From [Flavobacterium] thermophilum (GTDB lineage: Bacteria > Bacillota > Bacilli > Bacillales > Anoxybacillaceae): a stretch of 64,000 bases of DNA. A model generated the notes under the pieces. That model was not told the origin of the DNA. It saw only the letters and a list, made by a program, of their open reading frames with translations, and searched no databases. Positions 1 through 64,000 of the stretch are shown here, in pieces (within the stretch, counting starts at the first letter, position 1; each line of letters opens with the position of its first letter). The DNA lies in the NCBI GenBank assembly GCA_900450595.1, contig UGGS01000001.1:930001-994000 (forward strand), in the 5' to 3' direction. A program made the position numbers and the translations under genes.

Positions 1-453
1 GCGGAGCGTGTGGAAGCCCCGTTGTACATCGAAACGAAACAGCCCGGCATCGAAGAGGCGGTCGTCCATCTATTGAAAAAACACGGTTTCCTGCAACAGC
101 GCCGCGTCATGTTTCAATCGTTCCACCCGGAAAGCTTGCAAGCGCTCCGCCCGCTCATCCCGCGCGGCGTCCCGCTCATTCAATTGGTCGGCGAAAAGGA
201 AGCGCGAAGTGGCCGCGACGAGCTGCTGCAACAAATCGCCGTCTATGCCGATGGCATCGGCTTGCCGCTTTCGGCCGTCACCGAAGAGTGGGTGCGCGCC
301 GCCCATGGCCGCGGGCTCATGGTTCACGTCTATACCGTCAATGAACCACACGATCTCGCTCGCCTATGCGCCATGGGCGTGGACGGTGTGTTCACCGATT
401 ATCCAGACCGCCCTGGCCGCATTGCCGCCTGCCGTCGTCTGCCCCGCCATTGA
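1..453 (+). CDS. Glycerophosphodiester phosphodiesterase, C-terminal part
   Basis: The reading frame is open from the first base, so the gene begins before the window; 150 residues are visible. The segment FQSFHPESLQALRPLIP followed by VYTVNEPHDLARLCAMGVDGVFTDYPD is typical of the C-terminal half of the GDPD TIM barrel, where the motif VFTDYP closes the barrel. The family hydrolyses glycerophosphodiesters to glycerol-3-phosphate and an alcohol. The N-terminal catalytic His/Glu residues are outside the window, so activity cannot be judged. A terminator-like hairpin follows at 576-602. Family assignment is confident; the substrate is not known. Confidence 0.85.
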   Translation, partial: AERVEAPLYIETKQPGIEEAVVHLLKKHGFLQQRRVMFQSFHPESLQALRPLIPRGVPLIQLVGEKEARSGRDELLQQIAVYADGIGLPLSAVTEEWVRAAHGRGLMVHVYTVNEPHDLARLCAMGVDGVFTDYPDRPGRIAACRRLPRH

Positions 454-575
454 CCGGCCTTCAGGGAGCCAGGGGGAGCTTATTGTTTACATAATGTTAT
501 TATGGTTAATAAAAACGAAAATCGTTCCCATTTGACCCGATTCGGTGTATCATTTGAGAAAAAGGAGACCAGATC

Positions 576-602
576 GGCGGTCCGCCATCGGTCCGCCTTT
601 TT
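576..602 (+). terminator. Rho-independent terminator after the GDPD gene
   Basis: The arms GGCGGtCC and GGtCCGCC pair with one T-T mismatch around a 6-base loop, followed by five T. It lies 120 bases after the GDPD stop codon and before the convergent topB gene. Confidence 0.65.
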
Positions 603-636
603 GCCAAGCGCTCCATCCTTTCCTCCCCCGCCCTTG

Positions 637-2793
637 TCACCGCTTCGGAAACTGAAACGATAATTTCTTCTCGTTTTCATCCCAAACGAGTATGGCGTCA
701 AACGTTTTCTCGCCTTTTTTGAATCCTTTGATGACATTCGTTTTCCCTTGCGCCAGCAGTTTTTTCACATTGGCCGCCGAAATCGATTTGCCGAGAATGC
801 GTTTGGAAATCGTAAACGAGCATTTTGTTTTCGCGTACTGGTCGCAACCGTACAACGTTCCTTTGTCGATGACGGTCCCGCCGCAAAGCGGGCACGGCCC
901 AAGCTTCTCACCCATCGTTTTTTTCTTCCTTGTCCGCTGGATCGAGGCAGTGTCAACCCCTCTGAAATTCCAATTCGGCGCGGCGGCGATGGCGTCAGCG
1001 ACCACTTTTTGCGCCAACTTTTTCACCTGTTCCATAAAAGCAGCGGGAGAGGCGCTCCCTTCACCGATTTCGCTTAAGCGCTGCTCCCATTTCGCCGTCA
1101 TTTCCGGCGAGGCGAGAATCGTGCCGCCGAGCGCCTCGATCAATACTTTCGCCTTATCGGTCGCATATACGAGGTTGTTTTTCACTTCAATATACTTCCG
1201 CTCTTTCAGCATGGTAATGATCGCCGCCCTTGTTGCTTCCGTGCCGAGCCCTTCCGTTTTGGCGAGCACTTTTTCCAGTTCCTCGTCGTCCAAAAATTTT
1301 CCCGCCGTTTTCATCAAGGTGATGAGTTCGCCTTCTGTATACCGTTTCGGCGGCTCGGTCTTCCCTTCTTTCACCTTGACAGCGGCCGCTTCCCCCGCCT
1401 CCCCTCGCTCAAGGGGAGGCAGCGCAGCATCTTTCTCCTCCTCATGCGGGCGGATGACCGCGCGCCATCCTTCCTCGACGACCTGCCTTCCTTTCGAAAC
1501 GAAGCGAGCCCGGCCGTCAACGAGCGTCGTGACGGTCGTATAATCGATGACCGCCGCCTGATGGTGGGCGGCAATTAGGCGGCGGACGACCAAATCGTAC
1601 ACCTTCCGTTCGTCGGCTGACAGCTTCTCGGGATCCACCACTTGCTCGGTCGGGATAATGGCGTAATGGTCCGTCACCTTTTTCTCGTTTACATAACGTT
1701 TATTCTGTAAAATCGACGGCTGCGGCAGCGGAAAATACGAAGCGTACGCCGGAAACGAGGACAGCTTTTGCAAAATGGCGGGAAACGTTTCCGCTTCCCC
1801 TTTCGTCACATGCATCGAATCGGAACGAGGATACGAAACGATCCCTTTTTGGTAGAGCGATTGCAGCACATCAAGCGTCTTTTTCGGCGAGAAGCGGTAC
1901 AACTTGTTCGCTGTCGCTTGCAGCGTCGATAAGTTGAACAACAGCGGCGGCTGATACGTTTTCCGCTCTGTGTGGACGTCGGCGACTTCCGCCCGTTTTC
2001 CTTGGCAAAAGGCAGCGATCTTTTTCGCCATCTCCTCGTCCCCAAGACGCGTTTGGCCGTTTTTATCCGTCCATTTTCCTTCATAACGCTTGTCGCCAAT
2101 GACAAACGAGGCGACGACTTCCCAAAACGGTTCAGGGCGGAACTGCTCAATTTCCCGCTCACGCCGGACGATCAGCGCCAATGTCGGCGTCTGCACGCGC
2201 CCGACGGAAAACACATCGTTCATCCCGCGCTCCTTCAGCAAGAGGCTGTACACGCGCGAGGCGTTCATGCCGACGAGCCAATCCGCGCAGGCGCGAGCGT
2301 ACGCTTCCTCATAGAGCGGGCGCGTCGTCTGCTCATCAAGCAGGCGGCGGAACCCTTCCTCGATCGCCTTCGGGGTCAAGGACGACAGCCAAAGCCGCTT
2401 CATCGGCTTGTTGACGCCGCTCATGCGGATGATGTTGCGCACAATGAGCTCCCCTTCGCGCCCCGCGTCGCCGGCATGGATGATTTCCGTCACTTCCGGC
2501 TTTCGCAGCAATTCTTTCACAACCTTGAACTGTTTCGCCTTCGCTTTTTCGATCTCATACTCAAACCGTTCCGGGATGATCGGCAACGTGTTGAGCGTCC
2601 ACCGTTTCCACTCCGGCCGATACCGCTCCGGCGGGGCGAGCTGGAACAAATGCCCGATCGCCCATGTCATATACGCCCCGTCGGGAAACAAGTCATTCGG
2701 CAAAATTTCGATATAGCCTTGCCGTTTTTTCGTCCGAAAAATCGAGGCGAGCGTCGCCCCTTGGTCCGGCTTTTCCGCAATAATGACCTTCAT
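637..2793 (-). CDS. topB: DNA topoisomerase III (type IA)
   Basis: 718 residues, close to the length of Bacillus TopB. The N-terminus MKVIIAEKPDQGATLASIF is the Toprim start (acidic Glu of the metal site), HAGDAGREGELIVRNII carries the second Toprim acidic motif, and VSYPRSDSMHV (about residue 320) holds the active-site tyrosine. The C-terminal part has GPCPLCGGTVIDKG, a zinc-ribbon-like remnant. The enzyme relaxes and decatenates DNA through a 5'-phosphotyrosine intermediate and works with RecQ-type helicases. It starts 12 bases downstream of the disrupted aldo/keto reductase gene on the same strand, so the two probably formed a transcription unit before the insertion. Confidence 0.96.
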   Translation of the reverse strand: MKVIIAEKPDQGATLASIFRTKKRQGYIEILPNDLFPDGAYMTWAIGHLFQLAPPERYRPEWKRWTLNTLPIIPERFEYEIEKAKAKQFKVVKELLRKPEVTEIIHAGDAGREGELIVRNIIRMSGVNKPMKRLWLSSLTPKAIEEGFRRLLDEQTTRPLYEEAYARACADWLVGMNASRVYSLLLKERGMNDVFSVGRVQTPTLALIVRREREIEQFRPEPFWEVVASFVIGDKRYEGKWTDKNGQTRLGDEEMAKKIAAFCQGKRAEVADVHTERKTYQPPLLFNLSTLQATANKLYRFSPKKTLDVLQSLYQKGIVSYPRSDSMHVTKGEAETFPAILQKLSSFPAYASYFPLPQPSILQNKRYVNEKKVTDHYAIIPTEQVVDPEKLSADERKVYDLVVRRLIAAHHQAAVIDYTTVTTLVDGRARFVSKGRQVVEEGWRAVIRPHEEEKDAALPPLERGEAGEAAAVKVKEGKTEPPKRYTEGELITLMKTAGKFLDDEELEKVLAKTEGLGTEATRAAIITMLKERKYIEVKNNLVYATDKAKVLIEALGGTILASPEMTAKWEQRLSEIGEGSASPAAFMEQVKKLAQKVVADAIAAAPNWNFRGVDTASIQRTRKKKTMGEKLGPCPLCGGTVIDKGTLYGCDQYAKTKCSFTISKRILGKSISAANVKKLLAQGKTNVIKGFKKGEKTFDAILVWDENEKKLSFQFPKR

Positions 2794-2805
2794 CGTCCTC
2801 TCCCC

Positions 2806-3226
2806 TTACGGCACATCATGCCCCATGGAGCTTTGCAAAATGGCGAACCATTGCTCGCGGGAAAGCGACAAAGACAGCGCCCGCACCGCCCGCTCGATGC
2901 GTTCTTGTTTCCCCGAGCCGACAATCGGCATCATCCGCGCTGGATGAACGAGGAGCCACGCGTACAGCACTTCGTCGATCGTCTCAGCGCCCACCTCACC
3001 CCGCACTTGTTCAAGCGTCCCGCGCAGCCGCACCGCCCGGTCATCGTCAGCGGAAAAAATCGCCCCGCCGGTGAGCGGCGACCATACCATTGGCGGAACG
3101 CACTTCTCAAGGCAAAGGTCAACGGTGCCGTCTTCAAGATTTTCCAACCGATACGCCGATACTTCGATTTGGTTGGTCACGAGCGGAAACGGCAAATACG
3201 ACTGAAGCATTTCCCACTGCGAACGT
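2806..3226 (-). pseudogene. Aldo/keto reductase, C-terminal fragment (split by IS605-family element)
   Basis: The frame reads RSQWEMLQSYLPFPLVTNQIEVSAY and ends PIVGSGKQERIERAVRALSLSLSREQWFAILQ, the C-terminal half of an aldo/keto reductase (NADPH-binding segment GSGKxERI). The N-terminal half lies at 4707-5176. Joining base 4707 directly to base 3226 on the minus strand restores one open frame of 296 codons reading VSNFKRSQWEM across the junction, so the loss of function is due to the element at 3227-4706 alone. The fragment has no start or ribosome site of its own. Confidence 0.92.
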
Positions 3227-3420
3227 ATGAACCTCCCCCACTTATCGAAGTGGGGGTTTCCTGTTTCCCCTTCGGAGGTGGATGCATGATAGGCTGGTTG
3301 GCAGCCTATCTGCAGGCAACACCTGGCACCCGTCCCGTTGGGAGCCACAGGCAACATGAGTATCCATGATACTCAAGGGCGGGAACTCGCCATCTACGAC
3401 TTCATACCTAAGCAATCCGT
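3227..3420 (-). ncRNA. Predicted omega RNA scaffold and right end of the TnpB element
   Basis: In the TnpB family the guide RNA overlaps the 3' end of tnpB and runs through the right end of the element, with the guide being the flanking DNA. Here that region ends with the right-end hairpin (3235-3256) and TTCAT. The guide would begin ACGTTCGCAGTGGGAA (minus strand, from base 3226), which is reductase sequence. It would match the uninterrupted allele next to TTTAA. The 5' limit of the RNA is a guess. Confidence 0.5.
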
Positions 3421-4586
3421 CGATACGTAAACGGTTTGACCGTAAATTCCAACGGGCGAATTTCGCCATAATATACTTTGGCAAATAAATTCATTGCCCC
3501 ATGGATATCACGGTGTTGTTTGTATCCGCATTGACATGTATAATTTCTAGAAGAAGATGTATTCTTCTTCCCGCAAACAGGGCATGTTTGCGATGTGTAA
3601 CTTTCATCTTTTTTCTCTATTTCAATGCCTTCGGCATTCAATTTGTATTTGAGATAATCAAATAGTTTTCCAAACGACCAATTGGATAATTTCTGATTGG
3701 TCTTTTTGTTTCGTTTCTTTTTCGTGTTCCGTTGCACTCCTTCGACATCCCCAATGACCACTTCTTTCACTTGGTTTTCCAAACACCAATGAACAAATTG
3801 TCTCGTTGTTTTGTGCAGTGCATCCTTTAGTTGTGCCTCTGATTTCGAAAGTACATATTGTTTCGCCCGATTGTACTTTTTCCATTGTTTGGAGCCTTTT
3901 TTGCATCTGCTCATGAGTTTTTGCAATTCTTTTAATTTCTTGTTTCTCAACCGATGAATGCTTCTTATTTTTCTTCCCGTGATAATGAGGCTTTCCCCAT
4001 TTTCACAAATGGCTGCGATGGTGTGAATTTCCCCTGGGTCAATAGCAACACGGTTTTTACATGGTTTTTCTTTTGGTTTTTTCCCATCTTCATACGATAA
4101 ACAAAGCCACAAACCACGGTCATAGACCAACTCGATTTCTTTGACTTTTCCGTTTGGAAGTTTCTCTTTGTCGATTTTCACCACCAAAGGAGATTGTCGT
4201 TTTCGATTCCAAATTCCTAGCGACAGTTCCAACGTTCCGTCTTCACGCAAAACAAATCCATCTTTTGCCCATTTCGTGTTGAAGTGTTTTTTCTTTTTGT
4301 ATGGATATTTGATTTTTTCTCCTTTTTTCCGTGCTTCTTTTGCCCCATCACGGGCAAAGATATATTTATGCACAACGGCTTGGATGCTTTGGCTGTGGAT
4401 AGGAAAACGACCTTTTGTTGCTTTTTGCAGTTCCGTTTTGGTTATCCATTTTCCTGTTTTCAAATGATGTTCTTTTGCCAAACGAATGCATTCGTTCCAA
4501 ACTTCTGCGGAGATGCGATTGCATTCAAATAGTTTTTGGATAACTTCTTTCTTTGCCCGAAAACGGGTTTTCAGCGTTCGATACAT
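3408..4586 (-). CDS. tnpB: RNA-guided endonuclease TnpB (IS605/IS1341 type)
   Basis: 392 residues, full length for compact TnpB. The N-terminal helix-turn-helix/wedge region MYRTLKTRFRAKKEVIQKL is followed by the split RuvC nuclease: VAIDPGEIHTIAA (first Asp, about residue 187), VVIGDVEGVQRN (Glu) and HRDIHGAMNLFAK (last Asp), with the zinc knuckle CPVCGKKN...YTCQCG between the last two. All three acidic residues are present. The start has the ribosome site GGAGGTG eight bases upstream. The protein is expected to cut double-stranded DNA matching the omega RNA guide next to the target motif, which favours retention of the element. The last motif HRDIHG differs from the more common DRDxNA. Confidence 0.93.
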   Translation of the reverse strand: MYRTLKTRFRAKKEVIQKLFECNRISAEVWNECIRLAKEHHLKTGKWITKTELQKATKGRFPIHSQSIQAVVHKYIFARDGAKEARKKGEKIKYPYKKKKHFNTKWAKDGFVLREDGTLELSLGIWNRKRQSPLVVKIDKEKLPNGKVKEIELVYDRGLWLCLSYEDGKKPKEKPCKNRVAIDPGEIHTIAAICENGESLIITGRKIRSIHRLRNKKLKELQKLMSRCKKGSKQWKKYNRAKQYVLSKSEAQLKDALHKTTRQFVHWCLENQVKEVVIGDVEGVQRNTKKKRNKKTNQKLSNWSFGKLFDYLKYKLNAEGIEIEKKDESYTSQTCPVCGKKNTSSSRNYTCQCGYKQHRDIHGAMNLFAKVYYGEIRPLEFTVKPFTYRRIA

Positions 4587-4706
4587 GGTTTCACCTCCTA
4601 TGTTTATTGTATTCTATTGTCATCCAAAGAAGAAAGAGAAAAACAGAAAAACCGAACGCCATTCATCCCCCACCTGTAGAGGTGGGGGACTTCTGGCTGA
4701 TTTATG

Positions 4707-5176
4707 TTAAAGTTGGAAACGCCAAAATAGCGCACTTTTCCATCCTTCTTGAGTTGGAGAAACGCCTCGGCCACCTCTTCCGGGTTCATAAACGGATCCG
4801 GGCGGTGGATAAGCAATACATCAATATAATCGGTATGGAAGTGTCGAAGGGATTGCTCAACCGAAGCGATGATATGATTTTTGCTTGTATCGTATAATTT
4901 CATCCCGTACTTCGATGGCAGCTTGATGCCGCATTTCGTCACGATCTCGATCTGACCGCGCAAGCTTGGCTTTAACGCCAGCGCTTCGCCAAAGCGCGAT
5001 TCACACGTGTAGTCGCCGTAAATATCAGCATGGTCAAACGTCGTAATGCCGCGCTCAAGACAAAATTCAATGAGCCCGAGCAGCTGCTCGCGCGAATAGC
5101 CCCAGTCCGCAAGCCGCCAACAGCCGTGAATGAGGCGGGAAAACGTCAAATCGTCCGCCAACCGAATTCGTTCCAT
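4707..5176 (-). pseudogene. Aldo/keto reductase, N-terminal fragment (split by IS605-family element)
   Basis: The fragment begins MERIRLADDLTFSRLIHGCWRL and holds the catalytic tetrad regions: ITTFDHADIYGDY (Asp and Tyr), EIVTKCGIKLP (Lys) and DVLLIHRPDPFM (His), ending KVRYFGVSNF. This is the N-terminal half of the NADPH-dependent aldo/keto reductase barrel, similar to the YqkF group. Translation continues about 34 codons into the element before stopping, so a truncated protein lacking the cofactor-binding C-terminus would be made. The rest of the gene is at 2806-3226. Confidence 0.92.
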
Positions 5177-5265
5177 TGATTGTCTCCCTTTCTTTATTTT
5201 TGGCTAAAATCGTTCCGCTTGCGCATACTACCAACAAGAGGAAAAAACGGAAAGGACGTGATGAT

Positions 5266-7122
5266 ATGAAGCGCTGGCTTCTTGGGCTCGCCGCTGTGCT
5301 TCTTTTCGCCTCCCCATGGCCGGCATCAGCCGCCGAAACCGCATACGAATGGAACCTAGCCGACATTTATCCATCCGAAGCCGAGTGGATGCACGACTAC
5401 AAGGCGGTGCAAAACGCCTTGCCGAAACTGGCGGCGTTTGAAGGAAAACTCGATGATGCAAAGACGATCGCCAAACTGTTCGCCCTCAACGAACAAACGG
5501 CCCGCAAGCTCGAAAAACTGTCGCTTTACACCCATTTAAAACGCGATCTGAACATTGAAGACGAGGCAGCGGCCCGGCTTGGGGCAAAAGTGGAAGCGCT
5601 CGCCGCCCAACATGCGGCGAAAACAGCGTTCATCGAGCCGGAACTGCTCGCCCTACCCGAGCGGACGCTCAGGAAGCTCCAAACGAGCAAAGAGCTGAAA
5701 GCGTACCGCTATTACTTCCATGAGTTGCGTGAGCAAAAGCCGCATACGCTCACGAAACGCGAAGAACAGCTGCTCGCGAAACTATCGCCGGCGCTCGGCG
5801 AAGCGGAGAACATTTATGACCACGCCGCCCGCGGCGATTACGAGCCGCCGTCTGTCACGATGCCGAACGGAAAAACGGTGACATTGACCGACGACCAATA
5901 CGCCGCCATGCTCGAGCACCCGGACCGCCGCTATCGAAAGGCGGCGTTTGAAGCGAAAGCGAAAAGCTATGAGGCGCTCGAGCAGACCGCCGCGGCGACG
6001 CTGTACGCCTCGGTCAAAGCGGATGAATTGTATGCGAACGTGCGCCGCTATCCATCCGGCCTGGCCGCGGCTCTCGCCGCCGACGATGTCCCGAAGGAAG
6101 TGTTCGACAACTTAATCGCCGCCACCCGCCGCCACTTGCCGGCGCTTCACCGTTATGTCGAACTGCGGCGGCGCGCGCTCGGGCTTGACCGCGTCCATAG
6201 CTATGACTTGTACGTGCCGCTTGTCGGTGAAACGGCGAAATCGATCCCAGTTGAAACAGCGAAAACGTTCATTGTCGAAGGGCTCAAGCCGCTCGGCGCC
6301 GACTATATCAAACAGGTGCACCGAGCGTTTCAAGAACGATGGCTTGATGTCTTCCCGCGCCCGAAAAAATATACCGGCGGCTACAACACGGGAGCGTATG
6401 ACACCCATCCGTTCATCTTGCTCAATTACAACGGTTCGCTTGATGGCGTATTGACGATGGCCCACGAGCTTGGGCACGCCATGCATTCCGTCTACACGAA
6501 CCGCGCGCAGCCGTACCATTATGCCGGCCATTCGATTTTCACCGCCGAAGTCGCCTCGACCGCGAACGAATGGCTCATGCTCGATTATTTATACAAACAG
6601 GCGAAAACAAAAGAAGAAAAACTCCGCCTGCTCATCGAACAAATCGAGCAAATCCGCGGCACGTTGTACACGCAAGTGATGTATTCCGAATTTGAGCGGA
6701 TCATTCATAACAAAGTGCGCCAAGGCGGCAGCCTGACAGCGGACGAACTGAACCAGCTTTGGCTTGGCTTGCTCAAAACGTATTACGGCCCGGCGTACGC
6801 CGCCGATCCCGGCGCCGCGCGCGGCTGGCTGCGCATTCCGCATTTTTATGACGCCTTTTATGTATACAAATATGCCACTTCGCTCGCCGCATCGTACACC
6901 ATTGTGAGCGGCATTCAAACCGATGCAAGCGGCAAGGCGGTGAAGCGGTACAAACAATTTTTGCGCTCCGGCGCATCCGATGACCCGATCCGTCTGCTCA
7001 AACGTGCCGGAGTGGATATGACAAGCCCCGAACCGATCGAGCGGGTCTTAGATCATTTCGCCGAACTCGTCGACGAGCTCGATCGGCAGCTGTCAAGCCA
7101 AAACCGTCAGCGGTCTATATAG
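5266..7122 (+). CDS. Secreted oligoendopeptidase F-like M3 metallopeptidase
   Basis: 618 residues. The chosen ATG follows AAAGGACG by a few bases and gives a signal peptide MKRWLLGLAAVLLFASPWPASA; an in-frame start 30 codons earlier has no such logic. The zinc site is TMAHELGHAMHS (HExxH, about residue 403) with the downstream Glu in FTAEVASTANEW. M3B enzymes cut short oligopeptides; most are cytoplasmic, so the exported form is noteworthy and suggests processing of peptides outside the membrane. The stop codon TAG lies inside the terminal inverted repeat of the folded element at 7116-7358, so the last residues may have been altered by that insertion. Confidence 0.93.
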   Translation: MKRWLLGLAAVLLFASPWPASAAETAYEWNLADIYPSEAEWMHDYKAVQNALPKLAAFEGKLDDAKTIAKLFALNEQTARKLEKLSLYTHLKRDLNIEDEAAARLGAKVEALAAQHAAKTAFIEPELLALPERTLRKLQTSKELKAYRYYFHELREQKPHTLTKREEQLLAKLSPALGEAENIYDHAARGDYEPPSVTMPNGKTVTLTDDQYAAMLEHPDRRYRKAAFEAKAKSYEALEQTAAATLYASVKADELYANVRRYPSGLAAALAADDVPKEVFDNLIAATRRHLPALHRYVELRRRALGLDRVHSYDLYVPLVGETAKSIPVETAKTFIVEGLKPLGADYIKQVHRAFQERWLDVFPRPKKYTGGYNTGAYDTHPFILLNYNGSLDGVLTMAHELGHAMHSVYTNRAQPYHYAGHSIFTAEVASTANEWLMLDYLYKQAKTKEEKLRLLIEQIEQIRGTLYTQVMYSEFERIIHNKVRQGGSLTADELNQLWLGLLKTYYGPAYAADPGAARGWLRIPHFYDAFYVYKYATSLAASYTIVSGIQTDASGKAVKRYKQFLRSGASDDPIRLLKRAGVDMTSPEPIERVLDHFAELVDELDRQLSSQNRQRSI

Positions 7123-7358
7123 ATGCAATTTAAAGCTTTAACATTTTTCGTCTTTGCCGGTCATTGCATCCGACTGTCGAGTGACCGAACAACGCCGCTT
7201 AAAGACCCATGAATGGGTCTGTGAAGCGAGTCGTTGTTCGGTCTTCCGTCACGCTAAGGCGTGACGGAGGCAAGCCACACGCTTGCCTTCGACAGTCAAA
7301 AATGGGCAAACCACTTTTCTGTCAAGGATATGTTAAACTTCTTTGTTGCATCTATATA
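7116..7358. repeat. Folded MITE-like element with cloverleaf-like core
   Basis: A 243-base structure between two convergent genes. Outer inverted repeat: TATATAGATGCAA (7116-7128) with its exact complement at 7346-7358, extended by a weaker match containing TTTAACAT. Inside, a 9-bp stem GACTGTCGA/TCGACAGTC (7172-7180 with 7289-7297) encloses three arms with almost no unpaired bases. Arm 1: GACCGAACAACG with 7232-7243 (12 bp), then CGCTT/AAGCG, then AGACCCA/TGGGTCT. Arm 2: CCGTCACGC with 7259-7267 (9 bp). Arm 3: AGGCAAGC with 7281-7288 (8 bp). No ORF is contained. Either a MITE-type repeat or a structured RNA element; no second copy is in the window. Confidence 0.85.
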
Positions 7359-7366
7359 CATGAAAG

Positions 7367-7393
7367 AGGTGTCCCGCGCCGTTCGGGACACCT
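7367..7393. terminator. Bidirectional terminator hairpin, pepF-like gene / pncB
   Basis: AGGTGTCCC pairs perfectly with GGGACACCT around a 9-base loop, followed by TTGTTGTT on the plus strand. A further inverted repeat CGCTTTGCG/CGCAAAGCG (about 7420-7480) lies next to the pncB stop codon and may serve the minus strand. Confidence 0.7.
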
Positions 7394-7503
7394 TTGTTGT
7401 TGCGGCGGAAAGAAGAATATCGCTTTGCGCTGCAACGCGCCGAGCTTCAATCGGACGCCAGCGCGCAAAGCGGAACCGTTCGCTTGCCCCGCAGCCAAGA
7501 CGG

Positions 7504-8973
7504 TTATTCACTTAAAGATGCGCCGGCAATTTTTTCTTTCACCTTGCGGATGTTTTCCATCTTATTGTCCCAACACGCTTGGCTCAAATCGACGGGATAT
7601 TGCTCGGGATTGAGCGTCCGTTTGTACTCCTCCCAAAACAAGCGCAAGCTTTCTTTTGCGTACGCTTGAATGTCCGGAAGCGGGGGCGACGTATACACGA
7701 GCCGGCCGTTGTCGAAGATCGTCACATGCAAATCACGCGCTTCGAAATTGGTGACGAATTTGCTGATGAACGTGTACACCGGATGGAACATTTTCAGCCG
7801 CTCTTCTTGCTGCGGGTTTTCGCTCTCTAAGGCGATGTAGTCGCCTTCCGCTTTATGGTTGATTTTGTTGACGATGCGGTACACCCGCTTCAGCCCCGGC
7901 GTCGTCACTTTTTCCGGATTGCCGCTGATTTTGATCGTATCGACCATCTCACCGCGTTCGTTTTCGATCGCCACCATTTTGTACACGGCGCCGAGCGCCG
8001 GCTGATCGTACGCCGTAATGAGTTTGGTGCCGATCCCCCACACATCGATTTTCGCCCCTTGCGACTTCAAGTTTAAAATCGTATCTTCGTCCAAATCGTT
8101 TGAGGCGAAAATTTTCGCGTTCGGAAATCCGGCTTCATCGAGCATTTTCCGCGCTTCTTTCGACAAATAGGCCAAATCGCCGCTGTCGATGCGGATGCCG
8201 ATAAAGTTGATTTGGTCGCCCAGCTCCTTCGCGACGCGAATGGCGTTTGGCACCCCGGACTTCAACGTATCGTACGTATCGACAAGAAAGACACAGTCTT
8301 TATGGCGGCGTGCATACTTCAAAAAGGCCGTGTATTCATCCTGATACGCTTGAATCATTGAATGGGCGTGCGTTCCGGCGACCGGAATGCCAAACAGCTT
8401 CCCGGCACGCACGTTTGATGTCGCCTCAATCCCACCGATATACGCTGCGCGCGCGCCCCAAAGCGCCGCATCCATCTCCTGCGCCCGCCGGCTGCCGAAC
8501 TCCAAGGCCGGCTCATCCCCGAGAATATGCTTAATGCGCGACGCTTTCGTGGCGATGAGCGTCTGAAAATTGATGATGTTTAAAATGGCGGTTTCAATGA
8601 GCTGCGCCTCCGCAAGCGGCGCCTCAATGCGCATAATCGGCTCGTTGGCAAACACCACTTCCCCTTCGCGCATCGAACGGACCGTGCCGGTGAAGCGAAG
8701 CGTCCGCAAATAGTCTAAAAAGTCATCACGGTAGCCAAGCTCTTGGCGCAAATAGTCGATGTCGCTGTCAGAAAATCGGAACTGCTGCAAAAACTGAATG
8801 ACGCGCTCCAACCCAGCGAACACCGCATAGCCGTTGCCAAACGGCAGCTTGCGGAAAAACACTTCAAACACAGCGCGGCGCTCATGCATACGATCTTCCC
8901 AATACGTCTCGACCATATTGATTTGATATAAGTCCGTATGAAGCATCAAACTGTCATCAGCATATGTCTTCAT
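7504..8973 (-). CDS. pncB: Nicotinate phosphoribosyltransferase
   Basis: 489 residues, the usual length in Bacillaceae. The N-terminus LMLHTDLYQINMVETYWEDRMHERRAVFEVFFRK is characteristic of PncB; FGSRRAQEMDAALWGARAAYIGG and VAGTHAHSMIQAY follow in the catalytic core, and GIRIDSGDLAYLSKEARKMLDEAG is the phosphoribosyl pyrophosphate-binding region. It condenses nicotinate with PRPP to nicotinate mononucleotide in the Preiss-Handler NAD salvage route. It lies 80 bases downstream of pncA on the same strand, which makes its substrate, so the pair is probably co-transcribed. Confidence 0.96.
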   Translation of the reverse strand: MKTYADDSLMLHTDLYQINMVETYWEDRMHERRAVFEVFFRKLPFGNGYAVFAGLERVIQFLQQFRFSDSDIDYLRQELGYRDDFLDYLRTLRFTGTVRSMREGEVVFANEPIMRIEAPLAEAQLIETAILNIINFQTLIATKASRIKHILGDEPALEFGSRRAQEMDAALWGARAAYIGGIEATSNVRAGKLFGIPVAGTHAHSMIQAYQDEYTAFLKYARRHKDCVFLVDTYDTLKSGVPNAIRVAKELGDQINFIGIRIDSGDLAYLSKEARKMLDEAGFPNAKIFASNDLDEDTILNLKSQGAKIDVWGIGTKLITAYDQPALGAVYKMVAIENERGEMVDTIKISGNPEKVTTPGLKRVYRIVNKINHKAEGDYIALESENPQQEERLKMFHPVYTFISKFVTNFEARDLHVTIFDNGRLVYTSPPLPDIQAYAKESLRLFWEEYKRTLNPEQYPVDLSQACWDNKMENIRKVKEKIAGASLSE

Positions 8974-9053
8974 GAATTGCTACCTCCAACACACGAATGA
9001 CGGCGCCGCCGAATAAAACAATGTTCATCGTCTATTCTATCACGTTTTCTCCA

Positions 9054-9605
9054 TTATTCCACTATTTCCGCGCCTAGCGTATGGCGAAAATGGCGGAGCG
9101 CCCATTCGTGTCCCGCCGCGTCGAAGCTCGCCACCGCCCGCCGGTGGACGACGATGCGAAATCCTTTGTTGTACGCATCGACCGCCGTATGAAGAACGCA
9201 AATATCGGTGCAGCAGCCGACCAAATGCACTTCCGTGATGCCTCTTTCGCGCAATTTCAGCTCCAAATCCGTTCCGGCGAACGCGCTGTAGCGCGTTTTG
9301 TCCATCCAGTAGACGTTGTCTTTATGCTTATTTGCTTGATACACCTCTTCGAGCTCCCCGTACAACTTTCGGCCCTCCGTCCCTTCAATGTTATGCGGCG
9401 GAAACAACTTCGTTTCCGGATGATAGTCGTCTCCCGCCACATGTTTGTCAATGGCAAAGACGACAAAATCACCGTTGTCAATAAACTGTTTCGTCACCCG
9501 CACGAGCTCTTTTTCAATCGCCTGCCCCGGTTTCCCGCATGTAAGCGCGCCATGATCAGCGATGAAATCGACGGTGTAGTCGATGTTAATAAGCGCTTTG
9601 TTCAT
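9054..9605 (-). CDS. pncA: Nicotinamidase, isochorismatase-fold
   Basis: 183 residues. The cysteine hydrolase motifs are visible: NIDYTVDFIADHG (catalytic Asp), the Lys of MDKTRYSAF, and HLVGCCTDICVLHTAVDAY with the nucleophilic Cys. It converts nicotinamide to nicotinate, feeding pncB immediately downstream. The ATG is preceded by AAAAGGAGTG, a good ribosome site. A promoter-like AT-rich stretch and the terminator at 9724-9760 of the next operon separate it from the YidC gene. Confidence 0.94.
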   Translation of the reverse strand: MNKALINIDYTVDFIADHGALTCGKPGQAIEKELVRVTKQFIDNGDFVVFAIDKHVAGDDYHPETKLFPPHNIEGTEGRKLYGELEEVYQANKHKDNVYWMDKTRYSAFAGTDLELKLRERGITEVHLVGCCTDICVLHTAVDAYNKGFRIVVHRRAVASFDAAGHEWALRHFRHTLGAEIVE

Positions 9606-9723
9606 TCCCGTTCACTCCTTTTCCTCTTCCTGCATGGTCGGGTTGCTGTTTTTTCATCCCGCCTACATCTTGTTGGGCTTTTCTACCATTATACCATAGC
9701 AATATGGACAGCAGACAAGACAA

Positions 9724-9760
9724 CAAATCCCCTGCCTGCTTTGAAGCAGACAGGGGATTG
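9724..9760 (-). terminator. Terminator downstream of the YidC-type insertase gene
   Basis: AATCCCCTG pairs with CAGGGGATT around an inner CTGCTT/AAGCAG stem; on the minus strand the hairpin is followed by a T-rich run. It lies 12 bases after the insertase stop codon. Confidence 0.7.
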
Positions 9761-9771
9761 TCGAAGTCGTT

Positions 9772-10521
9772 TTAGCTGTTTTCCGCCGCTTTGGCCGCTT
9801 TCATTTGAGCACGCAAAATGAGCGACTGGATGATCGAGAAGCAGCCGCCGACGACCCAATAGAGCGACAGCGCCGATGGAACGGAGCTGGCGCCGATAAA
9901 AATCATGACCGGCATGATGTACGACATCATCGCCATTTGCGGCATTTGTTCTTCAGCCATCGACGGCGACAGGCGGAGCGAGATGAACGTCGTCAACGCC
10001 GCTAAAACGGGCAAAATGAAATACGGATCGCGATGGCCGAGCTCGACCCATAAGAACGAATGCGTTTTAATTTCTTGCGTCCGCGAAATCGCGTAATACA
10101 GCGCCATAAAAATCGGCATTTGAATGAGCACCGGCAGGCAGCCGCTCGCCGGGTTGACGCCGTGCTTTTGATACAGCTGCATCATTTCTTGCTGGAGCTT
10201 GCGCTGCGTTTCCGGGTCTTTGCTTTTATATTTTTCTTGCAGCTTCATAAGCTCCGGGCGCAGTTTTTGCATGGCGATCGATGCGCGGAACTGCTTCAAA
10301 ATGAGCGGCAGCAAGCAAAAGCGGACGATGAGCGTCAGCACGATAATGGCGATGCCGTAATTGTCGCCAAACCAGTGCCCAAGCGTCAAAAGAAGCTTCG
10401 ACATTGGATAGACAAAATAATGGTTCCAAATGCCTTGGCTATGTTCGTCGATCGGTTCGTTGCGGTTGCAGCCGGCAAGAAGCAAAACGGCGCCAAGCAG
10501 CACCAATACCCATTTTTTCAT
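9772..10521 (-). CDS. Membrane protein insertase, YidC/Oxa1 family (YidC2-like lipoprotein)
   Basis: 249 residues starting MKKWVLVLLGAVLLLAGC, a lipoprotein signal with lipobox LLAGC. The ATG follows GAAGGAGGGC; an upstream in-frame ATG lacks a site. The Oxa1 core holds five hydrophobic segments, with the conserved Arg in LTLIVRFCLLPL, the cytoplasmic hairpin rich in K/E (LQEKYKSKDPETQRKLQQEMMQLYQKHGVNPASGCLP) and SLYWVVGGCFSIIQSLIL. It inserts and folds membrane proteins with or without SecYEG. Gram-positives usually have two copies; this one is not beside rnpA/rpmH, so it is more likely the YqjG-type paralogue than SpoIIIJ. It is preceded by a small membrane-protein gene. Confidence 0.93.
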   Translation of the reverse strand: MKKWVLVLLGAVLLLAGCNRNEPIDEHSQGIWNHYFVYPMSKLLLTLGHWFGDNYGIAIIVLTLIVRFCLLPLILKQFRASIAMQKLRPELMKLQEKYKSKDPETQRKLQQEMMQLYQKHGVNPASGCLPVLIQMPIFMALYYAISRTQEIKTHSFLWVELGHRDPYFILPVLAALTTFISLRLSPSMAEEQMPQMAMMSYIMPVMIFIGASSVPSALSLYWVVGGCFSIIQSLILRAQMKAAKAAENS

Positions 10522-10563
10522 GAAAAGCCCTCCTTCAATATCATGTTGCAAAATCATGCCGTT

Positions 10564-10833
10564 TCAACATAAAGGAAAGGGCCTTCCATCCTCATCCGTT
10601 CGGCTTGTCCGTTCCCGAACGGGAATTTTCCGCCGTTGCGGCAAAAACAGCGGGCGCCATGGAAGCGCCGCCCGTTCGGCGCCTCCCTCTGCTTCATGCT
10701 CGCGAACCGCGGCCAACGCCGGTTCATAAAACAGCGAACCTGCCATCCGGCGCGCGCTCGTATGTCCTTTCATGATGATCCATAGCGCGCCGACAAGCGA
10801 CATATACACAAGCAAATCAATAGGCGCTTCCAT
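10564..10833 (-). CDS. Small membrane-anchored hypothetical protein
   Basis: 89 residues. Accepted as real because of a near-perfect ribosome site AAAGGGAGGTGG six bases before the ATG and its position 42 bases upstream of the insertase gene. The N-terminus MEAPIDLLVYMSLVGALWIIMKG forms one hydrophobic segment; the rest is charged and Arg-rich, so it is probably a single-span protein with a cytoplasmic tail. No family is recognised. An insertion sequence begins only about 25 bases upstream of the start, so the native promoter of this operon has been displaced. Confidence 0.6.
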   Translation of the reverse strand: MEAPIDLLVYMSLVGALWIIMKGHTSARRMAGSLFYEPALAAVREHEAEGGAERAALPWRPLFLPQRRKIPVRERTSRTDEDGRPFPLC

Positions 10834-10857
10834 GCGTCCACCTCCCTTTCGCCTGTC

Positions 10858-12470
10858 GGTATTGTCAAAAGTTTATCCTCCACACTCACGGTTTTCCCTT
10901 GAGTTTCAACGGTTGGAAGAAAAAAAGCTTGCCACCCCCGTTGTTTTCGGCCATCATTGAGGTAACGACACCCAACAGCCAAAACAAAGGAGTGACAAGC
11001 TTTGTTACCTCAATTATTAGCCTATTTGCTCGAAATAATCAAGACCCAATATCAAATCATTGTGTATTTGATGGGTGTGATCGTGGGAAAATCCTTGAAT
11101 CTCGAGGACTTGGACGAACCCATCCAAAAGCCGTACCGGAAACTTCAGGTCGATGACCTTCCGATCATCGATGTGCCGGAAACCCTTGATTACCGGAAGC
11201 TGTTGGCAGACTATGAAGCCCAGCACGGACGTCCTTTACGGCCCATCCAGCGCCGCGCGAATGCGAAACACCGTGTTCCGGATTCGTTGACCTGCCCTCG
11301 CTGCCAGGCTCCCTCTTCTTACCTGTACGCCAATAACGGCGGAAAAGGGCAATACCAATGCAAAGTGTGCCAGTGCCGGTTCAACCACCGAAATCGGTTC
11401 ACCAAGCAAGCGGTCTTTCGCTGCCCGCACTGCAAAAAGACGCTGGAAAAAATCAAGGAACGCAAAGAATACAACATCTATAAGTGCAAGAACAACGCTT
11501 GCCCGTTTTACCAGGCCAACCTTCGCCGGATGACGAAGAAGGAGCGCCAACAGTTTCAACAGGATCCTCAAGCCTTCAAGGTGCGGTATTTGTTTCGAGA
11601 GTTCTTGTTTGACTTTCTCCCGTTGGCTTCCTCGTCGCTCATCAAGCCGAAGGTCGATTTGTCCCGGCTGGCTGCGTCGCCGCACGTGTTGGGGCTCGTG
11701 TTGACGTACTACGTCAACTTTGGGATGTCCTCGAGGGAGACCGCCGCCGCCATGAAGGACATCCATGGCGTCTCGATCTCCCATCAGACGGTGCTCAACT
11801 ACGCCAACAGCGTCGCGCTTTGGATCAAGCCCTTTGTCGACCGGTTCCCGTATGAGCTGTCCGGTTCGTTTTGCGGGGACGAGACGTATATTCGCGTCAA
11901 AGGGCGCTGGCATTACCTGTTCTTTATGTTTGACGCCGTCAAAAAGATCGTGCTGTCGTATCGCGTCTCGCCCAACCGGGACACGCTCTCGGCCATCAAG
12001 GCCATCGATGATGTCCTCAGGAAGCTAGCGTCCCTCCCAGACGACTTGTCGTTCGTCGTGGATGGCAACCCGATTTACCTGCTGGCGCAACACTTCTTCG
12101 CCCAACACGGGATTTCATTTGACGTCCGCCAAGTGATCGGGCTGACCAATGAGGATCCGGTCTCGGAAGAGTTTCGCCCTCTCAAGCAGATCATCGAGCG
12201 ATTCAACCGGACCTTTAAAGGCAACTACCGCCCGACCCATGGGTTTGGTGCGGAAGAAGGCTCGGTGTCCTTTGTGACGCTGTTTGTGGCGTATTTCAAC
12301 TTTCTGCGCCCACACAGCGCGCTCGAAGGCCGGGTGCCGGTCGTCATCCCGGAACTGGCGGATCTTCCGCATATGCCGGCCCGGTGGACGAAGCTGATCG
12401 CCATGGCACAAGCGTTTCTCCAACAAGAGGCGGCCTGACTTTTTTGTCCTCCGGAGCCCGTTGAACAGAA
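10858..12470 (+). mobile_element. Insertion sequence with zinc-ribbon DDE transposase
   Basis: The left end was set by the point where identity with the deletion derivative at 41560 begins (GGTATTGTCAAAAG). The right end, ending about CCCGTTGAAC, is also shared with that copy. A short inverted repeat GTTTCAACGG (near the left end) / CCGTTGAAc (right end) is visible. The element holds a single transposase gene. Exact ends and target duplication could not be fixed. It separates the insertase operon from the palindrome at 12477-12633. Confidence 0.8.
11002..12438 (+). CDS. DDE transposase with N-terminal zinc ribbons
   Basis: 478 residues from a TTG start preceded by AAAGGAGTG. Residues 95-180 hold two zinc-ribbon-like modules (CPRCQAP...YQCKVCQCRF and CPHCKKT...YKCKNNACPFY). 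The C-terminal half is an RNase-H-fold DDE domain: SFCGDETYIRVKGRWHYLFFMFDAVKK (first Asp and aromatic block), FVVDGNPIYLLAQHFF (second Asp) and IERFNRTFKGNYRPTHGF (Glu), as in IS6/IS240-like transposases. Full length and apparently intact. The precise IS family is not certain from sequence alone. Confidence 0.9.
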   Translation: MLPQLLAYLLEIIKTQYQIIVYLMGVIVGKSLNLEDLDEPIQKPYRKLQVDDLPIIDVPETLDYRKLLADYEAQHGRPLRPIQRRANAKHRVPDSLTCPRCQAPSSYLYANNGGKGQYQCKVCQCRFNHRNRFTKQAVFRCPHCKKTLEKIKERKEYNIYKCKNNACPFYQANLRRMTKKERQQFQQDPQAFKVRYLFREFLFDFLPLASSSLIKPKVDLSRLAASPHVLGLVLTYYVNFGMSSRETAAAMKDIHGVSISHQTVLNYANSVALWIKPFVDRFPYELSGSFCGDETYIRVKGRWHYLFFMFDAVKKIVLSYRVSPNRDTLSAIKAIDDVLRKLASLPDDLSFVVDGNPIYLLAQHFFAQHGISFDVRQVIGLTNEDPVSEEFRPLKQIIERFNRTFKGNYRPTHGFGAEEGSVSFVTLFVAYFNFLRPHSALEGRVPVVIPELADLPHMPARWTKLIAMAQAFLQQEAA

Positions 12471-12476
12471 CTCCTG

Positions 12477-12633
12477 CCGGATTCGGCGAAGCGAACCCTT
12501 GACCAACCGAACACCGCCAAAGGTAAAATTCGGTCATGGCAAGGGCGGCTTTCTTATTGCCTTCTTTTTTGTCCCCGTCGCCCTTGACGACTCTTCCGCA
12601 CCTTTGGCGGGTGTTGGTCAAGGGCGAATCCGG
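12477..12633. repeat. 157-bp imperfect palindrome next to the insertion sequence
   Basis: Matching arms: CCGGATTCG (12477-12485) with 12625-12633; CCCTTGACCAAC (12496-12507) with 12613-12624; ACCGCCAAAGGT (12513-12524) with 12600-12611; and an inner CAAGGGCG (12540-12547) with 12579-12586. The left arm has a 10-base bulge. No coding frame of merit is inside. It could be a MITE or a remnant; it is not part of the sequence shared with the 41.6-kb copy of the neighbouring insertion sequence. The 12634-12768 stretch beyond it shows nothing. Confidence 0.75.
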
Positions 12634-12768
12634 CCCTCCGCATGCCCCACGATGCTCAATGGGATGATCTGTGTGGAGTTTTCATAGAACTTTTGACGCT
12701 ACCCGCCTGTCGATTGTTCTCTTTCCATACAATAGCAAACTTTCAACCGAAAGAAAAGCAACAATTGA

Positions 12769-15700
12769 TCACATCCGCTCCAAGCGGTGAAATGCCGGCT
12801 CGTCGGCTGCCAAGACGGCCAGCTCCCCGCTTTCATCGGCCGCCAGCGCCGCCCGAAGCTCTTCTTTCGCCTCATCGAAGCGTCCAAGCAGCGCGAGATA
12901 GCGGGCTCGTTCGTAGCGAAGCCGGGCATCGTTGGCCATATGGACGCACCGCTCGATGGCCGCGAGCGCCTGATCGATGCGCCCCGCTTCTTCATAAACA
13001 GCCGCAAGCTGCATATGGAACTCTTCATCCTCAGGATACCAATCAGCATAGCGCTCCCAAAGCGCCGCCGCTTCTTGATAGCGGCCCGTTTCCATATAAT
13101 GCTCGCCAAGCAACATGAGCGCCTCACGGGCGAGCGGTTCTTCCGCCACAATCTCCTCGAGCTGCCGCTCGGCTTTCTCGCGCTGTCCTTCTTGAAGCCA
13201 AACGACCGCCTGCAACACGCGCAGGTCGACATCATCCGGGTTATCAGCCAGCAGCCGCTCCAGCCAGCGCTTCGCTTCCTCGCGTTTTCTTTCCTCATCG
13301 GCGGCCAATAAATATTCCACAAATTCTTGCGCCAAAGACGGATCCCAAACGCGGGCGAGCGCTTTGCGCCACGTTTTCACGGCATCGCTGTCCAATTCGA
13401 GCGCGGCATATAAGCGGGCGAGCCGCCTGTAGGCTTCCGCATCGCTACGGTTGAGGCGAATCGCTTCGTCGTAGAAATCGGTCACAATCGAAAACAAGAC
13501 AACGGTGCCGACCCATTCTTTCGCTTTTGTCCACCATCGCACCGGTTCGTCATGCCCCCCCTGCTCCTCGCCAAAATACGGGAAAAGAGCCGAGGCGGTG
13601 TTCCGATACATCACACTTTTCGCCTCGCGGCTTGCCTTTAGCCGCTCGAGTCGATGGCGCAGCTTCCCTAAGCCGCGCATCGTTTTCGGAAAGAGAGCCA
13701 CATACAACGGGTACAACGATTCATCGTCCGGATGGCGCACCATCAACTGTTCGAGCAGTTTCGCCGCCTCTTTTTGGCTTCCTTCCGCGATCAGCACCAT
13801 CGCCCAATGGCGGAGCACTTCAGGATGGTCCGGGTCAAGAGCAAGCGCCTTCTCGACGGCCGCCTTTTCTTGATCGCGCCGTCCGAGCGCTCCATAAACA
13901 TATCCAAGGCTGTCGTAATACCACACCTCCCCTGCATGCGAACGGGCATCAGCCAGCGCGCGGAGAAGCGCGGAAGGCTCTGCGATCGCGGCAAGCTGCT
14001 CCATATCGATGCGCTTCGGGGCCAAGCGCACCGCCTGAAGCAAATGCGCGTGCTGCCGCTCTTCGTTTTCTTCCGCCTCATAGAGTGAAGCTAAGCGAAA
14101 ATGGCAAAGGACAAACGATGGATCGGCTTTGAGACACGCCTCATACTGTTGTTTCGCCTCTTCGTGGCGTCCAAGCGAGGCGCACAGCTCCGCCAGCCGG
14201 AAGAGGGAAAGCGCATGGCCCATGGCGGCAGCTTCTCGGTAAAACGCCATGGCCTTCGACGGCCGGCCTTGCCGTTCATAAAGGGCGCCGAGAGCGGAAT
14301 GGGCCGAAGCGAGTGTCGGGCGAGCCGAGACAAGCTGCTCTAAAAACGCCCGGCCGCGTTCCTCTAAAGACGGCGTTGCCAGCTGATCAAGGTAAAACTC
14401 GTACGCTTCTTCCGCCTCAAACTCAGCCAGACGCAACCCTTCTTCCAACCACGACAGCGCCGTCTCGCGTCCTTCCTCCTCGTCGGCGAACCCATGGGCG
14501 ACAAGCCATCTTCCCGCGTTCAGCCAATATTCGCTGTTGGCGGCAAAACGGGCGCGCTGCTCGATCACATACCGGCGCGCCGCTTCCACATCCCCGCGCT
14601 CCGCAAGGGCAGACGCCAAGCCGAGATGGGCGAACACGTCATCGCGGTCATGACGGACCGCCTCTTTGTAGCACGAAACCGCTTGTTCCGCCTCCCCTTC
14701 CTCCATATAGAGATCGCCAAGACGGACGTAAAGCGGCGCCAAGCGTCTAGCAGCGGCCAGCCCCTCTTCCAGCACCGCTTTCGCTTTTTCCCGATCACCG
14801 GCATCATCATACAAGTCAGCCAACATCAAATACGGATGCGGTTCCTGCGGGTCGAGCGCTTTGGCGACGCCAAAGCCGCGTTCCGCCTTGCGCCGGCGGC
14901 CGAGCTCCCGATCGCAGCGGGCCCGCTCATACCAAAGCTGGGCATCCCGCCGCTCGCGGCGCACAAGACGATCAAACCAGTCGCGCGCTTCGGCGAACCG
15001 CTTCGCATGGAACAACAGCACACCGTGATTCGTTTCGATAAACAAATCGCCCGGATACAGGCTGACTGCCACGCGCGAAGAGATGAGCCCTTTTTCGATA
15101 TGACCGGCGTACGCCGAGGTGAGCCCGAAATAGCTCCACACTTCCGGCTGGTCTGGGTCCAACTGGAGCGAGGTGCGAAAATAGCGGGCCGCCTCTTCAT
15201 AGCGGCTGGCAAAAAAGGCAATGCGCCCGCGCAAATAATGGTGGAGCGGGCTTTGCGCCTTTCCTTTCACCCGTTTGAGCACGTCTTCAGCCTTCTCCAT
15301 TTCTTGCGTGTAGACGTACGCTTTCGCCGCCATCAGCAGCAAGTCGTTATGTTCCGGATACTCGTTCAAGACTCGTTCCGTATACTCCAATACAAGCGGC
15401 TTCGCCTCGTCGCTGCCGAAATGCTTCATGACATACAGCCATGTGTACGGGATGTGCTCATGCTGGCGCAAAAAGGCGACAAAGGCGGCGAAATGCGCCT
15501 GTTCGTCCTCATCCATCTTTTCGGCCAACGCATGCAGCTCACGGAAATAGCGGTCCTCCTCCTCCGGAAGCTCGGCGGCGAGCGCCGCTTTTTCCCGGGG
15601 AAGCGCCACAATCGACAAATAATGCGTCCCTGCATACCACTTGGCAAGCTCGTCCTCGGAAACGACAAACGGATCAAATAGATTCGGGTCTTGCACGTAC

Positions 15701-16929
15701 AACGCCCCAAGCCGCTCGTCATAGCCAAACAACACCTGCACGTGCGATGACTGTTCATAATCGACGCTTAACAGCACCGGAACGCCCTCATCAATCAGCC
15801 GCTTCCAACGAAGCGGCGAGCCGACGAAAAAGCGGCAAACAAAGCCAAGCTCTTCCAAATAATGAACCGTCGTCGACAATTTCGATCCGCGCACATCAAA
15901 AATATGTTGGGCCACTTCATCCTGCGTACGGGGGGAGCCAAGCAATCGAAGCATCATTTCCAAACTTGCCGGCACGCAATAGTTATGCTTTTGCACGACC
16001 GGCACAAGCGGCAGCGCCACCGACCGTTCCCTTTGCCGCCCAAGCGCGCGGGCGTACGGCGTTTTTTCAAGCTGCGGCTCCGCTTTCACAAGCGATTCAA
16101 GCTTCTCCCATTCGTCAAGCTGGTAATACAGTTCGGCGCGCAAATGGGCGAAATAACGGCGATGCATATGAAGCGGATTCAGGCGGTCAAGTTCATCCAT
16201 CGCCGCGAGCGCCTCACGGTAGGCGCGCACATCGCGCAAGCGGCGCACGCGCTCAGCGTAAAACGCCAGCACTTGCGGAAAGCGCCGCCCTCCTTCCTCC
16301 AAAACGGCAAGCGCCTCGTGGTGGCGGCCGTCAAGAGCGTACAAATCCGAAAGCAGCAAATAGCACATGTCGCCGCGCTCCGAGTCGTCGAGACCGGCGC
16401 GAATCGCCTGTTCGGCGCGCTTCCGGTCGCCGGTCTCGATATAAAAGTAACCCCACTTGTCATGCATCGGCACCGTCTCATAGCGGGCAACCACATCCAT
16501 CCATTCGTGCGCCTCATCGATCCGCTGCATATCCAATAAAGCGCGCACCAACGCAAACGCCGCCCGGGCGATCGCTTCCCTCGGCTCCTCCACCCGGCCT
16601 TCGAGCGCGGCGGTCAGGCGCGGAGTGAGCGCCTCTTCCACATCGAGCGGCCGGCGTTGATCGAGCCATTCGTCGCACAACCACGCGAGCGTCTGCAGCG
16701 TGTTGAACTTCCGGTGGGCGTACCGGGCGACAAGCCCGCTATGCCGGTACATAAGCGCGTAGTCGAACAGGCGGACAAGCGTCCGAAACGGTTCGATGCT
16801 GTCCCATGACGCCATGAGCGGCCGCCATTGAAACAATCCCATGTTTTCTAAATGCGGCCGCACCTGGGCAAGGGCATCCACGATTCGTTTTTCTTCAACG
16901 AGCAATGCGATCGGTTTGATATGATTCAT
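12769..16929 (-). CDS. Giant TPR-repeat protein with internal C39-like papain-fold domain
   Basis: 1386 residues without signal peptide or membrane segment, so cytoplasmic. Residues 1-300 and about 480-1380 are arrays of TPR-type helical repeats (for example AEQAVSCYKEAVRHDRDDVFAHLGLASALAERGD). Between them, about residues 310-450, lies a C39-type fold: VQKHNYCVPASLEMMLRLLG (Cys), SSHVQVLFGYDERLGALYVQDPNLFD (His and Asp), and HYLSIVALP. The Cys/His/Asp triad looks complete. C39 domains process peptides or, without the Cys, bind them; joined to TPRs this suggests a protein-binding scaffold with possible peptidase activity. The gene appears single; its upstream region is short. Function unknown. 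Confidence 0.88.
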   Translation of the reverse strand: MNHIKPIALLVEEKRIVDALAQVRPHLENMGLFQWRPLMASWDSIEPFRTLVRLFDYALMYRHSGLVARYAHRKFNTLQTLAWLCDEWLDQRRPLDVEEALTPRLTAALEGRVEEPREAIARAAFALVRALLDMQRIDEAHEWMDVVARYETVPMHDKWGYFYIETGDRKRAEQAIRAGLDDSERGDMCYLLLSDLYALDGRHHEALAVLEEGGRRFPQVLAFYAERVRRLRDVRAYREALAAMDELDRLNPLHMHRRYFAHLRAELYYQLDEWEKLESLVKAEPQLEKTPYARALGRQRERSVALPLVPVVQKHNYCVPASLEMMLRLLGSPRTQDEVAQHIFDVRGSKLSTTVHYLEELGFVCRFFVGSPLRWKRLIDEGVPVLLSVDYEQSSHVQVLFGYDERLGALYVQDPNLFDPFVVSEDELAKWYAGTHYLSIVALPREKAALAAELPEEEDRYFRELHALAEKMDEDEQAHFAAFVAFLRQHEHIPYTWLYVMKHFGSDEAKPLVLEYTERVLNEYPEHNDLLLMAAKAYVYTQEMEKAEDVLKRVKGKAQSPLHHYLRGRIAFFASRYEEAARYFRTSLQLDPDQPEVWSYFGLTSAYAGHIEKGLISSRVAVSLYPGDLFIETNHGVLLFHAKRFAEARDWFDRLVRRERRDAQLWYERARCDRELGRRRKAERGFGVAKALDPQEPHPYLMLADLYDDAGDREKAKAVLEEGLAAARRLAPLYVRLGDLYMEEGEAEQAVSCYKEAVRHDRDDVFAHLGLASALAERGDVEAARRYVIEQRARFAANSEYWLNAGRWLVAHGFADEEEGRETALSWLEEGLRLAEFEAEEAYEFYLDQLATPSLEERGRAFLEQLVSARPTLASAHSALGALYERQGRPSKAMAFYREAAAMGHALSLFRLAELCASLGRHEEAKQQYEACLKADPSFVLCHFRLASLYEAEENEERQHAHLLQAVRLAPKRIDMEQLAAIAEPSALLRALADARSHAGEVWYYDSLGYVYGALGRRDQEKAAVEKALALDPDHPEVLRHWAMVLIAEGSQKEAAKLLEQLMVRHPDDESLYPLYVALFPKTMRGLGKLRHRLERLKASREAKSVMYRNTASALFPYFGEEQGGHDEPVRWWTKAKEWVGTVVLFSIVTDFYDEAIRLNRSDAEAYRRLARLYAALELDSDAVKTWRKALARVWDPSLAQEFVEYLLAADEERKREEAKRWLERLLADNPDDVDLRVLQAVVWLQEGQREKAERQLEEIVAEEPLAREALMLLGEHYMETGRYQEAAALWERYADWYPEDEEFHMQLAAVYEEAGRIDQALAAIERCVHMANDARLRYERARYLALLGRFDEAKEELRAALAADESGELAVLAADEPAFHRLERM

Positions 16930-17074
16930 ACAAAGAAAACTCCCTTATTCTTTTCCCAGCTATTTATAAGTGTAGAACAAGCCCGGCAAAACAGCCACAT
17001 ATTTTTTCACAAAAATACCGACAAACAAAAAATGGCCTCTCCTTTGAACAGGATCAGCCATATACCGATTCGTT

Positions 17075-17827
17075 TTATCCGGCGTGCTTGGCGAAAAATT
17101 CGAGAGACCGTTCAATAATCATCGGTTGGTCGTAATCGAGCGTCGCCACATGGTAGCTGTTTCGGAGGCGGACGATCTCTTTCTCCGTCGATGAAATGCC
17201 TTGAAAGATGATGTCGGCGTTTCCCGGCGGCACGACGTGATCTTCGTCGGAGACAAAAATCAACGCCGGACAGACGATGCGATCGAGTTTCGCTTTTGTC
17301 TGTGCCATCAGCCTAGCCAGCTGAAGAAGCGAAGCGGTCGGCGTTTTCTCGTATGCCAGCTCTTTCACATCCGGATTTTTCAAGTCCGAACCGATCGAAT
17401 CCAGATACCTCGGCAGCTCGCCCCCGCCCGTCATCCCGGCGGCGATGGCCGGGATGTCGACAGCGGCGTTAATCGGCACGATGCCGCAGATGTCTGGGTG
17501 ATGTTCCGCCAAATAAAGCGTGAGCGTCCCGCCCATCGACAGCCCGGTGACAAAAATGGTTTGGCATCGTTGTTTCAGCCATCCATATCCTTCTTCGACC
17601 GAGGCGACCCAATCGTGGAACGTCGTCCGTTCCATGTCTTCGTAATGCGTTCCGTGCCCTTTTAAGCGCGGCAGGCAAACGGTATAGCCGGCTTTCGCAT
17701 ACGCTTCAGCGAGCGGGCGCATGCTGTGGGGCGTGCCGGTGAATCCGTGCACGAGCAGCACCCCGACCGGCCCGTTTTCGGCGTAAAACGGCTCGGCGCC
17801 CGAGAGCACCGGATATTGTTCGCTCAT
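17075..17827 (-). CDS. Monoacylglycerol lipase / carboxylesterase
   Basis: 250 residues. The whole sequence agrees with my memory of the thermostable monoacylglycerol lipase from Bacillus sp. H-257. The oxyanion region is VLLVHGFTGTPHSM, the nucleophile elbow TGLSMGGTLT (Ser about 97), the acid SDEDHVVPP (Asp about 196) and NSYHVATLDYD (His about 226). It has an alpha/beta hydrolase fold with a small cap and cleaves monoglycerides; no signal peptide, so intracellular. It is preceded by a good AGGGGGAGAGGAAG site. Likely monocistronic, downstream of the convergent-free membrane protein gene at 17914. Confidence 0.94.
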   Translation of the reverse strand: MSEQYPVLSGAEPFYAENGPVGVLLVHGFTGTPHSMRPLAEAYAKAGYTVCLPRLKGHGTHYEDMERTTFHDWVASVEEGYGWLKQRCQTIFVTGLSMGGTLTLYLAEHHPDICGIVPINAAVDIPAIAAGMTGGGELPRYLDSIGSDLKNPDVKELAYEKTPTASLLQLARLMAQTKAKLDRIVCPALIFVSDEDHVVPPGNADIIFQGISSTEKEIVRLRNSYHVATLDYDQPMIIERSLEFFAKHAG

Positions 17828-17913
17828 CTTCCTCTCCCCCTTATCTAGTCAAATCCGTTCCTCTCACTATATTCGCCGCCGCACCTCTTTTTTCCTTTTT
17901 TGATCGGACGCCG

Positions 17914-18417
17914 TTACCACATCGACAACCATGACCGCCACCATTCGTGAAACAAGCCGTTGACGCCAAAATAGACGAATGCGATCCAAGCGATGCCAAC
18001 CAATGCTTTCTCCATCCCTTTTCCCGTCCGATAGAGCGGCACTTTCCACCGCTTGGACGAAAATGGCCAAAACAGCGGCACCCCTTGAACAGAAAAAAAG
18101 TCTTCCACAATATGAAACAAGTAGCCGAGCACGAGCCCAGCGGTAAACGGCGACGCCGAGTCGCGCCAGACGAGGGCGGCAAGCACCCCCCAGACGATGA
18201 GCGAATGCGTCATGCCGCGATGGCCGAACGCTTCTTTTACTTTCCCCGCGACGCCGAACGAACGGCGGCCGACGTATGACGACGGCTCGTCAATGTCAGG
18301 AAGAAGGCTGCCGATGACAAGCCCCGCCGTATAGGCGGCGGTAAACGGCAGCTTTGTATGCGCGGCCGCCGCCGCGCCGAGGCATAATGTGGCAATGACA
18401 TGGCTGGAGTATCGCAA
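17914..18417 (-). CDS. Membrane-bound metal-dependent hydrolase, YdjM/DUF457 family
   Basis: 167 residues with about four hydrophobic segments. The family signature is clear: GLVIGSLLPDIDEPSSYVGRR, AFGHRGMTHSLIVWGVLAAL and GYLFHIVEDFFSVQGVPLFWPF, which place Asp and His residues for a metal site at the membrane face. Members are phospholipase D-like or unknown inner-membrane hydrolases; the function in Bacillaceae is not established. It lies 86 bases upstream of the lipase gene on the same strand and diverges from narG, so its promoter shares the 18418-18588 region. Confidence 0.85.
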   Translation of the reverse strand: MRYSSHVIATLCLGAAAAAHTKLPFTAAYTAGLVIGSLLPDIDEPSSYVGRRSFGVAGKVKEAFGHRGMTHSLIVWGVLAALVWRDSASPFTAGLVLGYLFHIVEDFFSVQGVPLFWPFSSKRWKVPLYRTGKGMEKALVGIAWIAFVYFGVNGLFHEWWRSWLSMW

Positions 18418-18511
18418 CGAAATCCCCTCAAACTTTTATCGTTTTCCCCATTATACCACAGAAAAGAATATTTGTTCGTTTCTTTGACGGATTTGTGACA
18501 ATGATGCCAAG

Positions 18512-18527
18512 TGTGACAAAGTTAACA
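18512..18527 (+). promoter_or_regulatory. FNR site upstream of narG
   Basis: TGTGACAAAGTTAACA fits the FNR/CRP pattern TGTGA-N6-TCACA with one mismatch in the second half. Its centre (18519.5) is 41.5 bases upstream of the start expected from the -10 box TATAGT at 18549-18554, the classical class II activator position. A second half site TTTGTGACAATG starts at 18494. Confidence 0.75.
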
Positions 18528-18548
18528 TCGCGTTATTGACATCATGGC

Positions 18549-18554
18549 TATAGT
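18549..18554 (+). promoter_or_regulatory. narG promoter -10 box
   Basis: TATAGT, 32 bases from the FNR site centre and about 35 bases upstream of the narG start codon. There is no -35 box at the right distance, as expected for an FNR-dependent promoter. Confidence 0.65.
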
Positions 18555-18588
18555 TAAAAGTACACAACGCTAATAAGGAGTGAAGCAA

Positions 18589-21500
18589 ATGAAACGAAAA
18601 CGATCTCCGCTTGCCAACCGTTTCAAATATATTCGGCCGATCGAGCGCCAAGCCGACGGCCATAGCGAAACAACCTACGGCGACCGCGCCTGGGAAGATG
18701 CGTACCGTCGCCGCTGGCAGCACGACAAAGTCGTCCGCTCGACCCATGGCGTCAACTGCACGGGGTCGTGCAGCTGGAACATTTACGTCAAAAACGGCAT
18801 CGTCACCTGGGAAGGACAGCAGCTCAACTATCCGTCGACCGGGCCGGATATGCCGGACTTTGAACCGCGCGGCGCGAGCTTCTCATGGTATATGTACAGC
18901 CCGCTGCGCGTCAAATACCCGTATGTCCGCGGCATCTTGCTTGACATGTGGCGCGAGGCGCTCTCCCATCATCCAAACAACCCGCTTGAGGCGTGGAAAA
19001 GCATCGTTGAAGACCGCGAAAAAGCGAAGCGCTACAAACAGGCGCGCGGGAAGGGCGGATTCGTGCGCGTCAGCTGGGATGAAGCATTGACGCTTGTCGC
19101 CGCTTCTTTATTGTATACGGTCGTCAAATACGGCCCGGACCGCAACGTCGGCTTCTCCCCGATTCCAGCCATGTCGATGGTCAGCCATGCCGCCGGATCG
19201 CGCTTCATGCAGCTGATGGGCGGGCCGATGTTAAGCTTCTATGATTGGTACGCCGACTTGCCGCCGGCGTCGCCGCAAATTTGGGGCGACCAAACGGACG
19301 TGCCGGAGTCAAGCGACTGGTACAACGCCGGCTACATCATCACCTGGGGCTCGAACGTCCCGCTCACCCGGACTCCGGACGCTCACTTTTTAGCCGAAGT
19401 GCGCTACCGCGGCACGAAAGTCGTCTCCGTCAGCCCAGATTACGCCGAGTCGACAAAATTCGCCGACGACTGGCTGTCGGTGAAGCAAGGGACGGACGGC
19501 GCCTTGGCGATGGCGATGGGGCATGTTATTTTAAACGAATATTACGTCAAACGGACCGTTCCATATTTTGAACGATATGCCAAAACGTACACCGATTTTC
19601 CGTTTGTCGTCACCTTAAAACAAAACGGCGGCGCATGGACGGCCGGCCGCTTCTTGTTGGCGAAAGACCTTGGCAAACAAACGAACAATGCCGAATGGAA
19701 GCCGGTCATCTATGATGAAAACACCGACTCGTTTGTCGTGCCGAATGGAACGATCGGCGCTCGCTGGGAAGACAAAGGAAAATGGAACTTGCGTCTTGTT
19801 GATGAGGAAACAGAACAGCCGCTTGAGCCACGCCTGTCGTTTTTAGGGAGCGAAGATGAAGTCATCTCGATCCAGCTTCCATATTTCACCGCTGAGGGCG
19901 GAAAAACGATCGAACGCGCGGTTCCAGTGAAAAAAGTGCAAACCGTAACAGGAGACGTTTACGTCACGACCGTCTATGATTTGATTTTGGCCAACTACGG
20001 CATTGACCGCGGCATCGGCGGCACAGTCGCCCGCTCGTACGATGACGAGGTGCCATTCACGCCAGCATGGCAAGAAGCGATCACCGGCGTCGACCGCGAA
20101 CTCGTCGTGAAAATCGCCCGTGAGTTTGCCGACAACGCGATCGACACAAACGGCCGGTCGATGATCATCGTCGGCGCCGGGATCAACCATTGGTTCAACT
20201 CCGATACGATTTACCGCGCCGTCTTGAACCTTGTCTTGTTCGTCGGCGCCCAAGGGGTGAATGGCGGCGGTTGGGCCCATTACGTCGGGCAGGAAAAGCT
20301 GCGGCCGGTGGAAGGATGGCAGACAATCGCCACCGCCCGCGACTGGGTCGGACCAGCGAAATTGCAAAACGGCACGTCATTCTTTTACTTTGCGACCGAC
20401 CAATGGCGCTATGAAGAGCGGCCGGTCGATGAGCTCATCTCACCGCTGGCCAAAAAAGCGCGCTATTCACACCCTGGCGATTACAACGTCTTGGCCGCGC
20501 GGCTTGGCTGGCTGCCGTCGTACCCGACGTTTAACAAAAACGGCATCGAGCTGTATAACGAAGCAGTAAGCCATGGAGCCCGCACGCCGGAAGAGATCGG
20601 CGCCTACGTCGCGAAACAGCTGAAAAAGAAAGAATTGCAGTTTGCGATCGAAGATCCGGACAACGAGGCGAATTTTCCGCGCAACTTGATCGTCTGGCGC
20701 GCCAACTTAATCTCAAGCTCCGGCAAAGGGCACGAATACTTCTTAAAACATTTGCTTGGCACGACGAACGGCTTGTTAAACGATGACCGCGACAGCCTGC
20801 GCCCGGAAGAAATCCGCTGGCGCGATGAAGCGCCGGAAGGCAAGCTCGATCTGCTTGTCAACTTGGACTTCCGCATGGCCGGCACAGCGCTCTACTCCGA
20901 TGTCGTCCTGCCGGCAGCGACATGGTATGAAAAACATGACTTAAGCAGCACGGATATGCATCCGTTCGTCCATCCATTCAATCCAGCCGTGCCTCCGCTC
21001 TGGGAAGCGCGCTCGGACTGGGATATTTTCAAATCACTTGCGAAAGCCGTATCTGATGTCGCCAAACAAGCTGGCTTAAAGCCGATGAAAGAAGTCGTCG
21101 CCACTCCGCTGTTGCACGATACGGCGCAAGAGCTGGCGCAGCCGTTCGGTGAAGTGAAAGACTGGAGCAAAGGCGAAACCGAACCGATTCCGGGCAAAAC
21201 GATGCCGAACATTCATGTCATCGAGCGCGACTATACGCTCATTTACGATCAAATGACCGCCCTGGGTCCGAACGTCGCCCGCCAGCCGATCGGCACAAAA
21301 GGGATTGCCTGGTCAGCGAAAGACGAGTATGAACAGTTGAAACGCCGGCTCGGCACTGTCCGGCGCGCTTCCATCGCCGATGGCTGCCCGGATATCAGCG
21401 AAGCGAAAAAAGCGGCTGAAGCGATTTTGACGCTGTCATCAACTACAAACGGCAAAATGGCGGTGAAAGCGTGGGAGGCGCTTGAGAAAAAGACGGATTT

Positions 21501-22263
21501 GAAATTGGCCGATTTAGCGAAAGAACGCGAGGAAGAATGCTTTACGTTTGAACAAATCACCGCCCAGCCGAAAACGGTCATCACCTCGCCGGCGTTCAGC
21601 GGCTCGGAAAAAGGCGGGCGGCGCTACTCGCCGTTTACGACGAACGTCGAACGGCTCATCCCGTGGCGGACGTTGACCGGCCGGCAGTCGTTTTACATCG
21701 ATCATGAACTGATGCACGAGTTTGGCGAAACGATGGCGACGTTCAAGCCGATGTTGCCGCACCGTCCGTTTTCAAACAAACGCCCGAAAGAAAACGGAAA
21801 GGAAGTCATCTTGAACTATTTGACGCCGCATAACAAATGGTCGATCCACAGCATGTATTTCGACTCCTTGCCGATGTTGACGCTTTTCCGCGGCGGGCCG
21901 ACCGTGTGGATGAACAAAGATGATGCGGCCGAAGCCGGCATCAACGACAACGACTGGATCGAATGTTTCAACGAAAACGGCGTCGTCGTCGCCCGCGCCG
22001 TCGTCTCCCACCGGCTGCCGCGCGGCATGGCGTTTATGCACCACGCGCAAGACCGCCATATTAACGTGCCGGGCACGAAGCTGACAAACAACCGCGGCGG
22101 CACACACAACAGCCCGACGCGCATCCACGTAAAGCCGACGCATATGATCGGCGGATATGCACAGTTAAGCTACGGATTCAACTATTACGGACCGACGGGC
22201 AACCAACGCGACCTGTACGTCGTCATCCGCAAACTCGAGGAGGTTGATTGGCTTGAAGATTAA
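18589..22263 (+). CDS. narG: Respiratory nitrate reductase, alpha subunit
   Basis: 1224 residues, usual NarG length. The ATG follows TAAGGAG by eight bases. The N-terminal FS0 iron-sulfur ligands are in RSTHGVNCTGSCSWNIYVKNG (His plus Cys residues), followed by the molybdopterin-binding core (GSNVPLTRTPDAHFL, MIIVGAGINHWFNSDTIYR, VLPAATWYEKHDLSSTDMHPF) and the C-terminal cofactor domain LTNNRGGTHNSPTRIHVKPTHMIGGYAQLSYGFNYYGP. It reduces nitrate to nitrite at the cytoplasmic side of the membrane with Mo-bisMGD, taking electrons from NarH. First gene of narGHJI. No molybdenum-cofactor genes are nearby. Confidence 0.98.
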   Translation: MKRKRSPLANRFKYIRPIERQADGHSETTYGDRAWEDAYRRRWQHDKVVRSTHGVNCTGSCSWNIYVKNGIVTWEGQQLNYPSTGPDMPDFEPRGASFSWYMYSPLRVKYPYVRGILLDMWREALSHHPNNPLEAWKSIVEDREKAKRYKQARGKGGFVRVSWDEALTLVAASLLYTVVKYGPDRNVGFSPIPAMSMVSHAAGSRFMQLMGGPMLSFYDWYADLPPASPQIWGDQTDVPESSDWYNAGYIITWGSNVPLTRTPDAHFLAEVRYRGTKVVSVSPDYAESTKFADDWLSVKQGTDGALAMAMGHVILNEYYVKRTVPYFERYAKTYTDFPFVVTLKQNGGAWTAGRFLLAKDLGKQTNNAEWKPVIYDENTDSFVVPNGTIGARWEDKGKWNLRLVDEETEQPLEPRLSFLGSEDEVISIQLPYFTAEGGKTIERAVPVKKVQTVTGDVYVTTVYDLILANYGIDRGIGGTVARSYDDEVPFTPAWQEAITGVDRELVVKIAREFADNAIDTNGRSMIIVGAGINHWFNSDTIYRAVLNLVLFVGAQGVNGGGWAHYVGQEKLRPVEGWQTIATARDWVGPAKLQNGTSFFYFATDQWRYEERPVDELISPLAKKARYSHPGDYNVLAARLGWLPSYPTFNKNGIELYNEAVSHGARTPEEIGAYVAKQLKKKELQFAIEDPDNEANFPRNLIVWRANLISSSGKGHEYFLKHLLGTTNGLLNDDRDSLRPEEIRWRDEAPEGKLDLLVNLDFRMAGTALYSDVVLPAATWYEKHDLSSTDMHPFVHPFNPAVPPLWEARSDWDIFKSLAKAVSDVAKQAGLKPMKEVVATPLLHDTAQELAQPFGEVKDWSKGETEPIPGKTMPNIHVIERDYTLIYDQMTALGPNVARQPIGTKGIAWSAKDEYEQLKRRLGTVRRASIADGCPDISEAKKAAEAILTLSSTTNGKMAVKAWEALEKKTDLKLADLAKEREEECFTFEQITAQPKTVITSPAFSGSEKGGRRYSPFTTNVERLIPWRTLTGRQSFYIDHELMHEFGETMATFKPMLPHRPFSNKRPKENGKEVILNYLTPHNKWSIHSMYFDSLPMLTLFRGGPTVWMNKDDAAEAGINDNDWIECFNENGVVVARAVVSHRLPRGMAFMHHAQDRHINVPGTKLTNNRGGTHNSPTRIHVKPTHMIGGYAQLSYGFNYYGPTGNQRDLYVVIRKLEEVDWLED

Positions 22264-23725
22264 AGCGCAAGTCGGCATGGTGATGAATTTGGACAAATGC
22301 ATCGGCTGCCATACGTGCAGCGTCACGTGCAAAAACACATGGACGAACCGCCCCGGCGCTGAATACATGTACTTTAACAACGTTGAAACGAAACCCGGAA
22401 TCGGCTATCCGAAACAATGGGAAAACCAAGAGAAGTATAGAGGCGGCTGGGAGTTGAAAAACGGCGAACTGCGGCTCAAATCCGGCTCGAAAGCGATGCG
22501 GCTCGTCAACTTGTTCTACAATCCGTACCAGCCTACGATCGACGATTACTACGAACCGTGGAATTACGACTATGAAACGTTGACGAACAGCCCGCTAAAA
22601 CAATACCAGCCAGTGGCGCGGCCGAAATCAAGCATCACCGGCGAATGGATGGAGCTGTCATGGGGGCCGAACTGGGAAGACGATCTGGCCGGCGTCCATA
22701 TCACCGGTTTGCGTGATCCGAACGTTGTCAAAATGGAGCAGGCGATCCAAGCGGAATTTGAGAATGTCTTTATGATGTACTTGCCGCGCATTTGCGAGCA
22801 TTGCCTCAATCCGTCATGCGTATCGAGCTGCCCGTCAGGCGCCATGTACAAACGCGACGAGGACGGCATCGTCCTCGTCGACCAAAACGCCTGCCGCGCT
22901 TGGCGGTATTGCGTCACAAGCTGCCCGTACAAAAAAGTGTATTTCAACTGGCAAACGAACAAAGCGGAAAAATGCACGCTCTGCTTCCCGCGCATCGAAG
23001 CCGGCATGCCGACGATTTGTTCGGAAACGTGCGTCGGCCGCATCCGTTACATCGGTGTGATGCTGTATGACGCTGACAAAGTGAAAGAAGCGGCGAGCGT
23101 CACAGATGAGAAACAGCTGTACCACGCCCAGCTTGATATTTTCCTTGATCCAAACGATCCAGCCGTCGCCGCCGCCGCGAAAGAAGCGGGCATCCCAGAC
23201 GAATGGATCGCCGCGGCGCAGCGCTCGCCGATTTACAAAATGATCGTCGACTGGAAAATCGCTTTGCCGCTGCATCCGGAATACCGGACGCTGCCAATGG
23301 TATGGTACATTCCGCCGCTGAGCCCGATCATGAATACGATCGAAGGAAAAGGAAGCCAAGCGAGCGCCGATGACATCTTCCCGGCCATTGATGAAATGCG
23401 CATTCCGATCGAATATTTGGCGAATTTGCTGACGGCGGGCGATACGGCGCACATCCGCACGACATTGAAAAAAATGGCGGCCATGCGCTCATACATGCGG
23501 GCGAAACAAACGAACAAACAGCCGGACATCCGCCTCATTGAGTCGCTCGGCTTAAGCCGTGAAGACATTGAAGAGATGTACCGTTTGCTCGCGATTGCCA
23601 AATACGAAGACCGCTTCGTCATTCCAGCATCGCACCGCGAAGAAGTCGCTGACCTCTACGCCGAACAAGGCAGCTGCGGGCTTGCATTTGCCGGCGGTCC
23701 AGGCGCCTGCGGCACGCTTTCATGA
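22253..23725 (+). CDS. narH: Respiratory nitrate reductase, beta subunit
   Basis: 490 residues. The start is taken as TTG at 22253, giving MKIKAQVGMVMNLDKCIGCHTC as in Bacillus NarH; GAGGAGG sits nine bases upstream, while a TTG at 22244 would have no spacing. It overlaps narG by 11 bases, indicating translational coupling. Four cluster-binding groups are visible: CIGCHTCSVTCKNTW, CEHCLNPSCVSSCP, ACRAWRYCVTSCPYKK (with Trp replacing one Cys, the 3Fe-4S site) and KCTLCFPRIEAG...CSETCVGR. It passes electrons from the NarI haems to NarG. Confidence 0.98.
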   Translation: MKIKAQVGMVMNLDKCIGCHTCSVTCKNTWTNRPGAEYMYFNNVETKPGIGYPKQWENQEKYRGGWELKNGELRLKSGSKAMRLVNLFYNPYQPTIDDYYEPWNYDYETLTNSPLKQYQPVARPKSSITGEWMELSWGPNWEDDLAGVHITGLRDPNVVKMEQAIQAEFENVFMMYLPRICEHCLNPSCVSSCPSGAMYKRDEDGIVLVDQNACRAWRYCVTSCPYKKVYFNWQTNKAEKCTLCFPRIEAGMPTICSETCVGRIRYIGVMLYDADKVKEAASVTDEKQLYHAQLDIFLDPNDPAVAAAAKEAGIPDEWIAAAQRSPIYKMIVDWKIALPLHPEYRTLPMVWYIPPLSPIMNTIEGKGSQASADDIFPAIDEMRIPIEYLANLLTAGDTAHIRTTLKKMAAMRSYMRAKQTNKQPDIRLIESLGLSREDIEEMYRLLAIAKYEDRFVIPASHREEVADLYAEQGSCGLAFAGGPGACGTLS

Positions 23726-23777
23726 GGGCGGGGCCATGCCCCCCTTCCCCTTACACAACAAAAATGGAGGATGCACG

Positions 23778-24353
23778 ATGAACAGCGAACAACGGCAAAT
23801 TGTCTTTTTATGTGTGTCCTATCTGTTGTCCTATCCGGACGAACAGTGGGCTGAATCGCTTCCCGACTGCCTCGAGGCCATCCGTTCGCTCGAGGATGAA
23901 ACCGTCCGTACGCCGCTTTTGGCAGTGGCCGAACAGCTCGCGGCCACCTCGGCTCGAGAGCGGATGGAGCAATATGTCGAAACATTTGATTTCGGCAAAA
24001 AAACGAATTTGTATCTTACGTATATGACAAACGGTGAACAACGCGAGCGCGGAATCGAGCTCGTCGCCTTAAAAGCGCGCTACGAGGCGGCCGGATTCGC
24101 CGTCTCCGACCGCGAGCTGCCCGACTACTTGCCGCTCATGCTTGAATGGATGGCCTATGCAGATCAAGAGCATACGACCGCCTTGCTCGCCGATTATGCC
24201 GGCCATATCCGCGAAATCGGCGACCGGCTGGCAGCGGCAGGCAGCCCGTATGCACAGCTGTTTGACGCGCTCAATCACACATTCACTCAACTCGGCGTGA
24301 CGCCGCTCCCGAAAGGAGGTGCAACGGCATGGCCAGCCAATTTCTCTGGGTGA
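23778..24353 (+). CDS. narJ: Nitrate reductase assembly chaperone (delta)
   Basis: 191 residues from an ATG preceded by AATGGAGG. The TorD/NarJ-type helical chaperone core is seen in RMEQYVETFDFGKKTNLYLTYMTNGEQRERGIEL and ELPDYLPLMLEWM. It is not part of the final enzyme; it guides insertion of the molybdenum cofactor and attachment of NarGH to the membrane. It starts 52 bases after narH and overlaps narI by 25 bases. Confidence 0.95.
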   Translation: MNSEQRQIVFLCVSYLLSYPDEQWAESLPDCLEAIRSLEDETVRTPLLAVAEQLAATSARERMEQYVETFDFGKKTNLYLTYMTNGEQRERGIELVALKARYEAAGFAVSDRELPDYLPLMLEWMAYADQEHTTALLADYAGHIREIGDRLAAAGSPYAQLFDALNHTFTQLGVTPLPKGGATAWPANFSG

Positions 24354-25033
24354 TTGTTCCGTATTTGGCGCTTGTCCTATTTGTCGCCGGCCATATTTGG
24401 CGCTACCAGCGCGACCAGTTTGGCTGGACATCCAAATCAAGCGAACTGCTCGAAAAACGGCAGTTGCGCCTTGGAAGCCTTCTCTTTCACTGGGGCATTT
24501 TGTTCGTGTTTGTCGGCCACGTGATGGGCATTCTCATTCCCAAGCCGTTTTACGAGGCGCTTGGCGTGACAGAAGAGATGTACCACGCCCTCGCCTTGGC
24601 AGGCGGCATTCCGGCCGGCTTGGCGGCCTTCGTTGGTTTAGTGATCCTTTTTCGCCGCCGCTTGACGGTCAAGCGCGTGCGGGCGACAAGCAGCACCGGC
24701 GATTGGGTTGCGCTCGGATTTTTGCTTGTCGTGATCGCCAGCGGACTGTCATCAACGTTTCTGAACATCGATTCGCACGGGTTTGATTACCGGACGACGA
24801 TCGGCCCGTGGTTTCGCGGCCTTCTTACGTTCCGTCCGAACCCAGCTTATATGGAAGCGGTGCCGCTTTGGTTTCAGATTCATATTCTCGCTGCATTCGG
24901 TTTGTTCGCCGTCTGGCCGTTCACCCGTCTCGTTCACGTATTCAGCTTCCCGCTCCGCTACTTGCAGCGCAGCTACGTCGTCTATCGAAAGCGAATGCCA
25001 AAACAAGCAGAGCCGGTCAACCGCGCCAAGTAA
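24329..25033 (+). CDS. narI: Respiratory nitrate reductase, gamma subunit (cytochrome b)
   Basis: 234 residues with five hydrophobic segments. Haem-ligand histidines lie in FHWGILFVFVGHVMGIL and in FQIHILAAFGLFAVWPFTRLVHVFS. NarI anchors NarGH and oxidises menaquinol. The start ATG has AAAGGAGG upstream inside the end of narJ. The C-terminal tail is basic and cytoplasmic. No clear terminator follows; the next feature is an IS605-family relic 165 bases downstream. Confidence 0.97.
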   Translation: MASQFLWVIVPYLALVLFVAGHIWRYQRDQFGWTSKSSELLEKRQLRLGSLLFHWGILFVFVGHVMGILIPKPFYEALGVTEEMYHALALAGGIPAGLAAFVGLVILFRRRLTVKRVRATSSTGDWVALGFLLVVIASGLSSTFLNIDSHGFDYRTTIGPWFRGLLTFRPNPAYMEAVPLWFQIHILAAFGLFAVWPFTRLVHVFSFPLRYLQRSYVVYRKRMPKQAEPVNRAK

Positions 25034-25198
25034 GCGAGCGGCGGGCGTCACATCAGGAACCCTAAACTGAACAGGCGGAGGGGGCAACCGATTGCCTAAC
25101 AGCCGGCCTGTCAACTTTAACGGCGGCGGGAACGAAACAACGTGCGCTTCCGCATACCCTAACGATCGCATAACAACCGGCCAACAAATGAACCAATA

Positions 25199-25532
25199 GT
25201 GAACTACCCCCACTTAATTTTCTAGCGAAAATTTGAAGTGGGGGCTTCCAAAGAAGTTTGACTGCTTCAAGCAATCCTTATTCTTTGAGGCGTGTCCACT
25301 TCGCCGCTAGAGCATAAGACACTCAGGTCTACAGCTTTACTTTTCTTTAAGATGTTTAATGCGCCATTGACATCAGCATTAATTAGTTTGCCAGACTTTG
25401 TTCGATACAAGCCGCGCTTAATACGTTTGCCGCTGAATCTATCCTATTTTCAGCAAAATATAGTTAAGGCGATTCATCTCCCACTTACTCCGCTTCTCTT
25501 TGTTGAAGTGGGAGTCTTCTCGCCTAATTAAG
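25199..25532 (-). mobile_element. Internally deleted IS605-family element (both ends plus TnpB tail)
   Basis: A 334-bp relic. In element orientation the left end follows TTTAT (25533-25537) and starts CTTAATTAGGCGAGAAG, then the hairpin CTCCCACTT/AAGTGGGAG (25478-25514). The right end has the hairpin CCCCCACTT/AAGTGGGGG (25207-25244) and finishes TTCAC at 25199. Between them only the C-terminal codons of a tnpB remain. The ends align with those of the full element at 3227-4706 (18 of the first 25 left-end bases; TTCAY at the right). The omega RNA 3' region may be retained. Could still be moved by a TnpA acting on the ends. The 25034-25198 stretch between narI and the relic shows nothing. Confidence 0.85.
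25267..25443 (-). pseudogene. tnpB: TnpB C-terminal remnant (58 codons)
   Basis: The frame reads KRGLYRTKSGKLINADVNGALN, the last RuvC motif of TnpB (ADVNGALN with the catalytic Asp), and ends DTPQRIRIA at a TGA. An in-frame TAG precedes the remnant at about 25444-25446, where the deletion joint lies. The sequence is of a different TnpB subgroup from the full copy at 3408-4586, which ends HRDIHGAMNLFAK and continues differently, so the two elements are relatives, not recent copies. Confidence 0.85.
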
Positions 25533-25554
25533 ATAAAACAACCCTCAACAGGGC

Positions 25555-26349
25555 TTATTGTTGAAAATAACGGGCAAGCGTCACAATCATCGCCCCCATC
25601 CGCTCATGTTCCGGGGCGATGACGCGATCGACTCCCTCTTCTTCCAATGCTTCTTTTGTCACTTTGCCAACGGCGCAGGCCACGACATCGGTGCGAAACG
25701 CGTCAAAGAGCGGTGCGATCTCTTTTTTCTCGCGGGCGAACGAAAAGAAAAAGCGGACTTGCATCGCCGATGTAAAACAGACGGCATCGACTTCGCGCCC
25801 GACGATTTCTTTATACAATGTCGCCAGTGTCTCCTCATCCGGAGCGATATGCCGGTATGGCAACAATTCCGTATACAAAGCGCCTTGTTCAAGAAAAAAC
25901 TGCTTCAAGGATGGCGCGGTATCGCCGTACAGCTGTACAACAACGTTTTTTTCCGCAAAGTCGTGCCCATAAAGAGCAGCAATCAACCCTTTCGTCGTCC
26001 CGTCCTCGCTTGCGGCCACCGGGGTGACGCCGATTTGTTTCAACGCCGTCACCGTTTTATAGCCGCGGGCAGCCACGTTCGCTTCCTTGATCGTTCGATG
26101 CCATTGAGCAGCCATTCCCTCCCGGTCGGCCGCTTCCAACAGCGCCTCAAAGCCGATTCCCGTCGTAAATACGATCCAGTCCGGCCGCATGGCGATGACG
26201 GTTCGCATTTCCTCTCCCAGTTCGCTTCCCTTTGAAAAGACGGTCCCTTGCGCCGGACGAATGATGGCCGTTCCTCCTTGCTTTTCAATAAGCGTTGTCA
26301 TTTCGTCCAGTTTGCGTGAGGCGCACAAGGCAATCCGTTTGCCATGCAT
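25555..26349 (-). CDS. Uroporphyrinogen-III synthase family protein (HemD-like)
   Basis: 264 residues. The two-domain HemD fold is indicated by MHGKRIALCASRKLDEMTTLIEKQGG, VFTTGIGFEALLEAA, VVVQLYGDTAP...LPYRH and VDAVCFTSAMQVRFFFSFA followed by VVACAVGKVTKEALEEEGV. It cyclises hydroxymethylbilane to uroporphyrinogen III, precursor of haem and sirohaem. This is a stand-alone copy, away from the hemAXCDBL cluster and next to nitrate-reduction genes, as with Bacillus YjjA; a link to haem or sirohaem supply for nitrate/nitrite reductases is inference. Stop codon overlaps nothing; the relic lies 22 bases downstream. Confidence 0.85.
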   Translation of the reverse strand: MHGKRIALCASRKLDEMTTLIEKQGGTAIIRPAQGTVFSKGSELGEEMRTVIAMRPDWIVFTTGIGFEALLEAADREGMAAQWHRTIKEANVAARGYKTVTALKQIGVTPVAASEDGTTKGLIAALYGHDFAEKNVVVQLYGDTAPSLKQFFLEQGALYTELLPYRHIAPDEETLATLYKEIVGREVDAVCFTSAMQVRFFFSFAREKKEIAPLFDAFRTDVVACAVGKVTKEALEEEGVDRVIAPEHERMGAMIVTLARYFQQ

Positions 26350-26523
26350 GTCCCTTCCCCCTTATGGTCAGTCGTTCGTCCTTTCCATTCTAAAAGATGG
26401 TCTTTGCCTATGCAACAAAAAACCATTCCGCTCCCTGGCACATCGCAACGCGAATGCCGCCTTCATTGGGTATAGCGCCCAGCGCAACAGAACAGACCGC
26501 AGGCAGAAACAGCCGACCACCAT

Positions 26524-26551
26524 CAAAAAAACACGCGCCCAAAGACGCGTG
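26524..26551 (-). terminator. Terminator of the 82-residue protein gene
   Basis: On the minus strand CACGCG pairs with CGCGTG around TCTTTGGG and is followed by seven T. It lies just after the stop codon at 26560. The rest of 26350-26523 shows no feature. Confidence 0.85.
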
Positions 26552-26559
26552 CCCTCCGT

Positions 26560-26808
26560 TCAACGAGTATGTACCATGGCCTCTTCTCCCCGACGGTCAA
26601 AGGAACCGATGATGCGCGTCGGCTCGACGGAAATGATCCGATCGAGCGGGATGTTCATCAGCCGCATTTGCCGGTTGTAAACGAACAGTTTGCGTGCTTC
26701 TTGATACAGCTTGACCGGCAGCACGACCGCCTCCCCCTGCTCCGTTTGCACGCGCACCGGCTGCTTCTCTTCAATCCACGCCGAAAGCTGTTGGTACAAT
26801 TCGTTCAT
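26560..26808 (-). CDS. Small conserved-looking hypothetical protein
   Basis: 82 residues, ATG preceded by AAGGGGGA and followed by a strong terminator, so accepted as a gene. The sequence MNELYQQLSAWIEEKQPVRVQTEQGEAVVLPVKLYQEARKLFVYNRQMRLMNIPLDRIISVEP is predicted to be mostly strands and resembles a small Sm-like or SH3-like barrel in pattern, but no family is recognised. Monocistronic, between the HemD-like gene and inhA on the same strand. Confidence 0.75.
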   Translation of the reverse strand: MNELYQQLSAWIEEKQPVRVQTEQGEAVVLPVKLYQEARKLFVYNRQMRLMNIPLDRIISVEPTRIIGSFDRRGEEAMVHTR

Positions 26809-26931
26809 TCCGCTTGTTCCCCCTTCTCACCCATTCCTACTTATTGATTATAAAAGGAAAAGACAGAAAAAGGGGTGAAGAAAAATCAACAAATTCGACG
26901 AAGGGATGACAAATCATGTCGATCAAAACAT

Positions 26932-26960
26932 TTCGGCGCACGGAAACATTCCGTGCGCCT
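26932..26960. terminator. Hairpin downstream of the immune inhibitor A gene
   Basis: GGCGCACGGAA pairs with TTCCGTGCGCC almost directly, giving an 11-bp stem with a 3-base loop ten bases after the inhA stop codon. There is no long T run, so its strength as a terminator is uncertain. Confidence 0.6.
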
Positions 26961-26970
26961 CTAGATGTTG

Positions 26971-29343
26971 TCAGCGGTAAATCAACACGCGCGCTGCGGT
27001 GCGGTCAGCGCTTTCGCCGATGACGCGGATTTTTAGGCCATAGTTGGGCACATTCCGGCCGGCGTCGACGGCCCCTTTATTGTCATACGACCGGCTGTCG
27101 TCAAACACCGGCGTCGGCGATGTATCGTTGTCGATCAGCTGTGAGCCATTGATTGCCACACGGAATGGAGCTCCTTTTTGCAGGCTGAACGCCGCATCGT
27201 GCACTTGATAGCGAGTCGGCGCTGTCGTATTGCCCGACCATTTTAACGTATGCTGGTCGGCATCCACAACGCCAAGAAACCCTTCGCCCGGATGGACGCC
27301 CGTCCAGTTGTTGTCATAGCCTTCATCCACATACCAGACGACAAGCCCTGGATCGTACGAAAGAAGCCGGTCGCCGCGCAAAATATGGGCGAGCCCTTCA
27401 TCGACGCCGCGGTGGTTGCGCCATTCCAACAAATAGTAATGATCCGAATACCGCTTGCCATCGCTCTTTTCAAAGCCTTCCACCGCAAAGGCGCTGTCCC
27501 CTTCGGCGTCGTCGGCAAGCACGATTGCCCCATCAGCTGTCACTTGAATGTTGTCAATATACCAGCCGGCTTCCGACACCGCCACATCAGTGATGTAATG
27601 GAAACGGAGGTCAATCGTTTGGCCTGCATAGGCCGACAAGTCAAATTCCGCCTTCACCCAGCCGTTTGACGTACCGGTAATGCCGTTGCCAGGGTTTTGC
27701 CCGTACGGATTGTCGGTCGTTGTAATGTTTCCTTGAATTGTTGTCCATTCGTTGCTGCCATGCGGTTTTACTTCCACCGCCCCGTAATCCCAATCTTTCT
27801 CAATCGCATACCATGTGTCAAAAGCGAGCATCGCCTTGGACGCTTTCGTCAAATCGATCGTCGTTGCCATCGTATGATCTAAGTTGTTTCCGCTTCCAGA
27901 GAAATAGGCGTACGCACCGCTTGGCGGAATAGTGACGACCGTTTCCTTTTTCGGCAAATTGATGCGCACAGCGTCATGGTTCGTCCCTTTCGTGCTTGCT
28001 TCGTCAAGCAATACTTCTACACCGTCTTTTGTAATCTCATTCCATTCAACGGTCGCCCCGGTCAGCCAGTTGCTTCCCGGCATCGTCGATTGCAAAAACT
28101 GTTTCGCCCAGGCGCTGAAGCCGGTCGGCTCGGTGCCCGGAATGCGTCCCGCCCAACTTCCGCTTGACATAATCGACCAATAGGCAATGGGCTCGCCCAA
28201 GCCGGAGTAAATCGTATCATATTCATCCGGCAACCCTAAATCGTGGCCGTATTCATGGGCAAACACCCCTGCCGCCCCATCGGCCGGTTCGATTGTGTAG
28301 TCGTACGCCGCCAGCTGGCCGCGCCAATACGGCACATCGGTTGTTGTGTTCGGGATGCGATAGACCGATCCTAAATTCCAGCGGTGCGACCAAATCGCGT
28401 CGCCGCCGAGCGAACCGCCGCCCGATTCTTCTCCGACGCTGGAGTGAACGATCATTAAATGGTCAATCAAACCGTCCGGTTCGCGATAATTGCCGTCGCC
28501 GTCTAAATCGTAGCGATCCTCTTGGTCAAACTCACGCAAATCAATGGTCGGATCCTGGGCGGCCGCCGCCAGCGCCTCGCGCACAAGCGCCCGCGGATTG
28601 GCGTCATTGCCATCCGGGGTCGGCACGTTGCCGCCATAGTATTTAGCCGGATACTTCGCCTGATACCAGCCCGCCACTTTTCCTTCGATCGAATAGCTGC
28701 CGCCTGATTGCTCTTCATAATACTTTTTCACCGAGATGAGTTTTTCTCCGTTCGGTCCTGCGTAATAGCCGTCATCCCCGCCGAAAATCATGTCTTCATA
28801 ATGTTCACGGGTATAATCTTTATAATACATATCCGTCTCATTCGGTTGAATGCGGTTGTGCGGAAAATCCGGGTATTCAATGAGCAAAACGAGCACGCGG
28901 TCCACCCGCTTGCCACCGTTCCATGCCTCTGGCTTGACAGACGGAACGGAATCGTTTTTCGTCTGGCCAAGCTTTTTTCCTTTCCCATTCAAAATACTGT
29001 TTTTCTGCCCCTTCTCGCGCAGCACATCGGCCCGCTTTGCCTCGTATTCGTGCAATTCTCCTTTTTCTTTCGAAGTGTGGGCCGCCTTTTGTTTTAAATA
29101 GGCGCGCACCGCTGCTTCCGCCTCAGCTGGGGTGGCGTCAGCGCGAAGCTTGCCGCTTTTTTTCAACATCTCCGCCAGCTTCTCTTCATTCGCCACCGCC
29201 AAATCGACCGGACCGCCGTGCCTGGCTGCCAAAGGTGCTCCCGAATTGGCGGCCTGCGGGGCGGCCGCCGGCGCTGCCCATAGACCCATTCCAAGCGACA
29301 GCGCAGCAACAAGTGATGTGATCGACCGTTTCTTCAAAAACAT
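26971..29343 (-). CDS. inhA: Secreted immune inhibitor A metalloprotease (peptidase M6)
   Basis: 790 residues with a signal peptide (MFLKKRSITSLVAALSLGMGLWAAPAAA). A propeptide-like charged region runs to about 140. The catalytic domain contains VFAHEYGHDLGLPDEYDT, the extended zinc motif HExxHxxGxxDE. Calcium-site-like DLDGDGNYREPDGLIDH precedes it. The C-terminal half holds MAM-like and jelly-roll segments (WYIDNIQVTADG). InhA proteases degrade antimicrobial peptides and host or environmental proteins; here a nutritional role is likely. A 437-base intergenic stretch lies upstream. Length matches the family. Confidence 0.95.
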   Translation of the reverse strand: MFLKKRSITSLVAALSLGMGLWAAPAAAPQAANSGAPLAARHGGPVDLAVANEEKLAEMLKKSGKLRADATPAEAEAAVRAYLKQKAAHTSKEKGELHEYEAKRADVLREKGQKNSILNGKGKKLGQTKNDSVPSVKPEAWNGGKRVDRVLVLLIEYPDFPHNRIQPNETDMYYKDYTREHYEDMIFGGDDGYYAGPNGEKLISVKKYYEEQSGGSYSIEGKVAGWYQAKYPAKYYGGNVPTPDGNDANPRALVREALAAAAQDPTIDLREFDQEDRYDLDGDGNYREPDGLIDHLMIVHSSVGEESGGGSLGGDAIWSHRWNLGSVYRIPNTTTDVPYWRGQLAAYDYTIEPADGAAGVFAHEYGHDLGLPDEYDTIYSGLGEPIAYWSIMSSGSWAGRIPGTEPTGFSAWAKQFLQSTMPGSNWLTGATVEWNEITKDGVEVLLDEASTKGTNHDAVRINLPKKETVVTIPPSGAYAYFSGSGNNLDHTMATTIDLTKASKAMLAFDTWYAIEKDWDYGAVEVKPHGSNEWTTIQGNITTTDNPYGQNPGNGITGTSNGWVKAEFDLSAYAGQTIDLRFHYITDVAVSEAGWYIDNIQVTADGAIVLADDAEGDSAFAVEGFEKSDGKRYSDHYYLLEWRNHRGVDEGLAHILRGDRLLSYDPGLVVWYVDEGYDNNWTGVHPGEGFLGVVDADQHTLKWSGNTTAPTRYQVHDAAFSLQKGAPFRVAINGSQLIDNDTSPTPVFDDSRSYDNKGAVDAGRNVPNYGLKIRVIGESADRTAARVLIYR

Positions 29344-29565
29344 CCCTCCATATCAAATAAAAGGTTGATAGAAACTCTATACAATTAAAATATTATAGAA
29401 TAATTCCAAAAAACGAAAGGGAATTTTTGACTAAGAACAAAACAGTTCTTTTTGCCTATGTTTGTCGAAAAAACGAGATTTATAGCAAAAAAAGACTATC
29501 AATTTCACCTTAACAGACCCGTGATGTTCCGGTTACAATGTAATATATTCGCAGTTTTTGTAGAA

Positions 29566-29735
29566 ACCTGAATCCGTGACAGCAGCTCATCAAAAGCACC
29601 GGAAAACGTAATCATATCAAGGGTTTAGCCCAGTTTCGGATGTTCACTTATTGAGTGAAAAGCAAAAAGTGTGATATTTGTTGATTTATCAAGCTTTCTC
29701 AGCAGTTTGAACGCGTTTTTATCACGGATTCAGGT
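29566..29735. repeat. MITE-like inverted-repeat element upstream of the sensor kinase
   Basis: ACCTGAATCCGTGA (from 29566) is repeated in exact inverse as TCACGGATTCAGGT (ending 29735), 14 bp at each end of a 170-bp AT-rich segment without a coding frame. Next to both ends lies GTAGAAA. The intergenic stretch 29344-29565 before it is AT-rich (putative inhA promoter region) and shows nothing else. Likely a deletion derivative of an insertion sequence. Confidence 0.65.
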
Positions 29736-29780
29736 AGAAATTCTGGTTATGCAGCTGACGATGGGAAAGAAGGTGCCGCG

Positions 29781-31085
29781 ATGCTTAGTATTTTAAAAGA
29801 CTTTTTGCTCAACTTGTTTTTCATCCTTCTGCCGGTGTTCCTCGTTCCCCTCTGTACGGAGCAGGAGAAGAGGCCAAAACGATTCCGCCTTTATTTGCCG
29901 ACCATTTGTTACGCCGTCGTGATCATGTTATGCATCACCCTCCCGGTCGGAACAGAGAGCGATTTCATCTTCGACTTGCGGCAAATTCCTCTGTGGCTTG
30001 GCGGTTTGTACGGCGGAGCGGGGGCGGCGACGGTTTTAGCGTTTACGGCGATCGCCTACCGCTCGCTGTTCGGCGGAGCTGGCGTCTTCGTCACCGCCGT
30101 CGTTTCCATCGCCATCGCAGCAGCAAGCCGTTTATTGACTAAAACGTTTGCGCAGCTGCCAGCTAAACAACGAACGTTGCTAGCGACATTGCTCAGCTTC
30201 GCTTCCGGCCTGTTGACAGTCGCCATGGCAGGGTGGATGGCTCCCTTCGATCGTCCCCCGCTTTCCGTCTCGCTCATTTTTTTGCTTGTGCAGCCAGCAA
30301 GCATGTTTATCGTTTGCGCTTTTCGAGAGATGGTGCACCATAATATCGCGTTGCGCAAACGGATTATTCGTGCCGAGAAGATGGAAGCGGTCACCCATTT
30401 GGCGGCCTCGATCTCTCATGAAATCCGTAATCCGCTCACCGCGGCCCGCGGGTTTATCCAGCTGATTGAAGAGCAGCCGCTCGCCGCTGATAAACGGCGC
30501 CAATATGCGCGCATCGCCATGGAAGAGCTCGACCGGGCGGAAGCGATCATTACCGATTATTTGACGTTCGCGAAACCCGCGCCGGAAACGCCGGAAAAAC
30601 TGAACGTCAAGCTCGAAATCGAACGGGTCGTCGACATCATCCGTCCGCTTGCCAATATGAATTGCGTTGATATGAAGACAACGCTTGCCCCTTTTTCGGT
30701 CATCGGCGAGCGCGAAAAATTCCGCCAATGTTTGCTCAATGTCATAAAAAACGCCATTGAAGCGATGCCAAACGGCGGGACGTTGCAAATATACGTCTCG
30801 ATCGACAATGGTCGCGTGCTCATTCGCATCGCTGATACCGGCGTTGGCATGACGAAAGAACAGCTCGAACGGCTTGGCGAACCGTATTTTACGACGAAAG
30901 GCGTCAAAGGCACGGGGCTCGGAATGATGGTCGTCTACCGCATCATTGAATCGATGAACGGAACGATCCGCATCGAAAGCGAAATACATAAAGGAACGAC
31001 GGTGTCGATTTATTTGCCGCTCGCACCGTCTCCTTCTTCCTCAACGATTTCTGATAAAGAAAAACAGCTGTTTGCCGCCTTATGA
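29781..31085 (+). CDS. Membrane sensor histidine kinase (sporulation-kinase KinB-like)
   Basis: 434 residues. The first 190 hold six hydrophobic segments of the 5TM-LYT type (LPTICYAVVIMLCITLPVGTESDFIFDLRQIPLWLGGLYGG). The H box is HLAASISHEIRNPLTAARGFIQLIEE (His about 214), the N box FRQCLLNVIKNAIEAMPNGG, G1 IRIADTGVGMTKEQ and G2 GTGLGMMVVYRII. No response regulator is adjacent, as is typical for the Bacillus phosphorelay kinases; the membrane topology is closest to KinB. The signal is unknown. Start ATG has GAAAGAAGGTG upstream. A MITE-like repeat lies between its promoter region and inhA. Confidence 0.88.
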   Translation: MLSILKDFLLNLFFILLPVFLVPLCTEQEKRPKRFRLYLPTICYAVVIMLCITLPVGTESDFIFDLRQIPLWLGGLYGGAGAATVLAFTAIAYRSLFGGAGVFVTAVVSIAIAAASRLLTKTFAQLPAKQRTLLATLLSFASGLLTVAMAGWMAPFDRPPLSVSLIFLLVQPASMFIVCAFREMVHHNIALRKRIIRAEKMEAVTHLAASISHEIRNPLTAARGFIQLIEEQPLAADKRRQYARIAMEELDRAEAIITDYLTFAKPAPETPEKLNVKLEIERVVDIIRPLANMNCVDMKTTLAPFSVIGEREKFRQCLLNVIKNAIEAMPNGGTLQIYVSIDNGRVLIRIADTGVGMTKEQLERLGEPYFTTKGVKGTGLGMMVVYRIIESMNGTIRIESEIHKGTTVSIYLPLAPSPSSSTISDKEKQLFAAL

Positions 31086-31144
31086 TATAGCGAAGACCAG
31101 CCGCAAGGGCTCTTGTGAACAAAGGTCAACATATCGATATCCTG

Positions 31145-31195
31145 TATGCCCAGCCATCAAAGGGCCTTTTCTTTTGGTCTGGGCATCTTTTCCTT
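31145..31195 (+). terminator. Terminator after the sensor kinase gene
   Basis: ATGCCCAG pairs with CTGGGCAT, with an inner CCATCAAA/TTTTGG stem, followed by CTTTTCCTTT. It lies about 60 bases after the kinase stop codon and upstream of the methionine aminopeptidase gene. Confidence 0.65.
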
Positions 31196-31346
31196 TAGCC
31201 GCCTTCGCACGGATGAGTAAACTATTTTTGGGTAAAATTCAGGAATAGATCCCCAGTTGCGAACGGATCGCCCGGTTTAACATCACAGCGGTTTCTGCTA
31301 CAATACTATCGAAGCGAAACACATCGAGGGAAAAGGAGACAGTTGC

Positions 31347-32096
31347 ATGATTCACGTCAAAACGGAACGGGAAATTCAATTGATGCGCGAGGCGGGGAAA
31401 CTCTTGGCCGCCTGTCATCAAGAGATCGCCAAACGCATCGGACCGGGCGTCACAACGATGGAAATCGACCGGTTCGTTGAAACGTTTTTGGCCAAATACG
31501 GCGCCAAACCGGAACAAAAAGGATACCGCGGCTATCCGTATGCGACATGCGCTTCCATTAACGATGAAATTTGCCACGGGTTTCCGCGCAACGAACCGCT
31601 CAAGGAAGGCGATATCGTCACGATCGATTTTGTCGTCAATTTGCGCGGAGCGCTCGCCGATTCCGCCTGGACGTACGCCATCGGCGACGTCGGCAAAGAC
31701 GTGGAAAAGCTGCTTAACGTCACCGAGCAGTCGCTCTATAAAGGAATCGAGCAAGCCGTTCTCGGCAATCGGATCGGCGACATCGGCCACGCCATTCAAA
31801 CGTACGTCGAAGCGCACGGCTTTTCCGTCGTACGCGATTTCACCGGACACGGCATCGGCCCGACGATTCACGAAGAGCCGTATGTCCCCCACTTCGGCGA
31901 AAAAGGAAAAGGGATGCGTTTAAAGGAGGGGATGGTCATCACGATCGAACCGATGGTCAACATGGGGGCATGGCAAAGCAAAATGGATCCGAACGGCTGG
32001 ACGGCGCGAACGATCGACGGCTCGTATTCAGCGCAATATGAACATACGATCGCCATTACAAAAAACGGGCCGCTCATTTTAACGACGCCGGCGTAA
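31347..32096 (+). CDS. map: Methionine aminopeptidase, type I
   Basis: 249 residues. Metal ligands are in VTIDFVVNLRGALADSAWTY (two Asp; the more common sequence has DVG), FTGHGIGPTIHEEPYVPHF (His), ITIEPMVNMG (Glu) and SAQYEHTIAIT (Glu). It removes the N-terminal methionine from nascent proteins. The main map gene of Bacillus lies in the ribosomal spc region; this isolated copy corresponds to the second, YflG-like enzyme. The ATG follows AAAAGGAGAC. A strong terminator follows at 32099. Confidence 0.95.
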   Translation: MIHVKTEREIQLMREAGKLLAACHQEIAKRIGPGVTTMEIDRFVETFLAKYGAKPEQKGYRGYPYATCASINDEICHGFPRNEPLKEGDIVTIDFVVNLRGALADSAWTYAIGDVGKDVEKLLNVTEQSLYKGIEQAVLGNRIGDIGHAIQTYVEAHGFSVVRDFTGHGIGPTIHEEPYVPHFGEKGKGMRLKEGMVITIEPMVNMGAWQSKMDPNGWTARTIDGSYSAQYEHTIAITKNGPLILTTPA

Positions 32097-32098
32097 CG

Positions 32099-32136
32099 GT
32101 AACCCCCGGACAAAACACTTTGTCCGGGGGTTATCC
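32099..32136 (+). terminator. Terminator after map
   Basis: AACCCCCGGACAAA pairs perfectly with TTTGTCCGGGGGTT around ACAC, beginning three bases after the map stop codon. Confidence 0.8.
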
Positions 32137-32222
32137 ATAATTCGCCCAAACTTCTTGCTAACCTATCTATCGTCTCTCCGCCTTATTCTTTTTCTTTTGT
32201 TTACATAATAAAATTATGGTTG

Positions 32223-32624
32223 CTAACCTTCGATCACCTTCACATACAACGTCCGCTGGCGCGGCCCATCGTATTCACAAAAATACACACCTTGCCAGCG
32301 TCCAAGCAGCAGCCGGCCTTCGTGAATAATGACGTGCTGCGACGCGCCAACCGTGCTCGCTTTCATATGAGCGGCCGTGTTTCCTTCCATATGGCGGTCA
32401 AGCGGATGCTCCCACGGATACGTTTCATCAAAACGGCGCATCATGTCGCGCTTGACATCTGGATCCGCGTTTTCGTTAATGGTGATGCCAGCCGTTGTAT
32501 GCGGACAATAAACGACAGCGATCCCTTCCGTCACGTTAGCCTGGCGCACCGTCTCCTCGACGAATGAAGTAATGTCGATCATGTCATCCCGCTTTGCCGT
32601 GCGGATTGTAAACGAACGAAGCAT
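32223..32624 (-). CDS. YjbQ-family protein (UPF0047)
   Basis: 133 residues from the ATG giving [25 protein letters not shown] lies eight bases upstream, which favours this over an ATG eight codons earlier. The signature [25 protein letters not shown] and the closing [37 protein letters not shown] define the YjbQ/UPF0047 family, a trimeric metal-binding fold with weak thiamine-phosphate synthase activity reported for the Escherichia coli member. The true role is unsettled. It diverges from the MBL-fold gene at 32715. Confidence 0.9.
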
Positions 32625-32714
32625 ACATTCCACCACCTGGGCAAACATTTTGTACTTCGCAAAAAAGGTTTGCTACTCTAAATAATATAATACAAAAAAT
32701 GGAGTGAGAAATCA

Positions 32715-33689
32715 TTGGCCAAGCGCTATGAAAACTTAGACGGCGTCTCGACGCACAAAACATGGGCCGATTTCCGCCGCTGGCAGCGGGAGCGGAAACA
32801 AAAACAAAAAGATTTGTCCTACGTCGTGCCGCATGTTTCACCGCCTCAATACGAGCGGCTTCAGAAGCCGAACGGACGGCCGCAGCTCTGCTGGGTCGGC
32901 CATTCGACCTTTGTCGTTCAACTTCATGGCATCACCATCGTCACCGATCCCGTCTGGGCGAATTGGATGGGCGCGGCCAAACGCTTGACGGCTCCTGGTG
33001 TTCCGCTTGACAAGATGCCGCCCGTGGACGTTGTGCTCATTTCCCACGGCCACTATGACCATTTGCATTTCGGCAGCCTCCGCCGTTTGCACGGTGACCC
33101 GCACATATTCGTGCCCGAGGGGCTCGGCCGCTTGTTCCGCCGCCGCGGCTATCGCCGTGTCACCGAACTGTCATGGTGGGAAACGGCCTCCTTTCACGGC
33201 GTATCGCTCACATTTGTTCCCGCCCAACATTGGACGCGGCGAACGCTTTGGGATACGAATACGTCGCACTGGGGCGGGTGGGTCATTGAAGCGGACGACG
33301 CACCGACGGTTTATTTTGCTGGCGACAGCGGCTATTTCCGCGGCTTTCGCGACATCGGCGAGCGGTTTTCGGTCGACTATGCCCTCCTGCCGATCGGCGC
33401 GTATGAGCCGGAATGGTTTATGGGACCGCAGCACACGACGCCGGAAGAGGCGGTGCAGGCATTCCTTGACTGCCGCGCCCGTCTGTTTGTCCCGATGCAT
33501 TACGGGGCGTTCCGCCTCGCCGACGATACGCCGAAAGAAGCACTCGACCGCCTACGGGCCGAGTGGCGGCGGCGCGGGTTGGAAGAGGAGCGCTTGCTTT
33601 GCTTGAAGCTCGGCGAGGTGATCGATGCCGCCCAACTAGCCGCAAGCGGGGGATGCAGACGTGCTGAATTGGGCGGAAACAAGCCATAA
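32715..33689 (+). CDS. MBL-fold metallo-hydrolase, NAPE-PLD-like
   Basis: 324 residues from a TTG start with GGAGTGAG upstream. Metallo-beta-lactamase motifs are present: LCWVGHSTFVVQLHGITIVTDPV, VVLISHGHYDHLHFGS (HxHxDH), VPAQHWTRRTLWDTN, VYFAGDSGYFRGFRDIG and VPMHYGAFRLADDTPKEA. The order and WVGHSTF start are those of the N-acyl-phosphatidylethanolamine phospholipase D/UlaG-like group. It is cytoplasmic; the substrate is unknown. It ends 56 bases before the convergent fruA. Confidence 0.9.
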   Translation: MAKRYENLDGVSTHKTWADFRRWQRERKQKQKDLSYVVPHVSPPQYERLQKPNGRPQLCWVGHSTFVVQLHGITIVTDPVWANWMGAAKRLTAPGVPLDKMPPVDVVLISHGHYDHLHFGSLRRLHGDPHIFVPEGLGRLFRRRGYRRVTELSWWETASFHGVSLTFVPAQHWTRRTLWDTNTSHWGGWVIEADDAPTVYFAGDSGYFRGFRDIGERFSVDYALLPIGAYEPEWFMGPQHTTPEEAVQAFLDCRARLFVPMHYGAFRLADDTPKEALDRLRAEWRRRGLEEERLLCLKLGEVIDAAQLAASGGCRRAELGGNKP

Positions 33690-33707
33690 AACCCGCCGCT
33701 CCGACAG

Positions 33708-33745
33708 GCAAAAAGCGCTCCGCTGCCCGCGGAACGCTTTTTCTC
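33708..33745. terminator. Bidirectional terminator between MBL-fold gene and fruA
   Basis: AAAAAGCG and TCCGC pair with GCGGA and CGCTTTTT in an interrupted stem; A runs and T runs on both sides make it usable in both directions for two convergent genes. Confidence 0.75.
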
Positions 33746-35617
33746 TTATTCTTTCACTTCTTTTTTCCACAGCCCGACCATCAGTGCCGTGACGATGGAG
33801 CCGATCAAAATGGCAAGGATGTAAAGCCATGCGCTTCCTTTGACGATCGGGATGACGAAAATGCCGCCGTGCGGCGCCGGAAGTCCGATGCCAAACAGCA
33901 TCGTCAGCGCCCCGGCTACAGCTGAGCCGACGATAATCGACGGAATGACCCGCACCGGATCGGCCGCCGCAAACGGAATCGCCCCTTCCGTGATGAACGA
34001 AGCCCCCATAATATAGCACGTTTTGCCGGCCTCGCGCTCGGCTTTCGTAAACTTCTTCTTGAAGAATGTCGTCGCCAGTGCCAATCCGAGCGGCGGCACC
34101 ATCCCGCCGGCCATAATGGCCGCATGCGGCGCATAGTTGCCGGCGTCGATCATGGCGATTCCGAACGTAAACGCTGCTTTGTTAATCGGACCGCCCATAT
34201 CGACTGCCATCATGCCGCCTAACACCACGCCAAGCAGCACTAAGTTCGCCGTTCCCATACCTTCGAGCCAATGTTTCAACCCTTCATTCAGCGCTTTCAC
34301 CGGATCGATGACAATATACATCATAATCATGCCAGTCAGGAAAATGCCGAACAGCGGATACAACAGCACCGGTTTAATGCCTTCTAACGACTGCGGCAGG
34401 CGGCTGAACAGTTTCCGTAATCCGACGACCAAATACCCGGCTAGGAAACCAGCAATCAATCCGCCGAGGAAACCAGCGCCGCCGTTGGCCGCCATAAAGC
34501 CGCCGACCATCCCCGGCGCAAATCCCGGCCGGTCAGCGATGCTCATCGCGATAAACGCGGCAAGCACGGGAATCATTAAGGCGAACGCATTGCCGCCGCC
34601 GATATCCATCAACGCTTTGGCAAACGGATGGTACGACGGGTCGTTGGGGTCGAACGCTTTAATGCCGAAAGTGAAGGAAAGCGCGATCAAAATCCCGCCG
34701 CCGACAACGAACGGAAGCATATTCGAAACACCGTTCATCAAATGTTTGTAAAAACCGGTGCGCGGCTTCACCGCTCCCGCGCTGCCTCGCGCCGTGCTGC
34801 TCGCCCGATAAATCGGTGCATCTTGGCGCAGCGCCTGCTCGATGAGCTTCTCCGGCTCGCGGATCGCACGGGCGACTGGCACTTGAATGACGTGTTTGCC
34901 GTTGAAGCGGTCCATTTCGACTTGTTTATCGGCCGCGACAATGATCGCCGTTGCCTCTTCAATCTCCTGCGCCGTCAGAGCGTTTTTCACTCCATCGGAG
35001 CCGTTTGTCTCGACTTTGATCGTCACGCCCATTTCCGCCGCTTTCGCCTTCAGCGCATCGGCAGCCATATACGTATGGGCAATCCCGGTCGGGCAAGCGG
35101 TAACGGCGAGCACTTTCCGCCCACCGCCAGTCGGTGCGGCCTGCGACGACGGCGCTTCCTCTTCGCTCTCTTTTGCCGCCAGCAAACGAACGACTTCCTC
35201 TTCGCTTGAAGCGTTTTCAAGCTCGGCGCGGAACGATGCATCCATCAGCATCGAAGACAATCGGGCCAACGCTTGCAAATGCGTCTGCTCCCCTCCTTCT
35301 GGCGCGGCGATCATGAAAAACAAATGGCTTGGCTTGCCATCGAGCGACTCATAATCAATGCCTTCCACGGAACGGCCGAACGCCACGGCCGGGCGCTTGA
35401 CCGCCGCCGTTTTGGCGTGCGGAATGGCGATGCCATCCCCGACGCCGGTCGTGCTTTGTTGTTCGCGCGCCCAAATCGCTCGTTTGAACGCCTCCACATC
35501 GCTGACCGCCCCCGCCTCGGCGAGTTTCGCGGCCAATTCATCAATCACTTCGCTCTTTGTCTTCGCCTGAAGCTCAAGAATGACCGTTTCTTTTGTCAAC
35601 AAATCGGTGATTTTCAT
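33746..35617 (-). CDS. fruA: Fructose-specific PTS enzyme IIABC
   Basis: 623 residues, order IIA-IIB-IIC. IIA (1-150) has the phosphorylated His in GVGDGIAIPHAKTAAV. IIB (about 168-265) has the Cys motif VTACPTGIAHTYMAADAL. IIC (about 290-620) carries multiple membrane segments (MLPFVVGGGILIALSFTFGIKAFDPNDPSYHPFAKALMDIGG) and the GxMxxVDMGGP substrate region. It imports fructose as fructose-1-phosphate. It begins 25 bases downstream of fruK and is the last gene of fruR-fruK-fruA. Confidence 0.97.
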   Translation of the reverse strand: MKITDLLTKETVILELQAKTKSEVIDELAAKLAEAGAVSDVEAFKRAIWAREQQSTTGVGDGIAIPHAKTAAVKRPAVAFGRSVEGIDYESLDGKPSHLFFMIAAPEGGEQTHLQALARLSSMLMDASFRAELENASSEEEVVRLLAAKESEEEAPSSQAAPTGGGRKVLAVTACPTGIAHTYMAADALKAKAAEMGVTIKVETNGSDGVKNALTAQEIEEATAIIVAADKQVEMDRFNGKHVIQVPVARAIREPEKLIEQALRQDAPIYRASSTARGSAGAVKPRTGFYKHLMNGVSNMLPFVVGGGILIALSFTFGIKAFDPNDPSYHPFAKALMDIGGGNAFALMIPVLAAFIAMSIADRPGFAPGMVGGFMAANGGAGFLGGLIAGFLAGYLVVGLRKLFSRLPQSLEGIKPVLLYPLFGIFLTGMIMMYIVIDPVKALNEGLKHWLEGMGTANLVLLGVVLGGMMAVDMGGPINKAAFTFGIAMIDAGNYAPHAAIMAGGMVPPLGLALATTFFKKKFTKAEREAGKTCYIMGASFITEGAIPFAAADPVRVIPSIIVGSAVAGALTMLFGIGLPAPHGGIFVIPIVKGSAWLYILAILIGSIVTALMVGLWKKEVKE

Positions 35618-35642
35618 TTGTGTGATCCCCCTTTATTTCCGC

Positions 35643-36554
35643 TTATAAACGCACGACGCGAACGCGGCCGACGAGTGTTTCCACTTCCTCTTTCGTGCAC
35701 AAGTCTTCGGAAAACGCCGTTGCGCTTCCGGCCGCTACGCTGTAGGCGAACGCTTCCGCGATCGGTTTTCCGCCCGCATAGGCGGCTAAAAAGCCCGCAA
35801 CCATCGAATCGCCCGCCCCAACTGAATTTTTCACCGTTCCTTTAGGCGCCTCAGCAAACAGCGTTGCTTCCCGGCCGAAGTAAAACGCCCCCGCGCCGCC
35901 CATCGAGACGATGAGATGCTCTACTCCTCTTTCAACCAACCGGCGGCCATAGAGGATGATGTCTTCTTTCGTCAGCGCAGAGACGCCAAACAGCTCAGCA
36001 AGCTCATGATGGTTCGGCTTAGCCAAAAACGGCCGGCAGGCGAGCAGCCTCTCGAGCGCCGGACCGCTCGTGTCAACAACAAGGCGAACGCGCCGCTTCA
36101 CCGCCCGAGCCGCCAATCGCTCGTACATGTCCGCCGACAGCGACGTCGGCGCGCTTCCAGCGAGAACAAGCACATCGCCAGCTGAAAGCGCTCCGATTTT
36201 CGCGATCAATTGCGTTGCATTGTCATCGGCAATCATCGGGCCTTCACCGTTAATTTCCGTCTCCCGCCCCGCTTTCAGTTTGACGTTAATGCGCGTTTGC
36301 CCTGGGACATGAACAAAATCGCAGGCAATGCCTTCTTTCCGAAGTTCGCTTTCAATGTACCCGCCGGTAAATCCGCCGATGAACCCAAGCGCCGTGCTGT
36401 CCACACCCAAGCGCTTCAACACACGCGACACGTTAATCCCTTTCCCGCCCGGGAATGTCAACGTTTTCATCGCACGGTTCAATTCCCCGACACGCAATTC
36501 ATCAACATGAACCACATAGTCAACCGATGGATTTAACGTACATGTATAAATCAT
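35643..36554 (-). CDS. fruK: 1-phosphofructokinase
   Basis: 303 residues starting MIYTCTLNPSVDYVVHVDEL, with the PfkB signature 1 FPGGKGINVSRVLKRLG and signature 2 GTVKNSVGAGDSMVAGFLAAYA including the catalytic Asp. It phosphorylates fructose-1-phosphate to fructose-1,6-bisphosphate. The ATG overlaps the fruR stop codon in ATGA, which fixes the start over a longer in-frame ORF and shows tight coupling. Confidence 0.97.
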   Translation of the reverse strand: MIYTCTLNPSVDYVVHVDELRVGELNRAMKTLTFPGGKGINVSRVLKRLGVDSTALGFIGGFTGGYIESELRKEGIACDFVHVPGQTRINVKLKAGRETEINGEGPMIADDNATQLIAKIGALSAGDVLVLAGSAPTSLSADMYERLAARAVKRRVRLVVDTSGPALERLLACRPFLAKPNHHELAELFGVSALTKEDIILYGRRLVERGVEHLIVSMGGAGAFYFGREATLFAEAPKGTVKNSVGAGDSMVAGFLAAYAGGKPIAEAFAYSVAAGSATAFSEDLCTKEEVETLVGRVRVVRL

Positions 36555-37303
36555 AGGGCGACAACCTCTACTGTTGTTTTTGCTTTGTATCGTTCTTGCC
36601 ACTCTTCATCCAACTCATCCGTAATTAATACAGCCTCATGCAAATCGGCGATTTTGGCGAACGCGCTTTCATTCAACTTCGAATGATCCGCAAGCACATA
36701 CGCGCGTTGCGCCAGCTGCATGGCCGTATATTTGACGAGCGCCTCTTCCGGATCCGGCGTCGTATAACCATAGTCGTAATGAACACCGTTCGCGCCGATG
36801 AAACATTGATCAAAGCGGTACTGCCGCAGCGACTCGATGGCGCCGCGCCCGATCAACGCCTTCGTTTTCGGCTTGATCATGCCGCCGATCAAATACGTCG
36901 CCACATTGTGCTCAAGCAGCCGCTCGACATGCATCACGCCGTTCGTCACCACAATGACCTCTTTGCCAGCCAAATGCGGAATCATTTCCCACGTTGTCGT
37001 TCCCGCATCCAAATAGATGCAGTTTCCTTTTTGCACCAAGCTGGCCGCATAGGCGGCGATCCGCCGCTTTTCTTCGATATATTTCAGCGATTTTTCCGAC
37101 ACGCTTAACTCTTCACGTTTTTGCTGCAACAACGCCGCTCCGCCGTGCACGCGGCGCAGTTTCTTTTCGGTCTCAAGCTGCGTCAAATCACGGCGAATCG
37201 TCGACTCGGACGAACCGGTCGCCTCTACGAGCTCTTGCAGCTTGACAACTCCTTTTTGCGCCAAAAGTTCCAAAATGAGGCGGTGGCGCTCTTCGGTCAA
37301 CAC
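36551..37303 (-). CDS. fruR: DeoR-family regulator of the fructose operon
   Basis: 250 residues. A GTG start gives MLTEERHRLILELLAQ, as in Bacillus FruR, with GGGAGGTGGG six bases upstream. The helix-turn-helix VKLQELVEATGSSESTIRRDLTQLETEKKLRRVHGGA is followed by the DeoR sensor domain (YLDAGTTTWEMIPHLAG, TNGV, LIGG, FIGANG). It is expected to sense fructose-1-phosphate. First gene of the operon, so it controls its own expression; four phased repeats lie upstream at 37380-37436. Confidence 0.93.
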   Translation of the reverse strand: MLTEERHRLILELLAQKGVVKLQELVEATGSSESTIRRDLTQLETEKKLRRVHGGAALLQQKREELSVSEKSLKYIEEKRRIAAYAASLVQKGNCIYLDAGTTTWEMIPHLAGKEVIVVTNGVMHVERLLEHNVATYLIGGMIKPKTKALIGRGAIESLRQYRFDQCFIGANGVHYDYGYTTPDPEEALVKYTAMQLAQRAYVLADHSKLNESAFAKIADLHEAVLITDELDEEWQERYKAKTTVEVVAL

Positions 37304-37343
37304 GTTCCCACCTCCCATGATGAGCAATATCGCTTGTACCCTT

Positions 37344-37372
37344 ATCATAAGCGAAAGCAAAGAAAAAATCAA
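37344..37372 (-). promoter_or_regulatory. fruRKA promoter (-35 TTGATT, -10 TATGAT)
   Basis: On the minus strand TTGATT (37367-37372) and TATGAT (37344-37349) are separated by exactly 17 bases. Predicted start about 37337, 34 bases upstream of the fruR GTG. Confidence 0.65.
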
Positions 37373-37379
37373 TCAAAAA

Positions 37380-37436
37380 CATTCATTTTCTATCAATATC
37401 ATTCAATAAATAAGAAAAACCATTCAAAAACATTCA
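37380..37436 (-). promoter_or_regulatory. Four helically phased TGAATG repeats, putative FruR operator
   Basis: TGAATG occurs on the minus strand at plus-strand positions 37380-37385, 37400-37405, 37421-37426 and 37431-37436. Spacings of 20, 21 and 10 bases place all copies on the same face of the helix, just upstream of the -35 box. Confidence 0.6.
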
Positions 37437-37448
37437 AAACCAAAATAA

Positions 37449-37577
37449 AAAGGGGGTGTCCCAAAACGATCGGGATACCCCCTTTCACCTCTATATATAC
37501 GCATCGATCTCTTCTTCCGCACTATATTTTGTGCCTACCTTGAAGGCAGACAGCCTTTTGGGTCAGCCCCCCTTCTG
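37449..37577. repeat. Small inverted-repeat element, also carrying a terminator
   Basis: AAGGGGGTGTCCCAAAA (left, from 37450) is matched in inverse by TTTTGGGTCAGCCCCCCTT (right, to 37574), about 15 of 18 positions. The repeat type GGGGSTGWCCCAAAA resembles ends of known insertion sequences; the 85-bp interior has no frame. Within the left end, GGGGGTATCCC/GGGACACCCCC plus TTTTTA forms a minus-strand terminator for the GGDEF/HD-GYP gene. Confidence 0.6.
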
Positions 37578-37581
37578 TCGC

Positions 37582-39408
37582 TTAATTCAATTGCTCCATC
37601 TCGGCAAGCGGCAAATAATGCTCGCGCACAAACGCGACAAACTTCGCCGCATAGACCGGATCAAACTGCGTCCCAGCGCAACGCTCGATTTCCTCAAGCG
37701 CCTCTTCAAACGTTTTCGTCGGCTGGTACGGCCGCTCGGTCGTCATGGCGTCAAATGAGTCGATAATACACAAAATGCGGGCCAATTTCGGGATTTCTTC
37801 CCCCTTCAGCCCGTACGGATACCCTTTTCCATCATATCGTTCGTGATGCAGCTCGACAAGCGGAAGCAAATCATCAAACCGCTTCTCCGCCGCCACAATC
37901 TCGCGTCCCCACGTTACGTGCTTTTTAATGATCTCCCATTCATGCTTCTCCAACTTTCCCCGCTTATTTAAAATATCGCGTGGCACTTCAATTTTGCCAA
38001 TGTCATGGATGAGCGCCCCTAAAATGAGCGTCTGCCGTTCATGGTCGGTCAACTCATCAAGACGACTGCCAAACTCCAACGCATATTTAAACACTCGTTT
38101 GCTATGGCGGTATGTATAGACGTCTTTTGAAAGAAAAAACTTCACTTGCTGCTCGAGCGCTTCCAAGTCTTGTTTAAACTTAATTTCATCCAAGCACATA
38201 TTATGTTTATCATACAACTGAACGTTGTTTTTCCCTTGCGCCTTCGCGTAATAAAGCGCCTGATCGGCGCGGTGGATGAGCTCATCGCTTTCATGCATAT
38301 CTTTTTCCATCTCGGCGATGCCGCACGAAAACGACAGGCAACGATACGGAATATGCTCGACGCCGTCAAAATATGTATCGTTCACTTCTTTGCGCAACCG
38401 GTTTAAAAACGCGTACGCGTCTTCTTTCGTCGTGTTGGGCATTAAAATGGCAAACTCTTCGCCGCCATAGCGGGCGACCGTGAAGTTCGTCCCTTCCACC
38501 GCTTTTTGCAGCAGCTTCCCAAAAAAAGCCAACAAACGATCTCCTTGCAAATGCCCGTTCCGGTCATTGTATTTTTTAAAATCGTCCAAATCCAGAAATG
38601 CCAAGGTCAACGGCTGTTTCAACAGCTTGCAGTCGGAAAACTGCTCCTTGAGCGTTTCTTTGAAAAAACCGTGGTTGTATAGGCCGGTGAGGTGGTCTTT
38701 GTTGGCGCGGTTGGAGACTAGTTGGTATAATTGCAAAAATTTTTTAAAGATAAAAGATAACAATGTCACTAAAATAATCAGTAAGAATAGCCCAAAGTAT
38801 TTTGCTTCCCATAACAAAATAGCTAAAACTAATGAAAGTAATAGAGTAATAGAATAGCTGACACATGCCTCTTTTAAAATTCCTAGTTCTAGGGCCCCTT
38901 TAAAGATTTGACCCACGCAGAGAAAGAAAAGCAATATCAAAATAACATTAATCCCGAAATAAACCAGTAAACTAACTAAATAAGGCAGGAGATTGTAGTA
39001 ATTTATCTTTCCAATTTCTCCGTGGAAAAACAAAAAGGAATAATAGGCACCTGATATCATCAAACAATACATTGAAAAATTAAATAAATGTCTCCAAAAA
39101 GACATTTTTCGTCTGTAAAACAGTTCCACAACACTATAAATAAACAAAACTTTCAGAGTAAAACTAATGCCATATAAAAATAAAATAGCAAGATAAATAG
39201 ATGAGTCCATTGAGAAAGAATTAGCTTTAGGAGGTAAACTAATCGGAAAAAAATTCAACAAAATAATGGAACCAACTAACATATAAATTAAAACCCAATC
39301 CCAAAGGGATTGAGCAAAGAAATCAAGATTAATCCAAAAGCTGGACAAACCTAAAAATGAAATTATGATAATATAAATTTTTTCTGTTTCTTTAAAATTC
39401 AACGCCAT
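37582..39408 (-). CDS. Membrane GGDEF + HD-GYP cyclic-di-GMP protein
   Basis: 608 residues. Residues 1-220 hold about seven hydrophobic segments with no recognised sensor family. A GGDEF domain follows: DHLTGLYNHGFFKETL, FLDLDDFKKYNDRNGHLQGDRLL and VARYGGEEFAILMP (GGEEF, about residue 311), so cyclase activity is possible; the RxxD inhibitory site is absent. The HD-GYP domain (from about 430) has LGALIHDIGKIEVPRDILNKRGKL and LVELHHERYDGKGYPYGLKGEEIP, with metal ligands complete. A single protein could make and break c-di-GMP. Codons for residues 1-229 are strikingly AT-rich compared with the rest, suggesting a swapped sensor half. Lies in a probable operon with a DUF5317 gene. Confidence 0.92.
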   Translation of the reverse strand: MALNFKETEKIYIIIISFLGLSSFWINLDFFAQSLWDWVLIYMLVGSIILLNFFPISLPPKANSFSMDSSIYLAILFLYGISFTLKVLFIYSVVELFYRRKMSFWRHLFNFSMYCLMISGAYYSFLFFHGEIGKINYYNLLPYLVSLLVYFGINVILILLFFLCVGQIFKGALELGILKEACVSYSITLLLSLVLAILLWEAKYFGLFLLIILVTLLSFIFKKFLQLYQLVSNRANKDHLTGLYNHGFFKETLKEQFSDCKLLKQPLTLAFLDLDDFKKYNDRNGHLQGDRLLAFFGKLLQKAVEGTNFTVARYGGEEFAILMPNTTKEDAYAFLNRLRKEVNDTYFDGVEHIPYRCLSFSCGIAEMEKDMHESDELIHRADQALYYAKAQGKNNVQLYDKHNMCLDEIKFKQDLEALEQQVKFFLSKDVYTYRHSKRVFKYALEFGSRLDELTDHERQTLILGALIHDIGKIEVPRDILNKRGKLEKHEWEIIKKHVTWGREIVAAEKRFDDLLPLVELHHERYDGKGYPYGLKGEEIPKLARILCIIDSFDAMTTERPYQPTKTFEEALEEIERCAGTQFDPVYAAKFVAFVREHYLPLAEMEQLN

Positions 39409-39532
39409 ATATAACCACTCTCATGTGAATAAAATTCGATTAATAAGACTAAAAAGAGACGCAATACATGAAATCATTTTCTTAATCAAGTGTTGAAAAC
39501 ATCTTGAATCAAATCTTGCAGAAAAGCCACAA

Positions 39533-39625
39533 CTATTCAATCAGTCTAAATCCAGAAGTCAATGCCACAATCACCGAACCAAGGATGAACAAATTGATCA
39601 ATACTTGTTTTACTTTGAATTTCAT
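39533..39625 (-). CDS. 30-residue hydrophobic microprotein
   Basis: The frame reads MKFKVKQVLINLFILG then SVIVALTSGFRLIE, ending at TAG. AAAAGGAC lies before the ATG and a G-rich run further upstream. The basic N-terminus (three Lys) followed by a single hydrophobic segment of about 18 residues suggests a membrane peptide or a small signal peptide. It sits 24 bases after the DUF5317 gene and 124 bases before the GGDEF/HD-GYP gene on the same strand. No family recognised; acceptance rests on ribosome site, charge pattern and context. Confidence 0.55.
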   Translation of the reverse strand: MKFKVKQVLINLFILGSVIVALTSGFRLIE

Positions 39626-39649
39626 GTCCTTTTCCCCCTAAAAATTAGT

Positions 39650-40246
39650 TTATTGATTCGCAGGAGCGGCCGTTGTTTCTTTCTCAGCATCGTCTGCCCC
39701 ATGGCGCGGTGCACTGAGCATCAGATGCTGGATGAACAAGAACGCCCCTACGTTCATCACAACGTCGCCGATGCTGATGACTTGTTGGCGCGGGTACGGC
39801 GGAGACAGCGGGATGATGTCGCCAAGAAACGGCAGAAGCGTATCCGATGTGATCGCCTGGTGCTTGCCGTACAGACCGGCTTTTAACGCTTCGATGTATT
39901 CGCGGCCGAGAAATTGGGCGGCTTCGATCGAGACCGGCATCCGTCCGCCGTTTACGGCCATGACGATAAAGTTAAGCAAGACGCCGGCGAAGATGACCGG
40001 AAACCCTGGCTGATGGCGGTTGAGCCATAAAAACGCGAGCCCGGTGATGTAGACGAGGAGAAAAATGCCGTTGCTCATGCTCGAGATCCACGCGACCCGC
40101 TCTTGCAGGAAAAAGACCACAAACTGCACCGCCAATAAGATCGGGAACAGCCAACCGAAGCGCAATTTCATGTTGGCCAACCCTTTCAGGCTTCCGCCGC
40201 GAAACCAGCCGATCAGCAGCGACAAAATGATTCCATCGTAAACCAT
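39650..40246 (-). CDS. DUF5317 membrane protein
   Basis: 198 residues with about five hydrophobic segments. The signature LNFIVMAVNGGRMPVSIEAAQFLG and SDTLLPFLGDIIPLSPPYPRQQVISIGDVVMNVGAFLFIQHLM is that of DUF5317, a family of Bacillota and other bacteria often found beside HD-GYP or GGDEF genes. The function is unknown. The ATG has AAGGGGAC upstream. It is the first gene of the group leading to the c-di-GMP protein; the AT-rich stretch 40247-40560 upstream shows nothing more definite than promoter-like sequence. Confidence 0.85.
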   Translation of the reverse strand: MVYDGIILSLLIGWFRGGSLKGLANMKLRFGWLFPILLAVQFVVFFLQERVAWISSMSNGIFLLVYITGLAFLWLNRHQPGFPVIFAGVLLNFIVMAVNGGRMPVSIEAAQFLGREYIEALKAGLYGKHQAITSDTLLPFLGDIIPLSPPYPRQQVISIGDVVMNVGAFLFIQHLMLSAPRHGADDAEKETTAAPANQ

Positions 40247-40604
40247 AATGCTGTCCCCTTGATAAACAGAATTTTCTCTTTTTTCTAAACTACTGTCCTC
40301 ACTTCTATTTTTACCGTTTTTTTCATTCTATGTAAATAGTCCGTTCGTCCTAACTACAAACAAATTTTGATGAATATCGTTTCCTTCTTTTCATTTTCGC
40401 CATTCTTCGAAACAAGAAACGACAAAAACAGCGGTAGGTATATCCATTGAATAGTGACAAAGAACCTACCCTCAATGGAATGATCCCCCGACTGCAAATG
40501 CAGCATGCGTTTTTCTCGTTGAAAGACAAAAAGCCCTTTTTTATTATTCCGTATTGCTTTTCGGAAGATCATTGTTATAATTGTTTATACAGTAATAATT
40601 TTAT

Positions 40605-40627
40605 GGATAAAAACGTCCTTTTTGTCC
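40605..40627 (+). promoter_or_regulatory. Palindromic operator candidate of the AbrB/Doc module
   Basis: GGATAAAAA and TTTTTGTCC form an inverted repeat (8 of 9 positions) around CGTCC, 27 bases before the antitoxin start and just after promoter-like TTGTTA/TAATAA sequence. Such a site would suit autoregulation by the antitoxin. Confidence 0.5.
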
Positions 40628-40654
40628 ATATTATGGAAAGGAGATGAAAAAGAA

Positions 40655-40936
40655 ATGGACGCGGAAATGTTGGGAAGCAAGGATGACAAAACGTATACAC
40701 GTCGGATTAGCCAAGTCGGGAATAGTTTGTCCGTTAGCATCCCGAAAGATTTAGCCACGATGCTAAACCTAAATAAAGGCGATGAAATCGAAATATATTA
40801 CGACAAGGAACGAGGGGAAATCGTGATGAAACGCGCAAACCGAATTCCAAAAGGAGTCCGTCCTGAAGTCGCGATGGCGATGAACCGCGCGATCTCCAAA
40901 TATGACGAAGCGCTGCGCAACTTGAAATATAGATAA
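40655..40936 (+). CDS. AbrB/MazE-type antitoxin
   Basis: 93 residues. The ATG follows AAAGGAGATG; an earlier in-frame codon is unsupported. The swapped-hairpin AbrB DNA-binding domain is TYTRRISQVGNSLSVSIPKDLATMLNLNKGDEIEIYYDKERGEIVMKRA. The C-terminal tail KGVRPEVAMAMNRAISKYDEALRNLKYR is likely to block the Doc active site. It precedes the toxin gene by 20 bases. Codon use is more AT-rich than neighbours, consistent with transfer. Confidence 0.9.
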   Translation: MDAEMLGSKDDKTYTRRISQVGNSLSVSIPKDLATMLNLNKGDEIEIYYDKERGEIVMKRANRIPKGVRPEVAMAMNRAISKYDEALRNLKYR

Positions 40937-40956
40937 AGGAGCAGCTGGAGGAAAAC

Positions 40957-41379
40957 ATGGTTTATTATTTGACAGCGGAAGAAATCCTATTTATCCATTA
41001 CACGGTCATGGAAATGTACGACGACGCAGAACAAGCGGGGATCCAATTCCCCGATAAATTCGCGTGGATGTTGGAAAGGCCGAAAGCGAAATTGTTCGGG
41101 GAGGAACAGTTCCCTTCGATTATCGAAAAGGCGTGCTGCTATTACCATTCCATCGCGACAGGTCATATTTTCCACAACGGCAATAAGCGGACAGCTTTAA
41201 CCGTATTCGTCACGTTCCTTGATTTGAATGGATATGAGTTCACGATGACCAATAAAGAAGCGGAAAATTTCACAGTGTACCTTGTCGAGGATGCCAAGTT
41301 CCGAGGAAATGATTGCATCCAGCATCTTGTCCACGAATTAGAAGGTTACATCCGCCCCATCCAAAAACGAAAAGAATGA
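40957..41379 (+). CDS. Doc-type toxin (Fic fold)
   Basis: 140 residues. The Fic/Doc motif is HIFHNGNKRTALTVFVTFLDLNGYEF (HxFxxGNKRT, about residue 70), and the N-terminus YYLTAEEILFIHYTVMEMYDD is the usual death-on-curing start. Doc proteins phosphorylate elongation factor Tu, halting translation, until the antitoxin neutralises them. Together with the upstream AbrB-type protein it forms a type II toxin-antitoxin pair. Beyond it, 41380-41559 holds a tandem AGGAAAAGAGTG repeat and nothing else seen. Confidence 0.92.
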   Translation: MVYYLTAEEILFIHYTVMEMYDDAEQAGIQFPDKFAWMLERPKAKLFGEEQFPSIIEKACCYYHSIATGHIFHNGNKRTALTVFVTFLDLNGYEFTMTNKEAENFTVYLVEDAKFRGNDCIQHLVHELEGYIRPIQKRKE

Positions 41380-41559
41380 GGAAAAGAGTGAGGAAAAGAG
41401 TGGGCCAAAGCCGGGTCAAGTTCAATTATTGCGTGAAATTCTATCGCCAACCCAGTAAACTTGGATGACAGGACCACAACGTCGTTTTTTGCTGCTTTGT
41501 TTTTACACAACTGTGCGAACCTTGATCCAAAGCCGCCTTTTCGCTATCCTCAATTTTTA

Positions 41560-41735
41560 GGTATTGTCAAAAGTTTATCCTCCACACTCACGGTCTTCCC
41601 TTGAGTTTCAACGGTTGAACGAAAAAAGCTTTCTACCCCCGGTGTTTCGGCCATCATTGAGGCAACAACACCCAACAGCCAAAACAAAGGGCGGCCTGAT
41701 CTTTTGTCCTCCAGATCCCGTTGAAACGAAAGTTT
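41560..41735 (+). mobile_element. Transposase-less deletion derivative of the 10.9-kb insertion sequence
   Basis: The left part (41560-41688) matches 10858-10990 at most positions, starting GGTATTGTCAAAAG; the right part (GCGGCCTGAtcTTTTGTCCTCC, to about 41735) matches 12430-12470. The joint falls on AGG, which occurs at both break points in the full copy (10988-10990 and 12428-12430), so the loss of the whole transposase frame is explained by one deletion. Differences from the full copy show that the two are not recent duplicates. Confidence 0.9.
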
Positions 41736-41810
41736 GCCCATTGTATCCCCGCTTATTTTTTGGCTATCCTACAACATGGAAGCGAAAGTCTTTCGTCGGA
41801 AAATGAGAAA

Positions 41811-41842
41811 AACGGATTCCGATCATCGTCAGGAATCCGTTT
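41811..41842. terminator. Terminator-like hairpin before the BASS transporter gene
   Basis: ACGGATTCC pairs perfectly with GGAATCCGT around an 11-base loop; flanked by A-rich and T-rich sequence. Position suggests it shields the transporter gene from upstream transcription. A promoter candidate TTGAAC-16-TATAAT follows at about 41887-41915. Confidence 0.6.
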
Positions 41843-41955
41843 GTCTATATTGTCAACATTTCTTCAAAATTTGGCGATTCATTAGTTGAACTTTTCAAAA
41901 AAATGTATATAATTTCTTGTATATCTTTCCCATCTTTGTTCAAGGAGTGAGTACA

Positions 41956-42915
41956 GTGAATACACTAGGAAGAATAAGCAACTTTGTCGGCAATACGTTT
42001 GCGATCTGGGTGCTTTTGTTCGGAGCGCTCGCCTTTTTCGCTCCCAGCGCATTTACGTGGATCGCTCCGTATATCGTGCCGCTTCTAGGCATCGTGATGT
42101 TTGGCATGGGATTGACGCTGTCAGCGAACGATTTTAAAGAGGTGTTCAAGCGTCCGCTTGATGTGTTAATCGGCGTCGTTGCCCAGTTTCTCATCATGCC
42201 GCTTATCGCGTTTTTGCTCGCTTACTTTCTGCCGGTTTCGCGCGAAGTGGCGCTCGGCATTATTTTAGTCGGCTGCTGTCCGGGCGGAACGGCGTCCAAC
42301 GTCATGACGTATTTGGCGAAAGGAGATACGGCTCTGTCGGTCGCCGTCACGTCTGTTTCGACGATTTTAGCGCCGATTTTGACGCCTTCGCTCATCTTGC
42401 TTTTAGCGGGAAAATGGCTGTCCGTATCGGCCGCAGCTTTGTTTTGGTCGATCGTCAAAGTCGTCCTGATTCCGATCCTTTTAGGACTCATCGCCCAGGC
42501 GCTGTTCCAAAAGCAAGTCAAAGCGTGCATCCCGGCGCTGCCGCTCGTTTCGGTCATCGCCATTGTAGCCATCGTCGCCGCCGTCGTCGGGCAAAACCAA
42601 GCCGCCATTGCCAAAAGCGGGCTTCTTATTTTTCTGATTGTAGTCGCTCACAACGGATTGGGGCTGCTGCTTGGGTATTGGTTTGCCAAACTGTTTCGCC
42701 TGTCGCCGCCAAAACAAAAGGCGATTTCCATTGAAGTGGGCATGCAAAACTCTGGGCTTGGTGCGGCCTTAGCGACCGCCCATTTTTCGCCGCTCGCCGC
42801 CGTTCCAAGCGCTATTTTCAGCGTCTGGCACAATATTTCCGGTCCGATTGTCGCAACATACTTCCGCAAACAAGCAGATCGCCACGCGGCGGACGAACAA
42901 ACCATTTCCGCTTGA
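41956..42915 (+). CDS. Bile acid:sodium symporter (BASS) family transporter
   Basis: 319 residues from GTG at 41956, with CAAGGAGTGAG upstream. About nine to ten membrane segments; the family marks are PLLGIVMFGMGLTLSANDFKEVFKRP, ALGIILVGCCPGGTASNVMTYLAKGDTALSVAVTSVSTI and KAISIEVGMQNSGLGAALATAHFSP. Bacterial members couple sodium to uptake of organic anions such as pantoate or keto acids; the substrate here is unknown. Similar to Bacillus YocS. It ends at a bidirectional terminator shared with the EndoI gene. Confidence 0.92.
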   Translation: MNTLGRISNFVGNTFAIWVLLFGALAFFAPSAFTWIAPYIVPLLGIVMFGMGLTLSANDFKEVFKRPLDVLIGVVAQFLIMPLIAFLLAYFLPVSREVALGIILVGCCPGGTASNVMTYLAKGDTALSVAVTSVSTILAPILTPSLILLLAGKWLSVSAAALFWSIVKVVLIPILLGLIAQALFQKQVKACIPALPLVSVIAIVAIVAAVVGQNQAAIAKSGLLIFLIVVAHNGLGLLLGYWFAKLFRLSPPKQKAISIEVGMQNSGLGAALATAHFSPLAAVPSAIFSVWHNISGPIVATYFRKQADRHAADEQTISA

Positions 42916-42945
42916 TCTCTTTCACACTTTGTCTAGCAGCAAGGC

Positions 42946-42995
42946 AAAAAGCTGTCCCCGAAAGACGGTCGTTTATTTCGGGAGACAGCTTTTTT
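42946..42995. terminator. Strong bidirectional terminator
   Basis: AAAAAGCTGTC and CCCGAAA pair with TTTCGGG and GACAGCTTTTTT, giving a long stem with A run and T run on the two sides, between convergent genes. Confidence 0.9.
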
Positions 42996-43078
42996 GCCAT
43001 CACTCTTGTTTCTCCACTTCCAAGCGATTCAGATGCGCTTTGGAAACAAAAAAGCCGATATTCGCCTTCAACCTCATT

Positions 43079-44005
43079 TCACAGCGCCCCTTCAAACGGA
43101 AACACCATCCGCCCTGCCAGTTCAGGAAAATCAATGAACGGGTTGCGGTTGCCTTGGATGAAAAAAATCGCGCTGTTGCGATGATGTTCATACACCGTCG
43201 GTGGAAATTGTTCGTGCCAACGGACAAGGAGCGGAATATCGATTTTGCGCCGAAACGACTTTGCGATCGCCTTTGGGTAGCGAAGCAGAAAGTACAACAT
43301 CGCCCTTGCCGCCGTCCCTTTGCCGTATTCCGGCTCGAAATAGCCGTTATGGACGACGCCGCAGCGGTTTTGGATTTGTTCGTCGGGATCTTCCGGATTG
43401 TAAAACGGGAAATCCGCGTACGGAAAATTCGACCGCATCGTATTGCACTCCGGCTGGCAGACGAACAAATGATGCAAATCGCCTTTCATCGGTTCACGCG
43501 CGCCAAACCACGACTGCGGAACGACATGTTCCGCATTGAATTTCCATTGCTGCTCGATCGTGTTCACCCGCTCGTGCACCTCGCCCGGCCCTTGTTTGGC
43601 TTTTTTCAGCAGCTGGCGGAATTCGTCATAACGCCGCTTCATCGTTTCCACATCTTGGACGATTAACGTTTTCGGATCTTTCCGCTCGCCCGAATACAAG
43701 CTGCGCACCGTTCCGTCCGGCTGCAAGTCGACCCATGTGTACAAATACTCATCCTTGCTGAAAAAATACGGCAGCCGCCGCTTATGGGTGCGCGCCACCA
43801 GTTCGTGATAGCGGACAAACAACATCAATCCGTCCCCTTCAAGCGGCAGATGGCGATAATACCGTTGGCGCGCCCGCTCATCTTCTGCGGCCTGATAATA
43901 CGCGTCCTCCACCGCGAGTCGCTCGTTCAACTGCTCCAGCTGGGCGGCAACATCTTCCGTTTGCCATTGGCCAAGCTCCTCAAGCCGCCGTTCCGCCTCT
44001 CCCAT
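43079..44005 (-). CDS. Endonuclease I family protein without signal peptide
   Basis: 308 residues. The His-Me finger nuclease motif is QWKFNAEHVVPQSWFGAREPMKGDLHHLFVCQPECNTMRSNFPYADF, characteristic of EndoI/Bsn enzymes that cut DNA or RNA without specificity. Family members are normally exported; here the N-terminus is a charged helical region (MGEAERRLEELGQWQTEDVAAQLEQLNERLAVEDAYYQAAEDERARQRYY) with coiled-coil character and no signal peptide. A cytoplasmic location would need strict control or a specific target. Single gene between a terminator and the truncated NhaC gene. Confidence 0.87.
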   Translation of the reverse strand: MGEAERRLEELGQWQTEDVAAQLEQLNERLAVEDAYYQAAEDERARQRYYRHLPLEGDGLMLFVRYHELVARTHKRRLPYFFSKDEYLYTWVDLQPDGTVRSLYSGERKDPKTLIVQDVETMKRRYDEFRQLLKKAKQGPGEVHERVNTIEQQWKFNAEHVVPQSWFGAREPMKGDLHHLFVCQPECNTMRSNFPYADFPFYNPEDPDEQIQNRCGVVHNGYFEPEYGKGTAARAMLYFLLRYPKAIAKSFRRKIDIPLLVRWHEQFPPTVYEHHRNSAIFFIQGNRNPFIDFPELAGRMVFPFEGAL

Positions 44006-44068
44006 CGGCGCTCCCCTTTCTTTTTTCTTTTAGTGTATCACGGAAGACGAAAGAGGACGATAACGGCG

Positions 44069-44653
44069 TTAATGCAAAAGAAACGATGTCGCGCCGAACA
44101 AAACGGCGGCGATGCCAGCCGTATCAAGCGCCTTATCGATGACCGACACCATATAGCCGACAAACGCGGTGGCAATTGGGATGAGCGCGACAACCGGGTT
44201 GGATGTCACCTCAATGGCAAAGCCGATTTGCTGGGACGACAGCCCGAGCCGTTTGCGCAGCGCCTTCATGATCGGCGCGACGGTGACGATGCGAAAATCG
44301 GGGTCGCTAAACGTCACCATCGTCGAAATCCACGTCAGCAGCATGGCGGTTTTGGCCGATTTCACTTTTTTGCTGACGAGATGGACGAACCCTTTGATTC
44401 CGCCGGTATATTTGATCATGCTGACAAGACCAGCGAACACATACAAGAACATGATAATGCGGATGTTGTTCGTCTGCATTAAGTTGTCAACAACGTAATG
44501 AAGCATCGTCCGCAGCCCGCCAAGCAAGGACGGGGTCATCAAATAACTGCCAACCAACAGCCCGACAAACAGCCCCGGGATGACTTGCTTCGTCCAAATC
44601 GAAATCGGGATGACGACGAAAAATGGCAAGAGAGCTTTCCACGACGGTTCCAT
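44069..44653 (-). pseudogene. NhaC-like sodium/proton antiporter, N-terminal part only
   Basis: 194 residues from MEPSWKALLPFFVVIPISIWTKQVIPGLFVGLLVGSY. The stretch TMLHYVVDNLMQTNNIRIIMFLYVFAGLVSMIKYTGGIKGF and STMVTFSDPDFRIVTVAPIMKALRKRLGLS matches the first half of NhaC-type antiporters, normally more than 430 residues. It ends after GATSFLLH at TAA, and the 63 bases to the next gene contain no continuation, so the second half is deleted. A functional short form cannot be excluded. No good ribosome site is seen. Confidence 0.7.
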
Positions 44654-44767
44654 TGGCCATTCACTCTGTCTATGCAATCCGCTGCGAATCTTCATCCAAC
44701 AACACGGAAACAGCTGCGAAAAAAGTGCAAGAGGACATACACGAATGAAACCGCTTTCCTGCTCCAA

Positions 44768-44797
44768 AAATAAAAAAGCTGCCTATTAGACAGCTTT
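44768..44797 (-). terminator. Terminator overlapping the phosphoesterase stop codon
   Basis: AAAGCTG pairs with CAGCTTT around a 9-base loop and is followed by TTTTTTATTTTT on the minus strand. The stop codon of the phosphoesterase gene (44786-44788) is inside the loop. Confidence 0.8.
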
Positions 44798-45637
44798 CAC
44801 TGCTTCTCTTCGGGACGGCAGCGCCAACAAGTGGAGCGTCACTTCCGGCTTCGAGCCGATTCGAATGTTCACCCCGGTTTGCCCAAGCCCTTCGTTGATA
44901 TAAAACGGTTTCCCCTCCCATTCATGATAACCTTTGATCATGTTCCGCTCGGTGAGCGTTTTGCTCATTTTCGCCAAATGGTACGGCTTTGGCCAATGAA
45001 TTTGCCCGCCGTGGAAATGGCCGGACAGCAAGTAGTCAAAATGATAGTCTTTCATATGCGGCACGATGTCTGGATCGTGCGTCAACACGAGGTTAAGGCC
45101 GTCTTTAACGCCCGCATACGCCTTTTCAATGTCGCTGCGCCCCGTGTAAAAATCATCGATGCCGATGATATTGACGGTTTGACCGTTGACCGTGATCGTT
45201 TTCGTCTCGTTTTGCAAGACGACGCAGCCGTGCGCCTCAAGCGTCGTTTTCAAGCGCTCGAACGGTTCGCCTTGAAGCACGTAATCGTGGTTGCCAAACA
45301 CCGCATACATGCCGTACGTCGGTTTCAATGCATTCAGCGCGGCCAAATACGGACCGAGCTTGACGATGCTTTCCTCACGGTCCAAAAAATCGCCCGTCAA
45401 CGCGATCAAATCGATCGCTTCGTCTTTCAGCTTGTTGTATAAATCGTCCGGGGTGATCGACAGTTTTTCAAGATGCAAATCCGATAGCTGCAAAATCCGA
45501 AGGGCTCCGTCCCCACCCTCTGAACAGCCGCCAACTTGGACTTTATGCAAAACCGCTTCATACGTGTTGCGGTGGGCTTTGCGAATGGCCAAAGCAAGCA
45601 ATAACAAGATTGCAAGAAAAACAAAAAAGAAAGTCAT
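44786..45637 (-). CDS. Membrane-anchored metallophosphoesterase, YkuE-like
   Basis: 283 residues from MTFFFVFLAILLLLALAIRKAHR, an N-terminal membrane anchor; GAGGAGAG precedes this ATG. Calcineurin-like motifs are complete: ILQLSDLHLEK (DxH), LTGDFLD (GDxxD), AVFGNHDY (GNHD), LVLTHDPD and LLSGHFHGGQIHWP (GHxH). The sequence ending KPFYINEGLGQTGVNIRIGSKPEVTLHLL is that of the YkuE/YaeI group, proposed to act on phospholipid-type substrates. Downstream of the YkoP-like gene, 60 bases apart. Confidence 0.93.
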   Translation of the reverse strand: MTFFFVFLAILLLLALAIRKAHRNTYEAVLHKVQVGGCSEGGDGALRILQLSDLHLEKLSITPDDLYNKLKDEAIDLIALTGDFLDREESIVKLGPYLAALNALKPTYGMYAVFGNHDYVLQGEPFERLKTTLEAHGCVVLQNETKTITVNGQTVNIIGIDDFYTGRSDIEKAYAGVKDGLNLVLTHDPDIVPHMKDYHFDYLLSGHFHGGQIHWPKPYHLAKMSKTLTERNMIKGYHEWEGKPFYINEGLGQTGVNIRIGSKPEVTLHLLALPSRREAVKAV

Positions 45638-45697
45638 CGTCTTCTCTCCTCCCTCGATACCCATTATAGTGAAACGGAGGAGAGAAGAAAGAGGGAG

Positions 45698-46273
45698 TTA
45701 GTGGATGAGATGGCAGCCGTACAACGAAAACAATTTTTCCTTTGACATCACCAAATATTTCGGCGGGCGGACAAGCGGCATGAGACGGTGTTGGGCCACT
45801 GTCATCATCGGCCAATGGGATGCCATTTTCAACCAACGGTAAAATGAATCCGCTATGTCAATGACATCAAATCCGAGTCTCTCACAACCTTTGTTTAACA
45901 TCGTCACGCCGATAATCCCTTTTATGCAGGCGGACTGTTCGTGATGGTAAAGATAATGGGCAACATACGGCAAACTGGCCTTCACCTGTTCGAAAATATA
46001 ACGTCCTTTTTGAATATCACCTCGATACTGCATCAGTTCGCGAAGCAGACGAACATTATGAAGGTGAATTTTCAACAGCCAGTCATTGGCCGCGATCGTC
46101 GTTCCGTCCGAAAGGCGAATGGTTTCACCCTTGTATCGAAGCAAACGGACGCGAAAAATGGAACGACAGCCGTTCTCTTTCCCACCAACATATTCGAGGC
46201 GGGAACATGCATAATAGAGCGGATCCATCAGTCCCCATACAGACAACAGCCACTGCGTCGCTTTGCTTCTCAT
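45698..46273 (-). CDS. YkoP-like protein
   Basis: 191 residues from the ATG giving MRSKATQWLLSVWGLMDPLYYACSRLEYV, with GGGGAAGGATG upstream; a longer frame is possible. The central part IFRVRLLRYKGETIRLSDGTTIAANDWLLKIHLHNVRLLRELMQY resembles the Bacillus YkoP family, a domain also found fused to polysaccharide deacetylases. No catalytic motif is evident and the function is unknown. The stretch between this gene and the tnrA terminator (46274-46433) shows nothing else. Confidence 0.65.
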   Translation of the reverse strand: MRSKATQWLLSVWGLMDPLYYACSRLEYVGGKENGCRSIFRVRLLRYKGETIRLSDGTTIAANDWLLKIHLHNVRLLRELMQYRGDIQKGRYIFEQVKASLPYVAHYLYHHEQSACIKGIIGVTMLNKGCERLGFDVIDIADSFYRWLKMASHWPMMTVAQHRLMPLVRPPKYLVMSKEKLFSLYGCHLIH

Positions 46274-46433
46274 TGGCGGCATCCTTCCCCTGTTCGTTCT
46301 ATCCATTTACATTATGGAATCGATCGAGCGGCATTATAAATGGAGAAAAAAGGAGAAAAGATGGCTGCATGACCAGTCGGGAGACGCGCGTACTGAGGTC
46401 CAGTTCCATTTCGCCCCCTGCTCGAGGCTTTAT

Positions 46434-46467
46434 CAAAAAAAGCGCGCACGAATCTCTATGCGCGCCA
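46434..46467 (-). terminator. tnrA terminator
   Basis: On the minus strand GCGCGCA pairs with TGCGCGC around a 10-base loop, followed by seven T. It lies about 130 bases after the tnrA stop codon. Confidence 0.8.
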
Positions 46468-46596
46468 AACAACCATGCTCTTATGATTGGACAAACGCCA
46501 CTGTGTTTACATCCTGTTGGCACACGGCCAGGCGGTTTTCCGCATGCTTTGCTTCCAAGCAGGAGATGCATCCAAAATTCGAATCTGCCCGCGCCC

Positions 46597-46902
46597 CTAG
46601 GAACGCATCCGAAAATGCGCATTCATTTGCCCTTTCAACATCCGCTCACGCAGCTCTTTCGTCATTTCCTGACGGATTTCCCACGTCGACACCCCTTCCT
46701 CGCGCTGATTGGCAATTTTCATCAACTGCTCCACATCGGCGAACGAATATTTGCGGATGCCTTTCGAACGGTCAGGGAACACAAGCTTCCGTTCCTCGTA
46801 ATAACGAATTTGCCGCTGCGACAGCCCGGTCAGTTCGCTGACGACACCGATCGAAATGACTTTTTTGTATTTGTAATGATCCTCTTGAGGATGATCTGTC
46901 AT
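46597..46902 (-). CDS. tnrA: Nitrogen-limitation regulator TnrA (MerR family)
   Basis: 101 residues. The sequence [64 protein letters not shown] is the MerR-type winged helix of TnrA, and the C-terminus [16 protein letters not shown] is the glutamine-synthetase-binding tail that separates TnrA from GlnR. ATG at 46902 has GAGGTG upstream. TnrA activates nitrogen-scavenging genes when feedback-inhibited glutamine synthetase is absent. Two exact TnrA boxes lie upstream, so it is probably autoregulated; another is upstream of nasD. Confidence 0.93.
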
Positions 46903-46971
46903 ACTCCTCACCTCAATTCGTTATATTTTCTAACGTAATTATACAAAAAATGATGTTAGCCCGCTAACTTT

Positions 46972-46988
46972 TGTAAATAAAATTAACA
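46972..46988. promoter_or_regulatory. TnrA box 1 (tnrA / FbpA-like intergenic)
   Basis: TGTAAATAAAATTAACA fits TGTNA-N7-TNACA exactly, 70 bases upstream of the tnrA start. Confidence 0.8.
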
Positions 46989-47004
46989 TATTTTTTAAAT
47001 TTCC

Positions 47005-47021
47005 TGTAAATGTGCTTAACA
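47005..47021. promoter_or_regulatory. TnrA box 2 (tnrA / FbpA-like intergenic)
   Basis: TGTAAATGTGCTTAACA fits TGTNA-N7-TNACA exactly. Its centre is 33 bases from that of box 1, about three helical turns, and it could serve either divergent gene. Confidence 0.8.
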
Positions 47022-47082
47022 CATTTGCTGTATGCTGAAGAAAAAGATGATATGGTAAAGGTAAAAACAGGGAGGGAATCGA

Positions 47083-47298
47083 ATGGGGACATGGATGAGA
47101 AGCGCCGTGCGGAAGAAAAAGCAGTTTTACATCGAACGACTGATGCAGTTCGGCTTAGCCGCCGACCGCGAGCGTCTCGAAGAGTGGACAATGGCCGAAC
47201 TGCGCCGCGAATATGAACGATTCCACCCCGCCCAGACGATCGAAGGAGGACGCCGCCATGGACAAACAAGCCCTCGAACTGGCCAAGCGCATCATTGA
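47083..47298 (+). CDS. Small FbpA-like protein
   Basis: 71 residues, ATG preceded by GGAGGGAATC. The core RKKKQFYIERLMQFGLAADRERLEEWTMAELRREYERFHP resembles the FbpA family of small basic proteins (helix-rich, SxxELxxEY-type motif), known in Bacillus as Fur-regulated adaptors. Here the gene diverges from tnrA across two TnrA boxes, so nitrogen control is possible. It overlaps the next small gene by 41 bases in another frame. Confidence 0.65.
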   Translation: MGTWMRSAVRKKKQFYIERLMQFGLAADRERLEEWTMAELRREYERFHPAQTIEGGRRHGQTSPRTGQAHH

Positions 47299-47395
47299 AC
47301 TTGACCTCGAGCGCGATGCGATGTTTGAACAGCTGATCGCCCTCATCGGCAATCAAGCGGATGAGCTGCTTCGATTTTTGCAAAATCGATTATAA
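47258..47395 (+). CDS. 45-residue helical hypothetical protein
   Basis: Starts MDKQALELAKRIIELDLER and ends DELLRFLQNRL; the ATG has AAGGAGGA seven bases upstream, a very good site located inside the preceding gene. Strongly helical and acidic. Overlap and spacing suggest translational coupling with the FbpA-like gene. No family recognised. Confidence 0.65.
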   Translation: MDKQALELAKRIIELDLERDAMFEQLIALIGNQADELLRFLQNRL

Positions 47396-47447
47396 AACGA
47401 TCATGCGAAAGTGCCCTGAATTTCTTCACGGGCACCTTTTCTCATCA

Positions 47448-47867
47448 TCATTCTTCAATAGACAGAGTTACATCAATATTGCCGCGGACAGCTTTGGAGT
47501 ACGGGCACACTTGATGGGCTGCATGCACAAGCTCTTCAGCCGTCTTTCTATCGACCCCCAAAACGCGCACCCGAAGAACAACGGCCAACTGAAAGCCGCC
47601 ATCTGCCTCATCTTTTCCAAGAGTCACTTGAGCCGTCACTTCCGTTCCTTCCACCTTCACCTTTCTTTGGCGGATGACTAAATTCAATGCGCTGTCAAAA
47701 CAAGCGGCATACCCAGCAGCAAACAACTGTTCAGGATTCGTGGCCCCCCCTGGCCCTCCAAGTTCTTTCGGCATTTTGACGTCTAACGAAAGCACCCCAT
47801 CGTTAGACACAACTTTCCCATTCCGCCCACCTTGCGCTTTAACTGACGTCTGATATAGTGGTTGCAT
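47448..47867 (-). CDS. ohrA: Organic hydroperoxide resistance protein (OsmC/Ohr)
   Basis: 139 residues from MQPLYQTSVKAQGGRNGKV; GGAGAGGAG precedes this ATG. The two redox cysteines are in NPEQLFAAGYAACFDSALNLV and HAAHQVCPYSKAVRGNIDVTL. Ohr dimers reduce organic peroxides with dihydrolipoamide-type thiols in the cytoplasm. It lies 73 bases downstream of ohrR, with an OhrR-type operator directly before it, as in Bacillus subtilis. Confidence 0.95.
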   Translation of the reverse strand: MQPLYQTSVKAQGGRNGKVVSNDGVLSLDVKMPKELGGPGGATNPEQLFAAGYAACFDSALNLVIRQRKVKVEGTEVTAQVTLGKDEADGGFQLAVVLRVRVLGVDRKTAEELVHAAHQVCPYSKAVRGNIDVTLSIEE

Positions 47868-47886
47868 ATTTCGTTTCTCCTCTCCA

Positions 47887-47915
47887 AAATTAAATTGTAC
47901 ACAATTAAATTTTAC
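47887..47915. promoter_or_regulatory. OhrR operator upstream of ohrA
   Basis: AATTAAATTGTACACAATTA continuing into AATTTTACA is nearly the duplicated TACAATTAAATTGTA-type sequence bound by Bacillus OhrR. It is 20 bases upstream of ohrA's ATG and after the end of ohrR. Confidence 0.75.
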
Positions 47916-47940
47916 AAAATATAATAGAAAAACACAAGAT

Positions 47941-48414
47941 TTAATTTGACCAAGAAGAATGTTGTTCATCATTCAGCCGCACAAGCAACGACCGCAGCAA
48001 CATCAACAATTCGCTCCACTCTTGATTGGAAAGCCCTACTCGTTTGACAATTTCTTCTGGTATGCATTGTGCCTTTTGTTTGATTTTCTCGCCCTGTTCT
48101 GTTAAAACAATGCGCACAACCCGTTCGTCTTCTGGCGATCTCAACCGTTGAACGAGGCCATTCTCCTCCATTCTTTTCAACATTGGCGTCAGTGTGCCGG
48201 AATCCAAATACAATCGTTTTCCAAGCTCTTTCATTGTCGTCTCCCCTTGCTCCCACAACACGAGCAAAACGAGATATTGCGGATATGTAATCCCTATTTC
48301 TTCAAGAAAAGGACGATATAACTTCGTCAACTCACGAGAACAAGCATAAATGGCAAAACAAAGCTGATGGTCTAAACGCAGCGCATGATCGTTTGACACG
48401 ATTTCTTCCTCCAT
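47941..48414 (-). CDS. ohrR: MarR-family peroxide sensor OhrR
   Basis: 157 residues. DHQLCFAIYACSRELTKLYRPFL contains the reactive N-terminal cysteine (about residue 19) with the tyrosine and helix context of one-Cys OhrR. The winged helix is TMKELGKRLYLDSGTLTPMLKRMEENGLVQRLRSPEDERVVRIVLT. Oxidation by organic peroxides releases it from DNA and derepresses ohrA. The stretch 48415-48687 beyond it holds only a hairpin (48505-48550). Confidence 0.95.
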   Translation of the reverse strand: MEEEIVSNDHALRLDHQLCFAIYACSRELTKLYRPFLEEIGITYPQYLVLLVLWEQGETTMKELGKRLYLDSGTLTPMLKRMEENGLVQRLRSPEDERVVRIVLTEQGEKIKQKAQCIPEEIVKRVGLSNQEWSELLMLLRSLLVRLNDEQHSSWSN

Positions 48415-48504
48415 TTCTTTTCAAGGTTGGACACCTTCCTCCTCCCTATTATATCGATCTCTCTCTTCGCCTGAAACCCGTTGAAGGTTTTCTGAAGGAA
48501 GATG

Positions 48505-48550
48505 ATGAAGAAGGCTCCGCCTGTTTCCTTACAGAGGCGAGAGCCTTCCG
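48505..48550. terminator. Hairpin between ohrR and narK
   Basis: AAGGCTCcCGCCT pairs with AGGCGaGAGCCTT around a 12-base loop; flanked by weak T runs on either strand. It could end narK transcription, though it lies 140 bases after the stop codon. Confidence 0.45.
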
Positions 48551-48687
48551 AAATCAGTGATAAGGATGGACGTCGCAAAACCGCCCCCTCTTTGTCAACC
48601 TAAAGAAAGGACTGTTTTCCACCAGTTTTTTCGTTCAATCAAACGATTTCCTTTGAAAGTTTGCAGCGTCTCTTTGGGTTACACCAT

Positions 48688-49890
48688 TCATTCTGCTGCT
48701 TTTTGAGAGAAATGTTCGATCGTAACCGTCGTCCCTTGAAGGCGACGAGCAGCCATCACCGCGATCGCGAAAACGAAAGCAAGCATCCAAAACCCATACG
48801 CCGAAGAGCCGGTCCACTGCTTCATCACCCCGAGCACGTTCGGCAGCAAAAACCCTCCCAGTCCGCCAGCGGCGCCAATGATGCCCGTCAACAAGCCAAC
48901 CTCTTTCGGAAACCACGTCGGAACAACTTGGAACAACGCACCGTTCGCCGCGCCAAAACAAAGGAAAAGAGCAACCATCAATCCGAACAGGACGAAAAGA
49001 GACGGCAATGTACCGATGCAAGCCAGCAACAAAGTCCCAGCGGCAAACAACAAGGAAAGAAGCCGCATTCCCCCGATCCGGTCGGCGATATAGCCGCCAA
49101 TCGGCCGGATGAAACTGCCCGCAAACACGACGGCGGTGACGAAATCGCCGGCCGTGACTTTGCTGATGCCGTATTCATCAAAGAAGAAAATGCCCAAGTA
49201 ACCCGTCAGCCCCACAAATCCGCCGAATGACAAGCTGTAGAAGAAACAAAACAGCCATGCTTCTTTTCGCTGGAGGACGGCTCGGTATTCACGCAACGAA
49301 ACGGGTTTCACCGCTGTTGGACATTCACGCGCCAGCGAAGCGAACAAAAGGAAGACGACAACAAGCGGTACGAGCGCCAACCCGAACACCGTGTTCCAAC
49401 CATACATCTCCGCCAGGCGCGGACCAAACAGCGTCGCCAGCACCGTCCCGCTGTTGCCGGCCCCGGCGATCCCCATGGCCAGCCCTTGATATTCTTTCGG
49501 ATACCAGCGGCTCGCAAGCGGCAACGCAACGGCAAAGCTGGCTCCGCCCACCCCTAATAAAAATCCGAGCGCATACACATCCGACATCCGGTCAGCGAAC
49601 TGCCACCCCCACACAAGCGGCACAGCTGTCACCGCCATGCCAAGCAGACCAGCCCGCTTCCCGCCCCAGCGGTCGGCGAGCATCCCCATCGGAATGCGAA
49701 GCAGCGCCCCGCCCAACACGGGAATGGCGACCATCATCCCTTTTTCCGCCGGCGTGAGCGCAAACTGTTCAGCGACAAACACCCCGAGCGCACCAAGCAA
49801 GTTCCAAATCATAAAGCTGATATCAAAATACAAAAACGACGATAAAAGCGTCGGCGCATGCCCGACGCGCCAAAACGATTTTCTCGCCAT
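48688..49890 (-). CDS. narK: Nitrate/nitrite transporter, NarK family (MFS)
   Basis: 400 residues with about 12 membrane segments. Marks of the nitrate/nitrite porter family are the glycine-rich GVGGASFAVALPLASRWYPKEYQGLAMGIAGAGNSGTVLA and the second NNP-type motif PTWFPKEVGLLTGIIGAAGGLGGFLLP, plus Arg in LLRIPMGMLADRWGGKR. It brings nitrate in or exports nitrite. The start is the ATG giving MARKSFWRVGH after GGGGGAAG. It follows nasC on the same strand after a 199-base gap, so it may be the last gene of the assimilation unit or have its own promoter. Confidence 0.94.
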   Translation of the reverse strand: MARKSFWRVGHAPTLLSSFLYFDISFMIWNLLGALGVFVAEQFALTPAEKGMMVAIPVLGGALLRIPMGMLADRWGGKRAGLLGMAVTAVPLVWGWQFADRMSDVYALGFLLGVGGASFAVALPLASRWYPKEYQGLAMGIAGAGNSGTVLATLFGPRLAEMYGWNTVFGLALVPLVVVFLLFASLARECPTAVKPVSLREYRAVLQRKEAWLFCFFYSLSFGGFVGLTGYLGIFFFDEYGISKVTAGDFVTAVVFAGSFIRPIGGYIADRIGGMRLLSLLFAAGTLLLACIGTLPSLFVLFGLMVALFLCFGAANGALFQVVPTWFPKEVGLLTGIIGAAGGLGGFLLPNVLGVMKQWTGSSAYGFWMLAFVFAIAVMAARRLQGTTVTIEHFSQKAAE

Positions 49891-49967
49891 CTTCCCCCAA
49901 CTCCCCCTTGGCACAGAATGTTCGTTATGCTAAAATGGAAATGAAAGCGATTTCTCCACCTACTTCC

Positions 49968-49998
49968 CGCCGTATTGCCGGGAAGTTTTTTTTCTTAT
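49968..49998 (+). terminator. Plus-strand-oriented terminator hairpin between nasC and narK
   Basis: CTTCCCG pairs with CGGGAAG, followed by eight T on the plus strand, although both neighbouring genes are on the minus strand. On the minus strand the hairpin has no T run. Confidence 0.6.
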
Positions 49999-50089
49999 GG
50001 CGCGTCTCGGTCCGCGCGCCCCGCTGGGGATGATTCCCCGCCGCGGACGGAAAAGAGAGCGCTTTTTCCGGCGAAACGAACCACACAAG

Positions 50090-52231
50090 TCAATTTCTCC
50101 CTAAATCGACCACTGGCCGCACCCGAGCTGCGCACCGCTTAAACGCCGGCATGCGGCAATGGGGATCGAGCTCATCGGATGTGACATTGTTGATTTGCCC
50201 AAGGCCGCTCCAGTGGAATGGGACAAAAATGGTATCCTCGCGAATTTGATCATTGTAACGGCTGCGGACGACCGCCGCACCGCGGCGCGTTTCAATGCGC
50301 ACAAGCATCCCTGGGCCGATCCCGTATCGTTTGGCCGTCCTCGGGTGGATTTCCACGACCGCCTCCGGCTGCCGCGCCGAAAGCGCCGGGCTCCGCCGCG
50401 TTTGCGTTCCGCTCAAATAATGAGCAAGCACCCGTCCGGTCGTTAAATAAAGCGGATACCATTCATCCGTCTCCTCTTTCTCCGGCCGAAACGGCAAAAC
50501 CGCAAACCGAGCCTTGCCGTCCGGATGAACAAACCGTTCCGTAAACAACCGAGGAGTCCCAGGATGATGCGCATCGGGGCAAGGCCAGTAGACACGTTCG
50601 CGCCGAAGCCGCTCATACGTCACACCGTAATAATCCGCTTTGCCGCCGCGGCTCGCCAACCGCAGTTCATTGAAAATCTCTTCGGCTGACGTGAACGGGA
50701 AGAAGCGGCCCTTGCCAAGCTTGTGCGCAATCGCGCATAAAATTTCCCAATCATGTTTCACCTCCCCAGGACGCTTCCGAGCCGCCGGCCGAAAGCACAC
50801 CCGCCCTTCGACGTTCGTCACCGTGCCTTCGTCTTCCAAATACGACGAAACAGGCAACACGAGATCAGCCAGTTCGGCCGTTTCCGATAAAAACATGTCT
50901 GCGACCACAAGAAATTTGAGCTTCTTAAGCGCCTTGACGACAAATGCAGCATTCGGACTGGAAACAACGGGATTGGATCCCATGACAAGCAGCCCTGTAA
51001 TTTCACCAGCGTCTATTTTTTGCATCATTTCATACGCCGACACCCCCTTTCCCGGCAGCTCATCCGGCGAAATGCCCCATATGCCCGCAACATACCGGCG
51101 GTGTTCCGGATGCTCAATGCTTCGATAGCCCGGCAGCTGATCGGCTTTTTGTCCATGCTCGCGCCCGCCCTGCCCGTTCCCTTGTCCGGTGATCGAGCCA
51201 AACCCAGAGCCAGGACGGCCGATGTTTCCGGTTGCCAGCACGACGTTGATCCACTGTCTGACCGCCGCATAGCCGTCCGTCTGCTGCTCCAAGCCGCGCG
51301 CCGTGAGCACGATCGCATCGGCCGCCTCCCCGTACTTTCGCGCCGCCAAGCGAATCTTCTCTTCCGGCACGTCAGTCAGCCGGACGATCTCATCCATCTC
51401 CACTGCTTCTATGTGCTGTTTCCATTCGGCAAACCCAACCGTCCGCTCGCGCACAAACGCTTCATCGATATATCCTTCGTCAAGCAGCACTTTCCCGATG
51501 CCGACGGCCAGCGCCGCATCCGTTCCGGGCTTGAGCGGCAGGTGCAGATCCGCCAACGCCGCCGTTTTCGTTTCCCGCGGATCCACCACGATGATAAAAG
51601 CGCCGTTCTTCTTCGCTTCATCAAAATACGGCATCAACGTCGGCTGGCATTCGGCGACATTGGTCCCAGCCAAAATGATCGTCTGGGCGAGTGGAATGTC
51701 GGAGAGCGGATTCGTCAACCCGCGGTCAAGACCAAACGCGTCGTTCATCGCGGCCGCGGCCGCCGACATGCAAAAGCGGCCGTTGTAGTCGATGTGCCGC
51801 GTCTTGAGCGCCACGCGGGCAAATTTCCCGAGCAAATACGCCTCCTCGTTCGTCAAGGATCCGCCGCCGTAAACAGTAAACGCATCGACTCCATCTTCCT
51901 TCTGAATGGAGATGATTCGTTCCGCGATCAGCGAAAGCGCCTCCTCCCAACGGACCCGCACAAACCGGCCGTCCACTTTCGCAAGCGGAACCAACAGCCG
52001 CTCGGGATGCAAAGCGTGCTGGTGGGCGTTCATCCCCTTTAAACAAAGGCGGCCGTTGGACGTCGGGTTGTCGGTCGGGACCGCCTTGTAGCGGCGCCGC
52101 TCTACAATCCGCTCCTCCACCAGCTGAAGCATGCACTGGACGCTGCAAAACGGACATTGCGTCGCGGCAGCCGTTTCTGACGCCCGTTCTTTTTCCTTGG
52201 CGCGAAAGTAGCGCAGCAATTCGTTCGTCAT
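50090..52231 (-). CDS. nasC: Assimilatory nitrate reductase, catalytic subunit
   Basis: 713 residues. The 4Fe-4S motif is CPFCSVQCMLQLVEE...GRLCLKGMNAHQ near the N-terminus; the Mo-bisMGD core follows (FTVYGGGSLTNEEAYLLGKFAR, IILAGTNVAECQPTLMPYF, GNIGRPGSGFGSITGQGNGQGGREHG), and the C-terminal cofactor domain is LYLTTGRVLAHYLSGTQTRRSPAL. It reduces nitrate to nitrite in the cytoplasm for assimilation. The start is the ATG with GGGGGA six bases upstream; another ATG two codons earlier is possible. 17 bases after nasE. No NasB-type electron donor gene lies here, so electrons come from elsewhere. Confidence 0.95.
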   Translation of the reverse strand: MTNELLRYFRAKEKERASETAAATQCPFCSVQCMLQLVEERIVERRRYKAVPTDNPTSNGRLCLKGMNAHQHALHPERLLVPLAKVDGRFVRVRWEEALSLIAERIISIQKEDGVDAFTVYGGGSLTNEEAYLLGKFARVALKTRHIDYNGRFCMSAAAAAMNDAFGLDRGLTNPLSDIPLAQTIILAGTNVAECQPTLMPYFDEAKKNGAFIIVVDPRETKTAALADLHLPLKPGTDAALAVGIGKVLLDEGYIDEAFVRERTVGFAEWKQHIEAVEMDEIVRLTDVPEEKIRLAARKYGEAADAIVLTARGLEQQTDGYAAVRQWINVVLATGNIGRPGSGFGSITGQGNGQGGREHGQKADQLPGYRSIEHPEHRRYVAGIWGISPDELPGKGVSAYEMMQKIDAGEITGLLVMGSNPVVSSPNAAFVVKALKKLKFLVVADMFLSETAELADLVLPVSSYLEDEGTVTNVEGRVCFRPAARKRPGEVKHDWEILCAIAHKLGKGRFFPFTSAEEIFNELRLASRGGKADYYGVTYERLRRERVYWPCPDAHHPGTPRLFTERFVHPDGKARFAVLPFRPEKEETDEWYPLYLTTGRVLAHYLSGTQTRRSPALSARQPEAVVEIHPRTAKRYGIGPGMLVRIETRRGAAVVRSRYNDQIREDTIFVPFHWSGLGQINNVTSDELDPHCRMPAFKRCAARVRPVVDLGRN

Positions 52232-52248
52232 CGCCATTCCCCCGCTTC

Positions 52249-52551
52249 CTACAGCTCGACATATACCAAGCCGTCTTTCACCGCCGCGCGGTACGTTTTG
52301 ACACACCCTTCATCCGGCGCCTGCACCCGGCCGTCTTTCAGGCAAATTTTCCAATCATGGAGCGGACAAAACACAAACTCGCCGCTCACAATACCTTGTG
52401 ACAAATCGCCTCCTCGATGCGGACAGCGGTTTTCAACGGCAAATACTTGATCGTCACCCGTCCGGAACAACGCCAGCTCACGATTCCCAACCCGCACGCA
52501 TTTTCCGAGCCGCTTCGGCAGCTGTTCCAATGTTCCCACTTCCACCTTCAT
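52249..52551 (-). CDS. nasE: Assimilatory nitrite reductase, small (Rieske) subunit
   Basis: 100 residues. The Rieske-type ligands are CPHRGGDLSQG and CPLHDWKICLKDG (CxH...CxxH). It pairs with the large subunit NasD to form NADH-dependent nitrite reductase. The start MKVEVGTLEQLPKRLG has GAGGAGGACGAAGAGAGG upstream. The 221-base gap to nasD contains a hairpin GGCGG/CCGCC (about 52730-52770), perhaps lowering expression of the downstream genes. Confidence 0.93.
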   Translation of the reverse strand: MKVEVGTLEQLPKRLGKCVRVGNRELALFRTGDDQVFAVENRCPHRGGDLSQGIVSGEFVFCPLHDWKICLKDGRVQAPDEGCVKTYRAAVKDGLVYVEL

Positions 52552-52772
52552 CCTCTCTTCGTCCTCCTCCTGCATCGATGTCTGATCCTGTTTGACCATT
52601 CCTTTACAAACTTTCATGAACAACAACGTAAAATCGGCTCTCCGCAAACGAAAACCTCGTTTCCGGCTGGACGATGGCCATCATTTCCCTCTCTTCGTTC
52701 CAGCATTGATCCTAACCCATGATCAATCCAGGCGGCGGAACATCAACTTTTTCCGCCCGCCGTCATCCCCCT

Positions 52773-55199
52773 TCATTCCACCGGCACCGGCTCTTTGTCG
52801 CCGATATCGCGGAACAACAGTTGCTGCAGTCTCTCGTTTTCGACGATGTCCCGCCACGGATCTGTTGTCGCGGAAAGAGCTTTGTGAAGCCGCTCAAGCA
52901 GCGCGCGGCGCGTTTCCACATCGAACAACACTTCGCGGATATGCTCAAGCCCGACGCGCTCGACCCATTTGGACGTCCGTTCCAAATAATGCGCGGACTC
53001 GCGGTAATATTGCAAAAAAGCACCGGTCATCTCGATCACTTCGTCTTCCGTCTTGACCGTGCAAAGCAAGTCAGCTGCACGCAAATGGGTGCCGCCGTTG
53101 CCGCCGACATAAATCTCCCATCCGCCCTCGACGCCGACGACGCCGACATCTTTAATGCCCGATTCCGCACAGTTGCGCGGGCAGGCGGAGACGGCCATTT
53201 TCACTTTATGCGGCGTTTTCAGCCGCTCAAATGTTTGTTCCATCCGAATGCCAAGCCCGGTCGAATCTTGCGTCCCAAAGCGGCAAAACTGCTTGCCGAC
53301 GCACGTTTTCACCGTCCGAAGCGCCTTGGCGTAGGCGTAGCCTGACGGCATGCCGAGATCGGCCCAAATGCGCGGCAAATCTTCTTTTTTCACCCCAAGC
53401 AAGTCAATGCGCTGCCCGCCGGTGATCTTAATCATCGGCACGTTGTATTTTTCCGCGACATCGGCGATGTTCCGCAGCTGTTCGGCTGTCGTCACCCCGC
53501 CATATATGCGCGGCACAACGGAGTACGTGCCGTCGGCCTGGATGTTGGCGTGCAGCCGCTCATTGACAAACAAGGATTCCGCTTCTTCATCGTACTCGCC
53601 CGGATACAACATGCCCAGGTAATAATTGAGCGCCGGACGGCATTTCGAACACCCTTCCTCGTTTTTCCATCCCAATACACTCATCACTTCTTTGACCGTC
53701 ATCAGCCGCTTTTCTTTGATCGCTGCAACCACTTCCTCGCGGCTTAGGTCCGTGCAGCCGCAGATCGTTTCTTTCACCGCATACCGGTTCGCTTCTTCAC
53801 CAAGCATATGCTCAAGCAGCTCGGCGACAAGCCCTTTGCATCCGCCGCACGAGCGAGACGCGTTCGTATAGTCGCGCACCTCGGCGACCGTCTTAAGCCC
53901 GTGTTCGGCAATCGCCTGACAAATCGCGCCTTTTGTCACCCCGTTGCAGCCGCAAACAACATCGGTGTCGGCCATCGCCGCCGCAAGGCTTCCCTTCCCG
54001 CCTAAAGCGGCTGGGGCAAACAGCGACAGCGAGAGCGCCTCAACCGAATCGCCGCGCTGGATCATATCGAACAGCTTTCGACCTTCGCTCGTATCGCCAA
54101 ACAGCACCGCCCCAACGATTTTCCCTTGGCGAACGACGACTTTCTTGTACACCGAGCGCGCTTCGTCATACAGTTTGATCGACTCCGTCCCTTCGCCATC
54201 CATAAATTCACCAGCCGAGAACACGTCGACACCGGACACTTTCAGCTGAGTCGCAACGACAGATCCTTCATACGGCTTTCCTTTTCGGCCGCAAATCGCC
54301 TCTGCCAGCACTTTCCCCTGCTCATAAAGCGGAGCGACGAGCCCATACACAACACCGCGATGTTCCGCGCATTCACCGACCGCGTAAATGTGCGGCACGC
54401 TCGTTTCCAAGTAGTCATTGACAACGATCCCTCGATTCACTTCAATGCCGCTTCTCCGCGCTAAATCAACATTCGGACGAATACCGACCGCCATCACCAC
54501 CAAGTCGGCGGCAATGGACGTACCGTCCTTAAACCGCACTCCCTCCACACGGCCGTTGCCGAACAATTCGGCCGTCTCCTTGCGAAGCAAAACGTTCATC
54601 CCTTGTTTCTCCAGCTCCCGCTGCAGCAGCTTGGAAGCGGTCGGATCAAGCTGGCGTTCCATCAAATAGTCGAAAATATGGATGACATCGACATCCATCC
54701 CTAAGTGAAGCAACCCGCGCGCCGCCTCCAAGCCAAGCAAGCCGCCGCCAATGACCGCCGCTTTTTTGTACGTCTTCGCATATTCGATCATCCGCTCGCA
54801 ATCTTGGATATCGCGAAACGCCGTCACCCCGGGCAAATCCGCCCCCGGCACCGGCAAGATAAACGGATTCGACCCTGTCGCGAAAATCAATTCATCGTAT
54901 TCGACTACCCGCCCACGGTCGGTCCGAACAAGCCGCCGCTTGATGTCGACTTCCGTCACCGTTTCGCCGACAAACAGCCGAATGCCGTTTCGTTCGTACC
55001 ATTCCCAACTGTTCAACGTAATGTCATCAAGGCGCGTATCTCCTTGCAGCACCTTCGACAACAAAATGCGGTTATAATTCGGATGCGGTTCGCTGCCAAA
55101 AATCGTGATCTCAAACGCCTCGCGGTCAAGTTTTAAAATCTCCTCGATGCAGCGAACCCCCGCCATGCCGTTGCCGATTAACACGAGTTTTCGTTTCAT
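52773..55199 (-). CDS. nasD: Assimilatory nitrite reductase, large subunit
   Basis: 808 residues. Order: FAD/NADH-binding domains (MKRKLVLIGNGMAGVRCIEEIL, KAAVIGGGLLGLEAARGL, IYAVGECAEH), two BFD-like 2Fe-2S domains (VCGCNGVTKGAICQAI...SCGGCKGLV; ICGCTDLSREEVVAAI...CSKCRPALNYYLG), then the sirohaem nitrite/sulfite reductase domain with ferredoxin-like half and KTCVGKQFCRFGTQD and AVSACPRNCAESGIKDVGVVG, which supply the 4Fe-4S cysteines. It reduces nitrite to ammonium with NADH. First gene of nasD-nasE-nasC; a TnrA box lies 166 bases upstream. Confidence 0.97.
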   Translation of the reverse strand: MKRKLVLIGNGMAGVRCIEEILKLDREAFEITIFGSEPHPNYNRILLSKVLQGDTRLDDITLNSWEWYERNGIRLFVGETVTEVDIKRRLVRTDRGRVVEYDELIFATGSNPFILPVPGADLPGVTAFRDIQDCERMIEYAKTYKKAAVIGGGLLGLEAARGLLHLGMDVDVIHIFDYLMERQLDPTASKLLQRELEKQGMNVLLRKETAELFGNGRVEGVRFKDGTSIAADLVVMAVGIRPNVDLARRSGIEVNRGIVVNDYLETSVPHIYAVGECAEHRGVVYGLVAPLYEQGKVLAEAICGRKGKPYEGSVVATQLKVSGVDVFSAGEFMDGEGTESIKLYDEARSVYKKVVVRQGKIVGAVLFGDTSEGRKLFDMIQRGDSVEALSLSLFAPAALGGKGSLAAAMADTDVVCGCNGVTKGAICQAIAEHGLKTVAEVRDYTNASRSCGGCKGLVAELLEHMLGEEANRYAVKETICGCTDLSREEVVAAIKEKRLMTVKEVMSVLGWKNEEGCSKCRPALNYYLGMLYPGEYDEEAESLFVNERLHANIQADGTYSVVPRIYGGVTTAEQLRNIADVAEKYNVPMIKITGGQRIDLLGVKKEDLPRIWADLGMPSGYAYAKALRTVKTCVGKQFCRFGTQDSTGLGIRMEQTFERLKTPHKVKMAVSACPRNCAESGIKDVGVVGVEGGWEIYVGGNGGTHLRAADLLCTVKTEDEVIEMTGAFLQYYRESAHYLERTSKWVERVGLEHIREVLFDVETRRALLERLHKALSATTDPWRDIVENERLQQLLFRDIGDKEPVPVE

Positions 55200-55364
55200 A
55201 TCGTCATCCCTCCATACTTCTTGTCATCGATGCAGCCAAAGCCGGATCGTCATCACCAGCATCTCCCATAATCCGACTGTTTTTGTTCGCATCACCCTCA
55301 CAATTTCCCCTTTGCCTTGGTTGTGCCCATCATATCACGTCAAAAACGAAGTGTGCATTTTTTA

Positions 55365-55381
55365 TGTTAGATTATATAACA
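55365..55381 (-). promoter_or_regulatory. TnrA box upstream of nasD
   Basis: TGTTAGATTATATAACA fits TGTNA-N7-TNACA exactly. A -10 candidate TATGAT lies at 55329-55334 on the minus strand, predicting a start near 55322 and placing the box centre about 51 bases upstream, the distance usual for TnrA-activated promoters. The rest of 55200-55475 shows no other feature. Confidence 0.8.
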
Positions 55382-55475
55382 TGATTTTAACAAAAAATAT
55401 GAACGATCGCATAAAAATCAGAGGGAATATACGGTTTCACTACAATTGCGTAACTTTTTATAACATAAAAGATGC

Positions 55476-55515
55476 ACAAAAAGCGGCCTCCCGGCTGATG
55501 GCGCGGAGGCCGCTT
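55476..55515 (-). terminator. Terminator after the DnaA-domain gene
   Basis: AAGCGGCCTCC pairs perfectly with GGAGGCCGCTT around a 13-base loop and is followed by TTTG on the minus strand. Confidence 0.85.
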
Positions 55516-55544
55516 CTTATTGGAGGTTGCTCATTAGGGGATCA

Positions 55545-55949
55545 TCAGTGAATCGGACGGGATTCCAGCAGTTCATCGATGATGCGCGCGTAGTGGTCAA
55601 TGCGCCGCTCCAGCTCCTCCATCTGCCGCTCAAGGCGGGTGACGTATTGACGGAAGGTCATCGGAGCGCCGAATCGCTGTTCGAGCCGCTCTTCGATTTT
55701 CTGCCGCTCGCCGTGGACAGAGACGAAGATGCGCATCTCGCGGCCGAACACTTCGCGGACAGTTTCACTGATGAGTTCGCCGTATCTTGTTTGCAGCCAT
55801 TCACATTGAATGTCGTTGAGGCATTCGATGATGAGCCAATCGTCATCCACCGTCGCCGACGTCGAGGCAAACCACGTGTCAAACGACGGCCCGGACAGCT
55901 TTTGCGCAAGCTTCGTTTTCACTTGTTCCCAAAGATGGTGCTCCTTCAC
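55545..55949 (-). CDS. Orphan DnaA domain I-like protein with coiled coil
   Basis: 134 residues. Residues 1-85, LWEQVKTKLAQKLSGPSFDTWFASTSATVDDDWLIIECLNDIQCEWLQTRYGELISETVREVFGREMRIFVSV, match the N-terminal domain I of DnaA (W..V...L.....P.F.TW...). No AAA+ or DNA-binding domain follows; instead a helical, coiled-coil-like tail RQYVTRLERQMEELERRIDHYARIIDELLE. Domain I mediates self-association and binding to helicase or regulators such as SirA, so the protein could modulate DnaA; this is inference. Downstream of a thioesterase gene by 18 bases. Confidence 0.8.
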   Translation of the reverse strand: MKEHHLWEQVKTKLAQKLSGPSFDTWFASTSATVDDDWLIIECLNDIQCEWLQTRYGELISETVREVFGREMRIFVSVHGERQKIEERLEQRFGAPMTFRQYVTRLERQMEELERRIDHYARIIDELLESRPIH

Positions 55950-55967
55950 ACACTCACCCCCTTTCGT

Positions 55968-56369
55968 CTACTCGCCTGGCTGCCATACATGTTCGCGCAA
56001 TTTCGCCCGAATGTCATCCGGAATCGGTTCAGGCCGCCCGGTATCAAAATTGAAATTGACATACACCGCCCGGCCTTTCGCGCACACCACCCCGTTTTGG
56101 TGGATTTCTTCATAAATCGTGAGGCTTGTGTTGCCGATGCGCTCAATGCCGGTATACACAGTCACATCTTGCCCATAATACAGTTGGTTGACGTAGTCAA
56201 CCTCCATGCGGATGATCACCATCCGCCAACGTTTGAATGACAAGTCAGGTGTAAACAGCTTGAAAATTTCATGCCGCCCCGCTTCAAACCAAACGGGCAC
56301 GGTCGTATTGTTAATATGGCCGACGCCGTCCGTCTCTGACACGCGCGGCGTAATGACAGTCGTAAACAC
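55968..56369 (-). CDS. Acyl-CoA thioesterase, 4HBT hot-dog fold
   Basis: 133 residues from a GTG start with GGAGGAGGGGC upstream; the longer frame lacks support. The 4HBT signature VSETDGVGHINNTTVPVWFEAGRHEIFKLF (the catalytic Asp and the HIN motif) is clear, followed by EVDYVNQLYYGQDVTVYTGIERIGNTSLTIYEEI. It hydrolyses acyl-CoA thioesters. Probably co-transcribed with the DnaA-domain gene. The upstream 56370-56551 region shows nothing else. Confidence 0.9.
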   Translation of the reverse strand: MFTTVITPRVSETDGVGHINNTTVPVWFEAGRHEIFKLFTPDLSFKRWRMVIIRMEVDYVNQLYYGQDVTVYTGIERIGNTSLTIYEEIHQNGVVCAKGRAVYVNFNFDTGRPEPIPDDIRAKLREHVWQPGE

Positions 56370-56551
56370 GAACGCCCCTCCTCCACAAGAACTGGAATCG
56401 TCTTTTGTCGAATTTCGGCGGCTGATGTATATGTGTTCGCTCCACGATGTGGAAATTCCTGCTTCACCATCAAGAAAACATGAAAAACGTCGCCCCTTGA
56501 GCGGAAGGGGGATCCAACTTGAGAAGTGAGACCCTATTTCCAACAGCCAAA

Positions 56552-56585
56552 GAAAAAACAGGAGCCTGAACCAGCCCCTGTTTGT
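56552..56585 (-). terminator. Terminator of the iron alcohol dehydrogenase gene
   Basis: On the minus strand AACAGGGGC pairs with GGCTCCTGTT in an imperfect stem followed by TTTTTTC, just after the stop codon. Confidence 0.75.
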
Positions 56586-56591
56586 TTCTCC

Positions 56592-57779
56592 TCACCCTTT
56601 ATCCGGTTCGACGATCGTCCCTGTAAACGCCGCTTGATAAATCGCGCGGATGTCGGCTTCCGAAAGCGGCATCGGGCTGCGGGCGAGCAGCCGTTTTTGC
56701 TGGACGGCGTCTTTCGTCAGACTTTCTAATGCGCTTTCCGGAATGCCAAAACCGCCGAGCGTCTTCGGAATGCCGACATCGGCGACGAGGCGCTCGAGCT
56801 CCTCGACGCAGCGGTGCGACGCCTCCTCCTCTGATAAAAAGCTCGAGTTGCCGCCGAGGGCGTTTAAGATATCAGCCATTCGTTTCGTGCAGCTTTGGCG
56901 AATGTAGCCCATCACATACGGCAAGAGCACGGCATTTGATTCGCCATGGGCGATATGAAACTGCCCGCCAAGCGGATACGCGAGCGCATGCACGCCGGCC
57001 ACCCCGGCGTTGAAAAACGCCAACCCAGCCAGGTAGCTGCCGTTCGCCATATCGATGCGCGCCTGTTTGTCCGCTCCATGTTCCACCGCCTTGCGCAATG
57101 AGCGGGAAATGAGACGCATCGCCTGAAGCGCCAAGCCGTCCGATGTCGGGCTCGCATTGACCGACACGTACGCCTCGACCGCATGGGTGAGCGCATCGAT
57201 CCCAGTCGCCGCCGTCACCCGCGGCGGGACGGAAACCGTAAGCTGCGGGTCGACGATCGCCACATCCGCCAACAAATAGTCATGCGTCACGACATCTTTC
57301 GTCGTGTCTAGCGACAAGACGGAGATGTTCGTCACCTCCGACCCGGTGCCTGATGTCGTCGGAATCAATATTTTCGGCAATCCTTTTTTCTCAAGCGTTC
57401 TCGTCCCCGTCAAGTTTAAATACTCGGCGACCGATCCTTCGTGGACAGCCAGCACCGCCGCCAGTTTCGCCAAATCCATCGCGCTGCCGCCGCCAACCCC
57501 GATGACGAGATCAAACTCTCCGCCGCGGGCAAACGCCACCGCCTTTTCCCCCGTTTCAAGCGGCGGCTCCGGCACAACATCCGTATACACATGCACGCTG
57601 CATCCTGCTTGCCGGAGCGGGGACGTCACTTGCTCGACGAGGCCAATTTTTTCAAGCGCTGGATCGGTGATCACCAACACGTGTGTGCCTCCAAGCCTTT
57701 TTACTTCCGGAACCAACTGCGTAAGCGCCCCCCAGCCGACATAGCTGAGCGGCGGAAAGACGATGCGGGATGCGGTCAT
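56592..57779 (-). CDS. Iron-containing alcohol dehydrogenase
   Basis: 395 residues. The NAD-binding GVGGGSAMDLAKLAAV and the metal-binding segments GIDALTHAVEAYVS (His), GVAGVHALAYPLGGQFHIAHGESNAVLLPYVMGY (two His) identify the group III alcohol dehydrogenase family. The family oxidises primary or secondary alcohols, diols or related substrates; the substrate here is unknown. It lies 75 bases downstream of the nitronate monooxygenase gene on the same strand. Confidence 0.94.
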   Translation of the reverse strand: MTASRIVFPPLSYVGWGALTQLVPEVKRLGGTHVLVITDPALEKIGLVEQVTSPLRQAGCSVHVYTDVVPEPPLETGEKAVAFARGGEFDLVIGVGGGSAMDLAKLAAVLAVHEGSVAEYLNLTGTRTLEKKGLPKILIPTTSGTGSEVTNISVLSLDTTKDVVTHDYLLADVAIVDPQLTVSVPPRVTAATGIDALTHAVEAYVSVNASPTSDGLALQAMRLISRSLRKAVEHGADKQARIDMANGSYLAGLAFFNAGVAGVHALAYPLGGQFHIAHGESNAVLLPYVMGYIRQSCTKRMADILNALGGNSSFLSEEEASHRCVEELERLVADVGIPKTLGGFGIPESALESLTKDAVQQKRLLARSPMPLSEADIRAIYQAAFTGTIVEPDKG

Positions 57780-57854
57780 GGTTTTCTCTCCCCCTTATTC
57801 AACATTTTTTCGGAAGAATGAACGCGTTTTCTTTCCATCCGCATAACCAAACTC

Positions 57855-58889
57855 CTATGCTCGCCAAGCTTCCTCGAGCTCCCTCTTCAGCTCTTCGACA
57901 AGCTCCGCCGCCGGAAGCTCCCGCGCCAGCCGATATCCCGTCCCGGCCCAAAGCGACATTCCCTCCGGGTCGCCCGCCTTGGCGGATGCGGCGCGCAGCG
58001 GCTTCGTCATATGGTGCACATGCGGATACGCCGCCGGCGCCAAGGCGCGATACTCCGCCATAAACCGGTTCACAAGCCCGCGCGCCGGCCGGCCGGTAAA
58101 CGCCCTCGTCACGGCCGTCTCCACAAACCGCGGATCGGCAAGCGCCTGTTTATGAAGCGGGTGCGCCCCGCTTTCCGGGCAGCGCAAAAACGCCGTCCCG
58201 AGCTGCACCGCGCTCGCCCCGGCTTTAAGAGCCGCCGCAATGCCGCGCCCATCCATGATCCCGCCCGCCGCCGCGAGCGGAACCCGGACCGCCGCCCGCA
58301 CTCGGGCCAGCAGCGGAAACAACTCAAGCGCCTCATCTTGTTCCGGATCGTTGCCAAACGACGCCCGATGCCCGCCCGCTTCCTCCCCTTGCACACAAAG
58401 CGCATTCGCCCCAGCTTCGGCTGCCATTTCAGCTTCCTCCACCGCCGTGACCGTCACGATCACAAACGATCCCGCCTTTTGCAAGGCAGCGATCACTTCC
58501 TTGTCCGGGCAACCAAATGTAAAGCTCACAACCGGCACTCGCTCCTGAAGAAGCACATCAAGCTTCGCCGCCCAGTCGTCGTCCTCCCATTTCGGCTCGC
58601 CGACTGACGCCCCAAACCGCTCCGCCTCCGCCGCCAGTGCTACACGGTACCGTTCGACCGCCTCCTCATCCACTGTTTTGTCCCCCGGCACAAACACATT
58701 TACCCCAAACGGCCGATCCGTCAACGTCCGCAGCTCGTGAATTTCCTTCCTTATGGCCTCCGCTGTCTTGTACCCGCCAGCCAAAAACCCAAGCCCTCCG
58801 GCGTTCGACACCGCCGCGGCCAGTTCAGGCGTCGACACTCCGCCTGCCATCGGCGCTTGAATGATCGGGATGGGAAGTGTAGAGAACAT
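57855..58889 (-). CDS. Nitronate monooxygenase
   Basis: 344 residues from MFSTLPIPIIQAPMAGGVSTPELAAAVSNAGGLGFLAGG, the FMN-binding N-terminus of 2-nitropropane dioxygenase/NMO enzymes. Further marks: VSFTFGCPD, GANALCVQGEEAGGHRASF (catalytic His), VPLAAAGGIMDGRGIAAALKAGASAVQLGTAFL and GRPARGLVNRFM. It oxidises alkyl nitronates such as propionate-3-nitronate to carbonyl compounds and nitrite. The ATG with AAAGAGGG upstream is used, seven codons after an alternative. Nitrite produced could feed NasD; that is inference. Confidence 0.93.
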   Translation of the reverse strand: MFSTLPIPIIQAPMAGGVSTPELAAAVSNAGGLGFLAGGYKTAEAIRKEIHELRTLTDRPFGVNVFVPGDKTVDEEAVERYRVALAAEAERFGASVGEPKWEDDDWAAKLDVLLQERVPVVSFTFGCPDKEVIAALQKAGSFVIVTVTAVEEAEMAAEAGANALCVQGEEAGGHRASFGNDPEQDEALELFPLLARVRAAVRVPLAAAGGIMDGRGIAAALKAGASAVQLGTAFLRCPESGAHPLHKQALADPRFVETAVTRAFTGRPARGLVNRFMAEYRALAPAAYPHVHHMTKPLRAASAKAGDPEGMSLWAGTGYRLARELPAAELVEELKRELEEAWRA

Positions 58890-58982
58890 GGCAATACCCT
58901 CTTTCTGCATTAGTGGTTGTCCTATCCTCGTTTACGGTTTCTTAACTCTTTCGCGTTTTACTCAAGAAATTCCTTCATCGTT

Positions 58983-59010
58983 GCGTATAGGAGCATTTTG
59001 ATTCTCCTAC
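58983..59010. terminator. Hairpin between nitronate monooxygenase and Rpn genes
   Basis: GTATAGGAG pairs with CTCCTAC in an imperfect 8-bp stem around ATTTTGATT. It lies between two divergent starts and could be regulatory rather than terminating. The region also holds a GCTAAAAT -10-like sequence at about 59060 for the downstream gene. Confidence 0.35.
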
Positions 59011-59088
59011 AAAGGAATAAAAAACTGATACGGCGAAGAAATCATTACGACCAAGTATGCTAAAATAAATATATGGGGAGGATAACGA

Positions 59089-60027
59089 ATGAGGGAAGAG
59101 ATGTCTATTGCCCATAATAATTATGACATCATTTTCCGCAGTATGACGGAACAGTTTAAAGAAAAAGCTCTCGATTTTTATGGTATACATGTTGCCCCAA
59201 TCGTTCGCGTTGAACCAACAGACCTGCCGATCATCGCTGTCAATGACCGAAGAATGGATTTCTTGTTTCTACTAGCCGATGATACGTACCTACATTTAGA
59301 GTTTCAAACAACGTTTCGGGAACATGACCTCGATCGATTTTTACAATATGATGTAAGTGCATATGAAAAATATAAAAAACCCATTCATACTGTGGTGATT
59401 TATAGTGCGAACGTCGACAATGCTCCTCGATCCAAAAACTACGGTTCTATCAAATACGAGACACAGGCTGTCTTTATGAAAGACTATGACGGGGATCAAA
59501 TAATGAAGCAACTAAAAACCAAAATCGAAAACAACGAGGAACTAACAGAACAAGATGAGTTGAATCTTATCTTTTTACCCTTGATGAAAAGTACTGTAGA
59601 CTGTTCAGAACGAGCAATTGAGGCAGTAGAATTAGCCCAAAAGATTACAGATCCAGAAAAACAATTCCGCTTATTGTCAACGATTATTGCTGTGTCGGAC
59701 AAATTTATCGATGAGAAATACGTTGAAAGACTAATGGAGGCGATCAAAATGGTGAGAGTACTTCGGGAATTGGAAAAAAGAGCAGAGCTGAAAGGGAGAA
59801 TTTTTGAAAGCCAACAAGCCATCAAAAAATATATGAAAGCCCGGTATGGAGCAGCGGCAAAAGAAATACAGGACAAAGTAGATACGATCACCGATTTGTA
59901 TATATTGACCCATCTGTTAGATGACATTTTCGGAGCTGAAACACGTGAAGAAATCGAACGACTAATCGACGAAGCGATCACAAAACAATCACAGATGAAC
60001 AAAAGCACAAAACAGCTGGGAAAATAA
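59089..60027 (+). CDS. Rpn-family PD-(D/E)XK nuclease
   Basis: 312 residues; ATG after GGGGAGGATAACGA. The nuclease core reads NDRRMDFLFLLADDTYLHLEFQTTFREHDLDRFLQYD, giving the D-n-ExQ catalytic pattern, then KKPIHTVVIYS. The C-terminal half is helical (LKGRIFESQQAIKKYMKARYGAAAKEIQDKVDTI...IFGAETREEIERLIDEAI). Rpn proteins promote RecA-independent recombination and have been linked to defence; many genomes carry multiple copies. More AT-rich than its neighbours, so possibly transferred. Convergent with xylB. Confidence 0.88.
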   Translation: MREEMSIAHNNYDIIFRSMTEQFKEKALDFYGIHVAPIVRVEPTDLPIIAVNDRRMDFLFLLADDTYLHLEFQTTFREHDLDRFLQYDVSAYEKYKKPIHTVVIYSANVDNAPRSKNYGSIKYETQAVFMKDYDGDQIMKQLKTKIENNEELTEQDELNLIFLPLMKSTVDCSERAIEAVELAQKITDPEKQFRLLSTIIAVSDKFIDEKYVERLMEAIKMVRVLRELEKRAELKGRIFESQQAIKKYMKARYGAAAKEIQDKVDTITDLYILTHLLDDIFGAETREEIERLIDEAITKQSQMNKSTKQLGK

Positions 60028-60035
60028 AATGTTTC

Positions 60036-60066
60036 TCCCCCAATCCGCCAGCCGGTTGGGGGAGAG
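60036..60066. terminator. Bidirectional terminator between Rpn gene and xylB
   Basis: CTCCCCCAA pairs with TTGGGGGAG around an inner CCG/CGG, located between two convergent stop codons. Confidence 0.8.
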
Positions 60067-60069
60067 GAG

Positions 60070-61575
60070 TCACGGCCGAAACACCTTTAACCGTTTCGCC
60101 AGTTCTTTCGTACGCGGATATACATCGCGATAAATCGCAAACAGCTCTTTGTATTTCGCCGCCGCATCCGGCCGCGGTTCGACGACGGATTCGACTTGTT
60201 TGAACGCATCCGCGCATTGCTTGAGCGAATCGAACCAGCCGACGCCGCAGGCCGCGATCATCGCGGCGCCGAGCCCCGGCCCTTGTTCGCTTTTCAACTT
60301 CTCCACCGGTAGGCCGAAAATATCGGCTTGGATTTGCAACCACTCGGCGCTTTTCGCCCCGCCGCCGATCGAGACGACCGAGTCGATCGTTTTGCCGCTC
60401 GCTTTGATGATCTCCACCGACTCGTTGAGCGAGAACGTAATCCCTTCCATGACCGCGCGGGCAAAATCCCATTTCGTCTGCCGCGAGTCGATGCCGATAA
60501 ACGACCCGCGAATATCGGCGTCCGCATAAGGCGTCCGCTCGCCGACCAAATACGGCGTAAACAACAACCCGTTCGCACCGATCGGCGACTCGGCAGCGCG
60601 CTGGACGATCTCGGCAAACGGCACGTCTTCCGCAAACGTCCGCTTCCACCAGTCAAAGCTGTAGCCCGCCGCCAGCGTCACTCCCATGATATAGTAAGCA
60701 TTTGGCTCGGCGTGGTTGAAGTAATGCACTTTTCCAGCGAAATCTTTTTCCCCGCTTTGTTCATAGGCCAGCACGACGCCTGACGTGCCGATGCTTGACA
60801 TCATGCAGCCTTCTGCCAAAATGCCCGCGCCAACCGCACCGCACGCATTGTCGGCCCCGCCGGCGAACACTTTCACCGATACCGGCAGCCCCGTCTGCTC
60901 GGCCATCTCCGGGCGCAGCGTCCCGACGAACGCCGTCGCTTCAACAAGCGGCGGACAAAGCGTGAGATCGACGCCGACCGCCCGGGCGATCGCCTCGCTC
61001 CACGTTTTCGTTTTGATATCCAACAACAGCGTCCCCGCCGCATCCGATACATCCATCGCCATGTGCCCGGTCAAGCGGAAGCGGACATAATCTTTCGGCA
61101 ACAAAAACACCCGCGCCCGCTCGTACAGTTCGGGTTCATGGTTTTTCACCCACAGCAGTTTCGGCAACGTAAACCCTTCGAGCGCCTCGTTTTTTGCGAT
61201 CGAAAGCAGCGTCTCTCGACCGACTTTCGCCTCAATTTCCTGACACTCGGCTGTCGTTCTCGTATCATTCCACAAAATCGCGTTGCGCACGACATTCCCG
61301 TCGTCATCAAGCAGCACAAGCCCGTGCATTTGTCCAGAAAAACTCAAGCCGACGATCGACTCCGGGGAAATGCCCGCCGTTTCCCAAACGCGGCGCAACG
61401 CCGTAATCGTCTTCTCCACCCAATCGTCTGGGCGCTGCTCACTATATCCGGAATGCGGCTGGTAGAGGGGATAGGACTCGGTCCATTCCCCTCTTACCTG
61501 CCCGTTTCGATCGACAAGCAATACTTTGACTGCACTCGTTCCTAAATCGACGCCAATGACGTATTCCACGCTCAT
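60070..61575 (-). CDS. xylB: Xylulokinase
   Basis: 501 residues of the FGGY kinase family. VIGVDLGTSAVKVLLVDRNGQVRGEWTESYPLYQPHSGYSEQRPDDW is the N-terminal phosphate region, GLSFSGQMHGLVLLDDDG the sugar-binding segment, and FAGGADNACGAVGAGIL plus SIGGGAKSAEWLQIQADIFGLPV the ATP-binding C-terminal half. It converts D-xylulose to xylulose-5-phosphate. The start lies seven bases after the xylA stop codon, so the two genes are one operon. Confidence 0.97.
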   Translation of the reverse strand: MSVEYVIGVDLGTSAVKVLLVDRNGQVRGEWTESYPLYQPHSGYSEQRPDDWVEKTITALRRVWETAGISPESIVGLSFSGQMHGLVLLDDDGNVVRNAILWNDTRTTAECQEIEAKVGRETLLSIAKNEALEGFTLPKLLWVKNHEPELYERARVFLLPKDYVRFRLTGHMAMDVSDAAGTLLLDIKTKTWSEAIARAVGVDLTLCPPLVEATAFVGTLRPEMAEQTGLPVSVKVFAGGADNACGAVGAGILAEGCMMSSIGTSGVVLAYEQSGEKDFAGKVHYFNHAEPNAYYIMGVTLAAGYSFDWWKRTFAEDVPFAEIVQRAAESPIGANGLLFTPYLVGERTPYADADIRGSFIGIDSRQTKWDFARAVMEGITFSLNESVEIIKASGKTIDSVVSIGGGAKSAEWLQIQADIFGLPVEKLKSEQGPGLGAAMIAACGVGWFDSLKQCADAFKQVESVVEPRPDAAAKYKELFAIYRDVYPRTKELAKRLKVFRP

Positions 61576-61582
61576 CCCTCTT

Positions 61583-62920
61583 TCACGAACGGGATCCGCT
61601 CGGCACGCTGACTTCCAACAAATATTGGTTGAGCAGCGTTTTCAGCCGCTCTAAGCGGCCGGACGTATTGCGAATGTCGCCGAGCTGCAAGGCATACTCC
61701 TCAAGCTTTTTGAAGTCCGCCGTCCCTTCGACGATCTCGCGGCCGATGCCTTCCGTATAGCTTTTGTACCGCTCTTCGATGAACTGTTCAAACACGCGGT
61801 CTTCCAGCAAGCGATGAGCGACTTTCAAACCAATCGCAAAGCTGTCCATCCCGGCGATATGAGCGTAGAACAAATCTTCCGGTTCGAACGATCCTCTCCG
61901 CACTTTCGCGTCAAAGTTCAAGCCGCCGCGCCCAAGGCCGCCGTTTTGCAAAATTTCATACATCGCCAACGTCGTCGTATACAAATCGGTCGGGAATTCG
62001 TCCGTATCCCAGCCAAGCAGCATATCGCCTTGGTTCGCATCGACCGAGCCCAACATGCCGTGGATGCGGGCGACGCGCAGCTCATGTTCAAACGTATGGC
62101 CGGCCAATGTCGCATGGTTCGCTTCAATATTGAATTTGAAATGATCTTTCAGCCCATATGTCTGCAAGAACGCCAACGCCGTCGCCACATCGAAGTCATA
62201 TTGATGCTTCGTCGGCTCTTTCGGCTTCGGTTCGATCAAAAACTGGCCGTCAAAGCCGATTTCTTTCGCATAGTCGACCGCCATGTGCAAGAAGCGGGCT
62301 AAGTTGTCAAGCTCCAGCTTCATGTCCGTATTCAAGAGCGTCTCATAACCTTCCCGGCCGCCCCAAAACACGTAGTTTTCCGCTCCGAGCCGTTTGGCGA
62401 TCTCGAGCCCTTTTTTCACTTTCGCCGCCGCATAGGCGAATACATCGGCATTGCATGACGTTGCCGCCCCGTGAACGAAGCGTGGATGGCTGAACAAGTT
62501 CGCCGTATTCCACAGCAGCTTCGTTTTGCTTGTTTTCATGTATTCTTCAATCATATCGACGATTTCATCCAAGTTTTTGTACGTCTCGCTGAGCGTCTCG
62601 CCTTCTGGAGCGATGTCGACATCATGGAAGCAGAAAAACGGAACGTTCAACTTTTCAAACAGCTCAAACGCCGCCTCGACGCGCACCTTCGCCAAATCCA
62701 TCCCGCTGTATTTGTCCCACGGACGAATCATATTGCCGACGCCAAACGGATCCGATCCATCCCCCGTGAACGTATGCCAATACGCGACCGAAAAGCGCAA
62801 ATGCTCCTCCATTGTTTTGTCGCCGACTTTTTCTTCCGGATTATAAAACTTAAACGCCAACGGATTGCGCGACTCCGGTCCTTCATATGGAATGGTTCCG
62901 ATATTCGGGAAATACGCCAT
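61583..62920 (-). CDS. xylA: Xylose isomerase
   Basis: 445 residues from [33 protein letters not shown], with AAGGAGGAC before the ATG. Catalytic motifs include [14 protein letters not shown] (His), [37 protein letters not shown] (metal-binding Glu) and [21 protein letters not shown], with metal Asp residues in [27 protein letters not shown]. It interconverts D-xylose and D-xylulose. An IS1634-family element begins within about 100 bases upstream; no xylR or xyl operator is present, so the native promoter has been separated from the gene. Confidence 0.98.
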
Positions 62921-62939
62921 GTCCAAGTCCTCCTTACTC

Positions 62940-64000
62940 ACATTTCGCACCCTCTCGACCAAAATCGGGAGGATTTTTTCATCCCGGTGTCGAATAGGTC
63001 CTTGACACACAAGGAATGCAAAGGAGTTTTTCCATCATGGACGTTCGAATTCGGGCGATTTATGAAAGTTCCTATTTGAATATAATAAGTACCATTTTCA
63101 AAGATCTTGGCCTCCCTCAGCTGATTGACCGGCTGGTTCCGGTGGATCCTCAATGCCAAACCCGAGCCAGTGATGTGGTCGGGCTGCTTCTCTTGGATAT
63201 CTTGAGCGGCCGGCAAGCCCTCGTTCATTTGGAACGGTGGGCGCATGACATCGACTTGCCCAAGCTGATCCGGCCAGGATTGGATCCGTCTTGGTTCAAC
63301 GACGATGCCATTGCTCGCCATTTGGACCGGCTGTATGAGGCCAATATCCATCAAGTCCTTTCGTCTTGCCTGGTGCAAATCTACAAGAAAGAAGGCCTCC
63401 CTCTCCGTGTCTTTCACGCGGATACGACGGACAAGACGGTTTACGGTGCGTATGAATCCGATTCGTCGGATGGGTTGCACATCACCTATGGCTATAACCG
63501 CCATCATCGCTGGCAAAAGCAGATCGGATTCGGCCTGATCGGCAACGAGGACGGCATCCCGTTTTACGGCGACGTGCACGACGGCAACGCGCCGGACAAA
63601 ACGTGGAATCCCGAGGTGCTCTCCCGTGTCCATGAGCAGCTGAGGGAAGCGAAGATCGAAGACGAATGGATTTACGTGGCAGATTCCGCTGCGATGACGA
63701 AGGACACGCTGGCGCAAACGAAAGCCGCCAACGCCTTTTTGATCACGAGAGGGCCGTCGTCGCTCCGGATTGTCAAAACGGCGCTTTCGGAGGCGGATGC
63801 CCAACCCGATTCGGCGTGGAGCGCCCCCTTTGCGCTGGCCGAGAAAAACGGCGCCACGTACCGGGTATGGGAAACGGCCTCGACATATGAAGGCCAGCCC
63901 GTACGACTGATCGTCGTCGAATCGAGTGCGCTCGACCAGCGAAAAGGAAAGACGCTCGAAACAGAACGAACCAAAGAAGCGGAGCTTCTTCGCGAGGAAC
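62940..64000 (+). mobile_element. IS1634-family insertion sequence, partial
   Basis: The element holds the transposase gene at 63037 and continues past the window. The left end is not precisely located; it must lie between the xylA ribosome site (62926-62932) and the transposase gene. A hairpin-prone stretch CTCTCGACC...GGGAGG lies at 62951-62974. Orientation is opposite to xylA. Confidence 0.75.
63037..64000 (+). CDS. IS1634-family transposase, N-terminal part
   Basis: 321 residues are visible, with no stop before the window ends. The ATG follows AAAGGAG. The N-terminal region IISTIFKDLGLPQLIDRLVPVDPQCQTRASDVVGLLLLDILSGRQALVHLERW is the DUF4277-type leader of IS1634/IS1182-like transposases. 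The DDE domain begins LPLRVFHADTTDKTVYGAYE (first Asp) and continues GIPFYGDVHDGNAPDKTWNPEV and WIYVADSAAMTKDTLAQT (second Asp). Catalytic Glu would lie beyond the window. Confidence 0.9.
   Translation, partial: MDVRIRAIYESSYLNIISTIFKDLGLPQLIDRLVPVDPQCQTRASDVVGLLLLDILSGRQALVHLERWAHDIDLPKLIRPGLDPSWFNDDAIARHLDRLYEANIHQVLSSCLVQIYKKEGLPLRVFHADTTDKTVYGAYESDSSDGLHITYGYNRHHRWQKQIGFGLIGNEDGIPFYGDVHDGNAPDKTWNPEVLSRVHEQLREAKIEDEWIYVADSAAMTKDTLAQTKAANAFLITRGPSSLRIVKTALSEADAQPDSAWSAPFALAEKNGATYRVWETASTYEGQPVRLIVVESSALDQRKGKTLETERTKEAELLREE

Follow-up and report, generated by a model that had tools for sequence, protein, structure and literature searches.

The element at positions 7118–7356 of the window (the whole 64,000-nt stretch of DNA analysed here) is very probably a non-autonomous MITE of the IS630 type, presumably moved in trans, in which two hairpins of the core, arms B and C, would turn in place by hairpin template switching. 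Its mobility is documented by filled and empty sites; the sequence of its ends, the target duplication and loops that occur both ways round are likewise documented.

Boundaries, predicted fold and insertion site

The boundaries were set by comparison with an empty site. In G. thermocatenulatus (L064) the corresponding DNA reads GGTCTACATG, against GGTCTA[element]TACATG in the window, so that the element proper spans 7118–7356 and the outermost TAs are target DNA. The features referred to below, with the basis of each in parentheses, are as follows.

7116–7117, no strand: TA target duplication, left copy (empty-site comparison)
7118–7356, no strand: element proper, a 239-bp MITE, TATAG...CTATA (empty site in L064, repeat family, ends)
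7118–7144, + strand: left terminal inverted repeat, IS630-like, TATAGATGCAATTTAAAGCTTTAACAT (inverted repeat; likeness to IS630 ends)
7120–7122, + strand: TAG stop, supplied by the element end, of the peptidase gene at 5176–7122 (M3 family; frame read by eye)
7172–7180, no strand: core closing stem, left side, 9 bp, pairs with 7289–7297 (predicted fold; pairing in 65 copies)
7183–7243, no strand: arm A, 12-bp stem 7183–7194/7232–7243 with a nested hairpin at 7203–7220 inside (predicted fold)
7245–7268, no strand: arm B, 10-bp stem 7245–7254/7259–7268, 4-nt loop 7255–7258, TAAG here
7269–7287, no strand: arm C, 7-bp stem 7269–7275/7281–7287, 5-nt loop 7276–7280, CACAC here
7289–7297, no strand: core closing stem, right side, pairs with 7172–7180 (predicted fold; pairing in 65 copies)
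7330–7356, − strand: right terminal inverted repeat, IS630-like (inverted repeat; likeness to IS630 ends)
7357–7358, no strand: TA target duplication, right copy (empty-site comparison)
7367–7393, − strand: terminator-like hairpin just past the element, adjoining the stop codon in the empty site (terminator scan, scored on the − strand only)

A preliminary description of this DNA had named nested perfect stems of 7–12 bp, all of which were found in place, and an outer terminal repeat of 13 bp. The latter (7116–7128/7346–7358) is indeed perfect over 13 bp, within a 29-nt repeat at 79%, but its outermost TA is duplicated target, and the perfect terminal repeat of the element proper is 11 bp. The RNA minimum energy was −119.3 kcal/mol for the + strand and −116.1 for the − strand, where shuffled sequences averaged −60.0 (z = −13.9) and −59.1 (z = −13.8), respectively, and the DNA fold gave z = −13.0; in each of the three cases none of 200 shuffles equalled the observed fold, and the earlier observation is confirmed. 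As also noted earlier, the element holds no ORF: none of at least 50 aa lies wholly within 7118–7356, and three begin or stop inside and extend outward. Identity with a known Rfam family, which the same description had named as a possible refutation, did not emerge, the covariance models giving no match at gathering score in the window and five sub-threshold matches in 6900–7500 (best E 0.42). A tRNA scan of 6500–8000 returned nothing for the element, and a promoter scan of 6900–7560 returned no promoter-like site.

The peptidase reading frame closes with TCT ATA TAG where the element is present and with TCT ACA TGA where the site is empty; the element therefore brings the stop codon, whose place in the left repeat had been recognised correctly. 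Beyond that codon the element probably lies in the 3′ untranslated region of the peptidase gene, and it faces a convergent nicotinate phosphoribosyltransferase gene. The stretch has two such terminator-like sites where shuffled sequence averages 1.3, which is no clear excess over chance. Elsewhere in the window, a TnpB-like gene (3408–4586, − strand) carries a Cas12f1-like TNB domain and OrfB_IS605.

Repeat family and target-site duplication

The element belongs to a dispersed repeat family. Its own genome gave 22 BLAST matches, eight of them covering at least 240 of the 276 query bases, and two more copies there, at unrelated sites, are 99.6% identical over the element, which indicates recent spread. 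Matches were found in all 14 Geobacillus genomes searched (one of which, G009, gave a single weak match only), in 27 of 41 family genomes from six of nine genera (up to 18 candidates per genome scored), and in 9 of 299 genomes of an order sample (two candidates per genome scored), one of them (G170) outside the family. The end string TATAGATGCAA occurs 16 times in the own genome, against 0 for the reversed control string, and 14 of these occurrences make seven facing pairs 130–240 bases apart. A literature search, which covered few subscription papers, found no published description naming the repeat.

At the element's own site L064 is a clean empty site in one species and L063 is filled, the remaining Geobacillus and related loci compared being too diverged for a filled or empty call; a search with the flank of L002 for a second empty site gave no clean one, the nearest genome (G006) differing at the junction. 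In the 86 extracted copies whose ends are intact, each copy at a shared site entering on its own, the flanking dinucleotides were TA/TA in 70, TG/TG in six, CA/CA in three and other in seven. The site of one TG/TG copy (L049) is filled in one and empty in seven of the eight genomes that align up to the junction, the other six genomes not aligning that far; the seven empty sites read CAACTGCTCC, so TG is duplicated as well. IS630 elements insert at TA as a rule, the TG/TG flanks of some copies being a point against the IS630 reading, and have a CTAG-like target; the target of the extracted copies, judged by eye, was frequently CTAG-like. Furthermore, in none of 30 copy pairs that share their flanks, 26 of which join two genomes, was the whole element turned round. 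The preliminary description had allowed for a mobile structured element and had proposed counting copies and inspecting empty sites; the many copies, the filled and empty sites and the clean insertions with a 2-bp duplication (TA at L064, TG at L049) show it to be right as regards mobility. At L099 (G006), L029 (G011) and L114 (G010), two MITE copies lie end to end.

Likeness of the ends to IS630 elements

Matches to the IS630-type DDE transposase domain PF13358 occur in 14 of 14 genomes. One IS630 group has the TA-flanked ends TATAGATGCACATTGAAACATTAA (L213), TATACATGCAACATGAAGAGTTAA (L222) and similar, starting TATAGATGCAC... in L213 and TATACATGCAAC... in L222; the L222 frame scores 266 bits against NF033545 (cut-off 100; 354 residues scanned) and matches PF13358 too, and at six further places in the own genome the domain score and the length of the frame are the same. 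In ungapped comparison with the ends of L213 and L222, four in all, the left MITE repeat has 18–21 of 27 bases in common and the right repeat 16–19, against 14–17 of 27 for the MITE ends and a second IS630 group, a range that overlaps the weakest of the L213/L222 matches (16). The MITE ends are identical to no IS630 end seen, the maximum being 21 of 27 bases, and to judge from these sequences the true partner may be another IS630 member. By analogy with RUP and IS630-Spn1, we infer that the element is mobilised in trans by IS630.

A module of ~108 bp, which follows TGCATCTAT and ends in GTCTATA, occurs at 11 MITE places (one site being included twice, in two genomes), at L026 and at the IS630 locus L214, and is followed by TA in 10 of the 11 MITE places and in L214. 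This alternative end, common to the MITE and IS630, strengthens the link between the two. Origin of the interior as a deletion derivative of an IS630 element was considered and rejected: blastn against 30 IS630 loci (L193–L222) gave no interior match of that kind, and matched only whole MITE copies (L194, L212) and the extension module (L214).

Several arrangements were observed around these ends. The module (CCTGAAAATAC...GTCTATA) sits at one MITE end, on either side, in L008, L026, L094, L100, L107, L110, L111, L112, L147, L171, L172 and L191, and is carried by L214 as well; L010 seems to contain a small element composed of part of the module and a MITE end. A second small TA-flanked element of ~105–116 bp (TATAAGTTGCAATAAAG...CAACTTATA) occurs at six places (L010:1331–1446, L041, L055, L109, L132 and L197), and its ends resemble those of the other IS630 group (TATAAGTTGAATTAAAG). 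At L194 (G006) an IS630 of that other group abuts a MITE end, as though inserted at the terminal TA. The IS630 frame is split near an A run in L213 (near 1476–1484; also in L211 and L214), for which a programmed frameshift is one possibility, and is open throughout in L222.

Arm B and arm C loops found in both orientations

Altogether 144 copies were extracted, of which 131 passed a selection on length or by manual choice and 65 remained after thinning at 96% identity. In arms B and C, one and the same stem can carry either a given loop or its exact reverse complement. Typing of the 144 copies (loop strings are given with their closing base pairs; the arm B loop could not be read in 11 copies and the arm C loop in 22) gave for arm B 39 CCTTGG and 22 CCAAGG, and 20 CTAAGG and 12 CCTTAG, and for arm C 40 CCTGTGG and 21 CCACAGG, and 12 CCTATGG and 8 CCATAGG, shared-site copies being counted separately and at least one place twice (L040_2 = L140). 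Both orientations were seen for six of 11 arm B types and five of 16 arm C types, several of them on one or two copies; the common arm B type CGAAGG (15 copies) was found in one orientation only. Where the loops of two copies differed by at least two bases, 349 of 1113 pairs (arm B) and 531 of 1148 (arm C) were exact reverse complements, against column-shuffled fractions averaging 0.076 and 0.049 (maxima 0.187 and 0.102). Sliding windows outside columns 151–199 held any reverse-complement pair in 10 of 197 cases, one of which (columns 20–23, 34/119) neared the arm B level. As a further control, 64 hairpins of the window (stems of at least 7, the MITE's three included) were compared with three related genomes: stems were recovered in 67 of 192 comparisons, with the same loop in 52, another loop in 15 and an inverted loop in none, the MITE's own copies contributing three of the same loop and two of another.

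The two arms flip independently of each other, all four combinations of their orientations being common (20, 14, 13 and 11 of the 65 copies, with seven untyped). On a tree of the 65 copies built without the hairpins (four lacking an arm B state and three an arm C state), arm B requires at least 18 changes of orientation and arm C at least 15; nine of the arm B changes are forced by well-supported branches, and shuffled arm B labels needed 20.2 on average, about 100 of 500 shuffles being as low as observed. Flips at one and the same insertion site were seen at three of the 13 loci shared between genomes. At the first, occupied in three species (L119/L129/L139), arm B or arm C is inverted, only inverted loops differ within the two arms, and a few scattered changes lie elsewhere; at the others arm B (L123/L189) or arm C (L031/L177) is inverted.

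Most of these flips might instead go back to ectopic gene conversion between copies and not to a template switch at the replication fork, an explanation that we regard as unlikely. Conversion between copies is visible in the mosaic L001/L093, probably occurred in L114/L186, and perhaps also in L177, which at the L031 site lacks 12 bases, shows further changes characteristic of another subfamily and may have been converted from it. Conversion could pass a loop orientation from copy to copy with no new flip needed. Against its being the main process, L119/L129/L139 differ within arms B and C by inverted loops alone, and six arm B and five arm C loop types exist both ways, some on one or two copies; conversion by itself would not create reverse-complement loop types. 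For the flips, template switching is the mechanism that fits best, with gene conversion as an added or a rival process.

Constraint and pairing in the core stems

The core stems are more conserved than the spacers, the mean difference between copies being 0.06–0.13 in the former and 0.18–0.26 in the latter. The comparison after insertion depends on which shared loci enter it. Twelve groups (the L001 and L114 loci omitted, the L031 locus split in two) gave 31/1584 for stems and 14/843 for spacers; all 13 shared loci gave 44/2004 and 38/1065, stems changing less; and with converted comparisons set aside (L093, L114/L186 and the cross comparisons of L031–L046/L192) the counts were 31/1690 and 14/902, stems being no longer lower. 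Constraint might act only before insertion, a reading for which the outcome changes between the latter two counts. The element might alternatively be a useful 3′-end module (a terminator, an RNase III target or an mRNA stabiliser) kept for the benefit of the host. Its insertion at the peptidase stop codon, ahead of a terminator-like hairpin, would suit such a role, for which Correia and ERIC elements are described as precedents (PMC2229807, PMC10969869). We consider this improbable, as presence at a site differs between close species and the post-insertion counts of the 13 loci, with and without the converted comparisons, point in different directions.

Across the 65 non-redundant copies, arm B, arm C and the closing stem keep their pairing in 95–98% of cells, the closing stem itself (helix 4) in 96.5% and with no pair changed on both sides; helices 5 and 6 (arm A) are paired in 89.5% and 94.4%. 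Of the outer helices, the second is paired in 84% of cells and the third in 69%. Over 92 pairs, the fraction of paired cells (90.0% against 89.0% shuffled), the covariation score (0.083 against 0.068) and the number of cells changed on both sides (67 against 27.4) each lay above all 500 shuffles, whereas pairs with a double-sided change numbered 18 against 13.9, with 31 of 500 shuffles as high, and further pair types 81 against 80.2. Because related sequences can exceed such shuffles without any structure, we do not claim covariation, which is weak here. RNAalifold, run on the 65-copy alignment, gave a weak consensus of −15.2 kcal/mol with 27 pairs, four of them with a double-sided change, and the commonest double changes in the hairpins are seven or eight copies of one kind, by eye an eight-copy G027/G020 clade. 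Of the compensatory changes that the preliminary description had proposed to look for, few were found, and none of these double-sided changes falls in the closing stem.

Departures within core pairs of Watson–Crick consensus were G-U in 53 cells and A-C in 70 (27 and 28 columns), a count that omits four core pairs, two commonest as G-U and two without a clear Watson–Crick consensus. Selection for an RNA from one strand should favour G-U, and no strand is favoured. Counting all core pairs of the L001 fold gave 232 G-U and 109 A-C cells, a count biased by that fold having been predicted as + strand RNA with G-U allowed.

A structured non-coding or regulatory RNA domain, spread by transposition and kept for its RNA function, is an explanation that we regard as highly improbable. 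In its favour are the very stable fold, the lower variation of core stems than of spacers, the covariation score and both-sided cells above all 500 shuffles, two closing-stem pairs, at the inner end of that stem, for which G-U is the most frequent form when read on the + strand (33 and 54 of 65 copies) and, with the bias just stated, the 232 G-U cells. Weighing against it, the − strand folds nearly as stably, Watson–Crick pairs show no G-U excess over A-C, the closing stem has no double-sided change, and loops are found as their own reverse complements, which means that no loop sequence is kept; there is also no Rfam match, and no promoter-like site in 6900–7560. The earlier suggestion of a non-coding RNA fares poorly for similar reasons, given the many unrelated sites, the lack of a G-U excess on either strand and the few double-sided changes. 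Its companion, selection for a folded form, keeps partial support: stems do differ less than spacers, but hairpin-templated correction can also keep stems perfect.

Comparison with known systems

Correia elements have ends that start TATAG and flanks of TA, and the present element is likewise a MITE with such end starts and flanks; its end TATAGATGCAA, compared unaligned, differs from the Correia end after TATAG. The folded repeat bcr1 makes a 5-bp target duplication, TTTAT, against 2 bp here, and REP/BIME sequences are described as palindromes of 20–40 bp, against a 239-bp element with TA-flanked terminal repeats. The bcr or REP type suggested earlier for the element does not hold, its ends and 2-bp target duplication being of IS630 type. 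That a REP/IS200-IS605-type element moved as single-stranded DNA is hardly credible despite the hairpins and the nearby TnpB-like gene (3408–4586), given ends that resemble IS630 and terminal inverted repeats with a 2-bp target duplication, which to our knowledge is not a signature of such systems.

Minute hairpin inversions are known from chloroplasts. In yeast genes, ten events of spacer inversion by template switching between inverted repeats are reported (PMC8604942), and 69 loop-only inversions of rRNA hairpins are described as the product of a rare event, the same process being proposed to make and mend stems (PMC8794818). These systems resemble the present one in that a loop or spacer is turned, in some cases repeatedly, between perfect inverted repeats. 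They differ in having few events, whereas on the tree of the present family the orientation of arm B shows no more clustering than shuffled labels do.

RUP of pneumococcus is a 107-bp repeat thought to be mobilised by IS630-Spn1 and inserting at TA (PMC2229807). It is similarly a short repeat with ends like those of an IS630 of the same genome and with TA insertion, and it differs in length (107 against 239 bp) and in that the review's account mentions no multi-arm core. Correia/NEMIS elements of Neisseria, given as ~107 and 155 bp (PMC2229807) or 204 bp (PMC10969869) against 239 bp here, form folded transcripts that are cut by RNase III (PMC2229807, PMC10969869); a whole Correia element can invert (PMC10969869), whereas here inversion affects single hairpins, and copies at shared sites agree in the orientation of the element as a whole. 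The CIR repeats of Caulobacter are set apart from other repeats in the review's account by two arms in place of a single stem (PMC2229807), and differ in being ~110 bp long, in their GANTC motif and in belonging to alpha-proteobacteria, their mobility being unclear. For bcr1 of the Bacillus cereus group a length of 147–167 bp is given (PMC2267715).

Proposed explanation and implications

In the explanation that we favour, an IS630 transposase made elsewhere in the genome would recognise the TATAGATGCA... ends and insert the element at TA, sometimes TG, with duplication of the dinucleotide. Landing at the end of the M3 peptidase gene, ahead of the terminator-like hairpin, would have given that gene its new stop codon, and the element is presumably transcribed together with it. 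The three-arm core would be a closed structure that does not come from an insertion sequence, and during replication a template switch, or an equivalent exchange working through hairpins, would turn its arms B and C in place; by re-copying one side of a stem from the other, this process could also help to keep the stems perfect. On present evidence the element is no RNA gene and is best read as a MITE of the IS630 type whose flipping core is unusually elaborate.

A bolder form of this explanation, which we think unlikely, makes the core a working part: the three-arm folded DNA, as a cruciform or single-stranded, would be needed for spread, and arms B and C would be fast, independent and reversible switches driven by template switching. 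If that were true, the family would be a living record of the process that makes and mends hairpins. As a genome can hold as many as dozens of copies and some sites are common to several species, the rate of flipping is measurable. Perfect stems and paired changes are often taken as marks of a selected RNA. In this family the lack of phylogenetic signal in arm B orientation suggests that DNA-level hairpin copying helps to keep the fold, without clear selection on an RNA strand, and fold strength alone is a poor ground for naming new RNA families. The family is of use as a natural archive of change and persistence in DNA hairpins.
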